Assembly (NCBI GenBank): GCA_017631255.1
Contig: JAGBTP010000035.1
Span: 1-47,611, forward strand
Direction of reading: 5' to 3'
Length of the DNA: 47,611 bases
Source: Alistipes sp.
GTDB taxonomy: Bacteria > Bacteroidota > Bacteroidia > Bacteroidales > Rikenellaceae
In this document: in pieces, positions 1-47,611 of the stretch
How the letters are laid out: each line of letters starts with the position of its first letter
Numbering within the stretch: position 1 is the stretch's first letter
Program-made: the position numbers and the translations under genes
Notes under the pieces: generated by a model
What the model was told of the DNA's origin: nothing
The model's database searches: none
Seen by the model: the letters and a program-made list of their open reading frames with translations, nothing else

Positions 1-256
1 GCCGCCAATCATATTTACATTCCCTCCAAACCTCCCTTTGAGAAAGGGAGGCTTTTCTTTTGTTGGGGTTGTGATAATCATATAATCGTTCGGCTTTTTT
101 GTTGCTCGTGCTGCTCAGCAGAGCATAGCTTTCCTCAGCGCCTTACCTCTTCATCCCGCCTTACAGCCTAACCCTCGGATTTAGGCTTAAAGAGTCGGCT
201 GAGCCGCCATTCATATTTACATTCCCTCCAAACCTCCCTTTGAGAAAGGGAGGCTT
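1..256. repeat. 54-bp direct repeat, two copies, each with a perfect hairpin
   Basis: Positions 1-54 and 203-256 match at 53 of 54 bases. Each copy ends in a perfect 9-bp inverted repeat with a 3-nt loop (cctcccttt-gag-aaagggagg, arms 31-39 and 43-51 in copy one). Copy one is followed by a T-rich run on the plus strand and could end transcription arriving from the left. A looser relative (ccctcttt...agggag) lies at about 365-400. Copy one starts at the window edge, so the true unit may be longer. The pattern resembles a small dispersed intergenic repeat. Confidence 0.75.
165..187. other. Small inverted repeat between the two 54-bp repeats
   Basis: Arms agcctaa (165-171) and ttaggct (181-187) flank a 9-nt loop. 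The rest of the 1-502 spacer is AT-rich and I see no gene in it other than the repeats and the promoter listed separately. Confidence 0.4.
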
Positions 257-450
257 GCGCATCCAGCTTATGCAATTCCTCCTCCTTTGAGAAGTTGACA
301 TTTGCTCCATTAGTCATTCCACCTCAATCTCTTTCCGTGAGAACGAGAAATATTCAATCCCCTAAATCCCTCTTTGATTAGGGAGACTTGGAGGGGCAGC
401 AAGTTTTTCTATAATATATAAAGTATCTAGCGGTCTGTATAGCTGCTACA

Positions 451-483
451 TTTAGGATAATTAGAGAAATTTGTGTATATTTG
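451..483 (+). promoter_or_regulatory. Putative Bacteroidota-type promoter for the lipoprotein gene at 503
   Basis: TATATTTG at 476-483 matches the Bacteroidota -7 consensus TAnnTTTG. A weak -33 element (ttta, 451-454) lies 21 nt upstream. The implied start of transcription near 490 leaves a short leader before the ATG at 503. The same promoter probably also serves the MFS gene 12 nt downstream of the lipoprotein stop. Confidence 0.55.
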
Positions 484-502
484 TATATAATTTCGAGAAG
501 CT

Positions 503-1333
503 ATGAAAAGAATTATCCTCTATTTAGTGCTTATTTTATCGCTATCGTCGTGCAGTGTCACCAATTATATGCAGGTGGCAACACTGCGGTCAAACAATGT
601 TAGCCTTAAAGATGGTTGTTATTTATATATTGATGACGCTGTCAGGGTTGAGTATGTCTTCAATACGGAGGATGGCGTTTTTACCTTTGAGGTTATGAAC
701 TTGACTGATGGTGATATCTATATCGATATGGAGAAGTCGGTCTTTGTATATAATCAGCAGGCATATGACTATGCTGGTAGAGACCTCTACACAACAACAT
801 ATGCCGGCGCAGCTGTAACTACTACCTCGGGTTATATGTCAAATGGTGGCGGTTCACTCAGTGGTGTTGGCACAACTAAAATATATGGAGAGGCATCTAC
901 GGTGTCGCAAAAGTTAGCTAAAAAGATTCTCATCCCAAAGGGTTGTTATAGGACATTTTATGGCTTTGACATAAATGAGGAGATATATCGTCAGATGTTT
1001 TTTGCGCGAAATCCTGGGCCTAAGGAGGAGGTCTATATTCTAAGAGAGAATATGCATTGCCCTATTGACTTCTCTAACATTATCTACATCATTTGCGACA
1101 CGAAGGAGTTTGTTGTTAAAAATGACTTCGAGGTAGCTGGAATAGAAAATATCTGCGTTACAGAGAATATGTATCTATGCATTAATCCGTCGGAGTACTA
1201 TATTAAATATACGGATAACGATATAAAGGTCTATACATCTCCGTCATACTCTGTTATTTACGATGATCGTACAGCAGAATCGAGCAATGTAAATGTGTCG
1301 AAGACTAAGAGTAGGCGTATAACCATGAACTAA
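503..1333 (+). CDS. Lipoprotein of unknown function
   Basis: A 276-residue protein with a lipoprotein signal: a positively charged start (MKR), a hydrophobic stretch, and a lipobox LSSC with Cys at residue 17, so it should be lipid-anchored in the envelope. After the signal come beta-rich segments, a Gly/Ser/Thr-rich loop around residues 100-130, and a charged C-terminus (SKTKSRR). I do not recognise a named domain. Similar small lipoproteins with an 'IYID..KS.F' segment occur in Bacteroidales but have no assigned role. Base use is clearly more AT-rich than in the MFS gene that follows, and the gene sits beside repeats, so recent acquisition is possible. The Bacteroidota promoter just upstream supports the ATG chosen. 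Confidence 0.8.
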   Translation: MKRIILYLVLILSLSSCSVTNYMQVATLRSNNVSLKDGCYLYIDDAVRVEYVFNTEDGVFTFEVMNLTDGDIYIDMEKSVFVYNQQAYDYAGRDLYTTTYAGAAVTTTSGYMSNGGGSLSGVGTTKIYGEASTVSQKLAKKILIPKGCYRTFYGFDINEEIYRQMFFARNPGPKEEVYILRENMHCPIDFSNIIYIICDTKEFVVKNDFEVAGIENICVTENMYLCINPSEYYIKYTDNDIKVYTSPSYSVIYDDRTAESSNVNVSKTKSRRITMN

Positions 1334-1345
1334 ACTTTCACAACA

Positions 1346-2557
1346 ATGGCAAGCGGGGCGGAGGAGAGGCTTTTTACGCGAGATTATCTGTTCGTATGTT
1401 TGGCGGCATTTCTGATGTCGTTCTCGTTCTTCATCCTTGTGCCGACGCTGCCGCTATACCTCAAGGATACTTTCGGTATTAGTCAGGCGCTCATTGGCGT
1501 GGTGCTGTCGTGCTATGTCGTGGCGGTGCTCTCGGTACGCCCGCTGGCGGGTTTTGTCGCCGACGCGCTGCCACGAAAGAGCGTATATATTGTGGCATAT
1601 GCCATCTTCGTGGCGTCGTTCCTCGGCTACTTCTTCATCACGCAGACGCTTGCCCTATTCATCCTCCTGCGCGTATTTCACGGCTTTAGCTTCGGTATGC
1701 TCACCACGGCGGGCAATACCCTTGTGATTGATGTTATGCCGGCCTCGCGTCGTGGTGAAGGTCTTGGATATTATGGTGTTACGGGAAACCTGGCAATGGC
1801 GACGGGACCTATGGCGGGACTCTTTGTCGTGGCGTCGGGTAACTATACGCTGCTGTTCCTGACCTCGCTCATTACGGGATTGGTGGGGCTTATTCTTGCT
1901 GTGTCGGTGCGCGCACCTCGTAAGATTGCGGCGGAGCGAGGCGAGTTTAAGCTCTCAGCAGACCGCTTCTTCCTCAAGGAGGGCACGCGTGCCTGCGTCG
2001 CCTTTTTCCTACTTGCGATTCCGTACGGTATGACGACGAGCTATATGGCGCTGTATGCCAACGAGGTGGGTATCACACGCAGCGCTGGCCTCTTCTTCAC
2101 GGTTATGGCCGCAGGTCTTATCACCTCACGCCTCCATTCGGGCAAGCGCGTGGATAGGGGTTTTGTTACGGAGACCATACGCCTCGGCATATGCATCGCC
2201 TTCTTTGGCGCTATGGGCGAGGCGCTGCTCGCTACGGTTGCTGCGTGGAGTGTAACGGCGGGATATGTGCTATATTTCCTCACCGCCTTCCTCTTTGGCT
2301 TCGGCTACGGCACGATGTTCCCTGCGTACAACACCCTATTTATCAACCTCGCACCTAACTCGCGCAGGGCAACGGCAAATGCCACCTACCTTACGGGTTG
2401 GGATGTGGGCATTGGCGGCGGTATGCTCTTTGGTGGTATGCTTGCCGAAGGGGGATATGCGCGCTGCTACATCCTTGGTGCGCTGCTTGTGGTCCTCGGA
2501 CTCATAGTCTTCACGCGTGTGGTTACGCCGCACTTCCAGCAGCACCGCCTGCGCTAA
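1346..2557 (+). CDS. MFS transporter (DHA-type efflux family)
   Basis: A 403-residue polytopic inner-membrane protein with about 12 hydrophobic segments, the usual length for a 12-TM major facilitator. The loop between TM2 and TM3 carries a motif A-like sequence (GFVADALPRK, residues 69-78), preceded by RPLAG, typical of drug/sugar efflux MFS members. A second conserved stretch (VMPASRRGEGLGYYG, mid-protein) is the motif found in MFS permeases of the YfcJ/arabinose-efflux type. Substrate cannot be told from sequence. It starts 12 nt after the upstream lipoprotein stop and is likely co-transcribed with it. It converges on the minus-strand glycan cluster with a gap of only about 21 nt. Confidence 0.88.
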   Translation: MASGAEERLFTRDYLFVCLAAFLMSFSFFILVPTLPLYLKDTFGISQALIGVVLSCYVVAVLSVRPLAGFVADALPRKSVYIVAYAIFVASFLGYFFITQTLALFILLRVFHGFSFGMLTTAGNTLVIDVMPASRRGEGLGYYGVTGNLAMATGPMAGLFVVASGNYTLLFLTSLITGLVGLILAVSVRAPRKIAAERGEFKLSADRFFLKEGTRACVAFFLLAIPYGMTTSYMALYANEVGITRSAGLFFTVMAAGLITSRLHSGKRVDRGFVTETIRLGICIAFFGAMGEALLATVAAWSVTAGYVLYFLTAFLFGFGYGTMFPAYNTLFINLAPNSRRATANATYLTGWDVGIGGGMLFGGMLAEGGYARCYILGALLVVLGLIVFTRVVTPHFQQHRLR

Positions 2558-2578
2558 AAAGGTTAATCCTATTAAAAG

Positions 2579-3505
2579 CTAAATCCTATTACCTAAGTAG
2601 TCGAATATCGTGACCTCGTCGCCACGGTATGCCTTGCTGTCGCCGTTTACCTTATCGAAATCTATACTGTCGTACTCGGCAGGGATGATGTACTTGCCAT
2701 AGCGGTCGATGATGCCCACACGACCCTCGATGGTGGTGACTATCGAGCGATTCTCGTAGAAGTCGGTGGCACTGAGGTACTTATACGGTAGCACGCATAC
2801 ATTGTTCTCGTTCACGAAGCCAACACCCTCCTTTGTTATCACGCGACGGCGGCGCTCGCACAGCGGAAAGAGCTTGCCTGGGTAGTCGGCGCTGCTGCTG
2901 GGCGTTTGCTCCGTGGTGGTGTGACCACGCTCGTCGATGCCGCACTCCTTAATCTCGTTGGCTATGGCGCGCAGTGCCTTGGCATCGCGTGTGCGGCCCT
3001 GCTGTGCATAGAGGCAGCGTATCGGGTGCCAGCGGTTATCGCTGTCGACGATGATGTTGGTGGTGGTGATGTTGCCAAGCGATATGTCGTGCGTGCGCAG
3101 CAGCTTGCGGAACTCACGCAGGCCCCGCTCGAGGTTACGACGCGTGTGGGTGTAGAGTGCCTCGGCAAGGAGTACGCCCTCGGTAATCTCTTCGACGAAG
3201 ATGCTGGCATAGGCGTCGTAGTGGGCATTGGTGAGGTGCTCATCGGCGTAGTGTGCGATGCTGCTTATGGCGTTACCACTTGAGGATAAGGCGCTTATCG
3301 AGTCGACGGCGATGCGTGTTGAGCCTTGCGATATGGGTGCGTAGACCATACAGGGCTTGCCAGCGATGATGGCCTTGCACTCGGCGAAGTACTTGCTGCA
3401 CGCGAGGCTCTCCTCGTCGAATGATATGTCGGTGAGGGTGCGGAGCCATAGGTCGGGGCGGCGCACGCAGTCACGAAATTGGAGGTATGAGCTATAATAG
3501 TCCAT
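2579..3505 (-). CDS. Degenerate kinase-like domain fused to WG repeats
   Basis: A 308-residue protein with two visible parts. Residues about 100-165 look like a decayed protein-kinase core: a hinge-like EEITEGVLLAEAL (105-117), then a catalytic-loop-like stretch THDISLGNITTTNIIV (138-153). In that stretch the usual HxDxKxxN has lost its catalytic Asp and Lys but keeps the Asn, and no DFG follows. Residues about 212-308 hold WG-type beta repeats (GVGFVNENN, GRVGIIDRYGKYIIPAEYD). The N-lobe lacks a recognisable glycine loop. It follows the VWA gene by 41 nt on the same strand, so the two probably form a pair at the end of the glycan operon. The pseudokinase reading is inference; the WG repeats are firmer. 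It has no signal peptide and is likely cytoplasmic. Confidence 0.65.
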   Translation of the reverse strand: MDYYSSYLQFRDCVRRPDLWLRTLTDISFDEESLACSKYFAECKAIIAGKPCMVYAPISQGSTRIAVDSISALSSSGNAISSIAHYADEHLTNAHYDAYASIFVEEITEGVLLAEALYTHTRRNLERGLREFRKLLRTHDISLGNITTTNIIVDSDNRWHPIRCLYAQQGRTRDAKALRAIANEIKECGIDERGHTTTEQTPSSSADYPGKLFPLCERRRRVITKEGVGFVNENNVCVLPYKYLSATDFYENRSIVTTIEGRVGIIDRYGKYIIPAEYDSIDFDKVNGDSKAYRGDEVTIFDYLGNRI

Positions 3506-3546
3506 CGTTCGTGGGGTATGGTGTTGGGTTTAAGGGTGTTACGGGG

Positions 3547-4407
3547 TTAGAGTGAGACGATCTTTGAGCCGATATTTATAATCGAGAGCATCGAGCAGGG
3601 CGAGATGTCGAGCGCCACGGCGCGATATGGGCCTAAGTATTGGGCGTTGCGCGTGCGGAAGACATAGGGCTCCAGGGTCTCTGGTACGATGCTCGACATC
3701 TGAAACATCAACATCCTATCCTGATCTGCCGAGGCGAAGTCATCCTCACGAGGGTAGATGCCGCACTTCTCCTCCTCATCGCCATAGGTTGAGAGGTGTA
3801 TGGTGATTATCAGTGCATTGCCGTCGTTGGTGCCTATCTTCTGTATCTCGCGTGACAGCTCCATAAGGTCGGCAGGTATGGCGTCGCTGCACGCGCCGTC
3901 GGTGATGTGGAAGATGATGGGCGGGAAGTTCTCCGTATTGTCACGATGCTTGCACCAGGTGCCGATAAGCATCTTGGCACGCATCAGCGCATCGTACATC
4001 GGCGATGCCCCTGCTGCCGATGTCTCGATCCACGGATGTATGGTGATGGGTACCTCGACGATGTTGCCCTCGCGTGTGAGCTGGTTAATCATCACCGTTT
4101 CGGGTTGTGGGCGGCACTCGGCAAAGCGCACAACGCTCACGAAGCCGTCGCCCAGCTCCTCGTGTAGCGAGAAGGAGTCCAAGCCCGAGTAGCCGATGAC
4201 GGCGATGTCGAAGTAGTCACGCATATATGTGGGGCGTGCGCTGCGAGCCACGAGCTCCTCGATTATATGGTTGGTGATGAGCTTGGCGACGCGATGCTTG
4301 GGCAGGAGCGTGTGGTTGAACTTGGTGATGCTCTTCATCGACAGCGAGCAGTCGACGACGATGACCACCGCACCACGGTTGTCCTGTGATATGTTTTGCG
4401 AGTACAT
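3547..4407 (-). CDS. VWA domain protein, TerY-like
   Basis: A 286-residue soluble protein that is almost entirely one von Willebrand factor A fold. The first strand ends in VVIVVDCSLSM, giving a MIDAS DxSxS motif (D19, S21, S23). The third-loop position has ASPMYDAL (Ser135 where Thr is common), and HITDGACSD supplies the second MIDAS Asp (D170). This arrangement matches the TerY family of cytoplasmic VWA proteins, which elsewhere are found with a PP2C phosphatase and a protein kinase. Here the partner is the WG/kinase-like protein just downstream, and no phosphatase is present. It follows the GT4 gene by 33 nt. Metal binding is likely; the partner or substrate is unknown. Confidence 0.8.
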   Translation of the reverse strand: MYSQNISQDNRGAVVIVVDCSLSMKSITKFNHTLLPKHRVAKLITNHIIEELVARSARPTYMRDYFDIAVIGYSGLDSFSLHEELGDGFVSVVRFAECRPQPETVMINQLTREGNIVEVPITIHPWIETSAAGASPMYDALMRAKMLIGTWCKHRDNTENFPPIIFHITDGACSDAIPADLMELSREIQKIGTNDGNALIITIHLSTYGDEEEKCGIYPREDDFASADQDRMLMFQMSSIVPETLEPYVFRTRNAQYLGPYRAVALDISPCSMLSIINIGSKIVSL

Positions 4408-4440
4408 CCCCCGTTGAGTTTTAGTTGTTCTATTTTGTTG

Positions 4441-5565
4441 TTATAAGTTGCGGTACATTTCGAGCGTTGCGCGCCACACATCACGCTGGTCGTAGCGCGA
4501 GGCCACCAATGCCCTTGCGCGCTGTGCCATCTGTCGTGTCAGCGTTCTATGTTCTACTACGCGCACCATAGCACGATATAGTGCCTCGGCATCGCGTGGG
4601 GGGACGATGATGCCGTTCTGGCCCTCTATTATTATCTCGTTGCACCCACTTATGTCGCTCACTATCGCTGGCGTCTCCATAGCGCCTGCCTGAATGACGA
4701 CATTCGGAAAGCCCTCACGATAGCTCGGTAGCACGAGGATGTCGGCCGCAGCGATGTAGGGTCGCACATCGCGTTGGTAGCCGCACAGCCTGATGCGGCT
4801 ATTGCGCTCTATGGTCTGTCGTGTGCGGGGCGATATGGGGTCGAGCTCTTCCTCGAACCTGCCAACGAGGTGTAGTGCCACATCGCTGCGATGCGCCGAT
4901 AGCCTGTCGAAGGCCTCCACAAGCTCGTCGATGCCCTTGTCGCGCACGATTCGTCCTACAAAGATAAAAATAAATTCTTCGGTTTTAAGCCTATCGGCCT
5001 CCAATAATATCTCCTCGCTGCAACGAAAGTGGTCGAGGTCGACGCCATTGATGTTGCCGTTGTGAATCTTGTGCAGACTCTTGCGCGTTATGCCCTCACG
5101 GAGGAGCGTCGCTCGCACGCCCTCGCCCTCGGGTATAACCTTGGTGGCGCAGGCGCAGGTGAGGCGCTCCATACTCTTGAGTAGCAGCCGCTTGAGTCCC
5201 GTCGTTGTCTCGAAGCGCAGCCCTGTGACGGTGTAAATCCTGTGCGGTACGCGCGCCGCAAATGCCGCCACCATAGCGAGGAGGCTCGCCTTGGGGGTGT
5301 TGGCGTGTACGATGTCGGGCCTACCACGACGAAAGAGGCGGTAGAGCGCAACGAGTGATTTCAGGTCCTGCCAGGGCTTGATGTCGCGTGCCATAGTTAC
5401 CGCAATGGTGTTGACACCCTGCTCCGTTGCCACCTCTGCGAGCGTACCCGTATCGTGGGCTATGGCGCTGACATCGAAGTAGTTATTCAGGTAGCGCAGC
5501 TGTCCTCGCAGCAGCTCGTTGAAGGAGCAGGAGATGGTCGTCAGGCGGTATAATTTTCTTTTCAT
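4441..5565 (-). CDS. Glycosyltransferase family 4
   Basis: A 374-residue GT-B enzyme expected to add one sugar to a lipid-linked glycan on the cytoplasmic face of the inner membrane. The C-terminal donor-binding half is clear: FVGRIVRDKGIDELVEAF (202-219) and SYREGFPNVVIQAGAME (281-297). In the latter, the EX7E motif keeps the first Glu (E284) and has Gln292 at the second position. That variant recurs in a capsule-associated GT4 subgroup, so it need not mean loss of function. DISGCNEII follows. The gene lies between the EpsG-like polymerase (25 nt upstream) and the VWA gene, on the same strand. Donor and acceptor sugars are unknown. Confidence 0.9.
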   Translation of the reverse strand: MKRKLYRLTTISCSFNELLRGQLRYLNNYFDVSAIAHDTGTLAEVATEQGVNTIAVTMARDIKPWQDLKSLVALYRLFRRGRPDIVHANTPKASLLAMVAAFAARVPHRIYTVTGLRFETTTGLKRLLLKSMERLTCACATKVIPEGEGVRATLLREGITRKSLHKIHNGNINGVDLDHFRCSEEILLEADRLKTEEFIFIFVGRIVRDKGIDELVEAFDRLSAHRSDVALHLVGRFEEELDPISPRTRQTIERNSRIRLCGYQRDVRPYIAAADILVLPSYREGFPNVVIQAGAMETPAIVSDISGCNEIIIEGQNGIIVPPRDAEALYRAMVRVVEHRTLTRQMAQRARALVASRYDQRDVWRATLEMYRNL

Positions 5566-5590
5566 CGTTATGTGGTTTTATGGTTCAGTA

Positions 5591-6757
5591 CTATATGAGC
5601 AGTGGCAACGGCAGCAGGTAGATGCCCCACCCCGTCACGCAGTAGCAGTTGTAGAGCGTCCAGGCGATGTGGAGCGCAAAGACGAGGGGCATAGCGAGGA
5701 TGAAGCGGCGGAGTGGCGCGCTGCGGTTGAGTTGGTAGAGGTTTAGGAGGTAGAGGTATAGCAACACCATAGCGATGTAGATATAGCGCTGCCCCACGAC
5801 AGAGAAGGGTGTCAAGGCGAAGCTAAAGGCGACGAAGAGCAGCAGCATACGGTAGATTTTTTCTGTGTAGGGCGTGGTGCGGAGCGTGGTTGCGTGGCGT
5901 CGGAGGTAGATGAGTAGCGCCACGATGTAGAGGGCGCTAAGCTGGTTGTTCACCCTCAGGAGGCGTGTCGTGAGCGAGCGGTTGAAGTGCGCCTCGGTGT
6001 CACTCGAGCCATAGTTGGTGACGCGTTCGGTGATGGCGGCGTTGTCGATGCCGCTTGTAAATAGCTCAATAGCACCGATATAGGAGGAGGTGTCGAGCAG
6101 CAGCGAGGCAAGGCACGCCGTAATGGCGAGGTAGTGGAGTAGCGTGCGTGGTAGGCGCACGAGCCACGCAACGAGGGCCACAACGACGGCGATGATGTAG
6201 CTAAAGTGTATGAGGGGTGTGACGAGGAGGCCGACAAGCCATATACGCCGATTGTCGAGCGTGAGGCGCAGGAGCGAGTAGATGTAGAGCGGAAAGGCGG
6301 TGAAGTTGCGGATGCCTCCCATAAGGGCGATGTTCGACTCGATGATCATCATCAGCACAAGCACCACAATGGCAGCATCGTAGTGCATAGCCCTGTCTTG
6401 CATAAATCGCTTTAGGACAAGCATATAGACATACCCCGCCACCAGCCCTACGACCATCATCATAATATGCGGGTTGGGCGTCACGCGTCGCACAGTGCTA
6501 AAGAGCAGCTCCTCGTAGGCATCGCGTCGAGTGCCCTCACGATACTCCTCGACGATGGTGTCGAGGCTCTTAGGCGTATAGCGGGTGAAGGTCTCGTACT
6601 TGCGGCGGCTGTCGGCACGCACATCCTCGAAGCTGTGGCAGTAGCCAAAGAGACCGAAAAAGAGCACGACGCAGAGCTGAGCACTACGCCTCCGCAGGTC
6701 GAAGCAGGAGTAGAGAAAGGTCAGGAGTGGCGACACGACAAAGAGTATAAGGCGCAT
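5591..6757 (-). CDS. EpsG-like polysaccharide polymerase (multi-pass membrane protein)
   Basis: A 388-residue protein with around ten hydrophobic segments and a large loop after the second one, fitting the EpsG family of exopolysaccharide/O-unit polymerases. Features seen are FGYCHSFEDVRADSRRKYE in the first loop, the TPNPHIMMMVVGLVAGYVY stretch, and GGIRNFTAFPLYIYSLLR, resembling the conserved R-hydrophobic segment of Wzy/EpsG proteins. It should link repeat units at the periplasmic side of the inner membrane. It sits between licD and the GT4 gene in the same operon (19 nt after licD). Wzy-type proteins diverge strongly, so the assignment rests on topology, loop position and context. Confidence 0.75.
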   Translation of the reverse strand: MRLILFVVSPLLTFLYSCFDLRRRSAQLCVVLFFGLFGYCHSFEDVRADSRRKYETFTRYTPKSLDTIVEEYREGTRRDAYEELLFSTVRRVTPNPHIMMMVVGLVAGYVYMLVLKRFMQDRAMHYDAAIVVLVLMMIIESNIALMGGIRNFTAFPLYIYSLLRLTLDNRRIWLVGLLVTPLIHFSYIIAVVVALVAWLVRLPRTLLHYLAITACLASLLLDTSSYIGAIELFTSGIDNAAITERVTNYGSSDTEAHFNRSLTTRLLRVNNQLSALYIVALLIYLRRHATTLRTTPYTEKIYRMLLLFVAFSFALTPFSVVGQRYIYIAMVLLYLYLLNLYQLNRSAPLRRFILAMPLVFALHIAWTLYNCYCVTGWGIYLLPLPLLI

Positions 6758-6776
6758 AGCGTGAGGGTGTTAGGGG

Positions 6777-7574
6777 TTAATCGAGGAAGCGGCAGCCGTT
6801 GCTGTGCGTGCGCAGTTGCCTAAGGTCGGGTAGCGCCTCGTAGTTGCCGTACATACGCCTAAGGTAGGCATCCACATCGTGCGGTGCGGGGAGGGTGAGA
6901 CCCTCAAATTCTATGGTCCTAAGCGGCATAATATCCTCAATATTACGGCTTTGCCAGCGTGGCGCAGCACCATAGGTGTGGTTCAGGCTCTTGAATGGCA
7001 GGAGGTACATCGCAGGGCGCAGCAGGGCGATAGAGCCATAGATGAGGCTCTTGCCGAGGGTGACGATATGGCGCGCAAGGCCTCCCGTGCGACCCCGTTG
7101 TAGGCGTGTGAGGAGATGGAGCAGAACGCCATAGCACACATAGGCGGGGCGGGGCGACTCCTCTAAGGCGAAGATGTCGATAAAGAGGCCTTGATGCCTG
7201 TAATTCAGGTTGTTCCCGCACTCATCAAGGATGGTGTGCCTATCGCGTACCTTGGCGAAGGGCTGGAGGTAGTACCTCTCGTTATGGCGCGTTTGGAGTA
7301 CAAAGTCATCGCTCGGTTCGAAGTGTTCGAGGAGGCGAATATAGTCCTCGCGTAGCATCTCGATGTCGAGGTCGTCGTCCCACGGGATGAAGCCTCCGTG
7401 ACGCACAGCACCGAGGAGCGTCCCCGAACTGAGCCAATAGCGTATGTTGTGCCTGCGGCAGATGTCGTCGACATATAGGAGTATGTCGAGCATACGGCGC
7501 TGCTGGCGTCGTAGGGCTGAGCCTTCGGGGTTAAACCTCGCCCGAAGCGCATCGTTGAGCTCTCTCTCTATCAT
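6777..7574 (-). CDS. LicD family phosphotransferase
   Basis: A 265-residue LicD-fold nucleotidyl/phosphotransferase. The diagnostic block is GTLLGAVRHGGFIPWDDDLD (residues 51-70), preceded by the helix-turn segment CRRHNIRYWLSSG; the Asp cluster is the metal/catalytic site of the family. LicD proteins move phosphocholine or a related phospho- or phosphono-amine from a CDP/CMP carrier onto a glycan. The matching activating enzyme is probably the nucleotidyltransferase fusion at 10028-11845 in this operon. Its start overlaps the end of the flippase gene by 44 nt, so translational coupling is likely. A role in capsule or LPS decoration is inferred from neighbours. Confidence 0.88.
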   Translation of the reverse strand: MIERELNDALRARFNPEGSALRRQQRRMLDILLYVDDICRRHNIRYWLSSGTLLGAVRHGGFIPWDDDLDIEMLREDYIRLLEHFEPSDDFVLQTRHNERYYLQPFAKVRDRHTILDECGNNLNYRHQGLFIDIFALEESPRPAYVCYGVLLHLLTRLQRGRTGGLARHIVTLGKSLIYGSIALLRPAMYLLPFKSLNHTYGAAPRWQSRNIEDIMPLRTIEFEGLTLPAPHDVDAYLRRMYGNYEALPDLRQLRTHSNGCRFLD

Positions 7575-9012
7575 ACTTGCACCAATTTAGTTTTGAGCCT
7601 ATGCTCTGCGCTATGTCGTTAATAGTCTTACGGTTGGCGACATAGCTTATTGCGAGGTATAGCCCTAAGTAGCAGGCAGCAGCCAGCCACCACGCCACAC
7701 CGAGCCACAGCCATAGCGGCACGATGGCAGCGCCCGTAAGCAGCGACGCGACAAGGGCGGGTGCAACATCTCGGAGCTGCTCGGTGAGCCTATACCCCAA
7801 ATATCGTTGGGCAAGTAGTGCGTTTGTGAGGTAGATGTTTATGTTGCTTACGACCATCGCCACCAGCACACCTGTCATCCCGACGGCAGCACCAGCGAGA
7901 AGCAGCACAACGAGTGCGCCCCACTTATAACACCCCCAGAGCAGCAGCGTGCGGCTGCGCCCGATGGCGGCGATGGCGTAGTAGTTGAAGTTGTAGAGCG
8001 CCGAAAAGAGTCCCCCGACGCACAGCGCCCGAAAGTAGGGCACTGCAGCGCTCCACGGCGTGCCGTAGAGGAGCATAAAGAGGGGGTCGGCGACGAGGGC
8101 GAGCACCACCATAAGCGGAAAGATGAGGGTGGCGGCAATGCGTGTTGTGCGGCGCAGCAGCGTGCGCAGAGAGTCGATATCGCCCTGGCGTGCGGCGAGG
8201 AGTGGGAACATAACCTGACATAGTATCGACGGCAGCGTCATACTTGCCACCTCCTCCATCTTCTTGGCCTGCGTATATAGTCCCGTCTCGGTGGCGGAGA
8301 AGCGGCGGCCTATGACCACGCCCTGAATGTGGGTGCAGACCTCCTGCATCGTGTTGGCAAGGAGTAGGTAGCCGCCATAGGCGAAGAGCTCGCGAAGGCT
8401 GGTAAAGGAGAATGTGAGGGTAGGATGCCAATGCGAGAATAGCCATAGTAACGATGTGGATATCAGTGTATTGACCAACTGCATAGCCACTATGCTCCAC
8501 GCCCCGAAGCCCCGTAGTGCCATAGCTATGGCGACGATGGCGGCGAGCGTGTATGACACGATGTCGGTTATGGCGATACTGCGGAAATCTATTCTCTTGC
8601 GCAGTATCGTGCGTTGCACGAGGGCGAGCGAGCCGATGATGACAACCGTTCCGAGCACGCGCAGCATAGTGCCAAGTGCCTCGATGCGAAAGAAGTGGCC
8701 TATCGCTGGGGCGAGGGCGTATATCAGGGCATAGATGATGAGCGAAAAGAGGATATTCCAATAGAAGATGGTGGCGTAGTCGCGCTCCGAGGGGTCGGGG
8801 CGTTGTATAAGGGCAGCGCCGAAGCCACCGTCGATAACTATCTGTGCCACAGCTACGAAGATGAGAATCATACCCACGCAGCCAAAGTCGCTGGGCGTGA
8901 GCATACGGGCAAGGGCGAGGTTGATGACAAATTGCAACGCCACCGTGCCAACCCTATCCACCGCCGCCCACACCACGCCCTGCGTGGCGCTATGCCTCCT
9001 CGCTGTGGCCAT
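7531..9012 (-). CDS. Wzx-like lipopolysaccharide/oligosaccharide flippase (MOP superfamily)
   Basis: A 493-residue inner-membrane protein with about 12-14 hydrophobic segments. It starts with the family hallmark VVWAAVDRVGTVALQFVINLALARMLTPSD-type segment (residues about 13-42) and contains RTILRKRIDFRSIA, as in the WzxC/TuaB branch. It should flip undecaprenyl-linked glycan units to the periplasm. It is 14 nt downstream of the cyclodeaminase-like gene and overlaps licD at its 3' end. Together with the polymerase and GT4 genes it completes a Wzx/Wzy-style pathway. The substrate cannot be read from sequence. Confidence 0.9.
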   Translation of the reverse strand: MATARRHSATQGVVWAAVDRVGTVALQFVINLALARMLTPSDFGCVGMILIFVAVAQIVIDGGFGAALIQRPDPSERDYATIFYWNILFSLIIYALIYALAPAIGHFFRIEALGTMLRVLGTVVIIGSLALVQRTILRKRIDFRSIAITDIVSYTLAAIVAIAMALRGFGAWSIVAMQLVNTLISTSLLWLFSHWHPTLTFSFTSLRELFAYGGYLLLANTMQEVCTHIQGVVIGRRFSATETGLYTQAKKMEEVASMTLPSILCQVMFPLLAARQGDIDSLRTLLRRTTRIAATLIFPLMVVLALVADPLFMLLYGTPWSAAVPYFRALCVGGLFSALYNFNYYAIAAIGRSRTLLLWGCYKWGALVVLLLAGAAVGMTGVLVAMVVSNINIYLTNALLAQRYLGYRLTEQLRDVAPALVASLLTGAAIVPLWLWLGVAWWLAAACYLGLYLAISYVANRKTINDIAQSIGSKLNWCKYDRERAQRCASGEV

Positions 9013-9026
9013 AGTGTGTGCCGTCG

Positions 9027-9932
9027 TTAGAGCATATCGTAGATGCGCGAGGCGTAGAGCACATCGTGCAGTCCGAGGCCTATGTTGTACGAGAGTATGC
9101 GTTCGGTGTCGCTCTCACGCCCTGGTGTCGCACCCTTGAGCACCTCCTCGAATTGGTGGAACTCACGAAAGCGGTCGAAGTACTTGAACGAGCGTATGTG
9201 GTCGGCATCGTCGGCATACACCTTATCGAAGGTGGTGTCACAGTTCTGGAAGCCACGCGTGTGTACGGGCACCACGAGCACCCCCGCCTTGAAGAGACGC
9301 TCATCCTCGACGATGAGCCCCTGAGCATCCGTTATGCACGACACCACGACATCGGCGCCGCTAACAAGCTCCTCCGCCGTATCGACAATCGTAAAGCGCA
9401 CCCCCGCCTCTCTGACAAACTCCTCGGCAAACCTCTCAGCTTGCTCCTTGTATCTTAGGAGTCGGATGTCGAGCACCTCGTTGCGGCATATCGCAAGCAG
9501 GCAGCGTAGCGTTGCGCGTGCCGTACTACCGAGGCCAATGAAGGCGTAGCAGCGTGCTGTGCTGACGCGCAGACTCTTAATCGCCGAAGCTGCTACGGCA
9601 CCTGTACGCATCGCCGTAATCCAGTCGGCGTCGACGAGGGCCAGCAGCTCGCCACTTTCGGCATCGAAGAGCATTAGGTCGCTCCTGAGTGCTGGCTTGC
9701 GACTCACGATGCGCGACACCACCTTAACCCCGAATCGGCGGTAGGATGCAGGTAGCAGGCAGGGCATCGTGGTGAAGAAGTCGTTGCCCGACGGGTGTAC
9801 CGATATCTTGGCCGGCAGCTGGCACTCGCTCTTGAGCATAAAGGCATCGCGCACCCACTCCACACACTTTTCGGGGCTGATGTTGAGCCCCACAATCTCT
9901 TGATTTACAATCCTCCTCATATCCCGACGCAC
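9027..9932 (-). CDS. Ornithine cyclodeaminase / mu-crystallin family oxidoreductase
   Basis: A 301-residue NAD(P)-dependent enzyme of the OCD/mu-crystallin/alanine dehydrogenase fold. Visible landmarks are the substrate-binding Lys in RFGVKVVSR (K70), the family signature AMRTGAVAASAIK (107-119), the Rossmann turn FIGLGSTARATL (131-142), and an Asp-rich C-terminal stretch. Family members act on amino or imino acids (ornithine, alanine, SbnB-type condensation products). Inside this glycan operon it may make or consume an unusual amino acid attached to the polymer, but that is inference. A Met at residue 5 is an alternative start. Upstream lies a 25-bp repeat array that separates it from the fusion gene. 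Confidence 0.8.
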   Translation of the reverse strand: MRRDMRRIVNQEIVGLNISPEKCVEWVRDAFMLKSECQLPAKISVHPSGNDFFTTMPCLLPASYRRFGVKVVSRIVSRKPALRSDLMLFDAESGELLALVDADWITAMRTGAVAASAIKSLRVSTARCYAFIGLGSTARATLRCLLAICRNEVLDIRLLRYKEQAERFAEEFVREAGVRFTIVDTAEELVSGADVVVSCITDAQGLIVEDERLFKAGVLVVPVHTRGFQNCDTTFDKVYADDADHIRSFKYFDRFREFHQFEEVLKGATPGRESDTERILSYNIGLGLHDVLYASRIYDML

Positions 9933-10021
9933 GATGTTTTGGTTTTCGGCCCTTGCCGAAGTTTTAGCTCTCCGCCCTTGCCGATGTTTTGGTTTTCGGC
10001 CCAGCCGAAATGTATGGTTTT
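9931..10021. repeat. 25-bp imperfect tandem repeat in the operon spacer
   Basis: Three adjacent units at 9947-9971, 9972-9996 and 9997-10021, plus a half unit at 9931-9946, fill almost the whole spacer between two co-directional genes. Each unit begins with a cggccc..gccga-type segment and ends in gttttggtttt or a close variant. The 21-bp stretches at 9932-9952 and 9982-10002 are identical. Its place inside an operon suggests expansion by slippage in a leader or spacer. No function is evident. Confidence 0.75.
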
Positions 10022-10027
10022 ACGCCC

Positions 10028-11845
10028 TTAGCACATAGTGCGCAGCGCCTCGACAAGACGATGGTTGTCGTTGCGGTCACGCACAGCAAGGCGTATGAAG
10101 TTCCTACCGCCGAATGCCGCCTTTGTCGAGCAGTCCTTGATGAGGATGTCGTAGCGGGCAAGCAGGTCGACAGAGAGCTGCGTAGCGGTGATGCTGTCGG
10201 AGATGACCTCGCAGAGGAAGTAGTTGGCCTGCGACGGTATCACGCGCAGGTAGGGTATCTCGCTAAGTTCGGCGAAGAAGAGTGCCCTCTCCTCACGGAA
10301 GAGGCGGCAGGCACGCAGGTAGTCGCCGTGGTACTTCTCGTATATCTGCATATAGAACTCGCCGAACGAGTTGATATTCCAGATGGCCACCTCCCTCTTC
10401 ATACGGGCGATGAGCTCGGTGTTGCCGCTTGCCAGCACGCCAAGACGGAAGCCTGGCACGCCGTACGACTTCGAGATGCTCTTAACCACGCATAGGTGTG
10501 GGTTGGCCGCAAGCAACGCATCGACGAGCAGCGAGAACTCACCCTCGACATCGACAAAGTCGACGAACGACTCGTCCACCACGAAGCCTATGCCTCGCTC
10601 CTTGGTCCAGGCGACGAGGTCGAGTAAGTCGTTGTACGGTATGTAGTTACCCGAAGGGTTGTCGGGGTTGATGATTAGGAGTGTGTCGATGGCCTTGTCG
10701 GCATAGAAGCGCTTGATGTCGGCAGCGCTATACTGCATCGTATCGCTCTCAGGCAGGTAGGCAACAATATCCTCCTTGGCTGCTCTGTTGGGGTACTCCT
10801 CGAAGGTAGGGAAGGCGACGCCCATCCTGCCAGCGTGGTTCTCCATATATAGCTTGATAAGCTCGGCAGCGCCGTTACCCACGACGATATGTTGCTGTGC
10901 CACACCGAAATACTTAGCTGCCAAGAGACTATTTACGCGCATACCCGAGGGGTACTCACGCAGGAGCGTGTCGAAGCTACTCTTAATCTCGTCGACCATC
11001 TGCTGCGGTGGGAAGTAGGGGTTGACCAGATAGCAAAAGTCGAGCAGACGGGGGTAGCGCCAGTAGCCGCCAAAGCGTGAGGCGATGGCACGATAGCGCT
11101 CCGCATCGCTGCGTGCGAAGATGCTCGAGGCGATGTCGAGGTCCTGAATATCGTCAATCTCGTACCACTTCTGGCCATCGAGGGGCAGCGCCCTGAGGGG
11201 CGAGTCGTCGAGCAGTGTGATGACCTTGAGCACCTGCTCGTAGTACTCGTTGTTGCCCAGCGCGTGGCAGTACGCCTCGAGGAAGGGGACATAGTGCGTC
11301 GCCGAGAACTCCTTGCTGAACTTGTAGATGTTGACGGTTTTGTAGTATGAGTCGATGTCGGCATAGCAGAACTGCTTACGCGAGTAGAAGTTCACGATGC
11401 GGCGCTCCTCGTCGAGTGTCACCACGGTGCCATCCATCCAGCTCTCGTACTTATCGACGAGTGCAAGGTTTGGGTACTCATCGTCGACTATGTGCCTGAG
11501 CACACGAGGCTCGTAGATGAGGTCCGACTCGAGGAGCAGCGTGTCGTCGGCAAGGAGGTAGTCCTTGGCGAGGTAGAGCGAGTAGATGTTGTTGGTCTTG
11601 TCGTAGACGCTGTTCTCGACATAGACAATCTCCATACCCTTGTAGCTTTGGCCCACCCACTCACGGACATTTTCGGCCTTGTAGCCCACCACGAGCACCA
11701 CGCGATCTATGCCCACCTCGGACAGAGCGTCGAGCGCACGATTTATCAGGCGCGTGCCATTTACCTCGAGCATACACTTGGTGTTGTTGTTTGTAAGCTC
11801 ACCAAGCCTACGCCCCATACCTGCTGCCAATATTATTGCTTGCAT
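10028..11845 (-). CDS. Nucleotidyltransferase-aminotransferase fusion (PntC-AEPT/LicC-like)
   Basis: A 605-residue two-domain enzyme. Residues 1-240 are a sugar-phosphate-type nucleotidyltransferase close to LicC: ILAAGMGRRL (5-14), the Lys of NTKCML (K23), ESDLIYEP (106-113), and the YEIDDIQDLDIA end block (228-239) seen in phosphocholine cytidylyltransferases. Residues about 265-605 are a fold-type I class I/II aminotransferase with INPDNPSG (392-399), Asp424 in VVDESF, PLP lysine K459 in SISKSYG, and GFRLG (465-469). This domain order matches the published PntC-AEPT fusion, which makes and CMP-activates 2-aminoethylphosphonate. LicD in the same operon could transfer the product. No PEP mutase or phosphonopyruvate decarboxylase lies in the window, so CDP-choline-like or amino-alcohol chemistry remains possible. 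Confidence 0.85.
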   Translation of the reverse strand: MQAIILAAGMGRRLGELTNNNTKCMLEVNGTRLINRALDALSEVGIDRVVLVVGYKAENVREWVGQSYKGMEIVYVENSVYDKTNNIYSLYLAKDYLLADDTLLLESDLIYEPRVLRHIVDDEYPNLALVDKYESWMDGTVVTLDEERRIVNFYSRKQFCYADIDSYYKTVNIYKFSKEFSATHYVPFLEAYCHALGNNEYYEQVLKVITLLDDSPLRALPLDGQKWYEIDDIQDLDIASSIFARSDAERYRAIASRFGGYWRYPRLLDFCYLVNPYFPPQQMVDEIKSSFDTLLREYPSGMRVNSLLAAKYFGVAQQHIVVGNGAAELIKLYMENHAGRMGVAFPTFEEYPNRAAKEDIVAYLPESDTMQYSAADIKRFYADKAIDTLLIINPDNPSGNYIPYNDLLDLVAWTKERGIGFVVDESFVDFVDVEGEFSLLVDALLAANPHLCVVKSISKSYGVPGFRLGVLASGNTELIARMKREVAIWNINSFGEFYMQIYEKYHGDYLRACRLFREERALFFAELSEIPYLRVIPSQANYFLCEVISDSITATQLSVDLLARYDILIKDCSTKAAFGGRNFIRLAVRDRNDNHRLVEALRTMC

Positions 11846-11914
11846 ATCGTTGTAAGTAGTTATGTTTTAGTTTCTTAATTTTCACTTTGTGTTGCGTTGC
11901 GCCTCTTTGCATCG

Positions 11915-13075
11915 CTATATCTGCATCCTATCGGCCAGGCGTTGCAGGCGTCTAAAGCCACCCTTGGCCTCGAAGTGCGTGGCACGACCTATGGCCCTTG
12001 CTGCGCGTTTTATGCTATTTTCCTCGTCAGCACCCGCCACGAGGCTCACACCTATCGTAACCACTATGCCCATCGTCACCACAATGTATAGCTGCACCTC
12101 GATAGAGGCCCCCAGCTGCCAGGCGAACCACTGCGCCGCCACCACAACGATGTTGAGTGCCACGATGGCGAGCGTCGTGCCCGAATGTGAGTAGCCCATC
12201 TCGAGAAAGAGGTGGTGCAGGTGTGTTCTGTCGGCACGCAGGGGCGATGTTCCGCGCAGGAGGCGCCCCGCCATAACCCTGAGCGTGTCGAAGACAGGTA
12301 TTGCAACAACGGCCAGCACAAAGGCCACGACACCGAAGCTCGGACCTATGCCCTGCACAATATGGCTCTCGTAACCGAGGGTGTTGACCACAAAGGAGGC
12401 CATCACCACGCCCATCACCATCGTGCCGCCGTCGCCTATAAACATCTTCGACGCCCCGCCGAAGAGGTTGTGAAAGAGAAAGGGCAGCAGCGCACCTATG
12501 GTCACCGTAGCGAGGATAAGCATTGGCATATCGCCCACACGGTAGAAGAGCAGGCCAAACGCTATGCTTGCCATAATCACCAGCGTCGACGATAGTCCGT
12601 TTACGCCGTCAACGAGGTTTATGGCGTTTATTATGCCCACCGCCGCCACCACCGTAAGCGGTATGGCCACCACCGAGGCAATGCCCTCCACACCCCAGAG
12701 GCTGTGCAACGAGTTGATGGTTGTGTGCGAGGAGAAGATCAGTAGCAGCACCACGCCCACCTCAATGGCGAGGCGTAGCCACGGCTCAAGGTCGAGGATG
12801 TCGTCCATCGTGCCGGTGTAGAGCATTATCACCATTGCCGCCACAAGGCTCAGGGGCGAGAGACACCCTGCGTAGCTGCACGCTATGCAGGCACCGAGTG
12901 CTATGCCGAAGAATACCGCCACACCGCCCAATACGGGTACGGGGTATCGTTGTAACTTGCGGGCATTGGGGTTGTCGACGATGTTCTTCATCAGTGCAAT
13001 CTTCACCAAGCGTGGATGAATCCACATCACCGCCGCTATTGACGATACAAGTGCGATAGGTATCACAGCTATCAT
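11915..13075 (-). CDS. MraY/WecA-type polyprenyl-phosphate phosphoglycosyltransferase
   Basis: An integral membrane enzyme that should move a GlcNAc- or similar sugar-1-phosphate onto undecaprenyl phosphate to start a surface glycan. Seen in order: VDNPNARKLQRYPVPVLGG after TM1, TGTMDDILDLEPWLRL (the Asp-Asp motif), INLVDGVNGLSS, FIGDGGTMVMG, and RTHLHHLFLEMGYSH near the end. I chose the ATG at 13075 because it places TM1 as in WecA and has aggag just upstream. In-frame ATGs at 13126 and 13312 would add a charged 17-residue lead or an 79-residue lead rich in PTEH repeats, which looks like translated tandem-repeat DNA. It is the first gene of the operon, and the gap to the fusion gene is 69 nt. 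Confidence 0.88.
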   Translation of the reverse strand: MIAVIPIALVSSIAAVMWIHPRLVKIALMKNIVDNPNARKLQRYPVPVLGGVAVFFGIALGACIACSYAGCLSPLSLVAAMVIMLYTGTMDDILDLEPWLRLAIEVGVVLLLIFSSHTTINSLHSLWGVEGIASVVAIPLTVVAAVGIINAINLVDGVNGLSSTLVIMASIAFGLLFYRVGDMPMLILATVTIGALLPFLFHNLFGGASKMFIGDGGTMVMGVVMASFVVNTLGYESHIVQGIGPSFGVVAFVLAVVAIPVFDTLRVMAGRLLRGTSPLRADRTHLHHLFLEMGYSHSGTTLAIVALNIVVVAAQWFAWQLGASIEVQLYIVVTMGIVVTIGVSLVAGADEENSIKRAARAIGRATHFEAKGGFRRLQRLADRMQI

Positions 13076-13216
13076 ACTCTCCTGTTTTGATAGTAACTCC
13101 TCTTTTCTTTCGGTTTGTTCTGCCATCTGTTCTGCCTGCGTGGCGTGCAGATGCAGCATTGTCCAACGATGTGATAAGGAGCGTGTCCGTCGAGGGGCTA
13201 TCCATCGGACGCTATC

Positions 13217-13290
13217 CGTCGGGTGTTCCGTCGGGTGTTCCGTCGGGTGTTCCATCGGTGGGTCCATCTGGTGTTCCATCGGTGGGTCCG
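13217..13290. repeat. 12-bp tandem repeat in the leader of the glycan operon
   Basis: About six units of a 12-bp motif (cgtcgggtgttc and variants such as catcggtgggtc) run head to tail. The first three copies (13217-13252) are identical and later ones are diverged. Because 12 is a multiple of three, both strands stay open and give low-complexity peptides. It lies between the predicted promoter (13405-13435) and the preferred start codon of the phosphoglycosyltransferase, so it would be transcribed as leader RNA. Confidence 0.8.
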
Positions 13291-13404
13291 TTGGGGGCGT
13301 CTGGCTATCCATCGGGTGCTGCCCATCGCCCTCTGCTCGTTGGACGCTATCGGTCGGATGTTGAACCCTTGTTAGGCCTTTGGGTCTAAGAGCTACTACC
13401 AGAG

Positions 13405-13435
13405 CAAATATAAGAAAAACTTTCGGGGCATCAAA
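13405..13435 (-). promoter_or_regulatory. Bacteroidota promoter for the surface-glycan operon
   Basis: On the minus strand, TTTG (13435-13432) is followed by exactly 19 nt and TATATTTG (13412-13405), a full match to the Bacteroidota -33/-7 consensus TTTG-N19-TAnnTTTG. Transcription would begin near 13398, giving a leader of about 320 nt to the start at 13075, or about 270 nt to the ATG at 13126. No other strong promoter is visible before the cluster ends at 2579, so it may drive all nine genes. Confidence 0.7.
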
Positions 13436-13490
13436 ACAATTTTATTGTTTTTAGCCCTCCGCCCCTATCAAACTCACGGACTTGCCATAG

Positions 13491-13559
13491 TAGTGCTTCA
13501 GGTTTTCGCACCGTAGTACTTCAGGTTTTCGCACCGTAGTGCTTGTTGCATCCTCACCG
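13491..13559. repeat. 23-bp tandem repeat, three units
   Basis: Units at 13491-13513, 13514-13536 and 13537-13559. The first two differ at one base; the third shares its ends (tagtgctt and caccg) but has a changed middle. A further partial tagtgcttg follows at 13560. No open frame of gene character spans it. Confidence 0.75.
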
Positions 13560-13587
13560 TAGTGCTTGCGACCTTGCCTCATCCCCG

Positions 13588-13688
13588 CCCACGGGTTTGT
13601 TGCCATAGTGCACACGACAAGGCTCACTCTACCCACGGGTTTGTTGCCATAGTGTACACGACAATGCTCACTCTACCCACGGGTTTCC
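13588..13688. repeat. 44-bp tandem repeat, two units plus a partial third
   Basis: Units at 13588-13631 and 13632-13675 differ at only a few bases, and a third begins at 13676 (cccacgggttt) and stops after about 12 bases. There are no spacers between units, so this is a tandem duplication and not a CRISPR. It lies in the gene-free stretch upstream of the glycan operon promoter. Confidence 0.75.
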
Positions 13689-13770
13689 TAAAGCCGTGCT
13701 CACGGACCACGCTTGCTTATCACTATGGCGAGCTATGCGAATATCGTGCCTAATGCCCCGTCCCCAAACG

Positions 13771-13808
13771 AAATGAGCCTATCCAACCACCGTCGGATAG
13801 ACCCATTT
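13771..13808. terminator. Hairpin downstream of the amidohydrolase gene, possible terminator
   Basis: Arms at 13771-13784 and 13795-13808 (14 positions, 12 paired) enclose a 10-nt loop. It lies about 175 nt beyond the stop of the last gene of the ten-gene minus-strand operon and upstream of the next operon's promoter, a sensible place to end transcription. The tail on the minus strand has only a short T run, so intrinsic termination is uncertain. Confidence 0.4.
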
Positions 13809-13865
13809 TGTTCAATATTGCTTGCCGTACTTCACTCCTGTCGGCTATGTTTTGCCCCATTATTT

Positions 13866-13951
13866 CGCGCCTACCCGTGCTTATGAATGGAGGTAGGTCT
13901 CAGTAGGTCGCGCCTACCCGTGCTTATGAATGGAGGTAGGTTTCAGTAGGT
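13866..13951. repeat. 43-bp tandem repeat, two units with internal inverted repeat
   Basis: Units begin at 13866 and 13909 and are nearly identical until they diverge in the last few bases of the second. Each contains cctacc and ggtagg as an inverted pair around a 16-nt loop, so each can fold. This is the third distinct tandem array in the 907-bp gap 13076-13982. I see no gene in that gap. Confidence 0.75.
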
Positions 13952-13982
13952 CGTGCGTTCAGCACCACGATATGCCCACTCG

Positions 13983-15125
13983 CTACGCTATGCGGTGCGA
14001 GGTGCTTTCGGGCGTGAGCCTTAGATTATGCAGGTCGGCACCCTCGATGACCACCAGGCCAGGGGCTTTGCCAACCTCCAATGAGCCCTTTCTATCCTCC
14101 ACGCCGAGGGCGATAGCGCCGTTGAGAGTGGCGTAGGTGAGGAGCTCGTTAAGTGGCACATCGTCAATGAGTTTGAGGTTGTCGAGTAGTGAGAGCGTGC
14201 GTGCCGAGGCCAGCGAGTCGCTACCTATGGTTATGCGCGCACCCACGATGCGGAGCATCGCAACAGGAGGTGTCAAGCGCGAGATATACCTATTCGACTC
14301 AGGGCACAATACCCAGCTCGCATTTGCAACCGCACCCTCCACACGCTGCACATCCTCCGCCGTTGCCATAGTGTTGTGGACGAGCAGCACACGCCTATCT
14401 TGTGTCGCACCCTCGGATAGTGCCTCCGCAACCCTTCGTGCGGGGCTGCCGTAGTGCAGGAAGTCGCACTCCCAGCCCATACGCGCGTACCACTCGGCAA
14501 GGGCGCCGCTATGGTTAAATAGTGCCGCCTCGTTCTCCGACTCAAGGAAGTGGAGCGAAAGCAGGCCGCCATTGCGCTGGCATATTTTCAGAAACGGAGC
14601 ATCCTGCACCGAGTATGTCGAGTGTGGTGTCACCGTGCTACGCGTGTGGCGTGATGCCATAGCGAAGTGCGCCTCGGTATCGCGATTATTGAGTCCAAAG
14701 AACTCAAACATAGTGTGATACTCGATTTTCGACTTGGCCTTCACGCCCATCACCAGCTCGTCGTTGGCGATGTCGGCCACCACCTCCACGCCCTCCTGCC
14801 ACATCAGCGCATCGGCAACCTCGGCGGCACGAATACGCCTATCGTCGGTAAAGCCACCACGCACCGCACCTATGGCACGGGCAAAGCCGCCATAGCCAAG
14901 ACCCTCCTCTATTGCCCCCTTGAGGTAGGACAACTCGAGGTGGCAGTGGGCATTGACCATACCAGGGATAAGGATGCCGGGGTGGAACTCCACGCTCGCC
15001 GTAGCATCGAGTGCTGTGGTGTGCCAGATGCTGGTAATGAGGCCGTTGCCGTCGACCTCGACGATGATATCGCGCTCGAGCTTGCCCCCGATAAGCGCAT
15101 AGTGCGAGGCTATTCGTCTCCTCAT
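13983..15125 (-). CDS. Amidohydrolase family protein (TRZ/ATZ-type deaminase or hydrolase)
   Basis: A 380-residue metal-dependent hydrolase of the cytosine-deaminase-like amidohydrolase superfamily. Metal and catalytic landmarks are NAHCHLELS (His60 and His62), TPHSTYSV, LSLHFLESENE, VHNTMAT and GSDSLAS near the C-terminus, with an N-terminal beta segment GILIPGMVNAH as in the ATZ/TRZ group. That group deaminates or dechlorinates N-heterocycles and includes aminofutalosine and S-adenosylhomocysteine deaminases. No menaquinone gene lies nearby to choose among them. It is the last gene of the long minus-strand run, 3 nt after the DUF4296 gene, and is probably cytoplasmic. Confidence 0.85.
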   Translation of the reverse strand: MRRRIASHYALIGGKLERDIIVEVDGNGLITSIWHTTALDATASVEFHPGILIPGMVNAHCHLELSYLKGAIEEGLGYGGFARAIGAVRGGFTDDRRIRAAEVADALMWQEGVEVVADIANDELVMGVKAKSKIEYHTMFEFFGLNNRDTEAHFAMASRHTRSTVTPHSTYSVQDAPFLKICQRNGGLLSLHFLESENEAALFNHSGALAEWYARMGWECDFLHYGSPARRVAEALSEGATQDRRVLLVHNTMATAEDVQRVEGAVANASWVLCPESNRYISRLTPPVAMLRIVGARITIGSDSLASARTLSLLDNLKLIDDVPLNELLTYATLNGAIALGVEDRKGSLEVGKAPGLVVIEGADLHNLRLTPESTSHRIA

Positions 15126-15128
15126 ACG

Positions 15129-16124
15129 CTACTTCGTTGTTGGGGTTGTGGTGCCGTTATTTTCATTGGCAAGAGTCTCCTTACGCGCAAGTGTATCTCG
15201 CTCGAAGGCAAGGCTATCCCTCTCAGTAAGCATAAGGCTATCGCGCTGCGCAGCGAGGCTGTCTGGCACAATCTCCTCGACGGCAAGGCTGTCGGCCGTA
15301 AAGGCGCTCATAAGCTCGTGGTTGATAAGGCGGATGTTGAGCTGCTCGTGGTAGAGGCTGTCGACCGACACTTCGTCGGGCAGCACGCGCACGATTTTGA
15401 AGTTGTTGATGGTGATATCGGGCTTCTTCGCCTCCTCGTGCTTAGGGTGGTAGAACATATTGACAACGAGCTCGTTATGCACGGTGTCGGCCTTGAATTT
15501 ACGCGAATACTTACCCTCACGATAGCGGCTGAGCATCATCGAGTGGCGCAACGACTCCATTGAGTCGTGGGTGAGGAGGTAGGCCTCCACGCGTGAGTTA
15601 CGATTCTCGTCGAGCGTGTCGATGAGGTAGGTAAACGACACGGTGTACTCGCCCGGCACGATGTCGCTGAGTCTGATGTGCAACTTTGTGGTGTCCTTGA
15701 GCCTCTTGACGCGGATGAGCGAGTCGCTATACATCACACGCGTGTAGCTGCGCACCGCAAGGTTCTCGATGGTGTCGAGCACCACCATCTTGCGGCTTTC
15801 GGCCTTAGCCTCATCATCGAGGCGGCGGCTCACCTCGGACATCAGGTCGCTGAGCATCGCACTCTTACGCTGCGTGAAGGTGCGGATGGTGTGTTGCAGG
15901 TCGTCCATCGTGTAGCCGTAGCGCTCGAATATAGGCTCGTAGATGTACAACGAGTCGTAGGCGATGTTCTTCTCGCCGATGTAGGCATTGGCGATGTAGG
16001 CATCGTGAAAGATGTTCACCAGATCGCTATCGGGTATGACCTTAGGGCCCTGACAGGCGGCGCATAGCAGTGCTGCCAGACCCACGGCCACCGAACGCAT
16101 ATGGCGTATTATTGGCTTATCCAT
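15129..16124 (-). CDS. DUF4296-type lipoprotein
   Basis: A 331-residue predicted lipoprotein with hydrophobic signal VAVGLAALLCAAC and lipobox Cys at about residue 24. The segment IPDSDLVNIFHDAYIANAYIG followed by a Tyr-rich helix and YGYTMDDLQHTIRTFTQRK is characteristic of the Bacteroidota-specific DUF4296 domain. The C-terminal half is a beta-rich region followed by a Leu/Ala/Asp/Ser-rich helical tail (about 285-331). Function is unknown. It lies between the FtsX-type permease and the amidohydrolase and is part of the same transcription run. Confidence 0.82.
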   Translation of the reverse strand: MDKPIIRHMRSVAVGLAALLCAACQGPKVIPDSDLVNIFHDAYIANAYIGEKNIAYDSLYIYEPIFERYGYTMDDLQHTIRTFTQRKSAMLSDLMSEVSRRLDDEAKAESRKMVVLDTIENLAVRSYTRVMYSDSLIRVKRLKDTTKLHIRLSDIVPGEYTVSFTYLIDTLDENRNSRVEAYLLTHDSMESLRHSMMLSRYREGKYSRKFKADTVHNELVVNMFYHPKHEEAKKPDITINNFKIVRVLPDEVSVDSLYHEQLNIRLINHELMSAFTADSLAVEEIVPDSLAAQRDSLMLTERDSLAFERDTLARKETLANENNGTTTPTTK

Positions 16125-16139
16125 ATATAATATATTACT

Positions 16140-17342
16140 CTATTTTTCTGTTGTTATACCCCTGAGCTGTGCCCTCACCGTTAGCCACGATATCACGATG
16201 CCGACGGCGAGCACCAGCACCACCACCAGCGCCACATCGGCGATGTTGAGGTCTACGGGATAGCTACCTATGAGCTGGTCGCCAGGTATCTTGACGAGTC
16301 CCAGCTCCTGCTGCACGAGGGCTACTACGCAGCCCAGCAGCGTGCCTATGGCGCAGCCCGTTACGGTGAGCAGGGCACCCTCACCCACGAATATCGAGGT
16401 TATGAGCCTCTGCCCTGCGCCGAGGGCCTTGAGCGTCTCGATGTCACGCTGCTTCTCGGTGATGAGCATAATCACCGTACCTATAATCGAGAAGGTGGCG
16501 ATGAGGATAATCATCAGGCCGATGAGCAGTATGGTATAGCGCTCCATCTTGTAGATGGCGTTTATCGAGGCGTTCTTCTCCTCTCGTGTCATCACCTTTA
16601 TGCCCTCGCCCACGCAGCTTTCGATGTGACTTTTGGTGGTCATAAGGTCGGCATTGGGCCGTAGTTTGATGGCCACGGCGGTGATGCGACCCTCGTAGTT
16701 GAGCAGTCGCTGCACGCGCTCCATCTCGGCAATGGCCAGCGACGAGCTTATCTCGTTGTTACCCATAACGGCACCACCCAAACGGGTTGTCATACGCGAT
16801 ATGCCACTCATAGGTAGCAGCGTCGATATCTGCTTGCGGTTGAGGGCAAAGAGCTCTATCTCAGTGCCTATGCCGAAGGCGGCGAGCTCGGTGCATAGGC
16901 CAACGCCGAGGACTATGTCGCCACTGTATATCGACTCGAGCCTGCCCGCCTGCACGAACTCGTCGATGGACATAACATCGAAGTAGTTGCGGTTGACGCC
17001 ACGCAGCGCAATGGTTGTGCGCCTACCTGCTGCCAGGGCCATCACGCTCTGCTCGATGTAGGGTGCTGCCGCCGCCACGCCCTCGATGTGGAGGATGTGG
17101 TCTAAGTCGATGTCCGATACGGCTATTGTCTGGCCACGCTCTGCCACCACCTCAATGTCGGCATCCACCGCAGCGTCGAGCCTTGCGATGACACCTCCAA
17201 GGCCGTCGACCATAGCGAGGAGGATAATCATCGCCGCCGTAGGCACTGCCACAGCGACAAGACTTACGCACGCAATGATGTTAATCACCGAGTTGGACTT
17301 CGGCGAAAACATATAACGGCGGGCAAAGAGGCTCCAGAGCAT
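16140..17342 (-). CDS. FtsX/LolE-type ABC transporter permease
   Basis: A 400-residue permease with the MacB/LolCE layout. One TM lies near the N-terminus (about 20-45), then a large periplasmic domain of about 200 residues, then three TMs at the C-terminus with the loop ITEKQRDIETLKALGAGQRLI that couples to the ATPase. Such permeases extract lipoproteins from the inner membrane or act mechanically on envelope substrates. The ATPase partner is not adjacent, as is common for this gene in Bacteroidales, where it often sits beside rbfA as it does here (18 nt away). A lipoprotein-release role is likely but not proved. Confidence 0.85.
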   Translation of the reverse strand: MLWSLFARRYMFSPKSNSVINIIACVSLVAVAVPTAAMIILLAMVDGLGGVIARLDAAVDADIEVVAERGQTIAVSDIDLDHILHIEGVAAAAPYIEQSVMALAAGRRTTIALRGVNRNYFDVMSIDEFVQAGRLESIYSGDIVLGVGLCTELAAFGIGTEIELFALNRKQISTLLPMSGISRMTTRLGGAVMGNNEISSSLAIAEMERVQRLLNYEGRITAVAIKLRPNADLMTTKSHIESCVGEGIKVMTREEKNASINAIYKMERYTILLIGLMIILIATFSIIGTVIMLITEKQRDIETLKALGAGQRLITSIFVGEGALLTVTGCAIGTLLGCVVALVQQELGLVKIPGDQLIGSYPVDLNIADVALVVVLVLAVGIVISWLTVRAQLRGITTEK

Positions 17343-17360
17343 AGCTACACCTGCGGCGCG

Positions 17361-17699
17361 TTACTCCTTGAGGAGGTTGTCGATGTTCTCGATGTACTCG
17401 AGCGAGTCGTCGATGAACCACTCCAACTCGGGCACAATCTTGAGCTGGTTGCGGATGCGGGCACCGAGGAGCTTACGCACATACCAGCTCTTCTCCTTGA
17501 TGGTCTCGAGGATTGCCTCGCTGCGGTCGAATGGGAAGATGCTGATGTATATCTTCGCGTATGCCAAGTCGGGCGAGATGCGTACGGTGGTCACCGTAAC
17601 GAGTGTTCCGCGCAAGGTGTCGGCCATCTCCTTCTGGAGAATCTCAGCGATGTCGCGCTGAATCTGGCGAGCGATTTTCTGCTGTCTTGTAGAATCCAT
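17361..17699 (-). CDS. rbfA: Ribosome-binding factor A
   Basis: A 112-residue protein of the normal RbfA size with one KH-like domain. It has the expected opening (STRQQKIARQIQRDIAEILQ), the central VTVTTVRISPDLAYAKIYIS strand pair, and the closing PELEWFIDDSLEYIENIDNLL. RbfA binds the 30S subunit and helps mature the 5' end of 16S rRNA, especially in the cold. It is co-directional with the FtsX-type permease downstream and the beta-barrel gene upstream. Confidence 0.95.
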   Translation of the reverse strand: MDSTRQQKIARQIQRDIAEILQKEMADTLRGTLVTVTTVRISPDLAYAKIYISIFPFDRSEAILETIKEKSWYVRKLLGARIRNQLKIVPELEWFIDDSLEYIENIDNLLKE

Positions 17700-17780
17700 A
17701 TTGCTTAAATTTAGGTGTTTATATTGTTCGTTGTTTATCTGCCTGTGCTCTTGGCACTACGCTATTTATCGGCTTGTGGC

Positions 17781-18725
17781 CTATCGGCGCTGCGTCGTGC
17801 CACCACGGGTATTCGAGCTGCTGCCGCCACCACGGGTATTTGAGCTGCTGCCGCCATGCGAGTTACCACTGCCGCCGCCACTCTGACCTATCTGCTCCGA
17901 GAAGTTGAACGAGTCGAGGCGCTTCTCCTTCTTGGGTCGCACCACAAACCACTCGTCGAAGCCTCGCTTGTTGAAGCGCCAGCCCACCGTAAGCGAGAAG
18001 TTGAGGTTGTCGATGGGCGAGCGCAGGGGCGTGTACCAGAATGGGTTTTCGCGTCCGTCCGTGGTGTTGGAGTAGTACTTATTTCGGTTTTTGAGGATGT
18101 CGGAGTAGCCGAAGTGGTACCTCGCCTTGAAGCCCACCTCCACCTGTCCGAAGAGGAGCGCAAAGCCCGCACCGCCCGCCAAGCCGTAGCCAAAGCGGTT
18201 GTCGCGTGGCACCTTCCACTCATACTTGCCGCCAGAATAGCGACCATCCTCGTACTCGTATGTCGAGTTGATGTTGTACGAGAGCACGAGTGCCGCCTCG
18301 ATGAAGATGCGCACGCGGTTCTTCGCAAGGTAGAAGTGCGGCTGCCAGACGATAGGCAGCATCAACGAGTTTACCTTGCGGCGGTAGAACCTATATGTAC
18401 GAATCTCCTTGGGCTCGCCATTCTCGACCTCTTCCCACTTGCTATCCCAGTCGTAGCCGTGGCGGAAACCACGCTCGAGGAACTCGAGGTCGACACCTAT
18501 GGCGCCCACGAAGCGGGGCTTGTCGCTATAATATCGCCACGATAGGCCGTAGTTCTCGCAGCCCCACATCCACTTAGTCTCCTCAGTGGGGTAGAAGCGT
18601 GCGTACGAGGCTCCCGTACCGCCCGTTACGGTCAGTGTGTGCTGTGCCGAGGCTCGCTGGCCCCACATCAGGGCCGAGGCAAGTAGCAGCAGCGATGCTA
18701 TGAATCTTATCTTTGTTGCTCTCAT
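17781..18725 (-). CDS. Outer-membrane beta-barrel protein with repetitive Gly/Ser tail
   Basis: A 314-residue secreted protein with an N-terminal signal peptide (residues 1-27, ending AQA/SA-type before QHTLTV). The body alternates aromatic and polar residues in short strands, as in small outer-membrane barrels: TGASYARFYPTEETKWMWG, LGLSWRYY-like and GGAGFALLFGQVEVGFKARYHFGYSD. The C-terminus after residue 280 leaves the barrel pattern and becomes a Gly/Ser/Asn/Arg tail with two copies of SSSNTRGG. The tail is encoded by a 27-bp repeat (about 17800-17855) and is probably surface- or periplasm-exposed. No specific family was recognised. It is encoded 5 nt after the Ig-like lipoprotein gene. 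Confidence 0.75.
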   Translation of the reverse strand: MRATKIRFIASLLLLASALMWGQRASAQHTLTVTGGTGASYARFYPTEETKWMWGCENYGLSWRYYSDKPRFVGAIGVDLEFLERGFRHGYDWDSKWEEVENGEPKEIRTYRFYRRKVNSLMLPIVWQPHFYLAKNRVRIFIEAALVLSYNINSTYEYEDGRYSGGKYEWKVPRDNRFGYGLAGGAGFALLFGQVEVGFKARYHFGYSDILKNRNKYYSNTTDGRENPFWYTPLRSPIDNLNFSLTVGWRFNKRGFDEWFVVRPKKEKRLDSFNFSEQIGQSGGGSGNSHGGSSSNTRGGGSSSNTRGGTTQRR

Positions 18726-18730
18726 TGTCG

Positions 18731-20872
18731 TTATCGTAATGTGTTACCACCTGTTGTACCACTGCGTAGGCCGCCGCCACCTGTTGAGCCGCCGCCGAAG
18801 CCGCCCATACCGCTGGTGCTGCTGCCCATACCGCCGCCGAGGCCGCCCATACCGCCAAAGCCCATACCTGAGTTCTGGCCGTTCTGCTTGCCCGACTGCT
18901 CCTTGCGCTTCTTCTCCATCTCGATGGCCAGCTTCTTGAGGCGCTCATCCTCACGGTCGTCGAGCATCTTGATGACCGACTCCATAGTTATAGGAGCGAA
19001 GAGCTTGTCCATATCGACCTCGATGTCGAACTCCCAATTCTCCTTGGTGGTTATGGTCTCCACGCCATCCTCGTTTTTGAAGATCTCGGTGCGCTCGGGC
19101 TGGCGCATAAGCACCATATCGCCCGTATCCCACTTACCGTTGGCGTTCATATCCTCCACCACGCGGACCATAACATCGCCCGCAGTGACATACTCGAACA
19201 CATACTTGCCTGGCACAACATTGGCGATAGACTTCTGTACGCTACCCTGCGCGTTGGTGAGCTGAAGGATGTAGCGCGCCTTGGTGTTGGTGCCCTTGAC
19301 GGCGATGTTGATCTTTGCGAACTTCTCGGGGTCGGCACCCGTATATGCGCACTTGATGGTGTCGTTTGTCTCGCGCGCCACATTCTCGAACATTCCCGCA
19401 GGCATCACGAGCTCATACTTGGCCTTGGGCTGCCACTCGACGCAGAGCTGATACTTCTGCCTGTTGAGCGTATCCTGCACGATGCGGTATGCCACATCCT
19501 GCGCCTCGGTGGCCTGCTCTGGCGTCACGCGTAGCGTTAGCTGCGTGGTGTCGAACTTGGTGAGCGGGTAGTCGAAGTCGAAGTATAGGGGCTTATCCTT
19601 GTGGTAGTCGCCCGAACTTGGGATGTTGAGCTTAAAGGGGTTCTCCTTCTCTGGCTCGGTCCACTCCTCGCCCGCCCTCTCGGCTCTTTCGCGCTCCTTC
19701 TCAAGCCTCTCGCGCTCCTCGCGCTCCTCCTTGCTCTCTACCTTCACCCACGCCAGGCGTAGCTTGTCGGTGCTCTCAACGAGGTTATTGATGGAGTCGT
19801 GCTTGAAGTATGTAATCTCACCCTTGATGGTGTCGGGTAGCATCTCTGGCTCGAGGTCGAACCACAGTGCCACGGTATCCTTACCCACGGTCTTAGGATC
19901 GTAGATTACCTTATCGGCAGGTATTGAGTCGAAGCGGATGGATGTAACCTCTGGATTTGCAGCGCCGAAGTAGAGCATCGCCTTATGCTTGTTGAGGCGC
20001 TCCTGACCGCTGAGCACCTGACGCGCAAAGCGACGATCCTTGAACATACGGAAGTAGAGCTGTGGCTCAGCCGAAGGGTAGTGGCGCAAGGAGTCGAACC
20101 ATATGCTAAAGCCCGGCATCGTAGAGGGGTTGTAGGTGGTGTCGAGGAAGCCGATCTGGTCTACCGAGGGCTCGTACTCCATGTTGTTGTTGGTGTCCTC
20201 GAAGGCGTAGATGCGGTAGTCTACGGGCTTGAGGTTCTGGGCGATGAAGATACCATTCTTCTCGGCACGCGCAATCACCTGAGGCTTGTACTTGAACATC
20301 GTCGAGTCCCACTCCGAGGGTCGCTCTACAGAGTCGGCGATGAAGAAGTAGATGAACGACTTACTCACCGAGTCGGCCTTGTAGGAGTCTCCCGTATAGC
20401 CCGACATATACATCGAGTCGATCTCGTTGCCCGTAGAGAATACATAACGCATCGAGTGCAGCGGGTTACCCTCGTTGTTGTCCTGTATCGACGAGCCGAA
20501 GTTGATGGCGTAGGTGGTATTTGGGCGCAGCGTGTCCTTTATGGTTATGACGATGCCCTTACCACGGCGTGTCACCGTAGGCTTCTTCTTCATCGCTGGT
20601 GAGGTGTAGAGCTCCTTCTGCTGGTCCTTAATCTGGACATACTCGTCGAACTCGACATATATCTTCGGTGGGCGAAGCGTGTCGATGTTGGTGGTAAAGT
20701 TGTTGGGCTCCATAAATACGATTACGGGCGGGATGGTATCCTTGGGGCCACCTGTGGGCACCATCGTCGAGGCGCACTTGGTCAGCAGCGCCGCACCAAA
20801 AAGTAGTATTATGGCTGCCGACAGCAGTCGTGTCACGCCACGGGCAAAGCCCCTATCTCTGTTGTTGCTCAT
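18731..20872 (-). CDS. Ig-like (Big_5) domain lipoprotein
   Basis: A 713-residue lipoprotein with signal segment LLSAAIILLFGAALLTKC and lipobox Cys near residue 33. Directly after it, PTGGPKDTIPPVIVFMEPNN and the following strands (about 45-150) form the Bacteroidota Big_5 Ig-like domain, which typically opens with this PTGGPKD sequence. The middle contains further beta-sandwich-like segments and a charged coil rich in Glu/Arg (about 385-410). The last 60 residues are Lys/Glu-rich then Gly/Met/Ser-rich low complexity. It is widely conserved in the phylum without a known role. It is likely periplasmic or outer-membrane anchored, in one operon with the barrel protein. Confidence 0.85.
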   Translation of the reverse strand: MSNNRDRGFARGVTRLLSAAIILLFGAALLTKCASTMVPTGGPKDTIPPVIVFMEPNNFTTNIDTLRPPKIYVEFDEYVQIKDQQKELYTSPAMKKKPTVTRRGKGIVITIKDTLRPNTTYAINFGSSIQDNNEGNPLHSMRYVFSTGNEIDSMYMSGYTGDSYKADSVSKSFIYFFIADSVERPSEWDSTMFKYKPQVIARAEKNGIFIAQNLKPVDYRIYAFEDTNNNMEYEPSVDQIGFLDTTYNPSTMPGFSIWFDSLRHYPSAEPQLYFRMFKDRRFARQVLSGQERLNKHKAMLYFGAANPEVTSIRFDSIPADKVIYDPKTVGKDTVALWFDLEPEMLPDTIKGEITYFKHDSINNLVESTDKLRLAWVKVESKEEREERERLEKERERAERAGEEWTEPEKENPFKLNIPSSGDYHKDKPLYFDFDYPLTKFDTTQLTLRVTPEQATEAQDVAYRIVQDTLNRQKYQLCVEWQPKAKYELVMPAGMFENVARETNDTIKCAYTGADPEKFAKINIAVKGTNTKARYILQLTNAQGSVQKSIANVVPGKYVFEYVTAGDVMVRVVEDMNANGKWDTGDMVLMRQPERTEIFKNEDGVETITTKENWEFDIEVDMDKLFAPITMESVIKMLDDREDERLKKLAIEMEKKRKEQSGKQNGQNSGMGFGGMGGLGGGMGSSTSGMGGFGGGSTGGGGLRSGTTGGNTLR

Positions 20873-20907
20873 ATCTTAGCTCTGTTCGTTCGTTTGTTGT
20901 TTGCCCA

Positions 20908-21549
20908 TTACTCAATCTTCTCCTTGCCACCCTCGTCGGTGGTGTTGTAGGTAGTGTTGTAGGTAGTGTTGTAGGTAGTGTCGTCGGAAGTGTCGTCGTT
21001 GCCCTCGTTATCGACCTCCTCGTCCTCGGTGGGCACGATAGGCTCACGCTTCTCGTCGGGGAAGGGGTTTGTCACGGTCCAGCCATTTGCCGAGCCCGAC
21101 TTACGCCAGGCGTAGAGGTGCAGCTGCGTGTAGACCTCTGGCAGGTTCATCGGCGTGTCGTAGTTGCGTGTGGCGTAGATGCGGTTGGTCTTGTCGACCA
21201 CCACGAGGAAGGTGTGCATCTCCCACAGCTCGAAGGCCATCTGATACTCCGACTCGATGTCGTACGAGGCGACGATGTCGGGCTCTGTGAGCTGCTCTGC
21301 GGGGTGTGCCGTGTTTGTTATGCACCTTGCGAGGGCATCCTCCCACGAGCTCACCTCCCACTGCGTGCCCTTCTTAATCTTGAAGGCGTAGCCCTCGATG
21401 TCGGCTGTCGAGTGGGTGATGGGGTCCTCCTCCACATTCTGTGAGTATATCTCGATGAGCATACGCGTTCCCTGCTTCTCGGGCTTGAAGCAGCCGCTAA
21501 GGCTCAGTGCTGCCATTGCCGCAGCTACGATGACTGTTATGTATCTCAT
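20908..21549 (-). CDS. Small lipoprotein with a TTYN-repeat acidic tail
   Basis: A 213-residue lipoprotein with signal YITVIVAAAMAALSLSGC (lipobox Cys about residue 20). The mature part is beta-rich, with WEVSSWEDALARC and EMHTFLVVVDKTNRIYATRNYD. I recognise no named domain. The C-terminal 40 residues are acidic (EDEEVDNEGNDD) and then carry three TTYN units, encoded by a 12-bp tandem repeat at about 20940-20980. The tail length may vary between strains because the repeat keeps the frame. It lies between folK and the Ig-like lipoprotein in the operon. Confidence 0.72.
   Translation of the reverse strand: MRYITVIVAAAMAALSLSGCFKPEKQGTRMLIEIYSQNVEEDPITHSTADIEGYAFKIKKGTQWEVSSWEDALARCITNTAHPAEQLTEPDIVASYDIESEYQMAFELWEMHTFLVVVDKTNRIYATRNYDTPMNLPEVYTQLHLYAWRKSGSANGWTVTNPFPDEKREPIVPTEDEEVDNEGNDDTSDDTTYNTTYNTTYNTTDEGGKEKIE
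20940..20980. repeat. 12-bp in-frame tandem repeat coding TTYN units
   Basis: Three units of gtgttgtaggta run head to tail inside the 3' end of the lipoprotein gene at 20908-21549 and read on the minus strand as Thr-Thr-Tyr-Asn. A diverged fourth unit follows. Copy-number change would lengthen or shorten the tail without a frameshift. Confidence 0.8.
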
Positions 21550-21560
21550 AGTCTTGTTGT

Positions 21561-22067
21561 TTACATTGTTAATGCCTCGAGCATCTCTCTCGGTGTACGG
21601 CTGAGGGCGGGGTGGCGGCGCTCAGCGGCTATGTCTACCACGGGGCGCAGCGCATACTCCCTCTCGTCGAGGAAGTGGTAGGGTATGGTGAGCCTCTCAT
21701 CGGAAAACGAGGCGTCGCCATAGAAAATTATGTCGATGTCGATGGGGCGTGAGGCGTAGACCTCGCCACGCTCTCTCTGCACCCTGCGCTCCTCCTCTCT
21801 GTCGCGTCCCAGCAGCGACTCGATGAGGTTTATGCGGCGCAGCACCTCGTAGGCATCTGCCTCGACCTCTACCTCCACTGCAAGGTTGATGAACTCCCTG
21901 TCCGAGGTAAAACCATAGGCCTCGCTGCGGTGCTCGTCGGAACATTTTACCACCTTGCCGACACTAAGACCAATAATCTCCACGGCACGACGCAGGATCT
22001 CTGCTGCGGCAATGTCGTTCGAGCCAAGCAGTAGCACGACGCTCGTTATATTTGTACGCTCTCTCAT
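21561..22067 (-). CDS. folK: 2-amino-4-hydroxy-6-hydroxymethyldihydropteridine diphosphokinase
   Basis: A 168-residue HPPK-family enzyme that transfers pyrophosphate from ATP to 6-hydroxymethyl-7,8-dihydropterin in folate synthesis. Seen are VVLLLGSND near the start, SEAYGFTSDREFINLAVEVE (the family's 'F.N.v..v' block), and SRPIDIDIIFYG, equivalent to the RTLDLDIL signature with its two metal Asps. IPYHFLDEREYALRPVVDIA then corresponds to the IPHxxxxxRxFVLxPL segment. The His usually present in that last motif is shifted by one (YH for PH). It lies 7 nt downstream of the holB gene. Confidence 0.88.
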   Translation of the reverse strand: MRERTNITSVVLLLGSNDIAAAEILRRAVEIIGLSVGKVVKCSDEHRSEAYGFTSDREFINLAVEVEVEADAYEVLRRINLIESLLGRDREEERRVQRERGEVYASRPIDIDIIFYGDASFSDERLTIPYHFLDEREYALRPVVDIAAERRHPALSRTPREMLEALTM

Positions 22068-22074
22068 AGGTGGC

Positions 22075-23217
22075 TTATCGTCGGATGATGTGCTTCGACA
22101 CGGCGAGTGCGAAGTGGGTGAATACTATGCGTGGTGCGCCATTCTGCTGTATCTGCATCATCGCCAGCTCAATCTCTGCCACGAGCGGCTCGATGTTGTG
22201 GTTGCCGATGAAGGGTGCGAACTTCTTGCAGAAGGCCTCCTCCTCGCCCCAGAGGTAGCTGATGGCACCAAGGCCTGCGCTGAGCATATAGCTCTCCCTG
22301 AGTAGGCGTACGGCGTGCAGGAAGAACTGACGCTGACCCTCGCGCGTGAGGGCGGCGATGTCGTCGGCCCACTCGAAGAGTTCGAGGTGCTTGTCGTTGT
22401 AGCTCAGGCGCATAAGGCGCACAAAGAGCTCGAAGCTCTGCGCACGCGTCTCCTCCGTAGCGCCCTGCATAAGCTCCCTAAGCTCGAGTATCGAGCCACC
22501 AGCAAGACGCGCCATATTGCGTGCCTCGCCCTCGCCCTTACCCTCGCTGCGGGCAATGCCCTCGAGTGTAGGTATGTCGATGCGTCCCACCGATACCTCT
22601 TGCGTACGCGAGGTGATGGTGGCGAGCAGCTGCTCAGGGTGCTCCGACACGAGGATGAAGAGGGTCTTATCCCACGGCTCCTCGAGGATTTTGAGTATCT
22701 TGTTTGCCGCCTCCTGGTTCATCGCCTCGGGCAGCCATATGACCATAGCCTTGTACTCCGACGAGTAGCTCTTGAACTGCAACTTACGAATTATCTCCTC
22801 CGACTCCTTTGCCGATATGAGGCCCTTCATCGTCTTGCCAAGGTCGAGCTCGGCATACCACTCATCGGCGGAAAATATGCCACCCTTCTCACGCCATAGC
22901 GCGCGCCACTTGTCGATGAACATATCGCTGGTAATCGCTTCGCCAGACCTCTTTTCGCGCTTGTTTACGGGGAAGACCATATGCAGGTCGGGGTGCGCCA
23001 GCGCCTCTATCTGCTGACACGAGGGGCACACGCCACACGAGTCCTCCTCGGTGCGGTTGGGGCAGAAGAGGTACTGCACATACGCCAATGCCAAGGGCAG
23101 GGTGCCATATCCCACCTGGCCCGTAAATAGCTGTGCGTGGCTCACACGCCCCGCATTTATCTGTGCCCTAAGGCGTGCCTTAAGCTCGTCGTGACCTATG
23201 ATATCTCGAAACTTCAT
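22075..23217 (-). CDS. holB: DNA polymerase III subunit delta' / clamp-loader ATPase family
   Basis: A 380-residue AAA+ clamp-loader protein. N-terminal FRDIIGHDELKARLRAQI and RVSHAQLFTGQVGYGTLPLA hold the Walker A position, which lacks the Lys/Ser-Thr of an active site, as expected for delta'. A zinc module is formed by the Cys residues in FCPNRTEEDSCGVCPSCQQ. Later KAMVIWLPEAMNQEAANKIL and KILEEPWDKTLFILVSEHPE-type segments match sensor and SRC regions (ITSRTQEV). Its ATG overlaps the stop of the upstream flippase gene by 4 nt, so the two are translationally coupled. Confidence 0.9.
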   Translation of the reverse strand: MKFRDIIGHDELKARLRAQINAGRVSHAQLFTGQVGYGTLPLALAYVQYLFCPNRTEEDSCGVCPSCQQIEALAHPDLHMVFPVNKREKRSGEAITSDMFIDKWRALWREKGGIFSADEWYAELDLGKTMKGLISAKESEEIIRKLQFKSYSSEYKAMVIWLPEAMNQEAANKILKILEEPWDKTLFILVSEHPEQLLATITSRTQEVSVGRIDIPTLEGIARSEGKGEGEARNMARLAGGSILELRELMQGATEETRAQSFELFVRLMRLSYNDKHLELFEWADDIAALTREGQRQFFLHAVRLLRESYMLSAGLGAISYLWGEEEAFCKKFAPFIGNHNIEPLVAEIELAMMQIQQNGAPRIVFTHFALAVSKHIIRR

Positions 23218-24695
23218 CGCAAAAACTTACCTATTGCGGCCCTCAGCAGAGCCTTAACATCAATCTTCTCGCGCCAGATGGCGTACACCACAGCACCCGC
23301 AAAGAGCGCGATGTTGGCCATTAGGTGCGTCACCTCGCCCACACCACCAAGCGCATACTCCGATAGGAGGTATATTGCCACCGTCAGGGCGAAGTATTCG
23401 CCTATGCGCTTAAGGTCGTAGGGGATAGGGTAATGCCTGCGGCATAGCGTGTAGCTCCACACCACCATCGCCGCCTCGGCAGCAAGCCTCACCCACGCAG
23501 CACCACGGTATCCCATCTTGGGCACGAGTACGAAGCTGAGCGCCACCGTAACCACAAGGCCAAGGGTGGTGATGTAGGCGGCATATTTTGTCTTCTCCTC
23601 CCTCTTGTACCAGAACGAGAGGTTGAACCAGATGCCCGCCAGCACATTCGATGCCAGCACTATTGGTAGTATGTCGACACCCTCACGGAAGTGGCGTCCC
23701 ACGATGAGGGCAAACATATCACGGAAGAGGACGATGCCGAGGAAGATGACCATCGACGCCATCACAAAGTACTTCATCGAGGCGGCATTGGCCTCCTTGA
23801 ACTCCTCCTTCTTGAATCCCGACAGGAAGAATGGCTCCGCCGCAAGGCGGTACATCTGCGTGAAGAGGGTCATCACCACCGCAATCTTAACAATCGCACC
23901 ATAGATGCCCAGCTCAGCCATCACCTCTGCCGAGTCACCTGGCGTGAGGTACTTAATCATCTGGCGGTCGATAAACTCATTTGCCGTGCCCGCAATGCCA
24001 CCTATGAGCAGCGGCAGCGAGTAGACAAATATCCTGCGCATCAGCGCCCAATCAATCCTTGGTACTATACGATTTGTCGAGGGCAGCAGCGTAACAAGGG
24101 TCACCACACTTGCCACAAGGTTTGCTACCAGCACCCAGCCCACGCCAAACACCGTGTCGTACAGCCCCGCAATGCCGAAGCTTATGGCAAGGCCCACATT
24201 GAGCAGCACGCTGAGCGCCTTGAGCATCACAAAATGCATAGCCCGACCCTGCTCGCGCAGCCTCGAGAATGGTATTATCGAAAAGACATCGACCATAACA
24301 ATGGCCGCCACGATGGTCACATACTCCGGATGTAGTGTGTACGCCTCGCCCATAACCCTCGATATCGGGGTGTTGAAGAGCCAAACAAGCACAAAGAATA
24401 TCGCCGCATTGAGCGATGTCATACCCCAGGTCGAGGCAAAGACTCTTCTCTTGCCCGCCTCTACATCGCCACCCTCCTCCTCAGCCTTTGTCGTGAAGCG
24501 GAAGAAGCTCGACTCCATACCCATTGAGAGCAGCACCAGCGCAAAGGGGATGAGCGCATATATATCCGTCACGATACCATACTCGCCCTGGTCAAATATG
24601 CGGGTATAGAACGGTGTCAGCAGATAGTTCAGAAACCTGACCACTATCGTGCTGATGCCATATATCGCTGTCTGTTTTGCTAACTTCTCTAACAT
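23214..24695 (-). CDS. Polysaccharide biosynthesis flippase (MOP superfamily)
   Basis: A 493-residue membrane protein with about 14 hydrophobic segments. It opens with KLAKQTAIYGISTIVVRFLN and YLLTPFYTRIFDQGEYGIVTDIY, the signature of the MurJ/Wzx-like group common in Bacteroidota. A long charged loop (KAEEEGGDVEAGKRR, about 85-105) follows the third segment. It should translocate a lipid-linked sugar or lipid II-like substrate. It is the first gene of a ten-gene minus-strand run that also contains holB and folK, so it is separate from the glycan cluster at 2579-13075 and is a candidate housekeeping flippase. Confidence 0.88.
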   Translation of the reverse strand: MLEKLAKQTAIYGISTIVVRFLNYLLTPFYTRIFDQGEYGIVTDIYALIPFALVLLSMGMESSFFRFTTKAEEEGGDVEAGKRRVFASTWGMTSLNAAIFFVLVWLFNTPISRVMGEAYTLHPEYVTIVAAIVMVDVFSIIPFSRLREQGRAMHFVMLKALSVLLNVGLAISFGIAGLYDTVFGVGWVLVANLVASVVTLVTLLPSTNRIVPRIDWALMRRIFVYSLPLLIGGIAGTANEFIDRQMIKYLTPGDSAEVMAELGIYGAIVKIAVVMTLFTQMYRLAAEPFFLSGFKKEEFKEANAASMKYFVMASMVIFLGIVLFRDMFALIVGRHFREGVDILPIVLASNVLAGIWFNLSFWYKREEKTKYAAYITTLGLVVTVALSFVLVPKMGYRGAAWVRLAAEAAMVVWSYTLCRRHYPIPYDLKRIGEYFALTVAIYLLSEYALGGVGEVTHLMANIALFAGAVVYAIWREKIDVKALLRAAIGKFLR

Positions 24696-24734
24696 TGCTT
24701 ATTTGTTGTCCTTTTACAGATACGCACAACGCGG

Positions 24735-24766
24735 CAAAGTTAGTATAAATATACTAAACCCGCAAG
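24735..24766 (-). promoter_or_regulatory. Bacteroidota promoter for the flippase-holB-folK operon
   Basis: On the minus strand, a CTTG element (24766-24763) is followed by 20 nt and TAACTTTG (24742-24735), matching TAnnTTTG. Transcription would start near 24728, leaving a leader of about 33 nt before the ATG at 24695. The -33 element touches the left arm of the palindromic element at 24767-24892. Confidence 0.65.
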
Positions 24767-24892
24767 GATAAAATTACAGAATTGGGGTATTTTGTCGTTA
24801 CGCTCGTCGAAGATGTGCTCACATACGCCAAGTATGCTCCGCCATCTTCTCCCACACAGGCCTAAAACCGCTCCAATTCTGGGAATTTTATC
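24767..24892. repeat. Nested palindromic element (MITE/REP-like)
   Basis: Terminal inverted arms at 24767-24785 and 24873-24892 pair at all but two or three positions (gataaaattacagaattgg against ccaattctgggaattttatc). Inside are two further symmetric pairs, GAAGATG/CATCTTC (24809-24815 and 24843-24849) and CATAC/GTATG (24822-24826 and 24832-24836), with a 5-nt loop. The whole 126-bp unit can fold as one long stem with a large internal loop. It lies in a divergent intergenic space, so it is not a terminator. A non-autonomous mobile repeat or structured RNA are the likeliest readings. Confidence 0.6.
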
Positions 24893-24968
24893 AGCACCTC
24901 TTGGGGAGTCCACTTATTTTAATTCGCTTCGTAGTGAAAAACGATAAAACTAAAATAGACATACCGCT

Positions 24969-25400
24969 ATGAAAACCTTAAAACTATTTGCGGCGCTTGT
25001 GCTTAGCGTCGTGTTGCTGCTGAGCGTGGACTGTCAGCGTAAGGGCGAAAATGCCGTTGTAGAGCCTCAGCCTGAGGATGAGCCCTGCTTTAAGTTCGAG
25101 ATTTTGGAGAGGGCTCAGACACCTGTTACATTCCGTGTTACGCCAACGGCGGAGGATGTGCCCTATGTTTTGATGATGGTCGATAAAGCCATATTCGACG
25201 CATTTGAGAGCGTTGAGGCCATAACATACGATGCTGCGACGGTGAGCGTGGTGCCCTCCGCTGCCAGCGCAAAGTATTTCGTGAATCTATTTAATGAGCA
25301 GCAGCTTGTCGCCTTTGGTGAGGGCAAGGAGGCCTATGTCAACCACCTCGTTGCCCTACGCGTCGTGTCCCCGTTATGTGAAAGTAGGCGTGGACCATAA
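24969..25400 (+). CDS. Short lipoprotein, apparently truncated
   Basis: A 143-residue protein with signal segment LKLFAALVLSVVLLLSVDC and probable lipidated Cys near residue 22. The body (FKFEILERAQTPVTFRVTPT, then DVPYVLMMVDKAIFDAFE) resembles the start of larger Bacteroidales lipoproteins in which similar fibronectin-like segments are followed by several hundred residues. Here the frame ends abruptly in an unrelated basic tail (ESRRGP), directly before a hairpin and a duplicated repeat. I suspect loss of the 3' portion, but a genuine small protein cannot be excluded. No clear promoter consensus is visible upstream. Confidence 0.6.
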   Translation: MKTLKLFAALVLSVVLLLSVDCQRKGENAVVEPQPEDEPCFKFEILERAQTPVTFRVTPTAEDVPYVLMMVDKAIFDAFESVEAITYDAATVSVVPSAASAKYFVNLFNEQQLVAFGEGKEAYVNHLVALRVVSPLCESRRGP

Positions 25401-25411
25401 TGCAAAAATAA

Positions 25412-25440
25412 GAGCCTACCCCGCTATGGGGTAGGCTCTC
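25412..25440. terminator. Bidirectional terminator hairpin
   Basis: A perfect 12-bp stem (agagcctacccc, 25412-25423, and its mate 25429-25440) with a 5-nt loop gctat. On the minus strand the stem is followed by ttattttt, serving the aminotransferase gene that ends at 25560. On the plus strand it lies 12 nt after the short lipoprotein stop and is followed by a pyrimidine run. Confidence 0.7.
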
Positions 25441-25512
25441 TCTTTCACACACCGCACATACTCTCTCGCTATGGGGTAGGCCCTCTCTTTCACACGCCGC
25501 ACATACGCTCTC
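25423..25512. repeat. 45-bp tandem duplication overlapping the terminator
   Basis: Units 25423-25467 and 25468-25512 match closely (cgctatggggtaggc start, ccgcacatac near the end). The first unit contains the right arm of the terminator hairpin; the second carries an orphan copy of that arm. I see no gene between 25401 and 25559. Confidence 0.7.
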
Positions 25513-25559
25513 TTTTTTGTCTCGCTATATCGTGTTGGTGATTAGTGCTTTATGCTGCG

Positions 25560-26753
25560 CTATAACCTGTCGAGTGCACGGTGTATGATGGCGCAGCACT
25601 CCTCGATTTCGGCGTCGCTGATGGTTAGTGGTGGCGAGATGCGAAAGGCGGTGTCGCAGTAGAGGAACCAGTCGCTCATAATGCCCTCCTCCTTGAATAT
25701 CTCCATCAGGCGGTAGAGGTACTCAGCGCGTCCGAGCTCCACGGCAATGAGTAGTCCCGAGCGGCGAATCTCCAGCACCTTGGCGTGCTGCGATACCAGC
25801 GCCTCGAACTTAGCACCCTTGGCCTCCACGCTCTCGACAATCTTGTTGTCAACGAGGTAGTTAAGCGCAGCAAGACCTGCGGCGCAGCATACGGGATGAC
25901 CGCCAAATGTCGTGATATGACCAAGGCAGGGGTTATGCGTAAATGAGTTCAAAATATTTCTATTTGCCGCTACGCCACCGAGGGGCATACCGCCACCAAA
26001 GGCCTTGGCAAGGCAGACAACATCGGGCACGATGCCATACTTGACCGAGGCGAACATCTCGCCCGTGCGACCCATTCCCGTCTGTATCTCGTCGAAGATA
26101 AGCAGCGCCCCCACCTCGGTGCATCGCGCACGCAGGGCACGCAGCCACTCGGGGTTCGGAAGTCGCACGCCGGCCTCGCCCTGCACCACCTCGCAGAGCA
26201 CACCTGCGGTGCGTGTGGTTATCTGCTGCAAATCCTCTAATGAGTTGAAGCGTATGGACTTAACATCAGGTAGTAGCGGGCGGAACTCCGCCTTCCACTC
26301 CTCGCCCTCGGGTGCGCCCATCATCGACATTGCACCGTGTGTCGAGCCGTGGTAGGCCCTGCGCATCGAGATAAGCTCGGTGCGTCCCGTGTATCGCTTG
26401 GCCAGCTTGAGTGCCACCTCCACAGCCTCGGCTCCAGAGTTGACGAAGTAGAGGCAGTCGATGCCCTCGGGGAGCAGCTCCGTGATGCGGCGTGCATACT
26501 CAACCTGTGGCCTCTCGACAAGCTCGCCATATACCATAATGTGCATATAATCAGATGCCTGCCTCTGCACAGCCTCGACGACAGCCCTATTTCCGTGGCC
26601 GACATTGCTCACCGACACGCCCGCCACAAGGTCGAAGTATCGCTTGCCCTCGGGGGTGTAGAAGAATACGCCCTCGGCCCTATCGACCTCCACCATCATC
26701 GGCGATGGCGATGTCTGACCAATATGCTCTAAAAATTGCTTGCGTAGTATCAT
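25560..26753 (-). CDS. Class III aminotransferase (acetylornithine/GABA-type)
   Basis: A fold-type I PLP enzyme of about 397 residues from the ATG at 26753. A start at 26798 would add 15 residues that do not look family-like, while MILRKQFLEHIGQTSPSP is the usual opening in Bacteroidota. Motifs are DLVAGVSVSNVGHGN, FVNSGAEAVEVALKLAKRYT (PLP phosphate binding), LIFDEIQTGMGRTG (the Asp contacting the pyridine ring), and LAKAFGGGMPLGG with the PLP lysine. The family covers acetylornithine, GABA and diaminobutyrate aminotransferases, and the substrate is unresolved. It is a single-gene unit bounded by the hairpin at 25412-25440. Confidence 0.9.
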   Translation of the reverse strand: MILRKQFLEHIGQTSPSPMMVEVDRAEGVFFYTPEGKRYFDLVAGVSVSNVGHGNRAVVEAVQRQASDYMHIMVYGELVERPQVEYARRITELLPEGIDCLYFVNSGAEAVEVALKLAKRYTGRTELISMRRAYHGSTHGAMSMMGAPEGEEWKAEFRPLLPDVKSIRFNSLEDLQQITTRTAGVLCEVVQGEAGVRLPNPEWLRALRARCTEVGALLIFDEIQTGMGRTGEMFASVKYGIVPDVVCLAKAFGGGMPLGGVAANRNILNSFTHNPCLGHITTFGGHPVCCAAGLAALNYLVDNKIVESVEAKGAKFEALVSQHAKVLEIRRSGLLIAVELGRAEYLYRLMEIFKEEGIMSDWFLYCDTAFRISPPLTISDAEIEECCAIIHRALDRL

Positions 26754-26929
26754 AACTAACCTATTTTCGCCCGCACCTCGCGGGTCTAATGTCTCCACTA
26801 ATGCGTGGGTTTATGGTGCTGCCCCATCTTTGCGGGTACTCGCGGACAAGAGGGGGTGCCGTATTTATTTCATCCATTTATTTCACCGCCCACCATAAAT
26901 GTGCGGGTGGGGGTAAATTTATATTGGTG

Positions 26930-27652
26930 TTACTCCTCGGTGCTTAGGATGCCGCTCTCCTCGGCGTGACGGAGGATGCCCTCGAAGTCACGCACCGACG
27001 ACATCGTCCAGCGCGTCAGGAGCTTGAGTTTTTCGGCGTCGGTGAGCTGCCAGCCCTCGACGGTCTGGCGTATGCGCTCGGTAAGCATATAGATGAGTAT
27101 GGCTGCTGAGGCTGAGACATTTAGACTCTCAACCATACCGCACATAGGTATCATCAGGAAGTCGTCCGCCGCAGCGATAACTTCGTCGGTGATGCCAGCG
27201 TGCTCCGTACCGAAGACGAGGGCGAATTTACCCTTGGTGACATCGAAGGTTTCGGGCGTAGCGCTGCAACGGTGCGGCGTGGTGGCGACGATGCGATAGC
27301 CCTCGGCCTTGAGTGCTGCGAGAGCCTCGGCGGTGGTGCTATGGTGCTCGACATCTACCCACTTCTGCGTTCCGCGTACGATGTTGACGCTGGGGTCGAA
27401 GCGACACTTATCCTCCACGGTATGAATCTGTTGCACGCCGAAGGCCTCGCAGTGGCGCATTATGGCGCTGGCATTCTGCGGGTGAAACATATTCTCGGTC
27501 AAGATGCGCATATAGTGCGTGCGCATATCGACGGTGCGGCGCAGCACCTCCTTACGCTCCTCGGTGATAAACTTGGTCATATAGTCGAGGCGCTCCTTGA
27601 GCCACTTCTCGCTATGCTCCTCGGTGCGTAGTCTACTTGCGATATTTGTCAT
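26930..27652 (-). CDS. trmH: tRNA (guanosine-2'-O)-methyltransferase TrmH
   Basis: A 240-residue SPOUT-class methyltransferase expected to methylate the ribose of G18 in tRNA. Motif 1 is seen as ENMFHPQNASAIMRHCEAFG, motif 2 as LVFGTEHAGITDE, and motif 3, which forms the knotted SAM site, as IPMCGMVESLNVSASAAILI. The size and the C-terminal helical extension (LTDAEKLKLLTRWTMSSV) fit TrmH rather than the larger RlmB. The first 20 nt of the gene overlap the end of rsgA, so the pair is translationally coupled. Confidence 0.9.
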   Translation of the reverse strand: MTNIASRLRTEEHSEKWLKERLDYMTKFITEERKEVLRRTVDMRTHYMRILTENMFHPQNASAIMRHCEAFGVQQIHTVEDKCRFDPSVNIVRGTQKWVDVEHHSTTAEALAALKAEGYRIVATTPHRCSATPETFDVTKGKFALVFGTEHAGITDEVIAAADDFLMIPMCGMVESLNVSASAAILIYMLTERIRQTVEGWQLTDAEKLKLLTRWTMSSVRDFEGILRHAEESGILSTEE

Positions 27653-28577
27653 CTTCGTCTAATATTTTGAGGTAACTTTCGTATCTCGACAGTGCCACCG
27701 TACCCTCCTTAACGGCCTCGACCACGGCACAGCCAGGCTCGTGCGTGTGGGTGCAGTTGTAGAAGCGGCAGTCGGGCGAGAGGCGCATCATCTCAGGGAA
27801 GTAGCGACACAATTCGCGTGACTCGATGTCGATGAGGCCGAAGCCCTTGATGCCCGGCGTGTCGATGATATATCCACCCTCGATGGGGTACATTGTCGAG
27901 AATGTTGTGGTGTGCTTGCCCTTGTGGTGGCTCTCCGAAATCTCGCCTGTGCGGATGTCGAGCGTGGGCTCTATGGTGCTCACGAGTGTCGACTTGCCGA
28001 CGCCCGAATTTCCCGCCACAAGGGTGGTTCTTTCGCGTAGCATCTGGCGTATCTGCTCCACGCCCTCACCCGTAGTAGAGCTTAGGCGTATGATGTCGTA
28101 GCCCGCATCGCCATATATCGCCTCGAACTCCGCAGCCTCCTCGGCATACTCGTCCACGAGGGTGTCGGCCTTGCCGATGACGATGGTGACGGGCACCTTG
28201 TATGCCTCGCAGGTGACCAGAAAGCGGTCGACAAACTCACGAGGCGTAGAGGGTGAGTGCAGCGTCACGATGAGCAGGGCGTGGTCGATGTTGGCAGCGA
28301 TGATGTGCGACTCCTTCGATAGGTTCGAGGCGCGTCGGATGACATAGTTGCGGCGAGGCATAATCTCGACGATGGCGCTGCTGTCACCATCGGGCTCCAC
28401 AACGACACGATCACCCACGACTACGGGGTTTGTCGAGCGTATACCCTTGAGTCTCAGGCGTCCTCGTATGCGGCAGCTGAGTGTGCCGTGCTCGGTGATC
28501 ACCTCGTACCAGCTACCCGTAGAGCTTATCACCGTGCCCTCGATGCGTGCTGTGGCGTCGTTACTTGATTGTTGCAT
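27633..28577 (-). CDS. rsgA: Ribosome small subunit-dependent GTPase A
   Basis: A 314-residue circularly permuted GTPase that helps finish 30S maturation. It has an N-terminal OB fold (GTVISSTGSWYEVITEHG, about 14-31). The G4-like element IGKADTLVDE (usually N/TKxD, here GKAD) then precedes the P-loop GNSGVGKSTLVSTIEP and the G3 motif DTPGIKGFG, the order diagnostic of RsgA. A C-terminal zinc finger uses the Cys/His of CRFYNCTHTHEPGC. It overlaps trmH by 20 nt at its 3' end and cvpA by 17 nt at its 5' end. Confidence 0.95.
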   Translation of the reverse strand: MQQSSNDATARIEGTVISSTGSWYEVITEHGTLSCRIRGRLRLKGIRSTNPVVVGDRVVVEPDGDSSAIVEIMPRRNYVIRRASNLSKESHIIAANIDHALLIVTLHSPSTPREFVDRFLVTCEAYKVPVTIVIGKADTLVDEYAEEAAEFEAIYGDAGYDIIRLSSTTGEGVEQIRQMLRERTTLVAGNSGVGKSTLVSTIEPTLDIRTGEISESHHKGKHTTTFSTMYPIEGGYIIDTPGIKGFGLIDIESRELCRYFPEMMRLSPDCRFYNCTHTHEPGCAVVEAVKEGTVALSRYESYLKILDEDDKYRK

Positions 28578-29202
28578 ATGATGTTTTTACTCTTATGGCC
28601 CACTCCATAACATCCTCCTCGATGTCCCTAAGTTCGGGGCATATGATGTTGCCGAGTGCGGCAAGTTCGTTGAAGAGTATCGACTCGTCGAGTACGGCGT
28701 AGTCGATATATTTTGGTTCGAAGTACTCCCTAACCTCTGCATCGCGTCGCTCGAGACGCTCGGCATAGTCCTCAATCATATCGGCCGAAAGACCATTCGC
28801 ACCGAGCTCAAGCACCTTGTCGGGACGCATATCGCCGATGTTGGCGGTGCTGATGAGCGAGCAGGCTACCGATACCACAACGGTGGTGGCGACGATGGCA
28901 AGTGCCGTTCCGAGCAGCGAGTCGAAGGTGCGCAGCGCCTCGAAGAAGAGGAGCTTGCGGAAGAGTGGCGCCACAATCCATATGAGCACCATAGCGCCGA
29001 GGACAACCACGCCAAAGCCCACGAGATATGCAAGGCCCGGGTCGGTGGTGAAGATGGGGCCCACCTCCTCGGCAAGTTCTGGTGCAGCGAGGATGGCGAT
29101 ATATAGGCCCACGAGCTGTAGGAGCTGGGTGATGAAGCCCTTGCGCCAGCCTGTTACGATGGCCAGAAGGGCGATGATCGCAATGATGATGTCTATAATC
29201 AT
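28561..29202 (-). CDS. CvpA family membrane protein
   Basis: A 213-residue protein with four hydrophobic segments in the first 130 residues, opening IIDIIIAIIALLAIVTGWRKGFI. The TGWRKGFI turn after TM1 and the Leu/Gly-rich later helices match the CvpA/colicin V production family. The C-terminal third is soluble, acidic and helical. Family members are poorly understood inner-membrane proteins linked to envelope homeostasis. It is the first gene of the cvpA-rsgA-trmH overlapping set. I found no full promoter match upstream; a tatcttcg element lies near 29282-29289 on the minus strand. Confidence 0.85.
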   Translation of the reverse strand: MIIDIIIAIIALLAIVTGWRKGFITQLLQLVGLYIAILAAPELAEEVGPIFTTDPGLAYLVGFGVVVLGAMVLIWIVAPLFRKLLFFEALRTFDSLLGTALAIVATTVVVSVACSLISTANIGDMRPDKVLELGANGLSADMIEDYAERLERRDAEVREYFEPKYIDYAVLDESILFNELAALGNIICPELRDIEEDVMEWAIRVKTSYATIK

Positions 29203-29312
29203 AACTCTTTAGGTTTTTGTACGCGTTTGACGGAGTGCCGCCCTGCGGTGAAATGTTGATTCCCGAAGGGCATTATTTCGCACGAAGATACGAATAATTT
29301 TTGGTTTATGTG

Positions 29313-29320
29313 TATATTTG
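29313..29320 (+). promoter_or_regulatory. Putative -7 element for the GH2-fold gene
   Basis: TATATTTG at 29313-29320 matches the Bacteroidota -7 consensus; no good TTTG is seen at the proper distance upstream. Transcription from it would start near 29327, downstream of an in-frame ATG at 29308. This favours the ATG at 29344 as the real start of the gene. Confidence 0.5.
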
Positions 29321-29343
29321 CGCCAAGAAAATATAAAACTGCT

Positions 29344-31362
29344 ATGCAATACAGAATTCTACTCTCGATACTATGCTCTCTTTTGCTGGCTCTCACCACG
29401 AGTCGTGCGGTGGAGCCTACACGCCAGTGCTACGACATCAACGACGGCTGGCGCTTTTACTACACCTCGGAGCTCGATGGTGCCAACGCCGACTATGTCA
29501 CGCTGCCCCATAGCTGGCAAACGACACTCGGCAGCTATGGCTATGTAGCCTCGGCAGCAAACTATATCCGTACGCTTAACATACCTGCCGAGTGGGAGGG
29601 TAAGCGCCTCTTCCTGCGCTTTGGTGGTGTGCAGAGCGTCGCTGAGCTCTTCGTGAATGGCCGCTATGTCGGCTCGCACAAGGGTGGTTTTACGGCATTT
29701 ACGATGGAGATTACGCACTATGTCAAGTATGGCGCTGAGAACTATATCCGTGTGGTGGCATCGTGTGGCGAGCGCAGCGATGTGCTGCCCCTGTCGTCGG
29801 ATATGGACCTTACGGCAGGCATCTATCGTGGTGTTGAACTGATGGTTACGCCTAAGCATATCATCTCGCCGCTGCACCACTCGTCCGAGGGCGTATATGT
29901 GGTGCAGGAGAGCGTCGACAAGGATAGGGCGATAGGCGTTGTGAGGTGCTACCTCTCAACCCCAGGTGTCGACAATGCCAACCTCGCGCTGCGCATCGTG
30001 GGCCCCGATGGCTACGAGGCCCAGTACCGCCATATGCGTGCTACGAAGATCTCGTCAGATAGGGCCATTGAGATACCATACGACATCACAATGCCAGCAC
30101 TATGGTCACCCGAAAATCCGCAGATGTACCGCGTGGAGCTGACGCTCGAGGCGGGCAAGATGACCGATAGGGTAGAAGTCGTTACGGGCTTCCGCAAGGT
30201 GTCGATTAGCGATGATAACAAGCTCTGCATCAATGGTAAGCCATATGCCGTGCGTGGTGTCAACCTTGCCCACGACCGTATGGGCCTCGGTATGGCAATC
30301 AGCGAGGAGAACCTGGTCGAGGACTTCGCTGCGGTGTGCGACTTGGGTGCTAATGCCGTGCGCTCGATGTCGGGTCCTCATATGCCGTTGCTCTACGATA
30401 TGTGCGATAGCGAGGGCGTACTCGCCTGGGTCGATATGCCCTTCACACGCTCGCCGCTGGCCTTTTCCGACATATGCTACTACCCTCACGACGCCTTCCG
30501 CAGCAACGGCAAGGCGCAGCTCGAGGAGATTGTGGCGCAGAACTACAACCACCCCTCGATTGTTATGTGGGGACTCTTTAGCCTCGTGTGGCAGAGGGGC
30601 GACGATGTCGTAGATTATGTCAAGGAGCTCAACACCTTGGCGCATAAGCTCGACCCCTCACGCCTTACGGTGGGATGCAGCAATAGCGATGGCGGCATAA
30701 ACTTCGTTACCGACCTCATCGTGCTGCGTCAGGATGTGGGACTCTACAAGGGTCGTGTCGAGGATGTAGGTGTGTGGTGCCGTCAGCTCGCTGGTAATAA
30801 GCAGTTTGCGACACTTCGCTATGGTGTATGCTATGGCGAGGAGGGCGTCGCGGAGCACGCCACCGATAGGGTTGAGCGTGCTGAGCGTGGTGCGAAACAT
30901 ATCCCTGAGCGCCGCCAGACATATATGCACGAGGGCTACTCGGCTATCATCGACTCGATGGGTAACTTCTGGGGCGTGTGGCTCGATAATATGTACGACT
31001 ACGCCTCATCGCGTCGTGCCTATGCTCTCAATCAGTCGGGCCTTGTGGGCTACGACCACCGCAGCCATAAGGATGCCTACTACCTCTACCGTGCTAAGTG
31101 GAACGCGCGCGCCAATACGCTCCATATCGCCGACCGCAGCTGGCGTGAGCGACGCGATACGCTGCAACAGATTGATGTGTATAGCTCGGCAGAGGGTCTC
31201 CTTCTCCTTGTCAATGGCGACACTGCGCGTGTAGAGCGCATCGCTGCGGGCCACTTCCGTGCCGACTCGGTCATCATCAACGGCAAGGCCGTCATCGAGG
31301 CGCGCGATACGGTTAACTCGCTGAGCGACAAGGTTGAAATCGTCTGCGGCAGCAAGTTGTAG
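29344..31362 (+). CDS. Glycoside hydrolase family 2-fold protein, probable pseudoenzyme
   Basis: A secreted protein of 672 residues with signal peptide (MQYRILLSILCSLLLALTTS). Domains follow the GH2 order: a jelly-roll N-terminal domain (YDINDGWRFYYT; VTLPHSWQTT; GKRLFLRFGGVQS), a beta-sandwich ending LWSPENPQMYRVEL, then a TIM barrel from INGKPYAVRGVNLAHDRMG. The catalytic residues are missing: the acid/base 'NE' after NHPSIVMWGLF is Ser413-Leu414, the nucleophile Glu of 'EYG' is Cys496 (CYGEEG), and the active-site His of 'HYP' is Ser343 (MSGPH). The rest of the fold is well kept, so a binding or structural role is likely. Start chosen at the second Met because it begins the signal peptide. 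Confidence 0.88.
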   Translation: MQYRILLSILCSLLLALTTSRAVEPTRQCYDINDGWRFYYTSELDGANADYVTLPHSWQTTLGSYGYVASAANYIRTLNIPAEWEGKRLFLRFGGVQSVAELFVNGRYVGSHKGGFTAFTMEITHYVKYGAENYIRVVASCGERSDVLPLSSDMDLTAGIYRGVELMVTPKHIISPLHHSSEGVYVVQESVDKDRAIGVVRCYLSTPGVDNANLALRIVGPDGYEAQYRHMRATKISSDRAIEIPYDITMPALWSPENPQMYRVELTLEAGKMTDRVEVVTGFRKVSISDDNKLCINGKPYAVRGVNLAHDRMGLGMAISEENLVEDFAAVCDLGANAVRSMSGPHMPLLYDMCDSEGVLAWVDMPFTRSPLAFSDICYYPHDAFRSNGKAQLEEIVAQNYNHPSIVMWGLFSLVWQRGDDVVDYVKELNTLAHKLDPSRLTVGCSNSDGGINFVTDLIVLRQDVGLYKGRVEDVGVWCRQLAGNKQFATLRYGVCYGEEGVAEHATDRVERAERGAKHIPERRQTYMHEGYSAIIDSMGNFWGVWLDNMYDYASSRRAYALNQSGLVGYDHRSHKDAYYLYRAKWNARANTLHIADRSWRERRDTLQQIDVYSSAEGLLLLVNGDTARVERIAAGHFRADSVIINGKAVIEARDTVNSLSDKVEIVCGSKL

Positions 31363-31398
31363 AGAGATCATCTAAGCCTTACCCCCCCCTATATCACA

Positions 31399-31436
31399 GG
31401 GGCTGTCAAACGAGTGTTTGGCGGCCTCTTTTTTTT
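31399..31436 (+). terminator. Terminator after the GH2-fold gene
   Basis: An 11-bp or longer stem with two G-T pairs (ggctgtcaaac against gtttggcggcc, loop gagt) is followed directly by a run of eight or nine T. It lies 36 nt after the stop. It separates the GH2-fold gene from the cyd promoter. Confidence 0.85.
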
Positions 31437-31553
31437 GTGTTCGCTCGTGTGTTCGCTCCTATGAGTAGGCGCGTTGCTGTCTCAATTTTGCGATGTAATA
31501 AATATAAATTGCTATTTTAATTGCTATTTTATGTACCTTGACATAGTTTTTAA

Positions 31554-31584
31554 TTTGTTTATGTGAATAATTTGTGTATTTTTG
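31554..31584 (+). promoter_or_regulatory. Bacteroidota promoter for the DUF4492-cydA-cydB operon
   Basis: TTTG (31554-31557), 19 nt, TATTTTTG (31577-31584): a complete match to the -33/-7 consensus. The predicted start near 31591 is about 19 nt ahead of the DUF4492 ATG. The flanking DNA is markedly AT-rich. Confidence 0.8.
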
Positions 31585-31609
31585 TCCCGAGATTAGTTAG
31601 TATGTAAAT

Positions 31610-31825
31610 ATGAAAAAAAGAATTATTGCCGTTTGGAACTTCTATGTCGATGGCTTTAGGGCGATGACCTGGGGGCGTCAGCTATGGCTGTTGATACTGC
31701 TAAAGGTGATTATCCTCTTCGCACTGCTCAGAGCCTTCTTCTTTGAGCCTGTGCTGGCTGGTAAGAGCGACGACGAGCGAAGTAGCTACATCGGTGATCA
31801 ACTTATTGAGCAAACCCTAAAATAA
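31610..31825 (+). CDS. DUF4492 small membrane protein (cytochrome bd associated)
   Basis: A 71-residue protein with one hydrophobic segment (LWLLILLKVIILFALLRAFF, about 26-45) flanked by a basic, aromatic N-terminus (WNFYVDGFRAMTWGR) and a charged tail. This is the DUF4492 pattern, found almost always directly ahead of cydAB in Bacteroidota, as here (30 nt upstream of cydA). By position and size it may act like CydX, the small subunit that stabilises the oxidase, but this is inference. Confidence 0.85.
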   Translation: MKKRIIAVWNFYVDGFRAMTWGRQLWLLILLKVIILFALLRAFFFEPVLAGKSDDERSSYIGDQLIEQTLK

Positions 31826-31855
31826 ACTTCCCTATAATTAAAAACCTCAATTACT

Positions 31856-33343
31856 ATGGTAGAGACCGCATTAGTCGATTGGTCGAGGTTGCAGTTTGCG
31901 CTTACGGCCGCTTACCATTGGCTCTTCGTGCCGCTAACCCTCGGTTTGGCAGTCGTTATGGCAACGATGGAGAGCGTATATGTTGCTACGGGCGACGAGT
32001 TCTGGAAGAGGACAACAAAGTTCTGGATGAAGCTCTTTGCTATCAACTTCACAGTAGGCATCGCCACGGGTATAATCCTTGAGTTTGAGTTCGGCACCAA
32101 CTGGAGTAACTACTCGTGGTTTGTGGGCGATATATTCGGTGCGCCACTGGCCATCGAGGGTATCTTCGCATTCTTTATCGAGGCCACATTCTTCGCCGTT
32201 ATGTTCTTCGGCTGGGAGAAGGTGTCCAAGCGCTTTCATCTGGCCTCCACTTGGCTTACAGGCATAGGTGCTGCCATCTCGGCAGTATGGATCTTGGTGG
32301 CCAATTCGTGGATGCAAAACCCTGTGGGTATGGAGTTTAATCCCGATACGGTGCGTCACGAGATGGTCGACTTCTGGGCGTTGGTGCTCAACCCTGTTGC
32401 CGTGTCAAAGTTCTTCCACTCGGTGTTTAGTGGCTGGATGACGGGTGCTATCTTTGTCATCGGCATCAGCTGCTGGTATCTGCTCAAGGGACGCGAACGA
32501 CGCTTTGCTTTGTCGAGCATCCGTGTGGCGGCTATCGTGGGTATTATCGGCACCTTTGCCGTTATGCTCAGCGGTGATAGCTCGGGTGTTCAAGTGGCTA
32601 AGTATCAGCCTATGAAGCTGGCTGCTGCCGAGGGCCTCGAGGATGGTGGCACGCGAGCAGGTTTCTCGATAGTGCCAGGTGTCGAGGTTCCAGGAGTGCT
32701 CTCTATCCTCGCTACGCACGATATCGACGGCTATGTGCCAGGTATTAATAATATTTTGGAGGGCTATACCACGCCTGATGGTGAGCGCCACCTCTCAGCA
32801 GAGGAGAAGATGGAGCGTGGCGATATCGCCCTCAAGGCCTTTAGCGATTACCGTGCACTGAGGGAGAGCGACCCTGCTGCTGCGGCAGAGGCACGCGCGC
32901 TGCTCGATGAGAATGTCGAGTACTTTGGCTATGGCTATATCGACTCTAAGGAGGAGCTTGTGCCACCCGTGGGCCTTGTCTATTGGGCCTTCCGCGTGAT
33001 GGTGGGTATTGGAGGTCTACTCCTTCTGTTTATGGTTGTGGTGTTGTGGGCTGAGCGTAAGGGTCGCCTTGAGGGTATGCGTCCACTGCTGTGGGCGGCG
33101 CTGTTGGCCATCCCGCTTGTCTACATCGCTGGCCAGGCAGGTTGGATTGTGGCCGAGGTAGGTCGCCAGCCGTGGGTTATCGACGGCTTGTTGCCTGTCA
33201 AGGCGGCGGTGTCGAGTGTCAGTGTGGCGGCGGTGCAGACCACCTTCTGGCTCTTTGTTGCTATCTTTACTCTGTTCCTCGTTATCGAACTACGCATTAT
33301 GTTTAAGGCTATCAACGAGGGTCCTAAAACCGAAAACGAATAA
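31856..33343 (+). CDS. cydA: Cytochrome bd ubiquinol oxidase subunit I
   Basis: A 495-residue membrane subunit carrying the haems of cytochrome bd, which oxidises quinol and reduces oxygen to water in the inner membrane. The N-terminal AAYHWLFVPLTLGLA carries the haem-ligand His region, FGTNWSNYSWFVGDIFGAPLAIE forms TM3, and the periplasmic Q-loop follows the segment around residues 240-330. The quinol/haem motif GRQPW lies near residue 440 (VAEVGRQPWVI). Length is normal for the short-Q-loop type. It is followed by cydB after 12 nt. In anaerobic gut bacteria this enzyme handles nanomolar oxygen. Confidence 0.96.
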   Translation: MVETALVDWSRLQFALTAAYHWLFVPLTLGLAVVMATMESVYVATGDEFWKRTTKFWMKLFAINFTVGIATGIILEFEFGTNWSNYSWFVGDIFGAPLAIEGIFAFFIEATFFAVMFFGWEKVSKRFHLASTWLTGIGAAISAVWILVANSWMQNPVGMEFNPDTVRHEMVDFWALVLNPVAVSKFFHSVFSGWMTGAIFVIGISCWYLLKGRERRFALSSIRVAAIVGIIGTFAVMLSGDSSGVQVAKYQPMKLAAAEGLEDGGTRAGFSIVPGVEVPGVLSILATHDIDGYVPGINNILEGYTTPDGERHLSAEEKMERGDIALKAFSDYRALRESDPAAAAEARALLDENVEYFGYGYIDSKEELVPPVGLVYWAFRVMVGIGGLLLLFMVVVLWAERKGRLEGMRPLLWAALLAIPLVYIAGQAGWIVAEVGRQPWVIDGLLPVKAAVSSVSVAAVQTTFWLFVAIFTLFLVIELRIMFKAINEGPKTENE

Positions 33344-33355
33344 ACCTTAGCCATT

Positions 33356-34498
33356 ATGATAACCTACGAATTTTTGCAGCACTACTGGTGGCTGCTGATA
33401 GCCCTCTTGGGCGGCTTGTTGGTTTTCCTGCTCTTTGTGCAGGGCGGCAACTTGCTCATCTTCCTTGCGGGTAAGAGCGAGGAGGAGAGGCAGCTTATTG
33501 TCAACTCTACGGGTCGTAAGTGGGAGTTGACCTTTACCACGCTTGTCACCTTTGGTGGTGCCTTTTTTGCATCGTTCCCGCTATTTTATAGCACCAGCTT
33601 TGGCGGTGCATATTGGGTGTGGGTGCTCATTCTTATCACCTTTGTGCTTCAGGCTGTGTCGTATGAGTTCCAGCGCAAGGCTGGCAACCTCCTCGGCACG
33701 CGTACCTTCCGTATCTTCCTGACCCTTAACGGCTGCCTTGCGCCACTGCTTATTGGCACCGCTGTGGGAACCTTTTTCACCGGTTCGGCATTCTATGTCG
33801 ATAAGAGTGCCGTTGGCCATATCGCTGCTCCCGTAATTAGCCGTTGGGCTAACGAGTGGCACGGCTTGGAGGCTGTGACTAATGCCTTCAATGTGGAGTT
33901 CGGCCTTATGGTGCTCTTTCTCACAACCTCGCTCGGTGCTCTCTACCTGATTAATAACATTGCGAGTGAGAGCCTTGCTAAGAGCCTGCGCCGCTACCTG
34001 GCCATATTCTTCGCGCTCTTCCTTGTGATGTTCCTTGTGGTGTGCTACCACCTCATAACTATGGAGGGTTTTGCAGTGGATGCTGCGGGTGAGGTGTATA
34101 TGGAGAAGGGCAAATATTTCGCTAATTTGTTGGCTATGCCTGCGGTGCTCACTATGCTGCTTGTCGGAGCAGTGTTGCTTGTCCTGGGTGTGGTGTTTAC
34201 GCTCCTCAAGAGCGAGTTTACGCGAGGCATATGGCTCTCAGCGCCAGGCACAGTACTCGCCGTAATGGCCCTCTTCCTTATTGTGGGCTATAACAACACG
34301 GCTTACTACCCATCTACTGCCGACCTTGCGTCGTCGCTAACGATTGCCAATAGCTCGTCGAGCGAGTTTACGCTCCGCACGATGGCTGTGGTGTCGCTCA
34401 TCATCCCCTTTGTTGTGGCCTACATTGCCTACTTCTGGCGACAGATGGATCGCAACTCACTCACAACCGAGGAGATAAACGAGGGCGAGAGCTATTAG
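33356..34498 (+). CDS. cydB: Cytochrome bd ubiquinol oxidase subunit II
   Basis: A 380-residue polytopic partner of CydA, with eight or nine hydrophobic segments. The start EFLQHYWWLLIALLGGLLVF and the stretch NSTGRKWELTFTTLVTFGGAFFASFP, followed by FYSTSFGGAYWVW, are typical of CydB. It closes the operon and is followed by a strong terminator. No cydDC-type assembly transporter lies in the window. Confidence 0.95.
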   Translation: MITYEFLQHYWWLLIALLGGLLVFLLFVQGGNLLIFLAGKSEEERQLIVNSTGRKWELTFTTLVTFGGAFFASFPLFYSTSFGGAYWVWVLILITFVLQAVSYEFQRKAGNLLGTRTFRIFLTLNGCLAPLLIGTAVGTFFTGSAFYVDKSAVGHIAAPVISRWANEWHGLEAVTNAFNVEFGLMVLFLTTSLGALYLINNIASESLAKSLRRYLAIFFALFLVMFLVVCYHLITMEGFAVDAAGEVYMEKGKYFANLLAMPAVLTMLLVGAVLLVLGVVFTLLKSEFTRGIWLSAPGTVLAVMALFLIVGYNNTAYYPSTADLASSLTIANSSSSEFTLRTMAVVSLIIPFVVAYIAYFWRQMDRNSLTTEEINEGESY

Positions 34499-34530
34499 TA
34501 TGGTCGGCGCATAGCTCGCGCTAAAGAGAG

Positions 34531-34573
34531 AATCCTGCCTCAGCGTATCGTACGAGTGAGGCAGGATTTTTCT
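34531..34573 (+). terminator. Terminator after cydB
   Basis: A perfect 12-bp stem (aatcctgcctca, 34531-34542, and 34557-34568) with a 14-nt apical part that itself contains cgta/tacg, followed by a T-rich tail. It lies 32 nt after the cydB stop. It is also positioned to stop the convergent WbqC gene. Confidence 0.9.
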
Positions 34574-34615
34574 TGCTTTATGTTCGACCCTTTGTCGTAT
34601 GTCTCTTATTCGATG

Positions 34616-35224
34616 CTACACCCTCAGCTTTGCACGCCTTAGGATATTGATGGCCTCGGGGCCTTCGCACATAATAAGGTCGAAAATCGAGAGGTTGGGC
34701 GCAAAGGGTAGCCTATCGCTAAAGACCTGAACATATGGCTCAGCCTCGAAGTGCGAGGTGCGGCCCTTGTCACGCAGGTCGATATCCTCTGCCGAGGCTA
34801 CGATATACTCCTCCGAGATGCGGGGCACAGCGATGCGCAGCACCGCACATATCTCCTTGAGCGTGGCCATATTGAGGTCAACGAGTTTGTGCCAATGCTC
34901 AGCGAAGAGGTGCGTGAAGCGCTCGCCGTAGTAGTCGTAGTAGGGCGAGGAGCGGTATGCCGACTCTATGGCTACGAGGTGCTGGTGCTGCCAGCGCTTC
35001 GAGTAGTCGACACGCATCGTGCGCATCGGCTGGCGGGGTCTGTTGGCGTGGGCAAGCTGCACCGAAAGCTGCATAATGCCGCCAGAGGTCATAATCTCGG
35101 TGCGGTTGCGCTCCGAACGCTTAACATAGTTCTCGCCAATGTCGATGACGACCTCGTCGCCACCCTGCACAAGCTCCGCCCAATACTCCACTGAGCCGAA
35201 GTATGCCGAAGGAAGTATTATCAT
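34616..35224 (-). CDS. WbqC family protein
   Basis: A 202-residue soluble protein matching the WbqC-like family: PSAYFGSVEYWAELVQGG at the start, NYVKRSERNRTEIMTSGG (the conserved basic-Asn block), then LFAEHWHKLVDLNMATLKEI and NLSIFDLIMCEGPEAINIL at the end. Members occur in O-antigen clusters and elsewhere in Bacteroidota; the biochemical activity is not established. It is 42 nt downstream of prmA and probably co-transcribed with it. Confidence 0.88.
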   Translation of the reverse strand: MIILPSAYFGSVEYWAELVQGGDEVVIDIGENYVKRSERNRTEIMTSGGIMQLSVQLAHANRPRQPMRTMRVDYSKRWQHQHLVAIESAYRSSPYYDYYGERFTHLFAEHWHKLVDLNMATLKEICAVLRIAVPRISEEYIVASAEDIDLRDKGRTSHFEAEPYVQVFSDRLPFAPNLSIFDLIMCEGPEAINILRRAKLRV

Positions 35225-35266
35225 ATTTAGTTGTGTTAATATGCTTATATACTGCTACTTATCGTG

Positions 35267-36109
35267 CTAATGCTTCGTAAATGCCAGGGCACGCCAGTCA
35301 TCCTCTGCCTCGATGCCTGTGCACTCGAAACCGAGTGCTGTTGCCGCCTCGCGTATGGCCTCCACATCCTCACCGAGGAAGCCACTAAGGAGCAACTTGC
35401 CACCACTACTTAGCACCGCCGCATAGCGCTCGATGTCACCGAGGATGATGTTGCGGTTGATGTTGGCCACAACCATATCGTAGCTGCGACCCTCGACGCA
35501 CTCCACCGTACCGAGGAGAATCTCCATCTGCGCCTCGATGCCGTTGAGCTCCGCCGCCACACGCGCACTCTCTGTCGACCAGGGGTCGATGTCTACCGCC
35601 GTTACGCTCTCAGCGCCGCACTTTATGGCCGCTATGGAGAGCACGCCCGTACCACATCCCACATCGAGCACACGCGCCTGAGCGCCCATAGCACCTATGA
35701 GGCGGCACATCATACGCGTGGTCTGGTGATGACCCGAGCCGAAGGACATCTGCGGTGCCACGATGATATCAACGACACCCTCCTCAGGGGCATCGTGGTG
35801 CGGTGCGCGTATAAGGAACTTATCGTCGACATATACGGGCTTGAAGCTCTCGCTCTCCCACGCAGCGTTCCAATTCTGCGACTCTATGCTCTTCTGGCTC
35901 ACCACCTCGCCGTAGTCGGCAACAGTTTGCAGTGCCTCGTCGCAGCAGGCGCCCCACGCCTCCTCGAGGATGTAGGCACGCAGTAGGGTGGCGTCGCCCT
36001 GCTCCTCGGTGTCGAAGGTCTCGAAGGGGTAGTCGGCAAGGAACGCCGTCACCACATCGGCCATCTCGCCATCGCTGCACTTAATCGTTAGCTCAATATA
36101 GTTGTTCAC
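35267..36109 (-). CDS. prmA: Ribosomal protein L11 methyltransferase
   Basis: A 280-residue class I SAM methyltransferase. The N-terminal third is the L11-recognition domain (YIELTIKCSDGE, FETFDTEEQGD). The catalytic part shows MSFGSGHHQTTRMMCRLI, ARVLDVGCGTGVLSIAAIKCGA (SAM motif I), VTAVDIDPWSTESARVAAEL, and VVANINRNIILGDIERYA with the N-I-N of motif IV. It trimethylates L11 amino groups. It is divergent from xerD, with face-to-face promoter elements in the 163-bp gap. Confidence 0.94.
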   Translation of the reverse strand: MNNYIELTIKCSDGEMADVVTAFLADYPFETFDTEEQGDATLLRAYILEEAWGACCDEALQTVADYGEVVSQKSIESQNWNAAWESESFKPVYVDDKFLIRAPHHDAPEEGVVDIIVAPQMSFGSGHHQTTRMMCRLIGAMGAQARVLDVGCGTGVLSIAAIKCGAESVTAVDIDPWSTESARVAAELNGIEAQMEILLGTVECVEGRSYDMVVANINRNIILGDIERYAAVLSSGGKLLLSGFLGEDVEAIREAATALGFECTGIEAEDDWRALAFTKH

Positions 36110-36156
36110 GGATATAGTTTTTTATGGGGTTTTATTATTATGTAAAATAATTTTCG

Positions 36157-36175
36157 TATCTTTACCACAAAGATA
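36157..36175. promoter_or_regulatory. Face-to-face -7 elements of the prmA and xerD promoters
   Basis: The 19-bp palindrome TATCTTT-accac-AAAGATA gives TATCTTTA on the plus strand (36157-36164) and TATCTTTG on the minus strand (36175-36168), both close or exact to TAnnTTTG. The -33 elements are weak on both sides. If both are used, the polymerases would block each other. Confidence 0.5.
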
Positions 36176-36272
36176 ATAAAAAAGAGGTAAACTACCACCA
36201 CTTGAGACCTTAGATTATATCGGGGCGTGGTTGTGGTTGGTGCGTCGTTGAGGCGCAAAAGAGTAGGAGTGT

Positions 36273-37196
36273 ATGGCCGATAATGCGAAAAAGTGGCAAA
36301 AGATAAGGGTGGAGTATAGTCGCTATATCAAGAGCGAGAAGCGCCTTTCGGAGAATACCGTGGAGGCATATCTGCGTGATATAGACGAGTTTATGCACTT
36401 CGTGCTCCGCACCTTCGATGTGGCCTACGACCAGGTCGAGAGCTTTATGATCGAGCGCTTTATGGCGCGCCTCTTCGATAAGGGGCGCAGTGGCGCGTCG
36501 CAGGCACGCTCGCTGAGCGGCATCAAGAGCTTCTTTAACTTCCTGCTCCTGAGTTACAAGATTGAGCAGCTTCCGACCGAGAGCGTCGACCCGCCCAAGG
36601 CTGAGAGGGTGCTGCCCGATGTGCTGAGCCTTGCGGAGATAGATGCTATGCTCGCTACCTTCGATATGTCGTCGGTCAAGGGGTGCAGGGATAGCGCCAT
36701 TGTCGAGGTGCTCTACTCGACGGGCCTACGCGTCTCGGAGCTGGTGTCGCTGCGCATCGGCGACCTCTTCTTCGGCGAGGGATATATCCGTGTCATCGGC
36801 AAGGGCGACAAGCAGCGCATCGTGCCCATAGGTGCTGTTGCGCGCGATAAGATTCAGCTATATATGGAGCTGCGCCGCCCCAAGCGTGCCTCGGATGCTA
36901 CGCTCTTCCTCAATAACCGTGGTGAGAAGCTCACGCGTGTGATGGTATTCAACATCATCAAGCAGGCTGCCCTCCTCGCCGGCATCGACAAGCCCATCAG
37001 CCCCCACACGCTGCGCCACTCCTATGCTACGCATATGCTCGAGGGCGGTGCCAATATTCGTCAGGTGCAGGAGCTCCTCGGACACGAGAGTATCTCGACG
37101 ACGGAGGTATATACCCACCTCGACAGAAAGCACCTGCGCACCGTGGTGAGCGATGCCTTTGCCGATGTGGATATTGATATTACGGATAACGATTAA
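36273..37196 (+). CDS. xerD: Tyrosine recombinase XerD
   Basis: A 307-residue recombinase of normal XerD size with a SAM-like core-binding domain (about 10-95, YSRYIKSEKRLSENTVEAYL) and catalytic domain. Catalytic residues seen: Arg in STGLRVSELVSLRIGD, Lys in GKGDKQRIVPIG, HxxR in SPHTLRHSYATHMLEGG, His in LLGHESISTTEVYTH, and the Tyr nucleophile in VYTHLD. It resolves chromosome dimers at dif. Nothing nearby suggests a mobile element. It opens a plus-strand run of six closely spaced genes ending at 42348. Confidence 0.93.
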   Translation: MADNAKKWQKIRVEYSRYIKSEKRLSENTVEAYLRDIDEFMHFVLRTFDVAYDQVESFMIERFMARLFDKGRSGASQARSLSGIKSFFNFLLLSYKIEQLPTESVDPPKAERVLPDVLSLAEIDAMLATFDMSSVKGCRDSAIVEVLYSTGLRVSELVSLRIGDLFFGEGYIRVIGKGDKQRIVPIGAVARDKIQLYMELRRPKRASDATLFLNNRGEKLTRVMVFNIIKQAALLAGIDKPISPHTLRHSYATHMLEGGANIRQVQELLGHESISTTEVYTHLDRKHLRTVVSDAFADVDIDITDND

Positions 37197-37214
37197 CTAC
37201 ATAATTGCTTTACA

Positions 37215-38177
37215 ATGAGAATTTTAACAACCCTTATATCGGCTATGTGCCTTATGACTACAATGCTCTACGCCGCTGAGCGCGAGGTGGTGATACCCTG
37301 CGATTGGGGTAATATCGGTGCTACGCTTGCCGACACGGAGGCCGGTAGCGATACCGCCGTGCTTGTCGTTGCGGGCTCGGGACCTACGGATAGGAACGGT
37401 AACTCGGGCCTTAACCTCAATACATACTGCTATAAGATGCTCGCCGATGGCCTTGTGAACGAGGGCTTTGCGGTGCTGCGCTACGATAAGCGTGCGGTGG
37501 GGGCGAGCTATTTGCCTGCCGAGGAGATTCCGCACCTCCTTTTTGACGACTATGTCGAGGATGCAGCGCGCTGCGTTGCGTGGTTGCGTGAGGCGGGGTA
37601 TGGCAAGGTTATCATCGCTGGTCATAGCGAGGGTGGTAGCATCGCCCTCGAGGTTGTGTCGCGAGGCTTGGCCGATGTCGATGGCGTGGTGCTGCTCTGC
37701 GCCCCTGGCTATGCGATGGATAGGATACTTATGACGCAGCTTTCGGCCCAACTCGTGCCCTCGCATATGGGACTTATGGTGCAGGCTGAACGCATCATAC
37801 GCTCGCTCAAGGGCGGTGAACTTGTTGCAGCTGAGCGAGTCCCTAAGGAGCTGATTTCATTGTTCCACCCTATGGTGCAGCCCTTCCTTATCAGCTCTAT
37901 GGCGTGCGACCCCTGTGCGGCGATAGCGCGCTGCTCGAAGCCCGTGCTTATCATCACGGGAGGTAGGGATATTCAGGTGTCGGTAGATAATGGCGAGGCT
38001 CTCCTTGCTGCCTCTACGACGGCACGACACACCAGCTTCGAGAGTATGTGCCACACGCTCAAAGATGCCGCCAATAGCGACCGTGTGGAGCAGCTCGTAA
38101 GCGTATATACCAACCCGACACTCCCTCTTACTGAGGGCCTTGTGGCGGAGATAACCGAGTTTATTAACAACCTATAA
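37215..38177 (+). CDS. Secreted alpha/beta hydrolase
   Basis: A 320-residue hydrolase with an N-terminal signal peptide (ILTTLISAMCLMTTMLYAAE). The oxyanion region is VVAGSGPTDRNGNSGLN, the nucleophile elbow is IIAGHSEGGSIAL (Ser), and the acid is in TGGRDIQVS. The His is in FESMCHTLKDA. The PTDRNGN stretch and the lid region resemble a Bacteroidota group of periplasmic esterase/dienelactone-like hydrolases. Substrate unknown. It follows xerD by 18 nt. Confidence 0.87.
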   Translation: MRILTTLISAMCLMTTMLYAAEREVVIPCDWGNIGATLADTEAGSDTAVLVVAGSGPTDRNGNSGLNLNTYCYKMLADGLVNEGFAVLRYDKRAVGASYLPAEEIPHLLFDDYVEDAARCVAWLREAGYGKVIIAGHSEGGSIALEVVSRGLADVDGVVLLCAPGYAMDRILMTQLSAQLVPSHMGLMVQAERIIRSLKGGELVAAERVPKELISLFHPMVQPFLISSMACDPCAAIARCSKPVLIITGGRDIQVSVDNGEALLAASTTARHTSFESMCHTLKDAANSDRVEQLVSVYTNPTLPLTEGLVAEITEFINNL

Positions 38178-38188
38178 CATCAACGGAT

Positions 38189-38908
38189 ATGTCATTCTTC
38201 AAGCGACTTTTTGGTGGTGCCGACGCACCCACATACCCAACCGATGAACTCCAGATAAACGGCAAGAGCCTCAAACTTAGCTTCTATGCCCACGCCTCTA
38301 TCGCCATCGAGTACGAGGGCCGTAGGATATATGTCGACCCCGTGATGGGCAATGCCGAGTACGACAAGCTGCCTAAAGCCGATATGATTCTCGTTACCCA
38401 CTCGCACTACGACCACTTCGATATGGCAGCCATCGAGGCGGTGCAGAAGGAGGCGTGTCACATCCTCTTGGATAAGACCTCTGCCGAGGGCTTTGCGGGA
38501 GACTGCTATACGATGCTACCTGGCGCTGTGGCTGAGCCTTATGCCGATATACGCGTTGAGGCGGTGGCGGCGTACAACACCTCGGAGCACCAGCTGCAGT
38601 TCCACCCTAAGGAGAGGGAGGATTGTGGCTATGTGGTGACCTTGGGCGATGCGGTGCGCATCTACATTTCGGGCGACACCGAGCCTACGGCTGAGCAGGC
38701 GGCACTCAAGGATATCGACATCGCCTTCGTGTGCGTCAACCAGCCATATACTATGACCCCAGAGCAGGCCGTTGCGGCGGTCAAGGCCTTGCAGCCAAAG
38801 ATTTACTACCCCTACCACTATGGTCAGGTCGACGAGCCTACCGATGTGGAGGCACTTGCCAAGATGCTCGAGGGCATCACTGAGGTGCGCATACGCCCAT
38901 TGGCATAG
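38189..38908 (+). CDS. MBL-fold metallo-hydrolase (UlaG-like)
   Basis: A 239-residue metallo-beta-lactamase-fold protein with the metal-binding THSHYDHFD motif, HASIAIEYEGRRIYVDPVMG ahead of it (the UlaG/UPF0173 opening), a bridging Asp in YISGDTEPT, and a C-terminal metal His in YPYHYGQ. Enzymes of this branch open lactones or cleave phosphodiesters. No signal peptide is present, so it is cytoplasmic. It lies 11 nt after the alpha/beta hydrolase gene. Confidence 0.88.
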   Translation: MSFFKRLFGGADAPTYPTDELQINGKSLKLSFYAHASIAIEYEGRRIYVDPVMGNAEYDKLPKADMILVTHSHYDHFDMAAIEAVQKEACHILLDKTSAEGFAGDCYTMLPGAVAEPYADIRVEAVAAYNTSEHQLQFHPKEREDCGYVVTLGDAVRIYISGDTEPTAEQAALKDIDIAFVCVNQPYTMTPEQAVAAVKALQPKIYYPYHYGQVDEPTDVEALAKMLEGITEVRIRPLA

Positions 38909-38943
38909 CGGGAATGTCCGAGTACGAACACAAAACTTAGATA

Positions 38944-40098
38944 ATGATGACCTTAGAGGATGTAGCCTTGCTTCGTAGCGAGGCTCTTCGTGCGGCCATT
39001 GAGGCCAGCCTCGAGCGTGACCCTGCGGCTGTGGCGCTGGATAGGCGTGTGCCGCACGCACAACTTGTGGCTACGCAGGTCAAGTACCTGCAAAGGGCAC
39101 GCCGCAAGCTGCCACACCTCTACGAGGCACGCTGCATAATACCACCTCGTGCCTTCGAGCAGTCCTCGAGTCTCGAGAGTGCTGAGCGTAAGCATATTGC
39201 GGGTGGTAGTCTGCTCGACCTTAGCTGCGGCCTTGGCGTCGATGTCATCGCTGCGGCGCAGAGGTTTGGCCGTGTGGTGGCCATAGAGAGGGACGAGGTG
39301 CTTGCCGAGGTTGTGCGATATAACCTCTCGCTGCTCGGTATCACGAATGTCGAGGTTGTCACCGCCTCGTCCGAGGATTTTGTTGCCACCACGACGGAGC
39401 ACTTCGACTGGGTATTCATCGACCCTGACCGCCGCTCGGTTGAGGGTAAGAAGATGGTGCGTATGGAGGACTGCTCGCCCAATGTCCTCGATATGATGCC
39501 CCGCCTGAGGAGCATAGCAACGCGCGTGGCTATCAAGCTATCGCCGCTCTTCGATGTGGACGAGGCCTTTCGCCTCTTCGACGATGCCGAGGTTGAGGTG
39601 GTGTCGATGGGTGGCGAGTGCAAGGAGCTAAACATCTATACGGGTGCTGAGCGACAGGCGCTGCGCATCGCCGTCATTGGCGAGGGCGAGTGGCTCTTTG
39701 CTGCGGAGGATATGGCGCAACGACCTACGACAGAGCCCTTTGAGCCTGATGCGTGGCACTACCTTGTTGTCCCCGATGTTGCGGTGCAGAAGGGTCGTGT
39801 TGCTGTGGCGGCGCTGGGCGAGGGCGTCGCGATATGGAGTAACAATGGCTACGGCTTTGCGGCGGAGCCTCCTGCGGAGAGCCTCCCTGCCAAGATTTTC
39901 GAGATTGAGCGCATCGAGCGCTACCGACCCAAGGAGCTAAAGCGCGAATTTAAGGGCGTGGGCGTCGAGATTCTCAAGCGCGACACGCAGCTATCGGTAG
40001 ATGCTGTGCGCAAGGCTACGGGTATGCGTGCTGGTGCTGAGCGCCTTATGGCCATCACGACGATAGGTGGCGAAAATTGGGTCGTGCACCTTAAATAG
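38944..40098 (+). CDS. SAM-dependent methyltransferase with THUMP-like domain
   Basis: A 384-residue class I methyltransferase. The SAM-binding core is LLDLSCGLGVDVIAAAQRFG followed by VVAIERDEVLAEVVRYNLSL, and the catalytic region is FDWVFIDPDRRSVEGKK. The N-terminal helices and the C-terminal ferredoxin/THUMP-like part (ELKREFKGVGVEILKRDTQL) match a conserved Bacteroidota family typified by PG_1098. The substrate is unknown and may be RNA, given the THUMP-like end. It is co-transcribed with its neighbours, with gaps of about 35 nt. Confidence 0.88.
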   Translation: MMTLEDVALLRSEALRAAIEASLERDPAAVALDRRVPHAQLVATQVKYLQRARRKLPHLYEARCIIPPRAFEQSSSLESAERKHIAGGSLLDLSCGLGVDVIAAAQRFGRVVAIERDEVLAEVVRYNLSLLGITNVEVVTASSEDFVATTTEHFDWVFIDPDRRSVEGKKMVRMEDCSPNVLDMMPRLRSIATRVAIKLSPLFDVDEAFRLFDDAEVEVVSMGGECKELNIYTGAERQALRIAVIGEGEWLFAAEDMAQRPTTEPFEPDAWHYLVVPDVAVQKGRVAVAALGEGVAIWSNNGYGFAAEPPAESLPAKIFEIERIERYRPKELKREFKGVGVEILKRDTQLSVDAVRKATGMRAGAERLMAITTIGGENWVVHLK

Positions 40099-40135
40099 CC
40101 TTAAACTGCTTTCATAATCAGTGAGATAGAGATAT

Positions 40136-41839
40136 ATGATAAAGAAATTGTTGCGACGCATAGAGCAGCTCCTGCACTACAACCTCCTGCGTGTCGACGC
40201 TGCGGAGCATAGCCATCTGCGCAGAGGCTACCGCCTCATATACTACACGCTGCGTGGCGTAAATATGCACCGCACGATGGTCGACAGCGCTGCGCTGACG
40301 CTCTACACGCTGCTGGCCCTGGTGCCTATACTGACGCTCGTGCTGCTCATCTTGGGTCGTGTGGGCTTCGTGGATAAGTGCGTGACGCTGATATATGCCA
40401 GCGTGCCGCAGGAGTGGAACATAATGCTTGATAATCTGATAACTACGGCCAACGGCGCTGCGGCTAAGATAGTGCCAGGCTTCGTGGCTATCGTCGGTAT
40501 TGCGGCGCTGCTGCTGATGATATTCACGCTCTTTCGCACCATCGAGGGCTCGTTCAACCGTGTCTTTGGTGTGGCGCAGTCGCGTGGTTTCATCCGTCGA
40601 TATATCGCCTATATCATCATCGCCCTCTTCGTGCCTACGCTGTTGCTTACGGCTATGACCATCGCCTACGACCTGCTCGCTATGGCGGGCCTCGGTGCCG
40701 AGGTCAACGATGTGGTGGGTAGCATTATCTCGATGGCGCTGGTGGCGCTGGCCTCGACGCTGATGTATAAATACCTGCCCTACACGCGTGTCGAGTGGCG
40801 CAATGCTCTGTATGCCGGCATCATCGCTGGCGTGTCACTATCGGTGTGGATGAAGGGATATGTCTACTTCCAGCATATGATGACATCGTATAACATCATA
40901 TACGGTAGTTTGGCCGCTATTCCGCTCTTTATCATATGGTTGCAGGTGTCGTGGAACATCATCCTCGTCGGCTGCGAGTTGTGTGCCGTATGGCAGTACT
41001 GCCACCGCTATGAGCGCATCGACCGCCGTCGTATCAGGGTGACAACGCAGAGTGGTAAGGCGCCTACGAGGGTCGTGATCGTCGGTTCGGGCAATGTTGC
41101 TGAGGCCTTTGCAAGGGCTATGGGTAAGGCCGATGGCGTGGAACTTGTGCAGGTGCTGGCACGCAACAGCGAGCGTGGTATGGCCGTGGCCAAGGTGGGC
41201 GGTTGTAGCTGGGTGGCAGACCCTGAGGAGCTTGCCCAGGCCGACATATATATAATATCGGTCAGCGACCGCTCAGTGCGTACTGTTGCCGAGTCGCTGC
41301 AAGTGCCTAAGGGTGCACTTCTGGTGCATACGGCGGGCAGCGTGCCTATCGATGCACTGCCTACGAGCAGCGGCAGGGGCATCTTCTACCCCTTGCAGAG
41401 CTTCACGAAGGGGCGCACCATCTCGCTTAGCGATGTGCCTATCTTCGTTGAGGCCGACAATGAGACTACGCGTGAGAGGCTTATGAACCTCGCCGCAACG
41501 ATAACCTCGCGTGTGGAGTATGCCGACTCGCGCCGAAGGAGGGAGATACACCTTGCGGGTGTCTTCGTCAATAACTTCGTTAACCACCTCTACGCCATTG
41601 GTGCAGATATTGTCGAGCGTGAGGGCCTTGCGTTCGATATCCTCAAGCCGCTGATTTTGGAGACGGCAAAGAAGGCCGTATCGGTGAACGATCCCCTTGC
41701 GGTGCAGACAGGACCAGCGTCGAGGGACGATGTGGAGGTCATCCGCAAGCATATCGAGATGATTAAGGGTGATGAACTTAAGTCAAAGATTTACAATTAT
41801 ATAACTAAGAGTATATGGGAAACTTCAAAGAGGATATAG
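40136..41839 (+). CDS. YihY-type membrane domain fused to a Rossmann/DUF2520 domain
   Basis: A 567-residue protein of two parts normally found as separate proteins. Residues about 30-290 are a YihY/BrkB membrane domain with six hydrophobic segments (SAALTLYTLLALVPILTLVL; FTLFRTIEGSFNRVFGV; YGSLAAIPLFIIWLQVSWNI). Residues 311-565 are a cytoplasmic NAD(P)-binding Rossmann domain (RVVIVGSGNVAEAFARAMG) with the DUF2520 helical part (HLAGVFVNNFVNHLYAIGAD), related to pyrroline-5-carboxylate reductase-like proteins. The frame is continuous with no stop at the join. A GTG near residue 302 could permit separate translation of the second half. The usual YihY C-terminal tail is absent. Confidence 0.85.
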   Translation: MIKKLLRRIEQLLHYNLLRVDAAEHSHLRRGYRLIYYTLRGVNMHRTMVDSAALTLYTLLALVPILTLVLLILGRVGFVDKCVTLIYASVPQEWNIMLDNLITTANGAAAKIVPGFVAIVGIAALLLMIFTLFRTIEGSFNRVFGVAQSRGFIRRYIAYIIIALFVPTLLLTAMTIAYDLLAMAGLGAEVNDVVGSIISMALVALASTLMYKYLPYTRVEWRNALYAGIIAGVSLSVWMKGYVYFQHMMTSYNIIYGSLAAIPLFIIWLQVSWNIILVGCELCAVWQYCHRYERIDRRRIRVTTQSGKAPTRVVIVGSGNVAEAFARAMGKADGVELVQVLARNSERGMAVAKVGGCSWVADPEELAQADIYIISVSDRSVRTVAESLQVPKGALLVHTAGSVPIDALPTSSGRGIFYPLQSFTKGRTISLSDVPIFVEADNETTRERLMNLAATITSRVEYADSRRRREIHLAGVFVNNFVNHLYAIGADIVEREGLAFDILKPLILETAKKAVSVNDPLAVQTGPASRDDVEVIRKHIEMIKGDELKSKIYNYITKSIWETSKRI

Positions 41840-42348
41840 CACTTGTTGAGGCTATCGTGCTCGATGTCGACGGCGTGATGACCGATGGCGGCATTATCCC
41901 CACCACCGACGGCGACTTCATCCGCCGCTACTACGCCAAGGATGGCTACGCGATGGCATATGCGCTGCGCGAGGGCCTGAAGATATGTGTCATTTCGGGT
42001 GGTCGTGGTGCGATGCTCGAGAATAGGCTCAAGCTGCTGGGCGTGACGCGCTACTACCTCGACTGTATGGATAAGACCGCAGCGATGCAGGAGTTCATCG
42101 TCGACTATGGCCTCCACCCCGATAGGATGATTTATATGGGCGACGACATCCCCGACCTCGAGTGTATGAGCCTTGTCGGCATCCCCGTCTGCCCCTCCGA
42201 TGCTGCTATGGAGGTCATCGAGGCCTCGCGCTATGTCTCTGAGTATGAGGGTGGTCGTGGTGCTGTGCGCGATATTATCGAGCAGGTGTTGCGTGCGCAG
42301 GGGACTTGGGCGAGGAATTTGCGCGGAGTTCTTGGCACACAAAAGTAA
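41815..42348 (+). CDS. KdsC-like HAD phosphatase
   Basis: A 177-residue C0-type HAD hydrolase. The nucleophile motif is IVLDVDGVMTDGG (both Asps present), motif II is CVISGGRG, and the acidic motif IV is YMGDDIPDLECM. This is the KDO-8-phosphate phosphatase (KdsC) architecture: a small enzyme with no cap, usually tetrameric. It would remove phosphate from KDO-8-P in lipid A core synthesis. Its first 25 nt overlap the end of the YihY-DUF2520 gene. In Bacteroidota a DUF2520 gene next to a KdsC-like gene is common, so the neighbourhood is conserved even though the upstream gene is fused. Confidence 0.9.
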   Translation: MGNFKEDIALVEAIVLDVDGVMTDGGIIPTTDGDFIRRYYAKDGYAMAYALREGLKICVISGGRGAMLENRLKLLGVTRYYLDCMDKTAAMQEFIVDYGLHPDRMIYMGDDIPDLECMSLVGIPVCPSDAAMEVIEASRYVSEYEGGRGAVRDIIEQVLRAQGTWARNLRGVLGTQK

Positions 42349-42403
42349 GCTGTCTAATTTGGCTGCTTTGGCGTTGCGCTAATTTTATGAACAAACAAAA
42401 TAC

Positions 42404-42428
42404 GGGGTCGTCCACAAAGGACGACCCC
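42404..42428. terminator. Bidirectional terminator between the KdsC-like and lipoprotein genes
   Basis: A perfect 10-bp stem (ggggtcgtcc, 42404-42413, and 42419-42428) with a 5-nt loop. On the minus strand it is followed by a T-rich gtattttgttt tail and would end the lipoprotein transcript; it also ends the plus-strand run. Confidence 0.8.
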
Positions 42429-42460
42429 ATACTTATTAACCCAAATCCGATAATGTATGA

Positions 42461-43825
42461 CTACTCAACTGCTGGCAGTGCCTGCAAAATATTGCTCAGC
42501 TCGTCGCGTGTGTAGTAGCCATCGAGGAAGCCCTCGGTATCGTCGTAGAACTTGCAGCGCAGCATCTCCTGCTCGGTGTCAGCGTGGTAGTTGAAGCCTA
42601 CGCTACCGCGAAGTACCATATCGCCCTTTGCGCTGTCGTAGTAGCACACCTTAGCCTCGTAGCGATGTCCTCTAACCTCGGTGATGAGGGTGTTGCTCTC
42701 CGCGTCGTAGCTCCACATACCGCTCTCGTAGTAGCCGTAGATACCCTCGGCCTGAAGATGGTCGTAGTAGTCGTGGTAGTGGTATATTGCGGTGCGGGTA
42801 TAGAAGCTGCCATCCTCTGCACCAACCATATCGCCTATCCACTGGAGATAGCCCAACTCGTCGAGGGAGGTGCATTGGCCCCAGCCCCATTCTGTATCGT
42901 CGGGCCATACCACGAAGCGCTCCTCGCAGTTGAGGCGTTTTGTGGTGAGCTGACGCACGAAGGCCTCGTCATCGATATCCTGGGCCTGCTGCTTGCCGAG
43001 GAGCTCGATGCACTCGCGCATCTGTCCTCTATGCTGTTGTGGCAGCAGCCAATCCTCGAACATCAGGTTCTCCCTGGTGTACTCCTCAATGAGGGCGTTG
43101 TACTCCTCTGGGGTGATGTAGCCCTCGAGGTACTCATCCTTGTTGTCGTAGAACTTGAAGCCGTAGAGCTCCATAGGCGTCTCACGACGATACTCAGAGC
43201 CATTGTAGAGCGACATAGGGTAGACAAAGCCAAGAAGCACGGCATACTCGCCATCGAAGTAGAGCACCTCAGCGACATATTTACCATCCTCGCTGGTGTA
43301 GAGGGTGTTGGTGTCGGCATCGTACTCCCACACGCCATTGTAGTAGGTACCCTTGATGCCCTGATTGTAGAGGTAGCCGTGCGCCTCGTCCCACGCTCCG
43401 CAGGCGGGCTCGCGTGTCTGCACGAAGGTGTTGTCCTCGGACATCGACATATCGTAAAGCATACGGCCACCAACCCAGCTGCCAGCGTCGGACCAGCGGT
43501 CGGGCTCGCTGCCGTCCTTCTCGTGGATGTACATAAAGCGCTCGTCGCAGCTAAATACGCGCTCGACGAGTCGTGCTACGAAGAGGTTGTCGTCGATCTG
43601 GCTCTTCTGCTGTCCGATGAGGTTTAGCAGCTTAACCATATCCTCACGATCATCGAACTCAGGGTCGGGCAGTAGTGCACCCTGATATGTCGTGTAGCTG
43701 TTGTAGTTGTTGCCCTTGCCAGGGTCCACGCCCGGCACATCGGCCAGATGCTTGTAGTCGCCAAAGGGGTTATGACACGCCGCCACCGCGAGCGCCATCG
43801 CAATAATTAGTGATAACTTTCTCAT
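42461..43825 (-). CDS. Lipoprotein with a tandem-duplicated domain
   Basis: A 454-residue lipoprotein with signal LSLIIAMALAVAAC (lipobox Cys17). The body is two related units of about 190 residues: one from about 60 and one from about 267. Matching landmarks are DDNLFVARLVER...CDERF against DDEAFVRQLTTK...CEERF, GTYYNGVWEYDADTNTLYT against GYYESGMWSYDAESNTLIT, and KFYDNKDEYLEGYITPEEYN against KFYDDTEGFLDGYYTRDELS. I recognise no named family. Both units are rich in Tyr, Trp and acidic residues. It has its own promoter at 43968-43999 and a terminator. Confidence 0.8.
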   Translation of the reverse strand: MRKLSLIIAMALAVAACHNPFGDYKHLADVPGVDPGKGNNYNSYTTYQGALLPDPEFDDREDMVKLLNLIGQQKSQIDDNLFVARLVERVFSCDERFMYIHEKDGSEPDRWSDAGSWVGGRMLYDMSMSEDNTFVQTREPACGAWDEAHGYLYNQGIKGTYYNGVWEYDADTNTLYTSEDGKYVAEVLYFDGEYAVLLGFVYPMSLYNGSEYRRETPMELYGFKFYDNKDEYLEGYITPEEYNALIEEYTRENLMFEDWLLPQQHRGQMRECIELLGKQQAQDIDDEAFVRQLTTKRLNCEERFVVWPDDTEWGWGQCTSLDELGYLQWIGDMVGAEDGSFYTRTAIYHYHDYYDHLQAEGIYGYYESGMWSYDAESNTLITEVRGHRYEAKVCYYDSAKGDMVLRGSVGFNYHADTEQEMLRCKFYDDTEGFLDGYYTRDELSNILQALPAVE

Positions 43826-43884
43826 AGTCGTAGTTGTTAGGTTTGTACTTATTTATTATCTCTTGTTATATCGTTTGCTCTTTG

Positions 43885-43939
43885 CCTCGCACTCGCACTC
43901 GCACTCGCTCTTTGCTCTTTCGCCTCGCACTCGCTTTTT
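43885..43939. repeat. Hexamer and CT-rich simple repeats in the lipoprotein leader
   Basis: cgcact occurs three times in a row at 43888-43905 within a broader ctcgcactcgc/ctctttgctctttc patchwork. It lies between the predicted promoter (43968-43999) and the lipoprotein ATG at 43825, so it would be transcribed as leader. Confidence 0.7.
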
Positions 43940-43967
43940 GCACCGCCATCCGTGGATTTCGTTAATG

Positions 43968-43999
43968 CAAAATTAGGCATAAAACGCGCCCTGACCAAA
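43968..43999 (-). promoter_or_regulatory. Bacteroidota promoter for the duplicated-domain lipoprotein
   Basis: On the minus strand TTTG (43999-43996), 20 nt, TAATTTTG (43975-43968) matches the consensus. The predicted leader is about 135 nt and includes the cgcact repeats. The DNA from 44000 to 44270 is AT-rich, and I find no gene in it. Confidence 0.65.
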
Positions 44000-44269
44000 A
44001 ATTTTACATTCAAATTTTTCAGCGATGCGCCACTAAACAACCTGAAAATCAATGAGTTGAAAATGCTAAAAATGTAGGTTTTTCAAAGTGTTGATAATCA
44101 GCAAGTTATGATGGCACTACTTTCCACCTGCTGAAAAGATTGTTTAATGTGCACTAACACAGCGAGTTGCGCGTATTGCTGTTGCAAATTCCCACTATTT
44201 TCTACGATGCACCCGTAACCATAGCATTTTCCTCCCTACTCCGACCCAGCACTGACCATTATGCACAAT

Positions 44270-44298
44270 AAAAAATGGCTGCCCCGAAGGACAGCCAT
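44270..44298 (-). terminator. Terminator after the cytochrome c peroxidase gene
   Basis: On the minus strand atggctgtcc and gggcagccat form a 10-bp stem with one G-T pair and a ttcg tetraloop, followed by tttttt. It begins about 19 nt after the stop at 44317. Confidence 0.85.
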
Positions 44299-44316
44299 CC
44301 ATATTTTCGCAAGCCA

Positions 44317-45732
44317 CTAATCGTGATGCTCGTCGTCGTGGTCAATCACTACGCCGTACTCATACGGATTGGTGAGCTTCTTACCCTGGAACTCGCCAGT
44401 GAGCGTGCGCAAGAAGGCAACGATGTCGTTGATCTCGCCCTCGCTGAGCTTGGTGTCGCACTGGTAGAGCGCCATATCGCGTACGGCCTCCTCCATTGTT
44501 GCGCGAGTACCGTCGTGGTAGTATGGCCAAGTGAGCTCGAGGTTACGCAAGCCTGGCACTTTGAAGCGGTGGCGGTCACGCTCCTCCTGAGTCTGCTTGT
44601 AGCGACCGTTGTCCTCCTCGGTGAGCTCCAAGCCACGCTCCTCGAAGTAGTGGCGACGAAGGCCCATAAGCTCGTATGTCTCGCCACCAAGGTTAGCGCC
44701 GATGTGGCAGGTAGCGCAGCTATTCTCCTTGAAGAGCTCGTAGCCACGAAGCTCCTGAGCCGTAAGGGCGTTGTCGTCACCCATAAGCCACTTGTCGAAT
44801 GCCGAGTTAGGTGTCACGAGTGTGCGCTCGAACTCCTCGATAGCGTTGGTGATGGTAGCCTCGGTGATACCCTCAGGGTAGATCGACTCGAACTCGGCGG
44901 TGAGGGCCTTGTCGAGTGTGAGCTTAGCGATGATCTCGTCGAACGATGTCGATGCCATCTCCACTGGGTTGAGTGGAGGACCTGCAGCCTGCTCTGCGAG
45001 GGTTCTTGCACGACCATCCCAGAACTGAACGAAGTTGTAAACAGCGTTATATACGGTAGGTGCATTCACGCCACCAAGCTGATCCTGCACGCCGTGTGAG
45101 TACTGATGGTTGTCCACGCCACCTGTCGTGAGCTTGTGGCACGATGCGCACGATACGCTGTTGTCTATCGAGAGGCGACCATCGTGGAAGAGCTTGAAGC
45201 CGAGCTTAGCCTTTGCCATATCGATGTTCTCAGCTGGGAGGATAGGGCGGATAGGCTCGCCAGCGCGCTCACCCTCAAGACCATCGGCGTAGTATGCCGC
45301 ACGGAAGTCGCGGGCCCACTGTGCTACGATGTCGGCCTTGGCGTTGGTCATCTGGCTACCCCAGTGCATAAGGTAGTATTTAGCCTCAGGCATACTCTTG
45401 TTGAGTGCCACGCGCTCAACCTTAGCCACATCTACGGGATGAGGCGCAGTGCCGTTAGCGAGGGCCTCCATAAGAGGTGCAATGTCGAAGGCACGATAGC
45501 CCTCCTCGATATCCTTCTTCACCAACGCGCCAGCAACGGGGATGTTGGCATAGAAAGGTAGCTCAGCATCAGCAATATGGCAGCTAAGGCATCCACCCTC
45601 CTCGAGGATGGCTGCTACGCGAGCCTCGGTTGCGAGCGCCTTGTCAGGTGCAGCGAGCATAACACGGTACACCACCACGCCAACCACGGCGAGAAGCAGT
45701 ACCACAAGAAGTAGTTGTTTTACTCTTTTCAT
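44317..45732 (-). CDS. Three-haem cytochrome c peroxidase
   Basis: A 471-residue periplasmic enzyme anchored by an N-terminal hydrophobic segment (QLLLVVLLLAVVGVVVY, 6-22). It has three CxxCH haem sites: CLSCH (48-52) in an N-terminal haem-binding domain of about 150 residues, then CASCH (195-199) and CATCH (339-343) in a classic di-haem cytochrome c peroxidase body. The body keeps RLSIDNSVSCASCH, PTVYNAVYNFVQFWDGRA, and FKVPGLRNLELTWPYYHDG. It reduces hydrogen peroxide to water with electrons from a quinol or cytochrome chain; the extra haem may replace a separate donor. It neighbours ccsA and resB, which attach the haems. Confidence 0.92.
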   Translation of the reverse strand: MKRVKQLLLVVLLLAVVGVVVYRVMLAAPDKALATEARVAAILEEGGCLSCHIADAELPFYANIPVAGALVKKDIEEGYRAFDIAPLMEALANGTAPHPVDVAKVERVALNKSMPEAKYYLMHWGSQMTNAKADIVAQWARDFRAAYYADGLEGERAGEPIRPILPAENIDMAKAKLGFKLFHDGRLSIDNSVSCASCHKLTTGGVDNHQYSHGVQDQLGGVNAPTVYNAVYNFVQFWDGRARTLAEQAAGPPLNPVEMASTSFDEIIAKLTLDKALTAEFESIYPEGITEATITNAIEEFERTLVTPNSAFDKWLMGDDNALTAQELRGYELFKENSCATCHIGANLGGETYELMGLRRHYFEERGLELTEEDNGRYKQTQEERDRHRFKVPGLRNLELTWPYYHDGTRATMEEAVRDMALYQCDTKLSEGEINDIVAFLRTLTGEFQGKKLTNPYEYGVVIDHDDEHHD

Positions 45733-45783
45733 AACTCTAAGTTTTAGGCTGTTATAATTGTTATTATAGTTGTTTTCGATACA

Positions 45784-46575
45784 TTACTGCTGGGTGTAGG
45801 TGTGTACACTGTCAGCAGCCGAAGGGAGGTAGTTGACGCCATACCAACACATCTGCAACGCGAGGAAACCGACGATGATGACGCCATAGAACCACCTGCG
45901 GTCACGACTTGGCATCACACCAGGGGCGTTGTGCAGCGCGATGAGGTAGAGGCTCCAGGTAGCCGCCGCCCACGCCTCCTTGGCGTCCCAGCTCCAGTAG
46001 GCACCCCACGCATCCTTGGCCCAGAGGGCTCCCGTAAGCATACCTATCGAGAGGAAGGCGATGCCGCCGTAGAGGAGCTTCTCGATGGCGATATCGAGGT
46101 TCAGCTCACGCCTCACCAGTGCCGCAATGGCGAGCAGCGTAGCGCAGCCCAGCAGCGCGTAGGAGAACATATATACCGAGACGTGAGGCACGAACCACGC
46201 ACTCTGCAACGCCGGCATAAGGCTCTGGTCGTGAATCTCGGGCTTGGCTATGTTGATGATAATGAATACGGTAGCAAGCAGCGTCGAGAATGGCATTATC
46301 CAGCGGTAGCGCCAACGGGCATATGTAAAAAGACCCGAAATTAGCAGGAATAGCGAGTACCACAACCTCGTCTCGCCCATAGTGCGTAGCGGTGGTCGCT
46401 CGAGTGAGTGCCACAGCAAGGCGATGAAGGCCGCCATAACGCCTATTGCTGCCGTGGTGAGGAGTATGGCCGCTGTGCTACGCTCCTTGCGCAGCGCCGC
46501 AAGTGTGGCTCCTGCCGCAGCAAGCACCGCCGCCGCACCAGCCATCATAGGAAATATGTTCCAACCCAATACCAT
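45784..46575 (-). CDS. ccsA: System II cytochrome c biogenesis protein CcsA
   Basis: A 263-residue polytopic protein with about eight hydrophobic segments. The haem-handling WWD motif is WGAYWSWDAKEAWAAATWS, about 70 residues from the end. Conserved His regions are LLWHSLERPPLRTMGE (about 53-68), WFVPHVSVYMFSYA, and LIALHNAPG. CcsA works with ResB/CcsB to deliver haem and join it to apocytochromes in the periplasm. It starts 3 nt after resB stops and lies 51 nt upstream of the peroxidase gene, so the three form one functional block. Confidence 0.92.
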   Translation of the reverse strand: MVLGWNIFPMMAGAAAVLAAAGATLAALRKERSTAAILLTTAAIGVMAAFIALLWHSLERPPLRTMGETRLWYSLFLLISGLFTYARWRYRWIMPFSTLLATVFIIINIAKPEIHDQSLMPALQSAWFVPHVSVYMFSYALLGCATLLAIAALVRRELNLDIAIEKLLYGGIAFLSIGMLTGALWAKDAWGAYWSWDAKEAWAAATWSLYLIALHNAPGVMPSRDRRWFYGVIIVGFLALQMCWYGVNYLPSAADSVHTYTQQ

Positions 46576-46578
46576 ACC

Positions 46579-47412
46579 TTATGCCCTCCTCTGTTGTGCT
46601 CCGCGTAGGAACATTAATATCGCACCAACGATAAGCATCACGATACCCGTTGCCGATAGCCACTGCCACGGCTCGTGCACGATCTCCAACACCGCATATT
46701 GCTCACCATCAACCATATTGCTGATGCTAATGAGGTAAATCTTCTCGCTCAGCGTGCGGTCGTAAGGGTGGTTAACCCTCAGCACCTGCTCCTCGTCCTC
46801 GACTCTTATCGTCGCCTCGTAGAGCGTCGGCACGCCGCTGTCGCTAAGTTCGGTGCGCGCGCTGCTAAGGCTTATGTCGTAGGGTAGTGCCCTAATCTCA
46901 CCCTCCATCGTGTATGCCTCGTTTGTCGCCTCGGCAGATACGGCAATGCGCATCTGTTCACGGTCGGGAGCGCCCCAGAAGCCAGCACCAAGCGCAAGGA
47001 GTAGGCCTATGTGCGTTAGCACGAAGCGGTAGCGAATACCTCCATTACGCCTCCAGCCACGCAGCGTGACAAAGCTCAGGTGCGTGAGTACGAAGAGCAA
47101 CGATGCCACCACCACCCACGATGTTGTAGCGGGCTGGCGCTGCAAGCCGAGGATTATACCGAGGCCCGCCATCATAGCGAGCGAGAGCCAAGTTGCGCCT
47201 CTTGAGAGTAGCATCTGCGCCACGGCAGAGCTTTCACGACGGCAATATAGGTGACCTATGGCCGCAGCCCAGAGCACCAAGAGGAGTATGTTGAGCGGGA
47301 AGCTGAGCATTTCCACCGGCAGGCTGCCAACCGTAGCATCGAGTGCGACGGCAGCGACGGCAACAAGGCCAATCGCGCAAACGGCTCTATATGTGGAAGT
47401 TATTTTTTTCAT
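46579..47412 (-). CDS. resB: Cytochrome c biogenesis protein ResB (CcsB), short form
   Basis: A 277-residue membrane protein of the ResB family: several N-terminal hydrophobic segments (VCAIGLVAVAAVALDATVG and following), a periplasmic beta domain with the family strand pattern ALPYDISLSSARTELSDSG, then VLRVNHPYDRTLSEKIYLIS, and a last TM (WLSATGIVMLIVGAILMFL). It is shorter than most ResB proteins because the periplasmic domain is reduced. It is the first gene of the resB-ccsA-peroxidase block. A near-consensus -7 element (TAACTTTA) lies at 47445-47438 on the minus strand, with no good -33. Confidence 0.85.
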   Translation of the reverse strand: MKKITSTYRAVCAIGLVAVAAVALDATVGSLPVEMLSFPLNILLLVLWAAAIGHLYCRRESSAVAQMLLSRGATWLSLAMMAGLGIILGLQRQPATTSWVVVASLLFVLTHLSFVTLRGWRRNGGIRYRFVLTHIGLLLALGAGFWGAPDREQMRIAVSAEATNEAYTMEGEIRALPYDISLSSARTELSDSGVPTLYEATIRVEDEEQVLRVNHPYDRTLSEKIYLISISNMVDGEQYAVLEIVHEPWQWLSATGIVMLIVGAILMFLRGAQQRRA

Positions 47413-47552
47413 TCTCTCATAGTCACTTTTCCAGCGATAAAGTTAATACAATTTTTCGAAATAACTACTTTTATGCGCATAAAAATCATATATGTGACTA
47501 AATAATGTCGCTCTACTGTTTCGGCTCTATTTGTGATCACCACCACTCCAAT

Positions 47553-47611
47553 GCCCGCACTCCGTCCACGCCCGCACTCCGTCCACGCCCGCACTCCGTC
47601 CACGCCCGCAC
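47553..47611. repeat. 17-bp tandem repeat running off the window edge
   Basis: The unit gcccgcactccgtccac occurs three times perfectly, plus 8 bases of a fourth copy, up to the last base. The total length is unknown because the window ends inside it. It lies about 140 nt upstream of resB, in a stretch without a recognisable gene. Confidence 0.85.

Follow-up and report, generated by a model that had tools for sequence, protein, structure and literature searches.

The window, a 47,611-nucleotide stretch of Alistipes sp. DNA, carries a gene whose product is best seen as an old, selected, exported pseudoglycosidase that is near-universal in the genus. From comparison of aligned sequences we think it probable that this secreted protein comes from an ancestral LacZ4-type family 2 glycoside hydrolase (GH2), has lost catalysis and has taken on a new binding role at an altered barrel mouth. 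That the protein is non-hydrolytic is very likely, and its present role is probably that of a ligand-binding or scaffold protein rather than one of new chemistry. Much more tentatively, a secreted beta-glucuronidase may have become a core protein whose function, exercised at a rebuilt barrel mouth, is new and not that of a glycosidase, with relatives that preserve the steps.

The gene and its active-site residues

The open reading frame of this gene, here called pseudo-GH2, is intact and begins with a putative Sec-type signal peptide (MQYRILLSILCSLLLALTTSRA, recognised by eye). The GH2 sugar-binding (N), Ig-like and TIM-barrel domains all exceed their curated Pfam cut-offs in the 672-residue protein (PF02837, 64.7 against 28; PF00703, 39.4 against 23; PF02836, 67.9 against 21), placing it in GH2 by homology and agreeing with the first-pass annotation of the sequence, which had described an intact frame, signal peptide and GH2 domain order. 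The start at 29344 appears better than an upstream in-frame ATG at 29308, because TATATTTG lies at 29313–29320 and the signal peptide begins at 29344 (both by eye). TATATTTG fits TAnnTTTG, which we take to be the Bacteroidota −7 promoter consensus, and constitutes the whole of the promoter evidence; a sigma-70-type scan of the region returned no same-strand promoter that would serve the gene. A hairpin scan of the region gave a single terminator-like hairpin, against 2.4 expected in shuffled sequences, and so no excess. With the cvpA-type and rsgA genes upstream oppositely oriented and the terminator-like hairpin 3′ of the gene, pseudo-GH2 looks like a single-gene unit. The annotation had given the gene a promoter-like element and a terminator of its own; candidates for both elements can be pointed to.

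Table 1. Positions in the window of the pseudo-GH2 gene, its altered motifs and its neighbours
Feature	Position	Strand	Remarks
rsgA GTPase gene	27633..28577	-	often conserved neighbour
CvpA-family gene (Pfam Colicin_V)	28561..29202	-	divergent neighbour, often conserved beside pseudo-GH2
Promoter-like TATATTTG	29313..29320	+	by-eye match to Bacteroidota −7 consensus; no clear −33 element
Pseudo-GH2 gene	29344..31362	+	intact ORF, 672 aa; putative Sec-type signal peptide (by eye)
First barrel strand motif GVNLAHDR (residues 305–312)	30256..30279	+	A309 for His; H310 and D311 fixed in genus
Former His-Tyr-Pro motif RSMSGPHM (residues 340–347)	30361..30384	+	S343 for His; S341, P345 and H346 genus-fixed
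Former acid/base motif WGLFSLV (residues 409–415)	30568..30588	+	S413-L414 for Asn-Glu
R-Q-D (residues 462–464)	30727..30735	+	replaces N-x-Y; Q463 genus-fixed
Former nucleophile segment LRYGVCYGEEG (residues 491–501)	30814..30846	+	C496 before Tyr497; one residue short against ISEYGAG
D548	30985..30987	+	in place of Trp of intact relatives
Former N-x-K-G motif N-Q-S-G (residues 563–566)	31030..31041	+	Lys lost, S565 (motif as in the available part of PMC10162664)
Terminator-like hairpin, then T run	31398..31429	+	hairpin scan of region
WbqC-like gene	34616..35224	-	downstream of pseudo-GH2, DUF4492-cydAB between in window

When the window protein was aligned to PDB entries 5z1a, 3cmg and 8dhe, its His-Tyr-Pro (HYP) motif read RSMSGPH against RLAHYPQ, its acid/base motif GLFSLV against GLFNEL and its nucleophile segment VC-YGEEG against ISEYGAG. 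Both marks of a retaining GH2 glycosidase, the nucleophile Glu and the Asn-Glu acid/base pair, are absent. Replacement of the HYP His by S343 and of Asn-Glu by S413-L414 had been proposed in the first-pass annotation and is upheld by this alignment. It had also put C496 at the nucleophile position: the Glu is indeed gone, but active enzymes have one more residue in this segment, and C496 would occupy the place of the Glu only when counted back from Tyr497. In an alternative reading the Glu itself would have been deleted and C496 would stand for the Ser that precedes it. The annotation's three replacements are thus real, but its list was short, as five further substrate-site residues are changed (A309, R462, D464, D548 and S565 for His, Asn, Tyr, Trp and Lys). 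Among ten relatives picked for being intact, His309, His343, Asn413, Glu414, Asn462, Tyr464 and Asn563 are present in all ten and Trp548 and Lys565 in nine; the window protein retains just one of these nine residues, Asn563. A wrong alignment register was considered and rejected, given the loss of the further substrate columns.

The best family match is LacZ4 (NCBIfam NF050095) and the three PDB entries are the best structural matches, with shared domains and similar length. Compared to LacZ4, the window protein is without both catalytic Glu, the HYP His, the N-x-Y pair, the Trp and the Lys of NxK, and it reaches 502 bits on the equivalog model against a cut-off of 950. Seven residues define a beta-glucuronidase in EcGUS according to the portion of PMC10162664 available (N412, E413, Y468, E504, N566, K568 and G569); with these positions assigned by motif, not by direct EcGUS alignment, the window protein keeps two (N563 and G566) and has S413, L414, D464, C496 and S565 at the others. 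The strand-2 Arg of GH2 is present as R340 by motif position and in 173 of 178 genus rows; we infer that this is the conserved Arg meant in the accessible text of PMC12243196.

Spread, selection and order of loss

A GH2 match was found in each of the 180 genus genomes and an orthologue in 178, with G107 having a fragment only; G019 and G056 yielded no orthologue in this search, only distant GH2s. The resulting alignment has 178 rows, of which two are one gene entered twice (L036 and L259) and one (L103) ends before the nucleophile, leaving 177 that cover both motifs. The first-pass annotation had asked whether orthologues share the substitutions, and they do: Asn-Glu occurs in none of the 177, and Glu before the Tyr is missing from 170 and present in seven, each with Ser-Arg at the acid/base position, so that no row has both. 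Glu at position 414 was seen in three rows, all as Ser-Glu. No genus row has His343, Asn462, Tyr464 or Trp548, and other old residues persist in part (Asn413 in 4 rows, Lys565 in 11, His309 in 41, Asn563 in 87). An assembly error was rejected, since 176 distinct genes that span both motifs show the same state.

Among the 30 closest pairs, several of which repeat one gene under two locus names, dN/dS was 0.035–0.264 in 29; the other pair (L086/L100, 0.352) includes a genus gene spread over two overlapping frames (genome G016). Genus rows showed no internal stops among the matches listed, and 70 N-termini resemble signal peptides by eye. Apart from the G016 copy, the signs of a pseudogene, dN/dS near 1 and broken frames, were not seen in these pairs and listed rows. 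Residues elsewhere in the protein have largely been held: 75 of the 91 positions invariant in the ten intact relatives still carry that residue as the genus majority, and ten of the 16 lost ones fall in active-site motifs (H309, H343, N413, E414, N462 and Y464 among them). Genus entropy exceeds the protein median at eight of the nine catalytic or −1 columns, Ser413 being the exception.

The rest of the family was represented by 88 genomes from 21 other genera, 84 of them with a match at E ≤ 1e-50, and identity was mostly 33–41%. Four kinds of row were seen: intact; acid/base lost with the nucleophile kept (19); nucleophile substituted (three); and nucleophile gone with the segment shortened (59, including L217, which does not reach the nucleophile segment). 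By reading of the rows, the last kind occurs in 11 of 22 genera, the window genus included. The three substituted rows, L128 (Ala), L189 (Ala) and L201 (Gly), have no deletion and have also lost the acid/base; they represent separate nucleophile losses.

When the motif columns were left out of tree building, the 79 nucleophile-less rows grouped as a single clade (SH-aLRT 100); this tree included 28 of the 89 genus rows of the alignment at that stage, after removal by hand of fragments and of 11 rows that were near-duplicates or surplus outgroups. A careful tree of 46 rows gave the same clade with support of 100/100 (25 rows, two with Glu before the Tyr). These two, L037 and L096, were not in the first tree and nest deep within the clade, which makes a secondary origin of their Glu probable. 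Rows with the acid/base lost but the nucleophile kept branch just outside the clade, and the intact LacZ4-type rows L135, L204 and L133, which pass the model cut-off, branch just outside both kinds. Acid/base loss also occurred in parallel in a separate group, g19. The minimum number of changes on the tree is three for Asn-Glu, three for the nucleophile and two for His343. In the family tree the acid/base is lost before the nucleophile, with two exceptions: L188 has lost the acid/base and retained the HYP His, and L194, which branches among acid/base-less rows, has kept both catalytic Glu and lost the HYP His.

Scores on the LacZ4 model were 1206, 1180, 951 and 846 (L197) for intact rows, 856 (L123), 836 and 784 for acid/base-less rows, 764 for L128 and 603 for L194, and 652 and 502 for the nucleophile-less L110 and window protein. 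The classes overlap slightly, the intact L197 lying below the acid/base-less L123. By its sequence relationships, the window protein is judged to be descended from LacZ4-type beta-glucuronidases. In an order-level sample of 60 genomes, one per family and including the window's own, matches at E ≤ 1e-60 came from four of the 59 other genomes at five places (L244–L248), all with every motif intact; at this threshold the nucleophile-less clade was not seen outside the family. In four other-genus genomes the homologue contains in-frame stops (L131, L188, L217 and L126; TAG at differing places in three, TAA reported for L126), and one other-genus homologue is split over two frames (L203/L209).

The chromosomal neighbourhood

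We compared 39 usable loci (about 9–16 kb) and the window segment, 35 of them nucleophile-less and five others; L152 and L160 are cut upstream by contig ends. CvpA and RsgA genes lie divergently within 3 kb upstream, measured between midpoints, in 26 of the 35 clade loci (RsgA at 3.5 kb in L168) and farther upstream in three, and they were found in none of the five loci outside the clade. Two of those five, L173 and L179 (acid/base-less, nucleophile kept), adjoin an Era-type GTPase gene. A WbqC-like gene follows within 1.7 kb in 24 of the 35 clade loci. In the window a 71-residue DUF4492 protein and cydAB (31610–34498) separate it from pseudo-GH2; given how close the WbqC-like gene usually is, they were apparently inserted in the lineage of the window. 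Across the loci tested, pseudo-GH2 mostly occupies a single chromosomal position, inherited vertically.

The ten window neighbours scanned (aminotransferase, SpoU methylase, rsgA, CvpA-type, DUF4492, cydAB, WbqC-like, prmA-type and integrase-type) include no SusC/SusD, CAZyme or glycosidase gene, so that pseudo-GH2 does not qualify here as a component of a polysaccharide-utilisation locus. The 30 neighbour proteins scanned in relatives' loci likewise include no SusC/SusD; a single sugar-degradation gene is among them, in L156, where alpha-galactosidase-type and metallophosphoesterase genes (9426–11081) lie downstream of pseudo-GH2 on the opposite strand. In L162 a co-oriented subtilase gene stands immediately upstream. 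Long neighbours in L153, L154, L155, L157 and L162 gave no Pfam match. A link to defence was rejected, as the PADLOC match was to a CARF-beta-galactosidase model only and is read as reflecting the shared GH2 domain. Nor was there a sign of a plasmid gene: the plasmid search returned 26 records, all below 60% identity, with the best row at 33%.

Candidate roles of the altered barrel mouth

Eight positions carry a residue other than that of four intact LacZ4 rows and have reached at least 90% fixation in the genus. Four of them lie in active-site motifs (Q310H, L341S, E364D and F546W, at 95–98%) and the others at 148, 336, 379 and 581; H346 stands at 98%. Positions at least 95% conserved make up 32.5% of the strand-end windows and 13.6% of the rest of the barrel in the genus, a descriptive comparison, the windows having been picked from the motifs by us. 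We read this as a chemical centre that no longer mattered, next to positions whose constraint was retained or increased. Since columns beside the old catalytic ones are fixed in the genus, the protein may have a new ligand site or new chemistry. The first-pass annotation had suggested glycan binding as a role; in its ancestral form this is not supported, since most residues contacting the −1 sugar are lost and their columns drift.

The same conserved positions could belong to a protein that is still an enzyme and performs glycoside cleavage, transfer or another reaction with a different apparatus, made up of D311, D364 and H346, of H310 in the genus and perhaps of E499/E500 in the window subclade. 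We regard this as unlikely. In its favour, D311 is found in 177 of 177 genus rows and D364 and H346 each in 174 of 178, and the strand-end windows, chosen by motif as they were, are more conserved than the remaining barrel. Among the 59 nucleophile-less rows of other genera, H346 is found in 53 and D364 in 49, the only two replaced and fixed positions shared beyond the genus; those genera mostly have Arg or Gln at 310, Val at 341 and Phe at 546. A shared re-tooled site would rest on H346 and D364, since H310, S341 and W546 are genus-only. Furthermore, the GH2 acid/base can move: GH2_21 beta-glucuronidases, as described in the available part of PMC12243196, are active with the classical acid/base replaced, and a conserved Glu is thought to assume its role. 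Residue loss alone is thus no proof of inactivity, and the acid/base-less homologues, which resemble GH2_21 in their substituted acid/base, may still be enzymes. Unlike GH2_21, the window clade is without the nucleophile too, and it breaks a feature called constant, the nucleophile Glu being described as invariant across GH2 subfamilies in the same portion of that 2025 subfamily paper. No conserved substitute for the nucleophile is seen either: E499 is present in 58 and E500 in 34 of 89 genus rows, and other genera mostly have Ala and Gly there. Asp at 311 and an acidic residue at 364 occur in intact enzymes as well, and the catalytic columns themselves drift. Among the points that tell against a non-catalytic binding protein are the seven genus rows with Glu before the Tyr and the closeness of E499/E500 in the window protein.

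The first-pass annotation had also suggested regulation of a partner enzyme. That the protein regulates or stabilises another glycosidase, for instance as the inactive member of a hetero-oligomer formed with a second GH2, seems very improbable. Active GH2 beta-glucuronidases do form dimers and tetramers (PMC10162664, in the part available), and the window's genome has other GH2 genes, at least one with intact motifs (L003). However, no partner gene is among the ten window neighbours scanned. In G017, G073 and G177, with at most six candidates scored per genome, pseudo-GH2 is the only GH2 match at E ≤ 0.001, and a partner visible to the search would not be needed there. LacZ4, the natural partner, exceeds the model cut-off in two of 180 genus genomes, again among the six best candidates at most in each, and both of these have intact motifs. 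Least credible of all is a decaying leftover of a lost enzyme. The substrate-site residues are gone, a few other-genus copies have in-frame stops and the G016 copy is frameshifted, but the gene is retained in 178 of 180 genus genomes, dN/dS is well below 1, signal peptides (by eye) and scaffold are kept, and the state is common to a clade of 11 genera. The claim of the first-pass annotation that the changes reflect selection and not decay therefore holds, on the strength of this presence, the signal peptides, the dN/dS range in 29 of 30 pairs and an old, monophyletic state.

We favour a pseudoglycosidase that acts by binding. Alignment and tree together show that an ancestral GH2 beta-glucuronidase of LacZ4 type first lost its acid/base, along with the HYP His in almost every row; the nucleophile went next, one residue of the surrounding segment disappearing with it, as did most contacts to the −1 sugar. 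Purifying selection maintained the GH2 scaffold, and in the loci tested the gene has mostly been passed on vertically at a single chromosomal position. With glycoside hydrolysis presumably gone, the predicted exported protein, periplasmic or released, would work by binding. Close to the former site, H346 and D364 became widespread in the nucleophile-less clade, with H310, S341 and W546 becoming fixed in the genus, and the altered barrel mouth most likely accommodates a different ligand, either from the cell envelope or from the environment, in a role that would be independent of any polysaccharide-utilisation operon. That 178 of 180 genomes carry the gene, usually next to housekeeping genes, suggests a durable function in the envelope or as a secreted protein.

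Klotho and the chitinase-like proteins are animal proteins with glycosidase folds that have lost catalysis and act as receptors or lectins. Klotho belongs to GH1 and the chitinase-like proteins to GH18; the window protein resembles them as a glycosidase fold with probable loss of catalysis and differs in its GH family. In the open-access literature, covered mostly at abstract level, we found no description of a catalytically dead GH2 in Alistipes or Rikenellaceae. Its Pfam domains make the gene count as a glycosidase in nearly every sampled genus genome, so predictions of sugar degradation would include a protein that probably does not cut. The natural series from intact through acid/base-less to nucleophile-less forms, represented by many sequences, makes the question of how an enzyme becomes a non-enzyme directly testable. 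In this series Ser-Glu recurs at the acid/base column in L110, L212 and other g20 rows and in L013, L061 and L089, all in a nucleophile-less background, where the Glu could be either a retention or a return.
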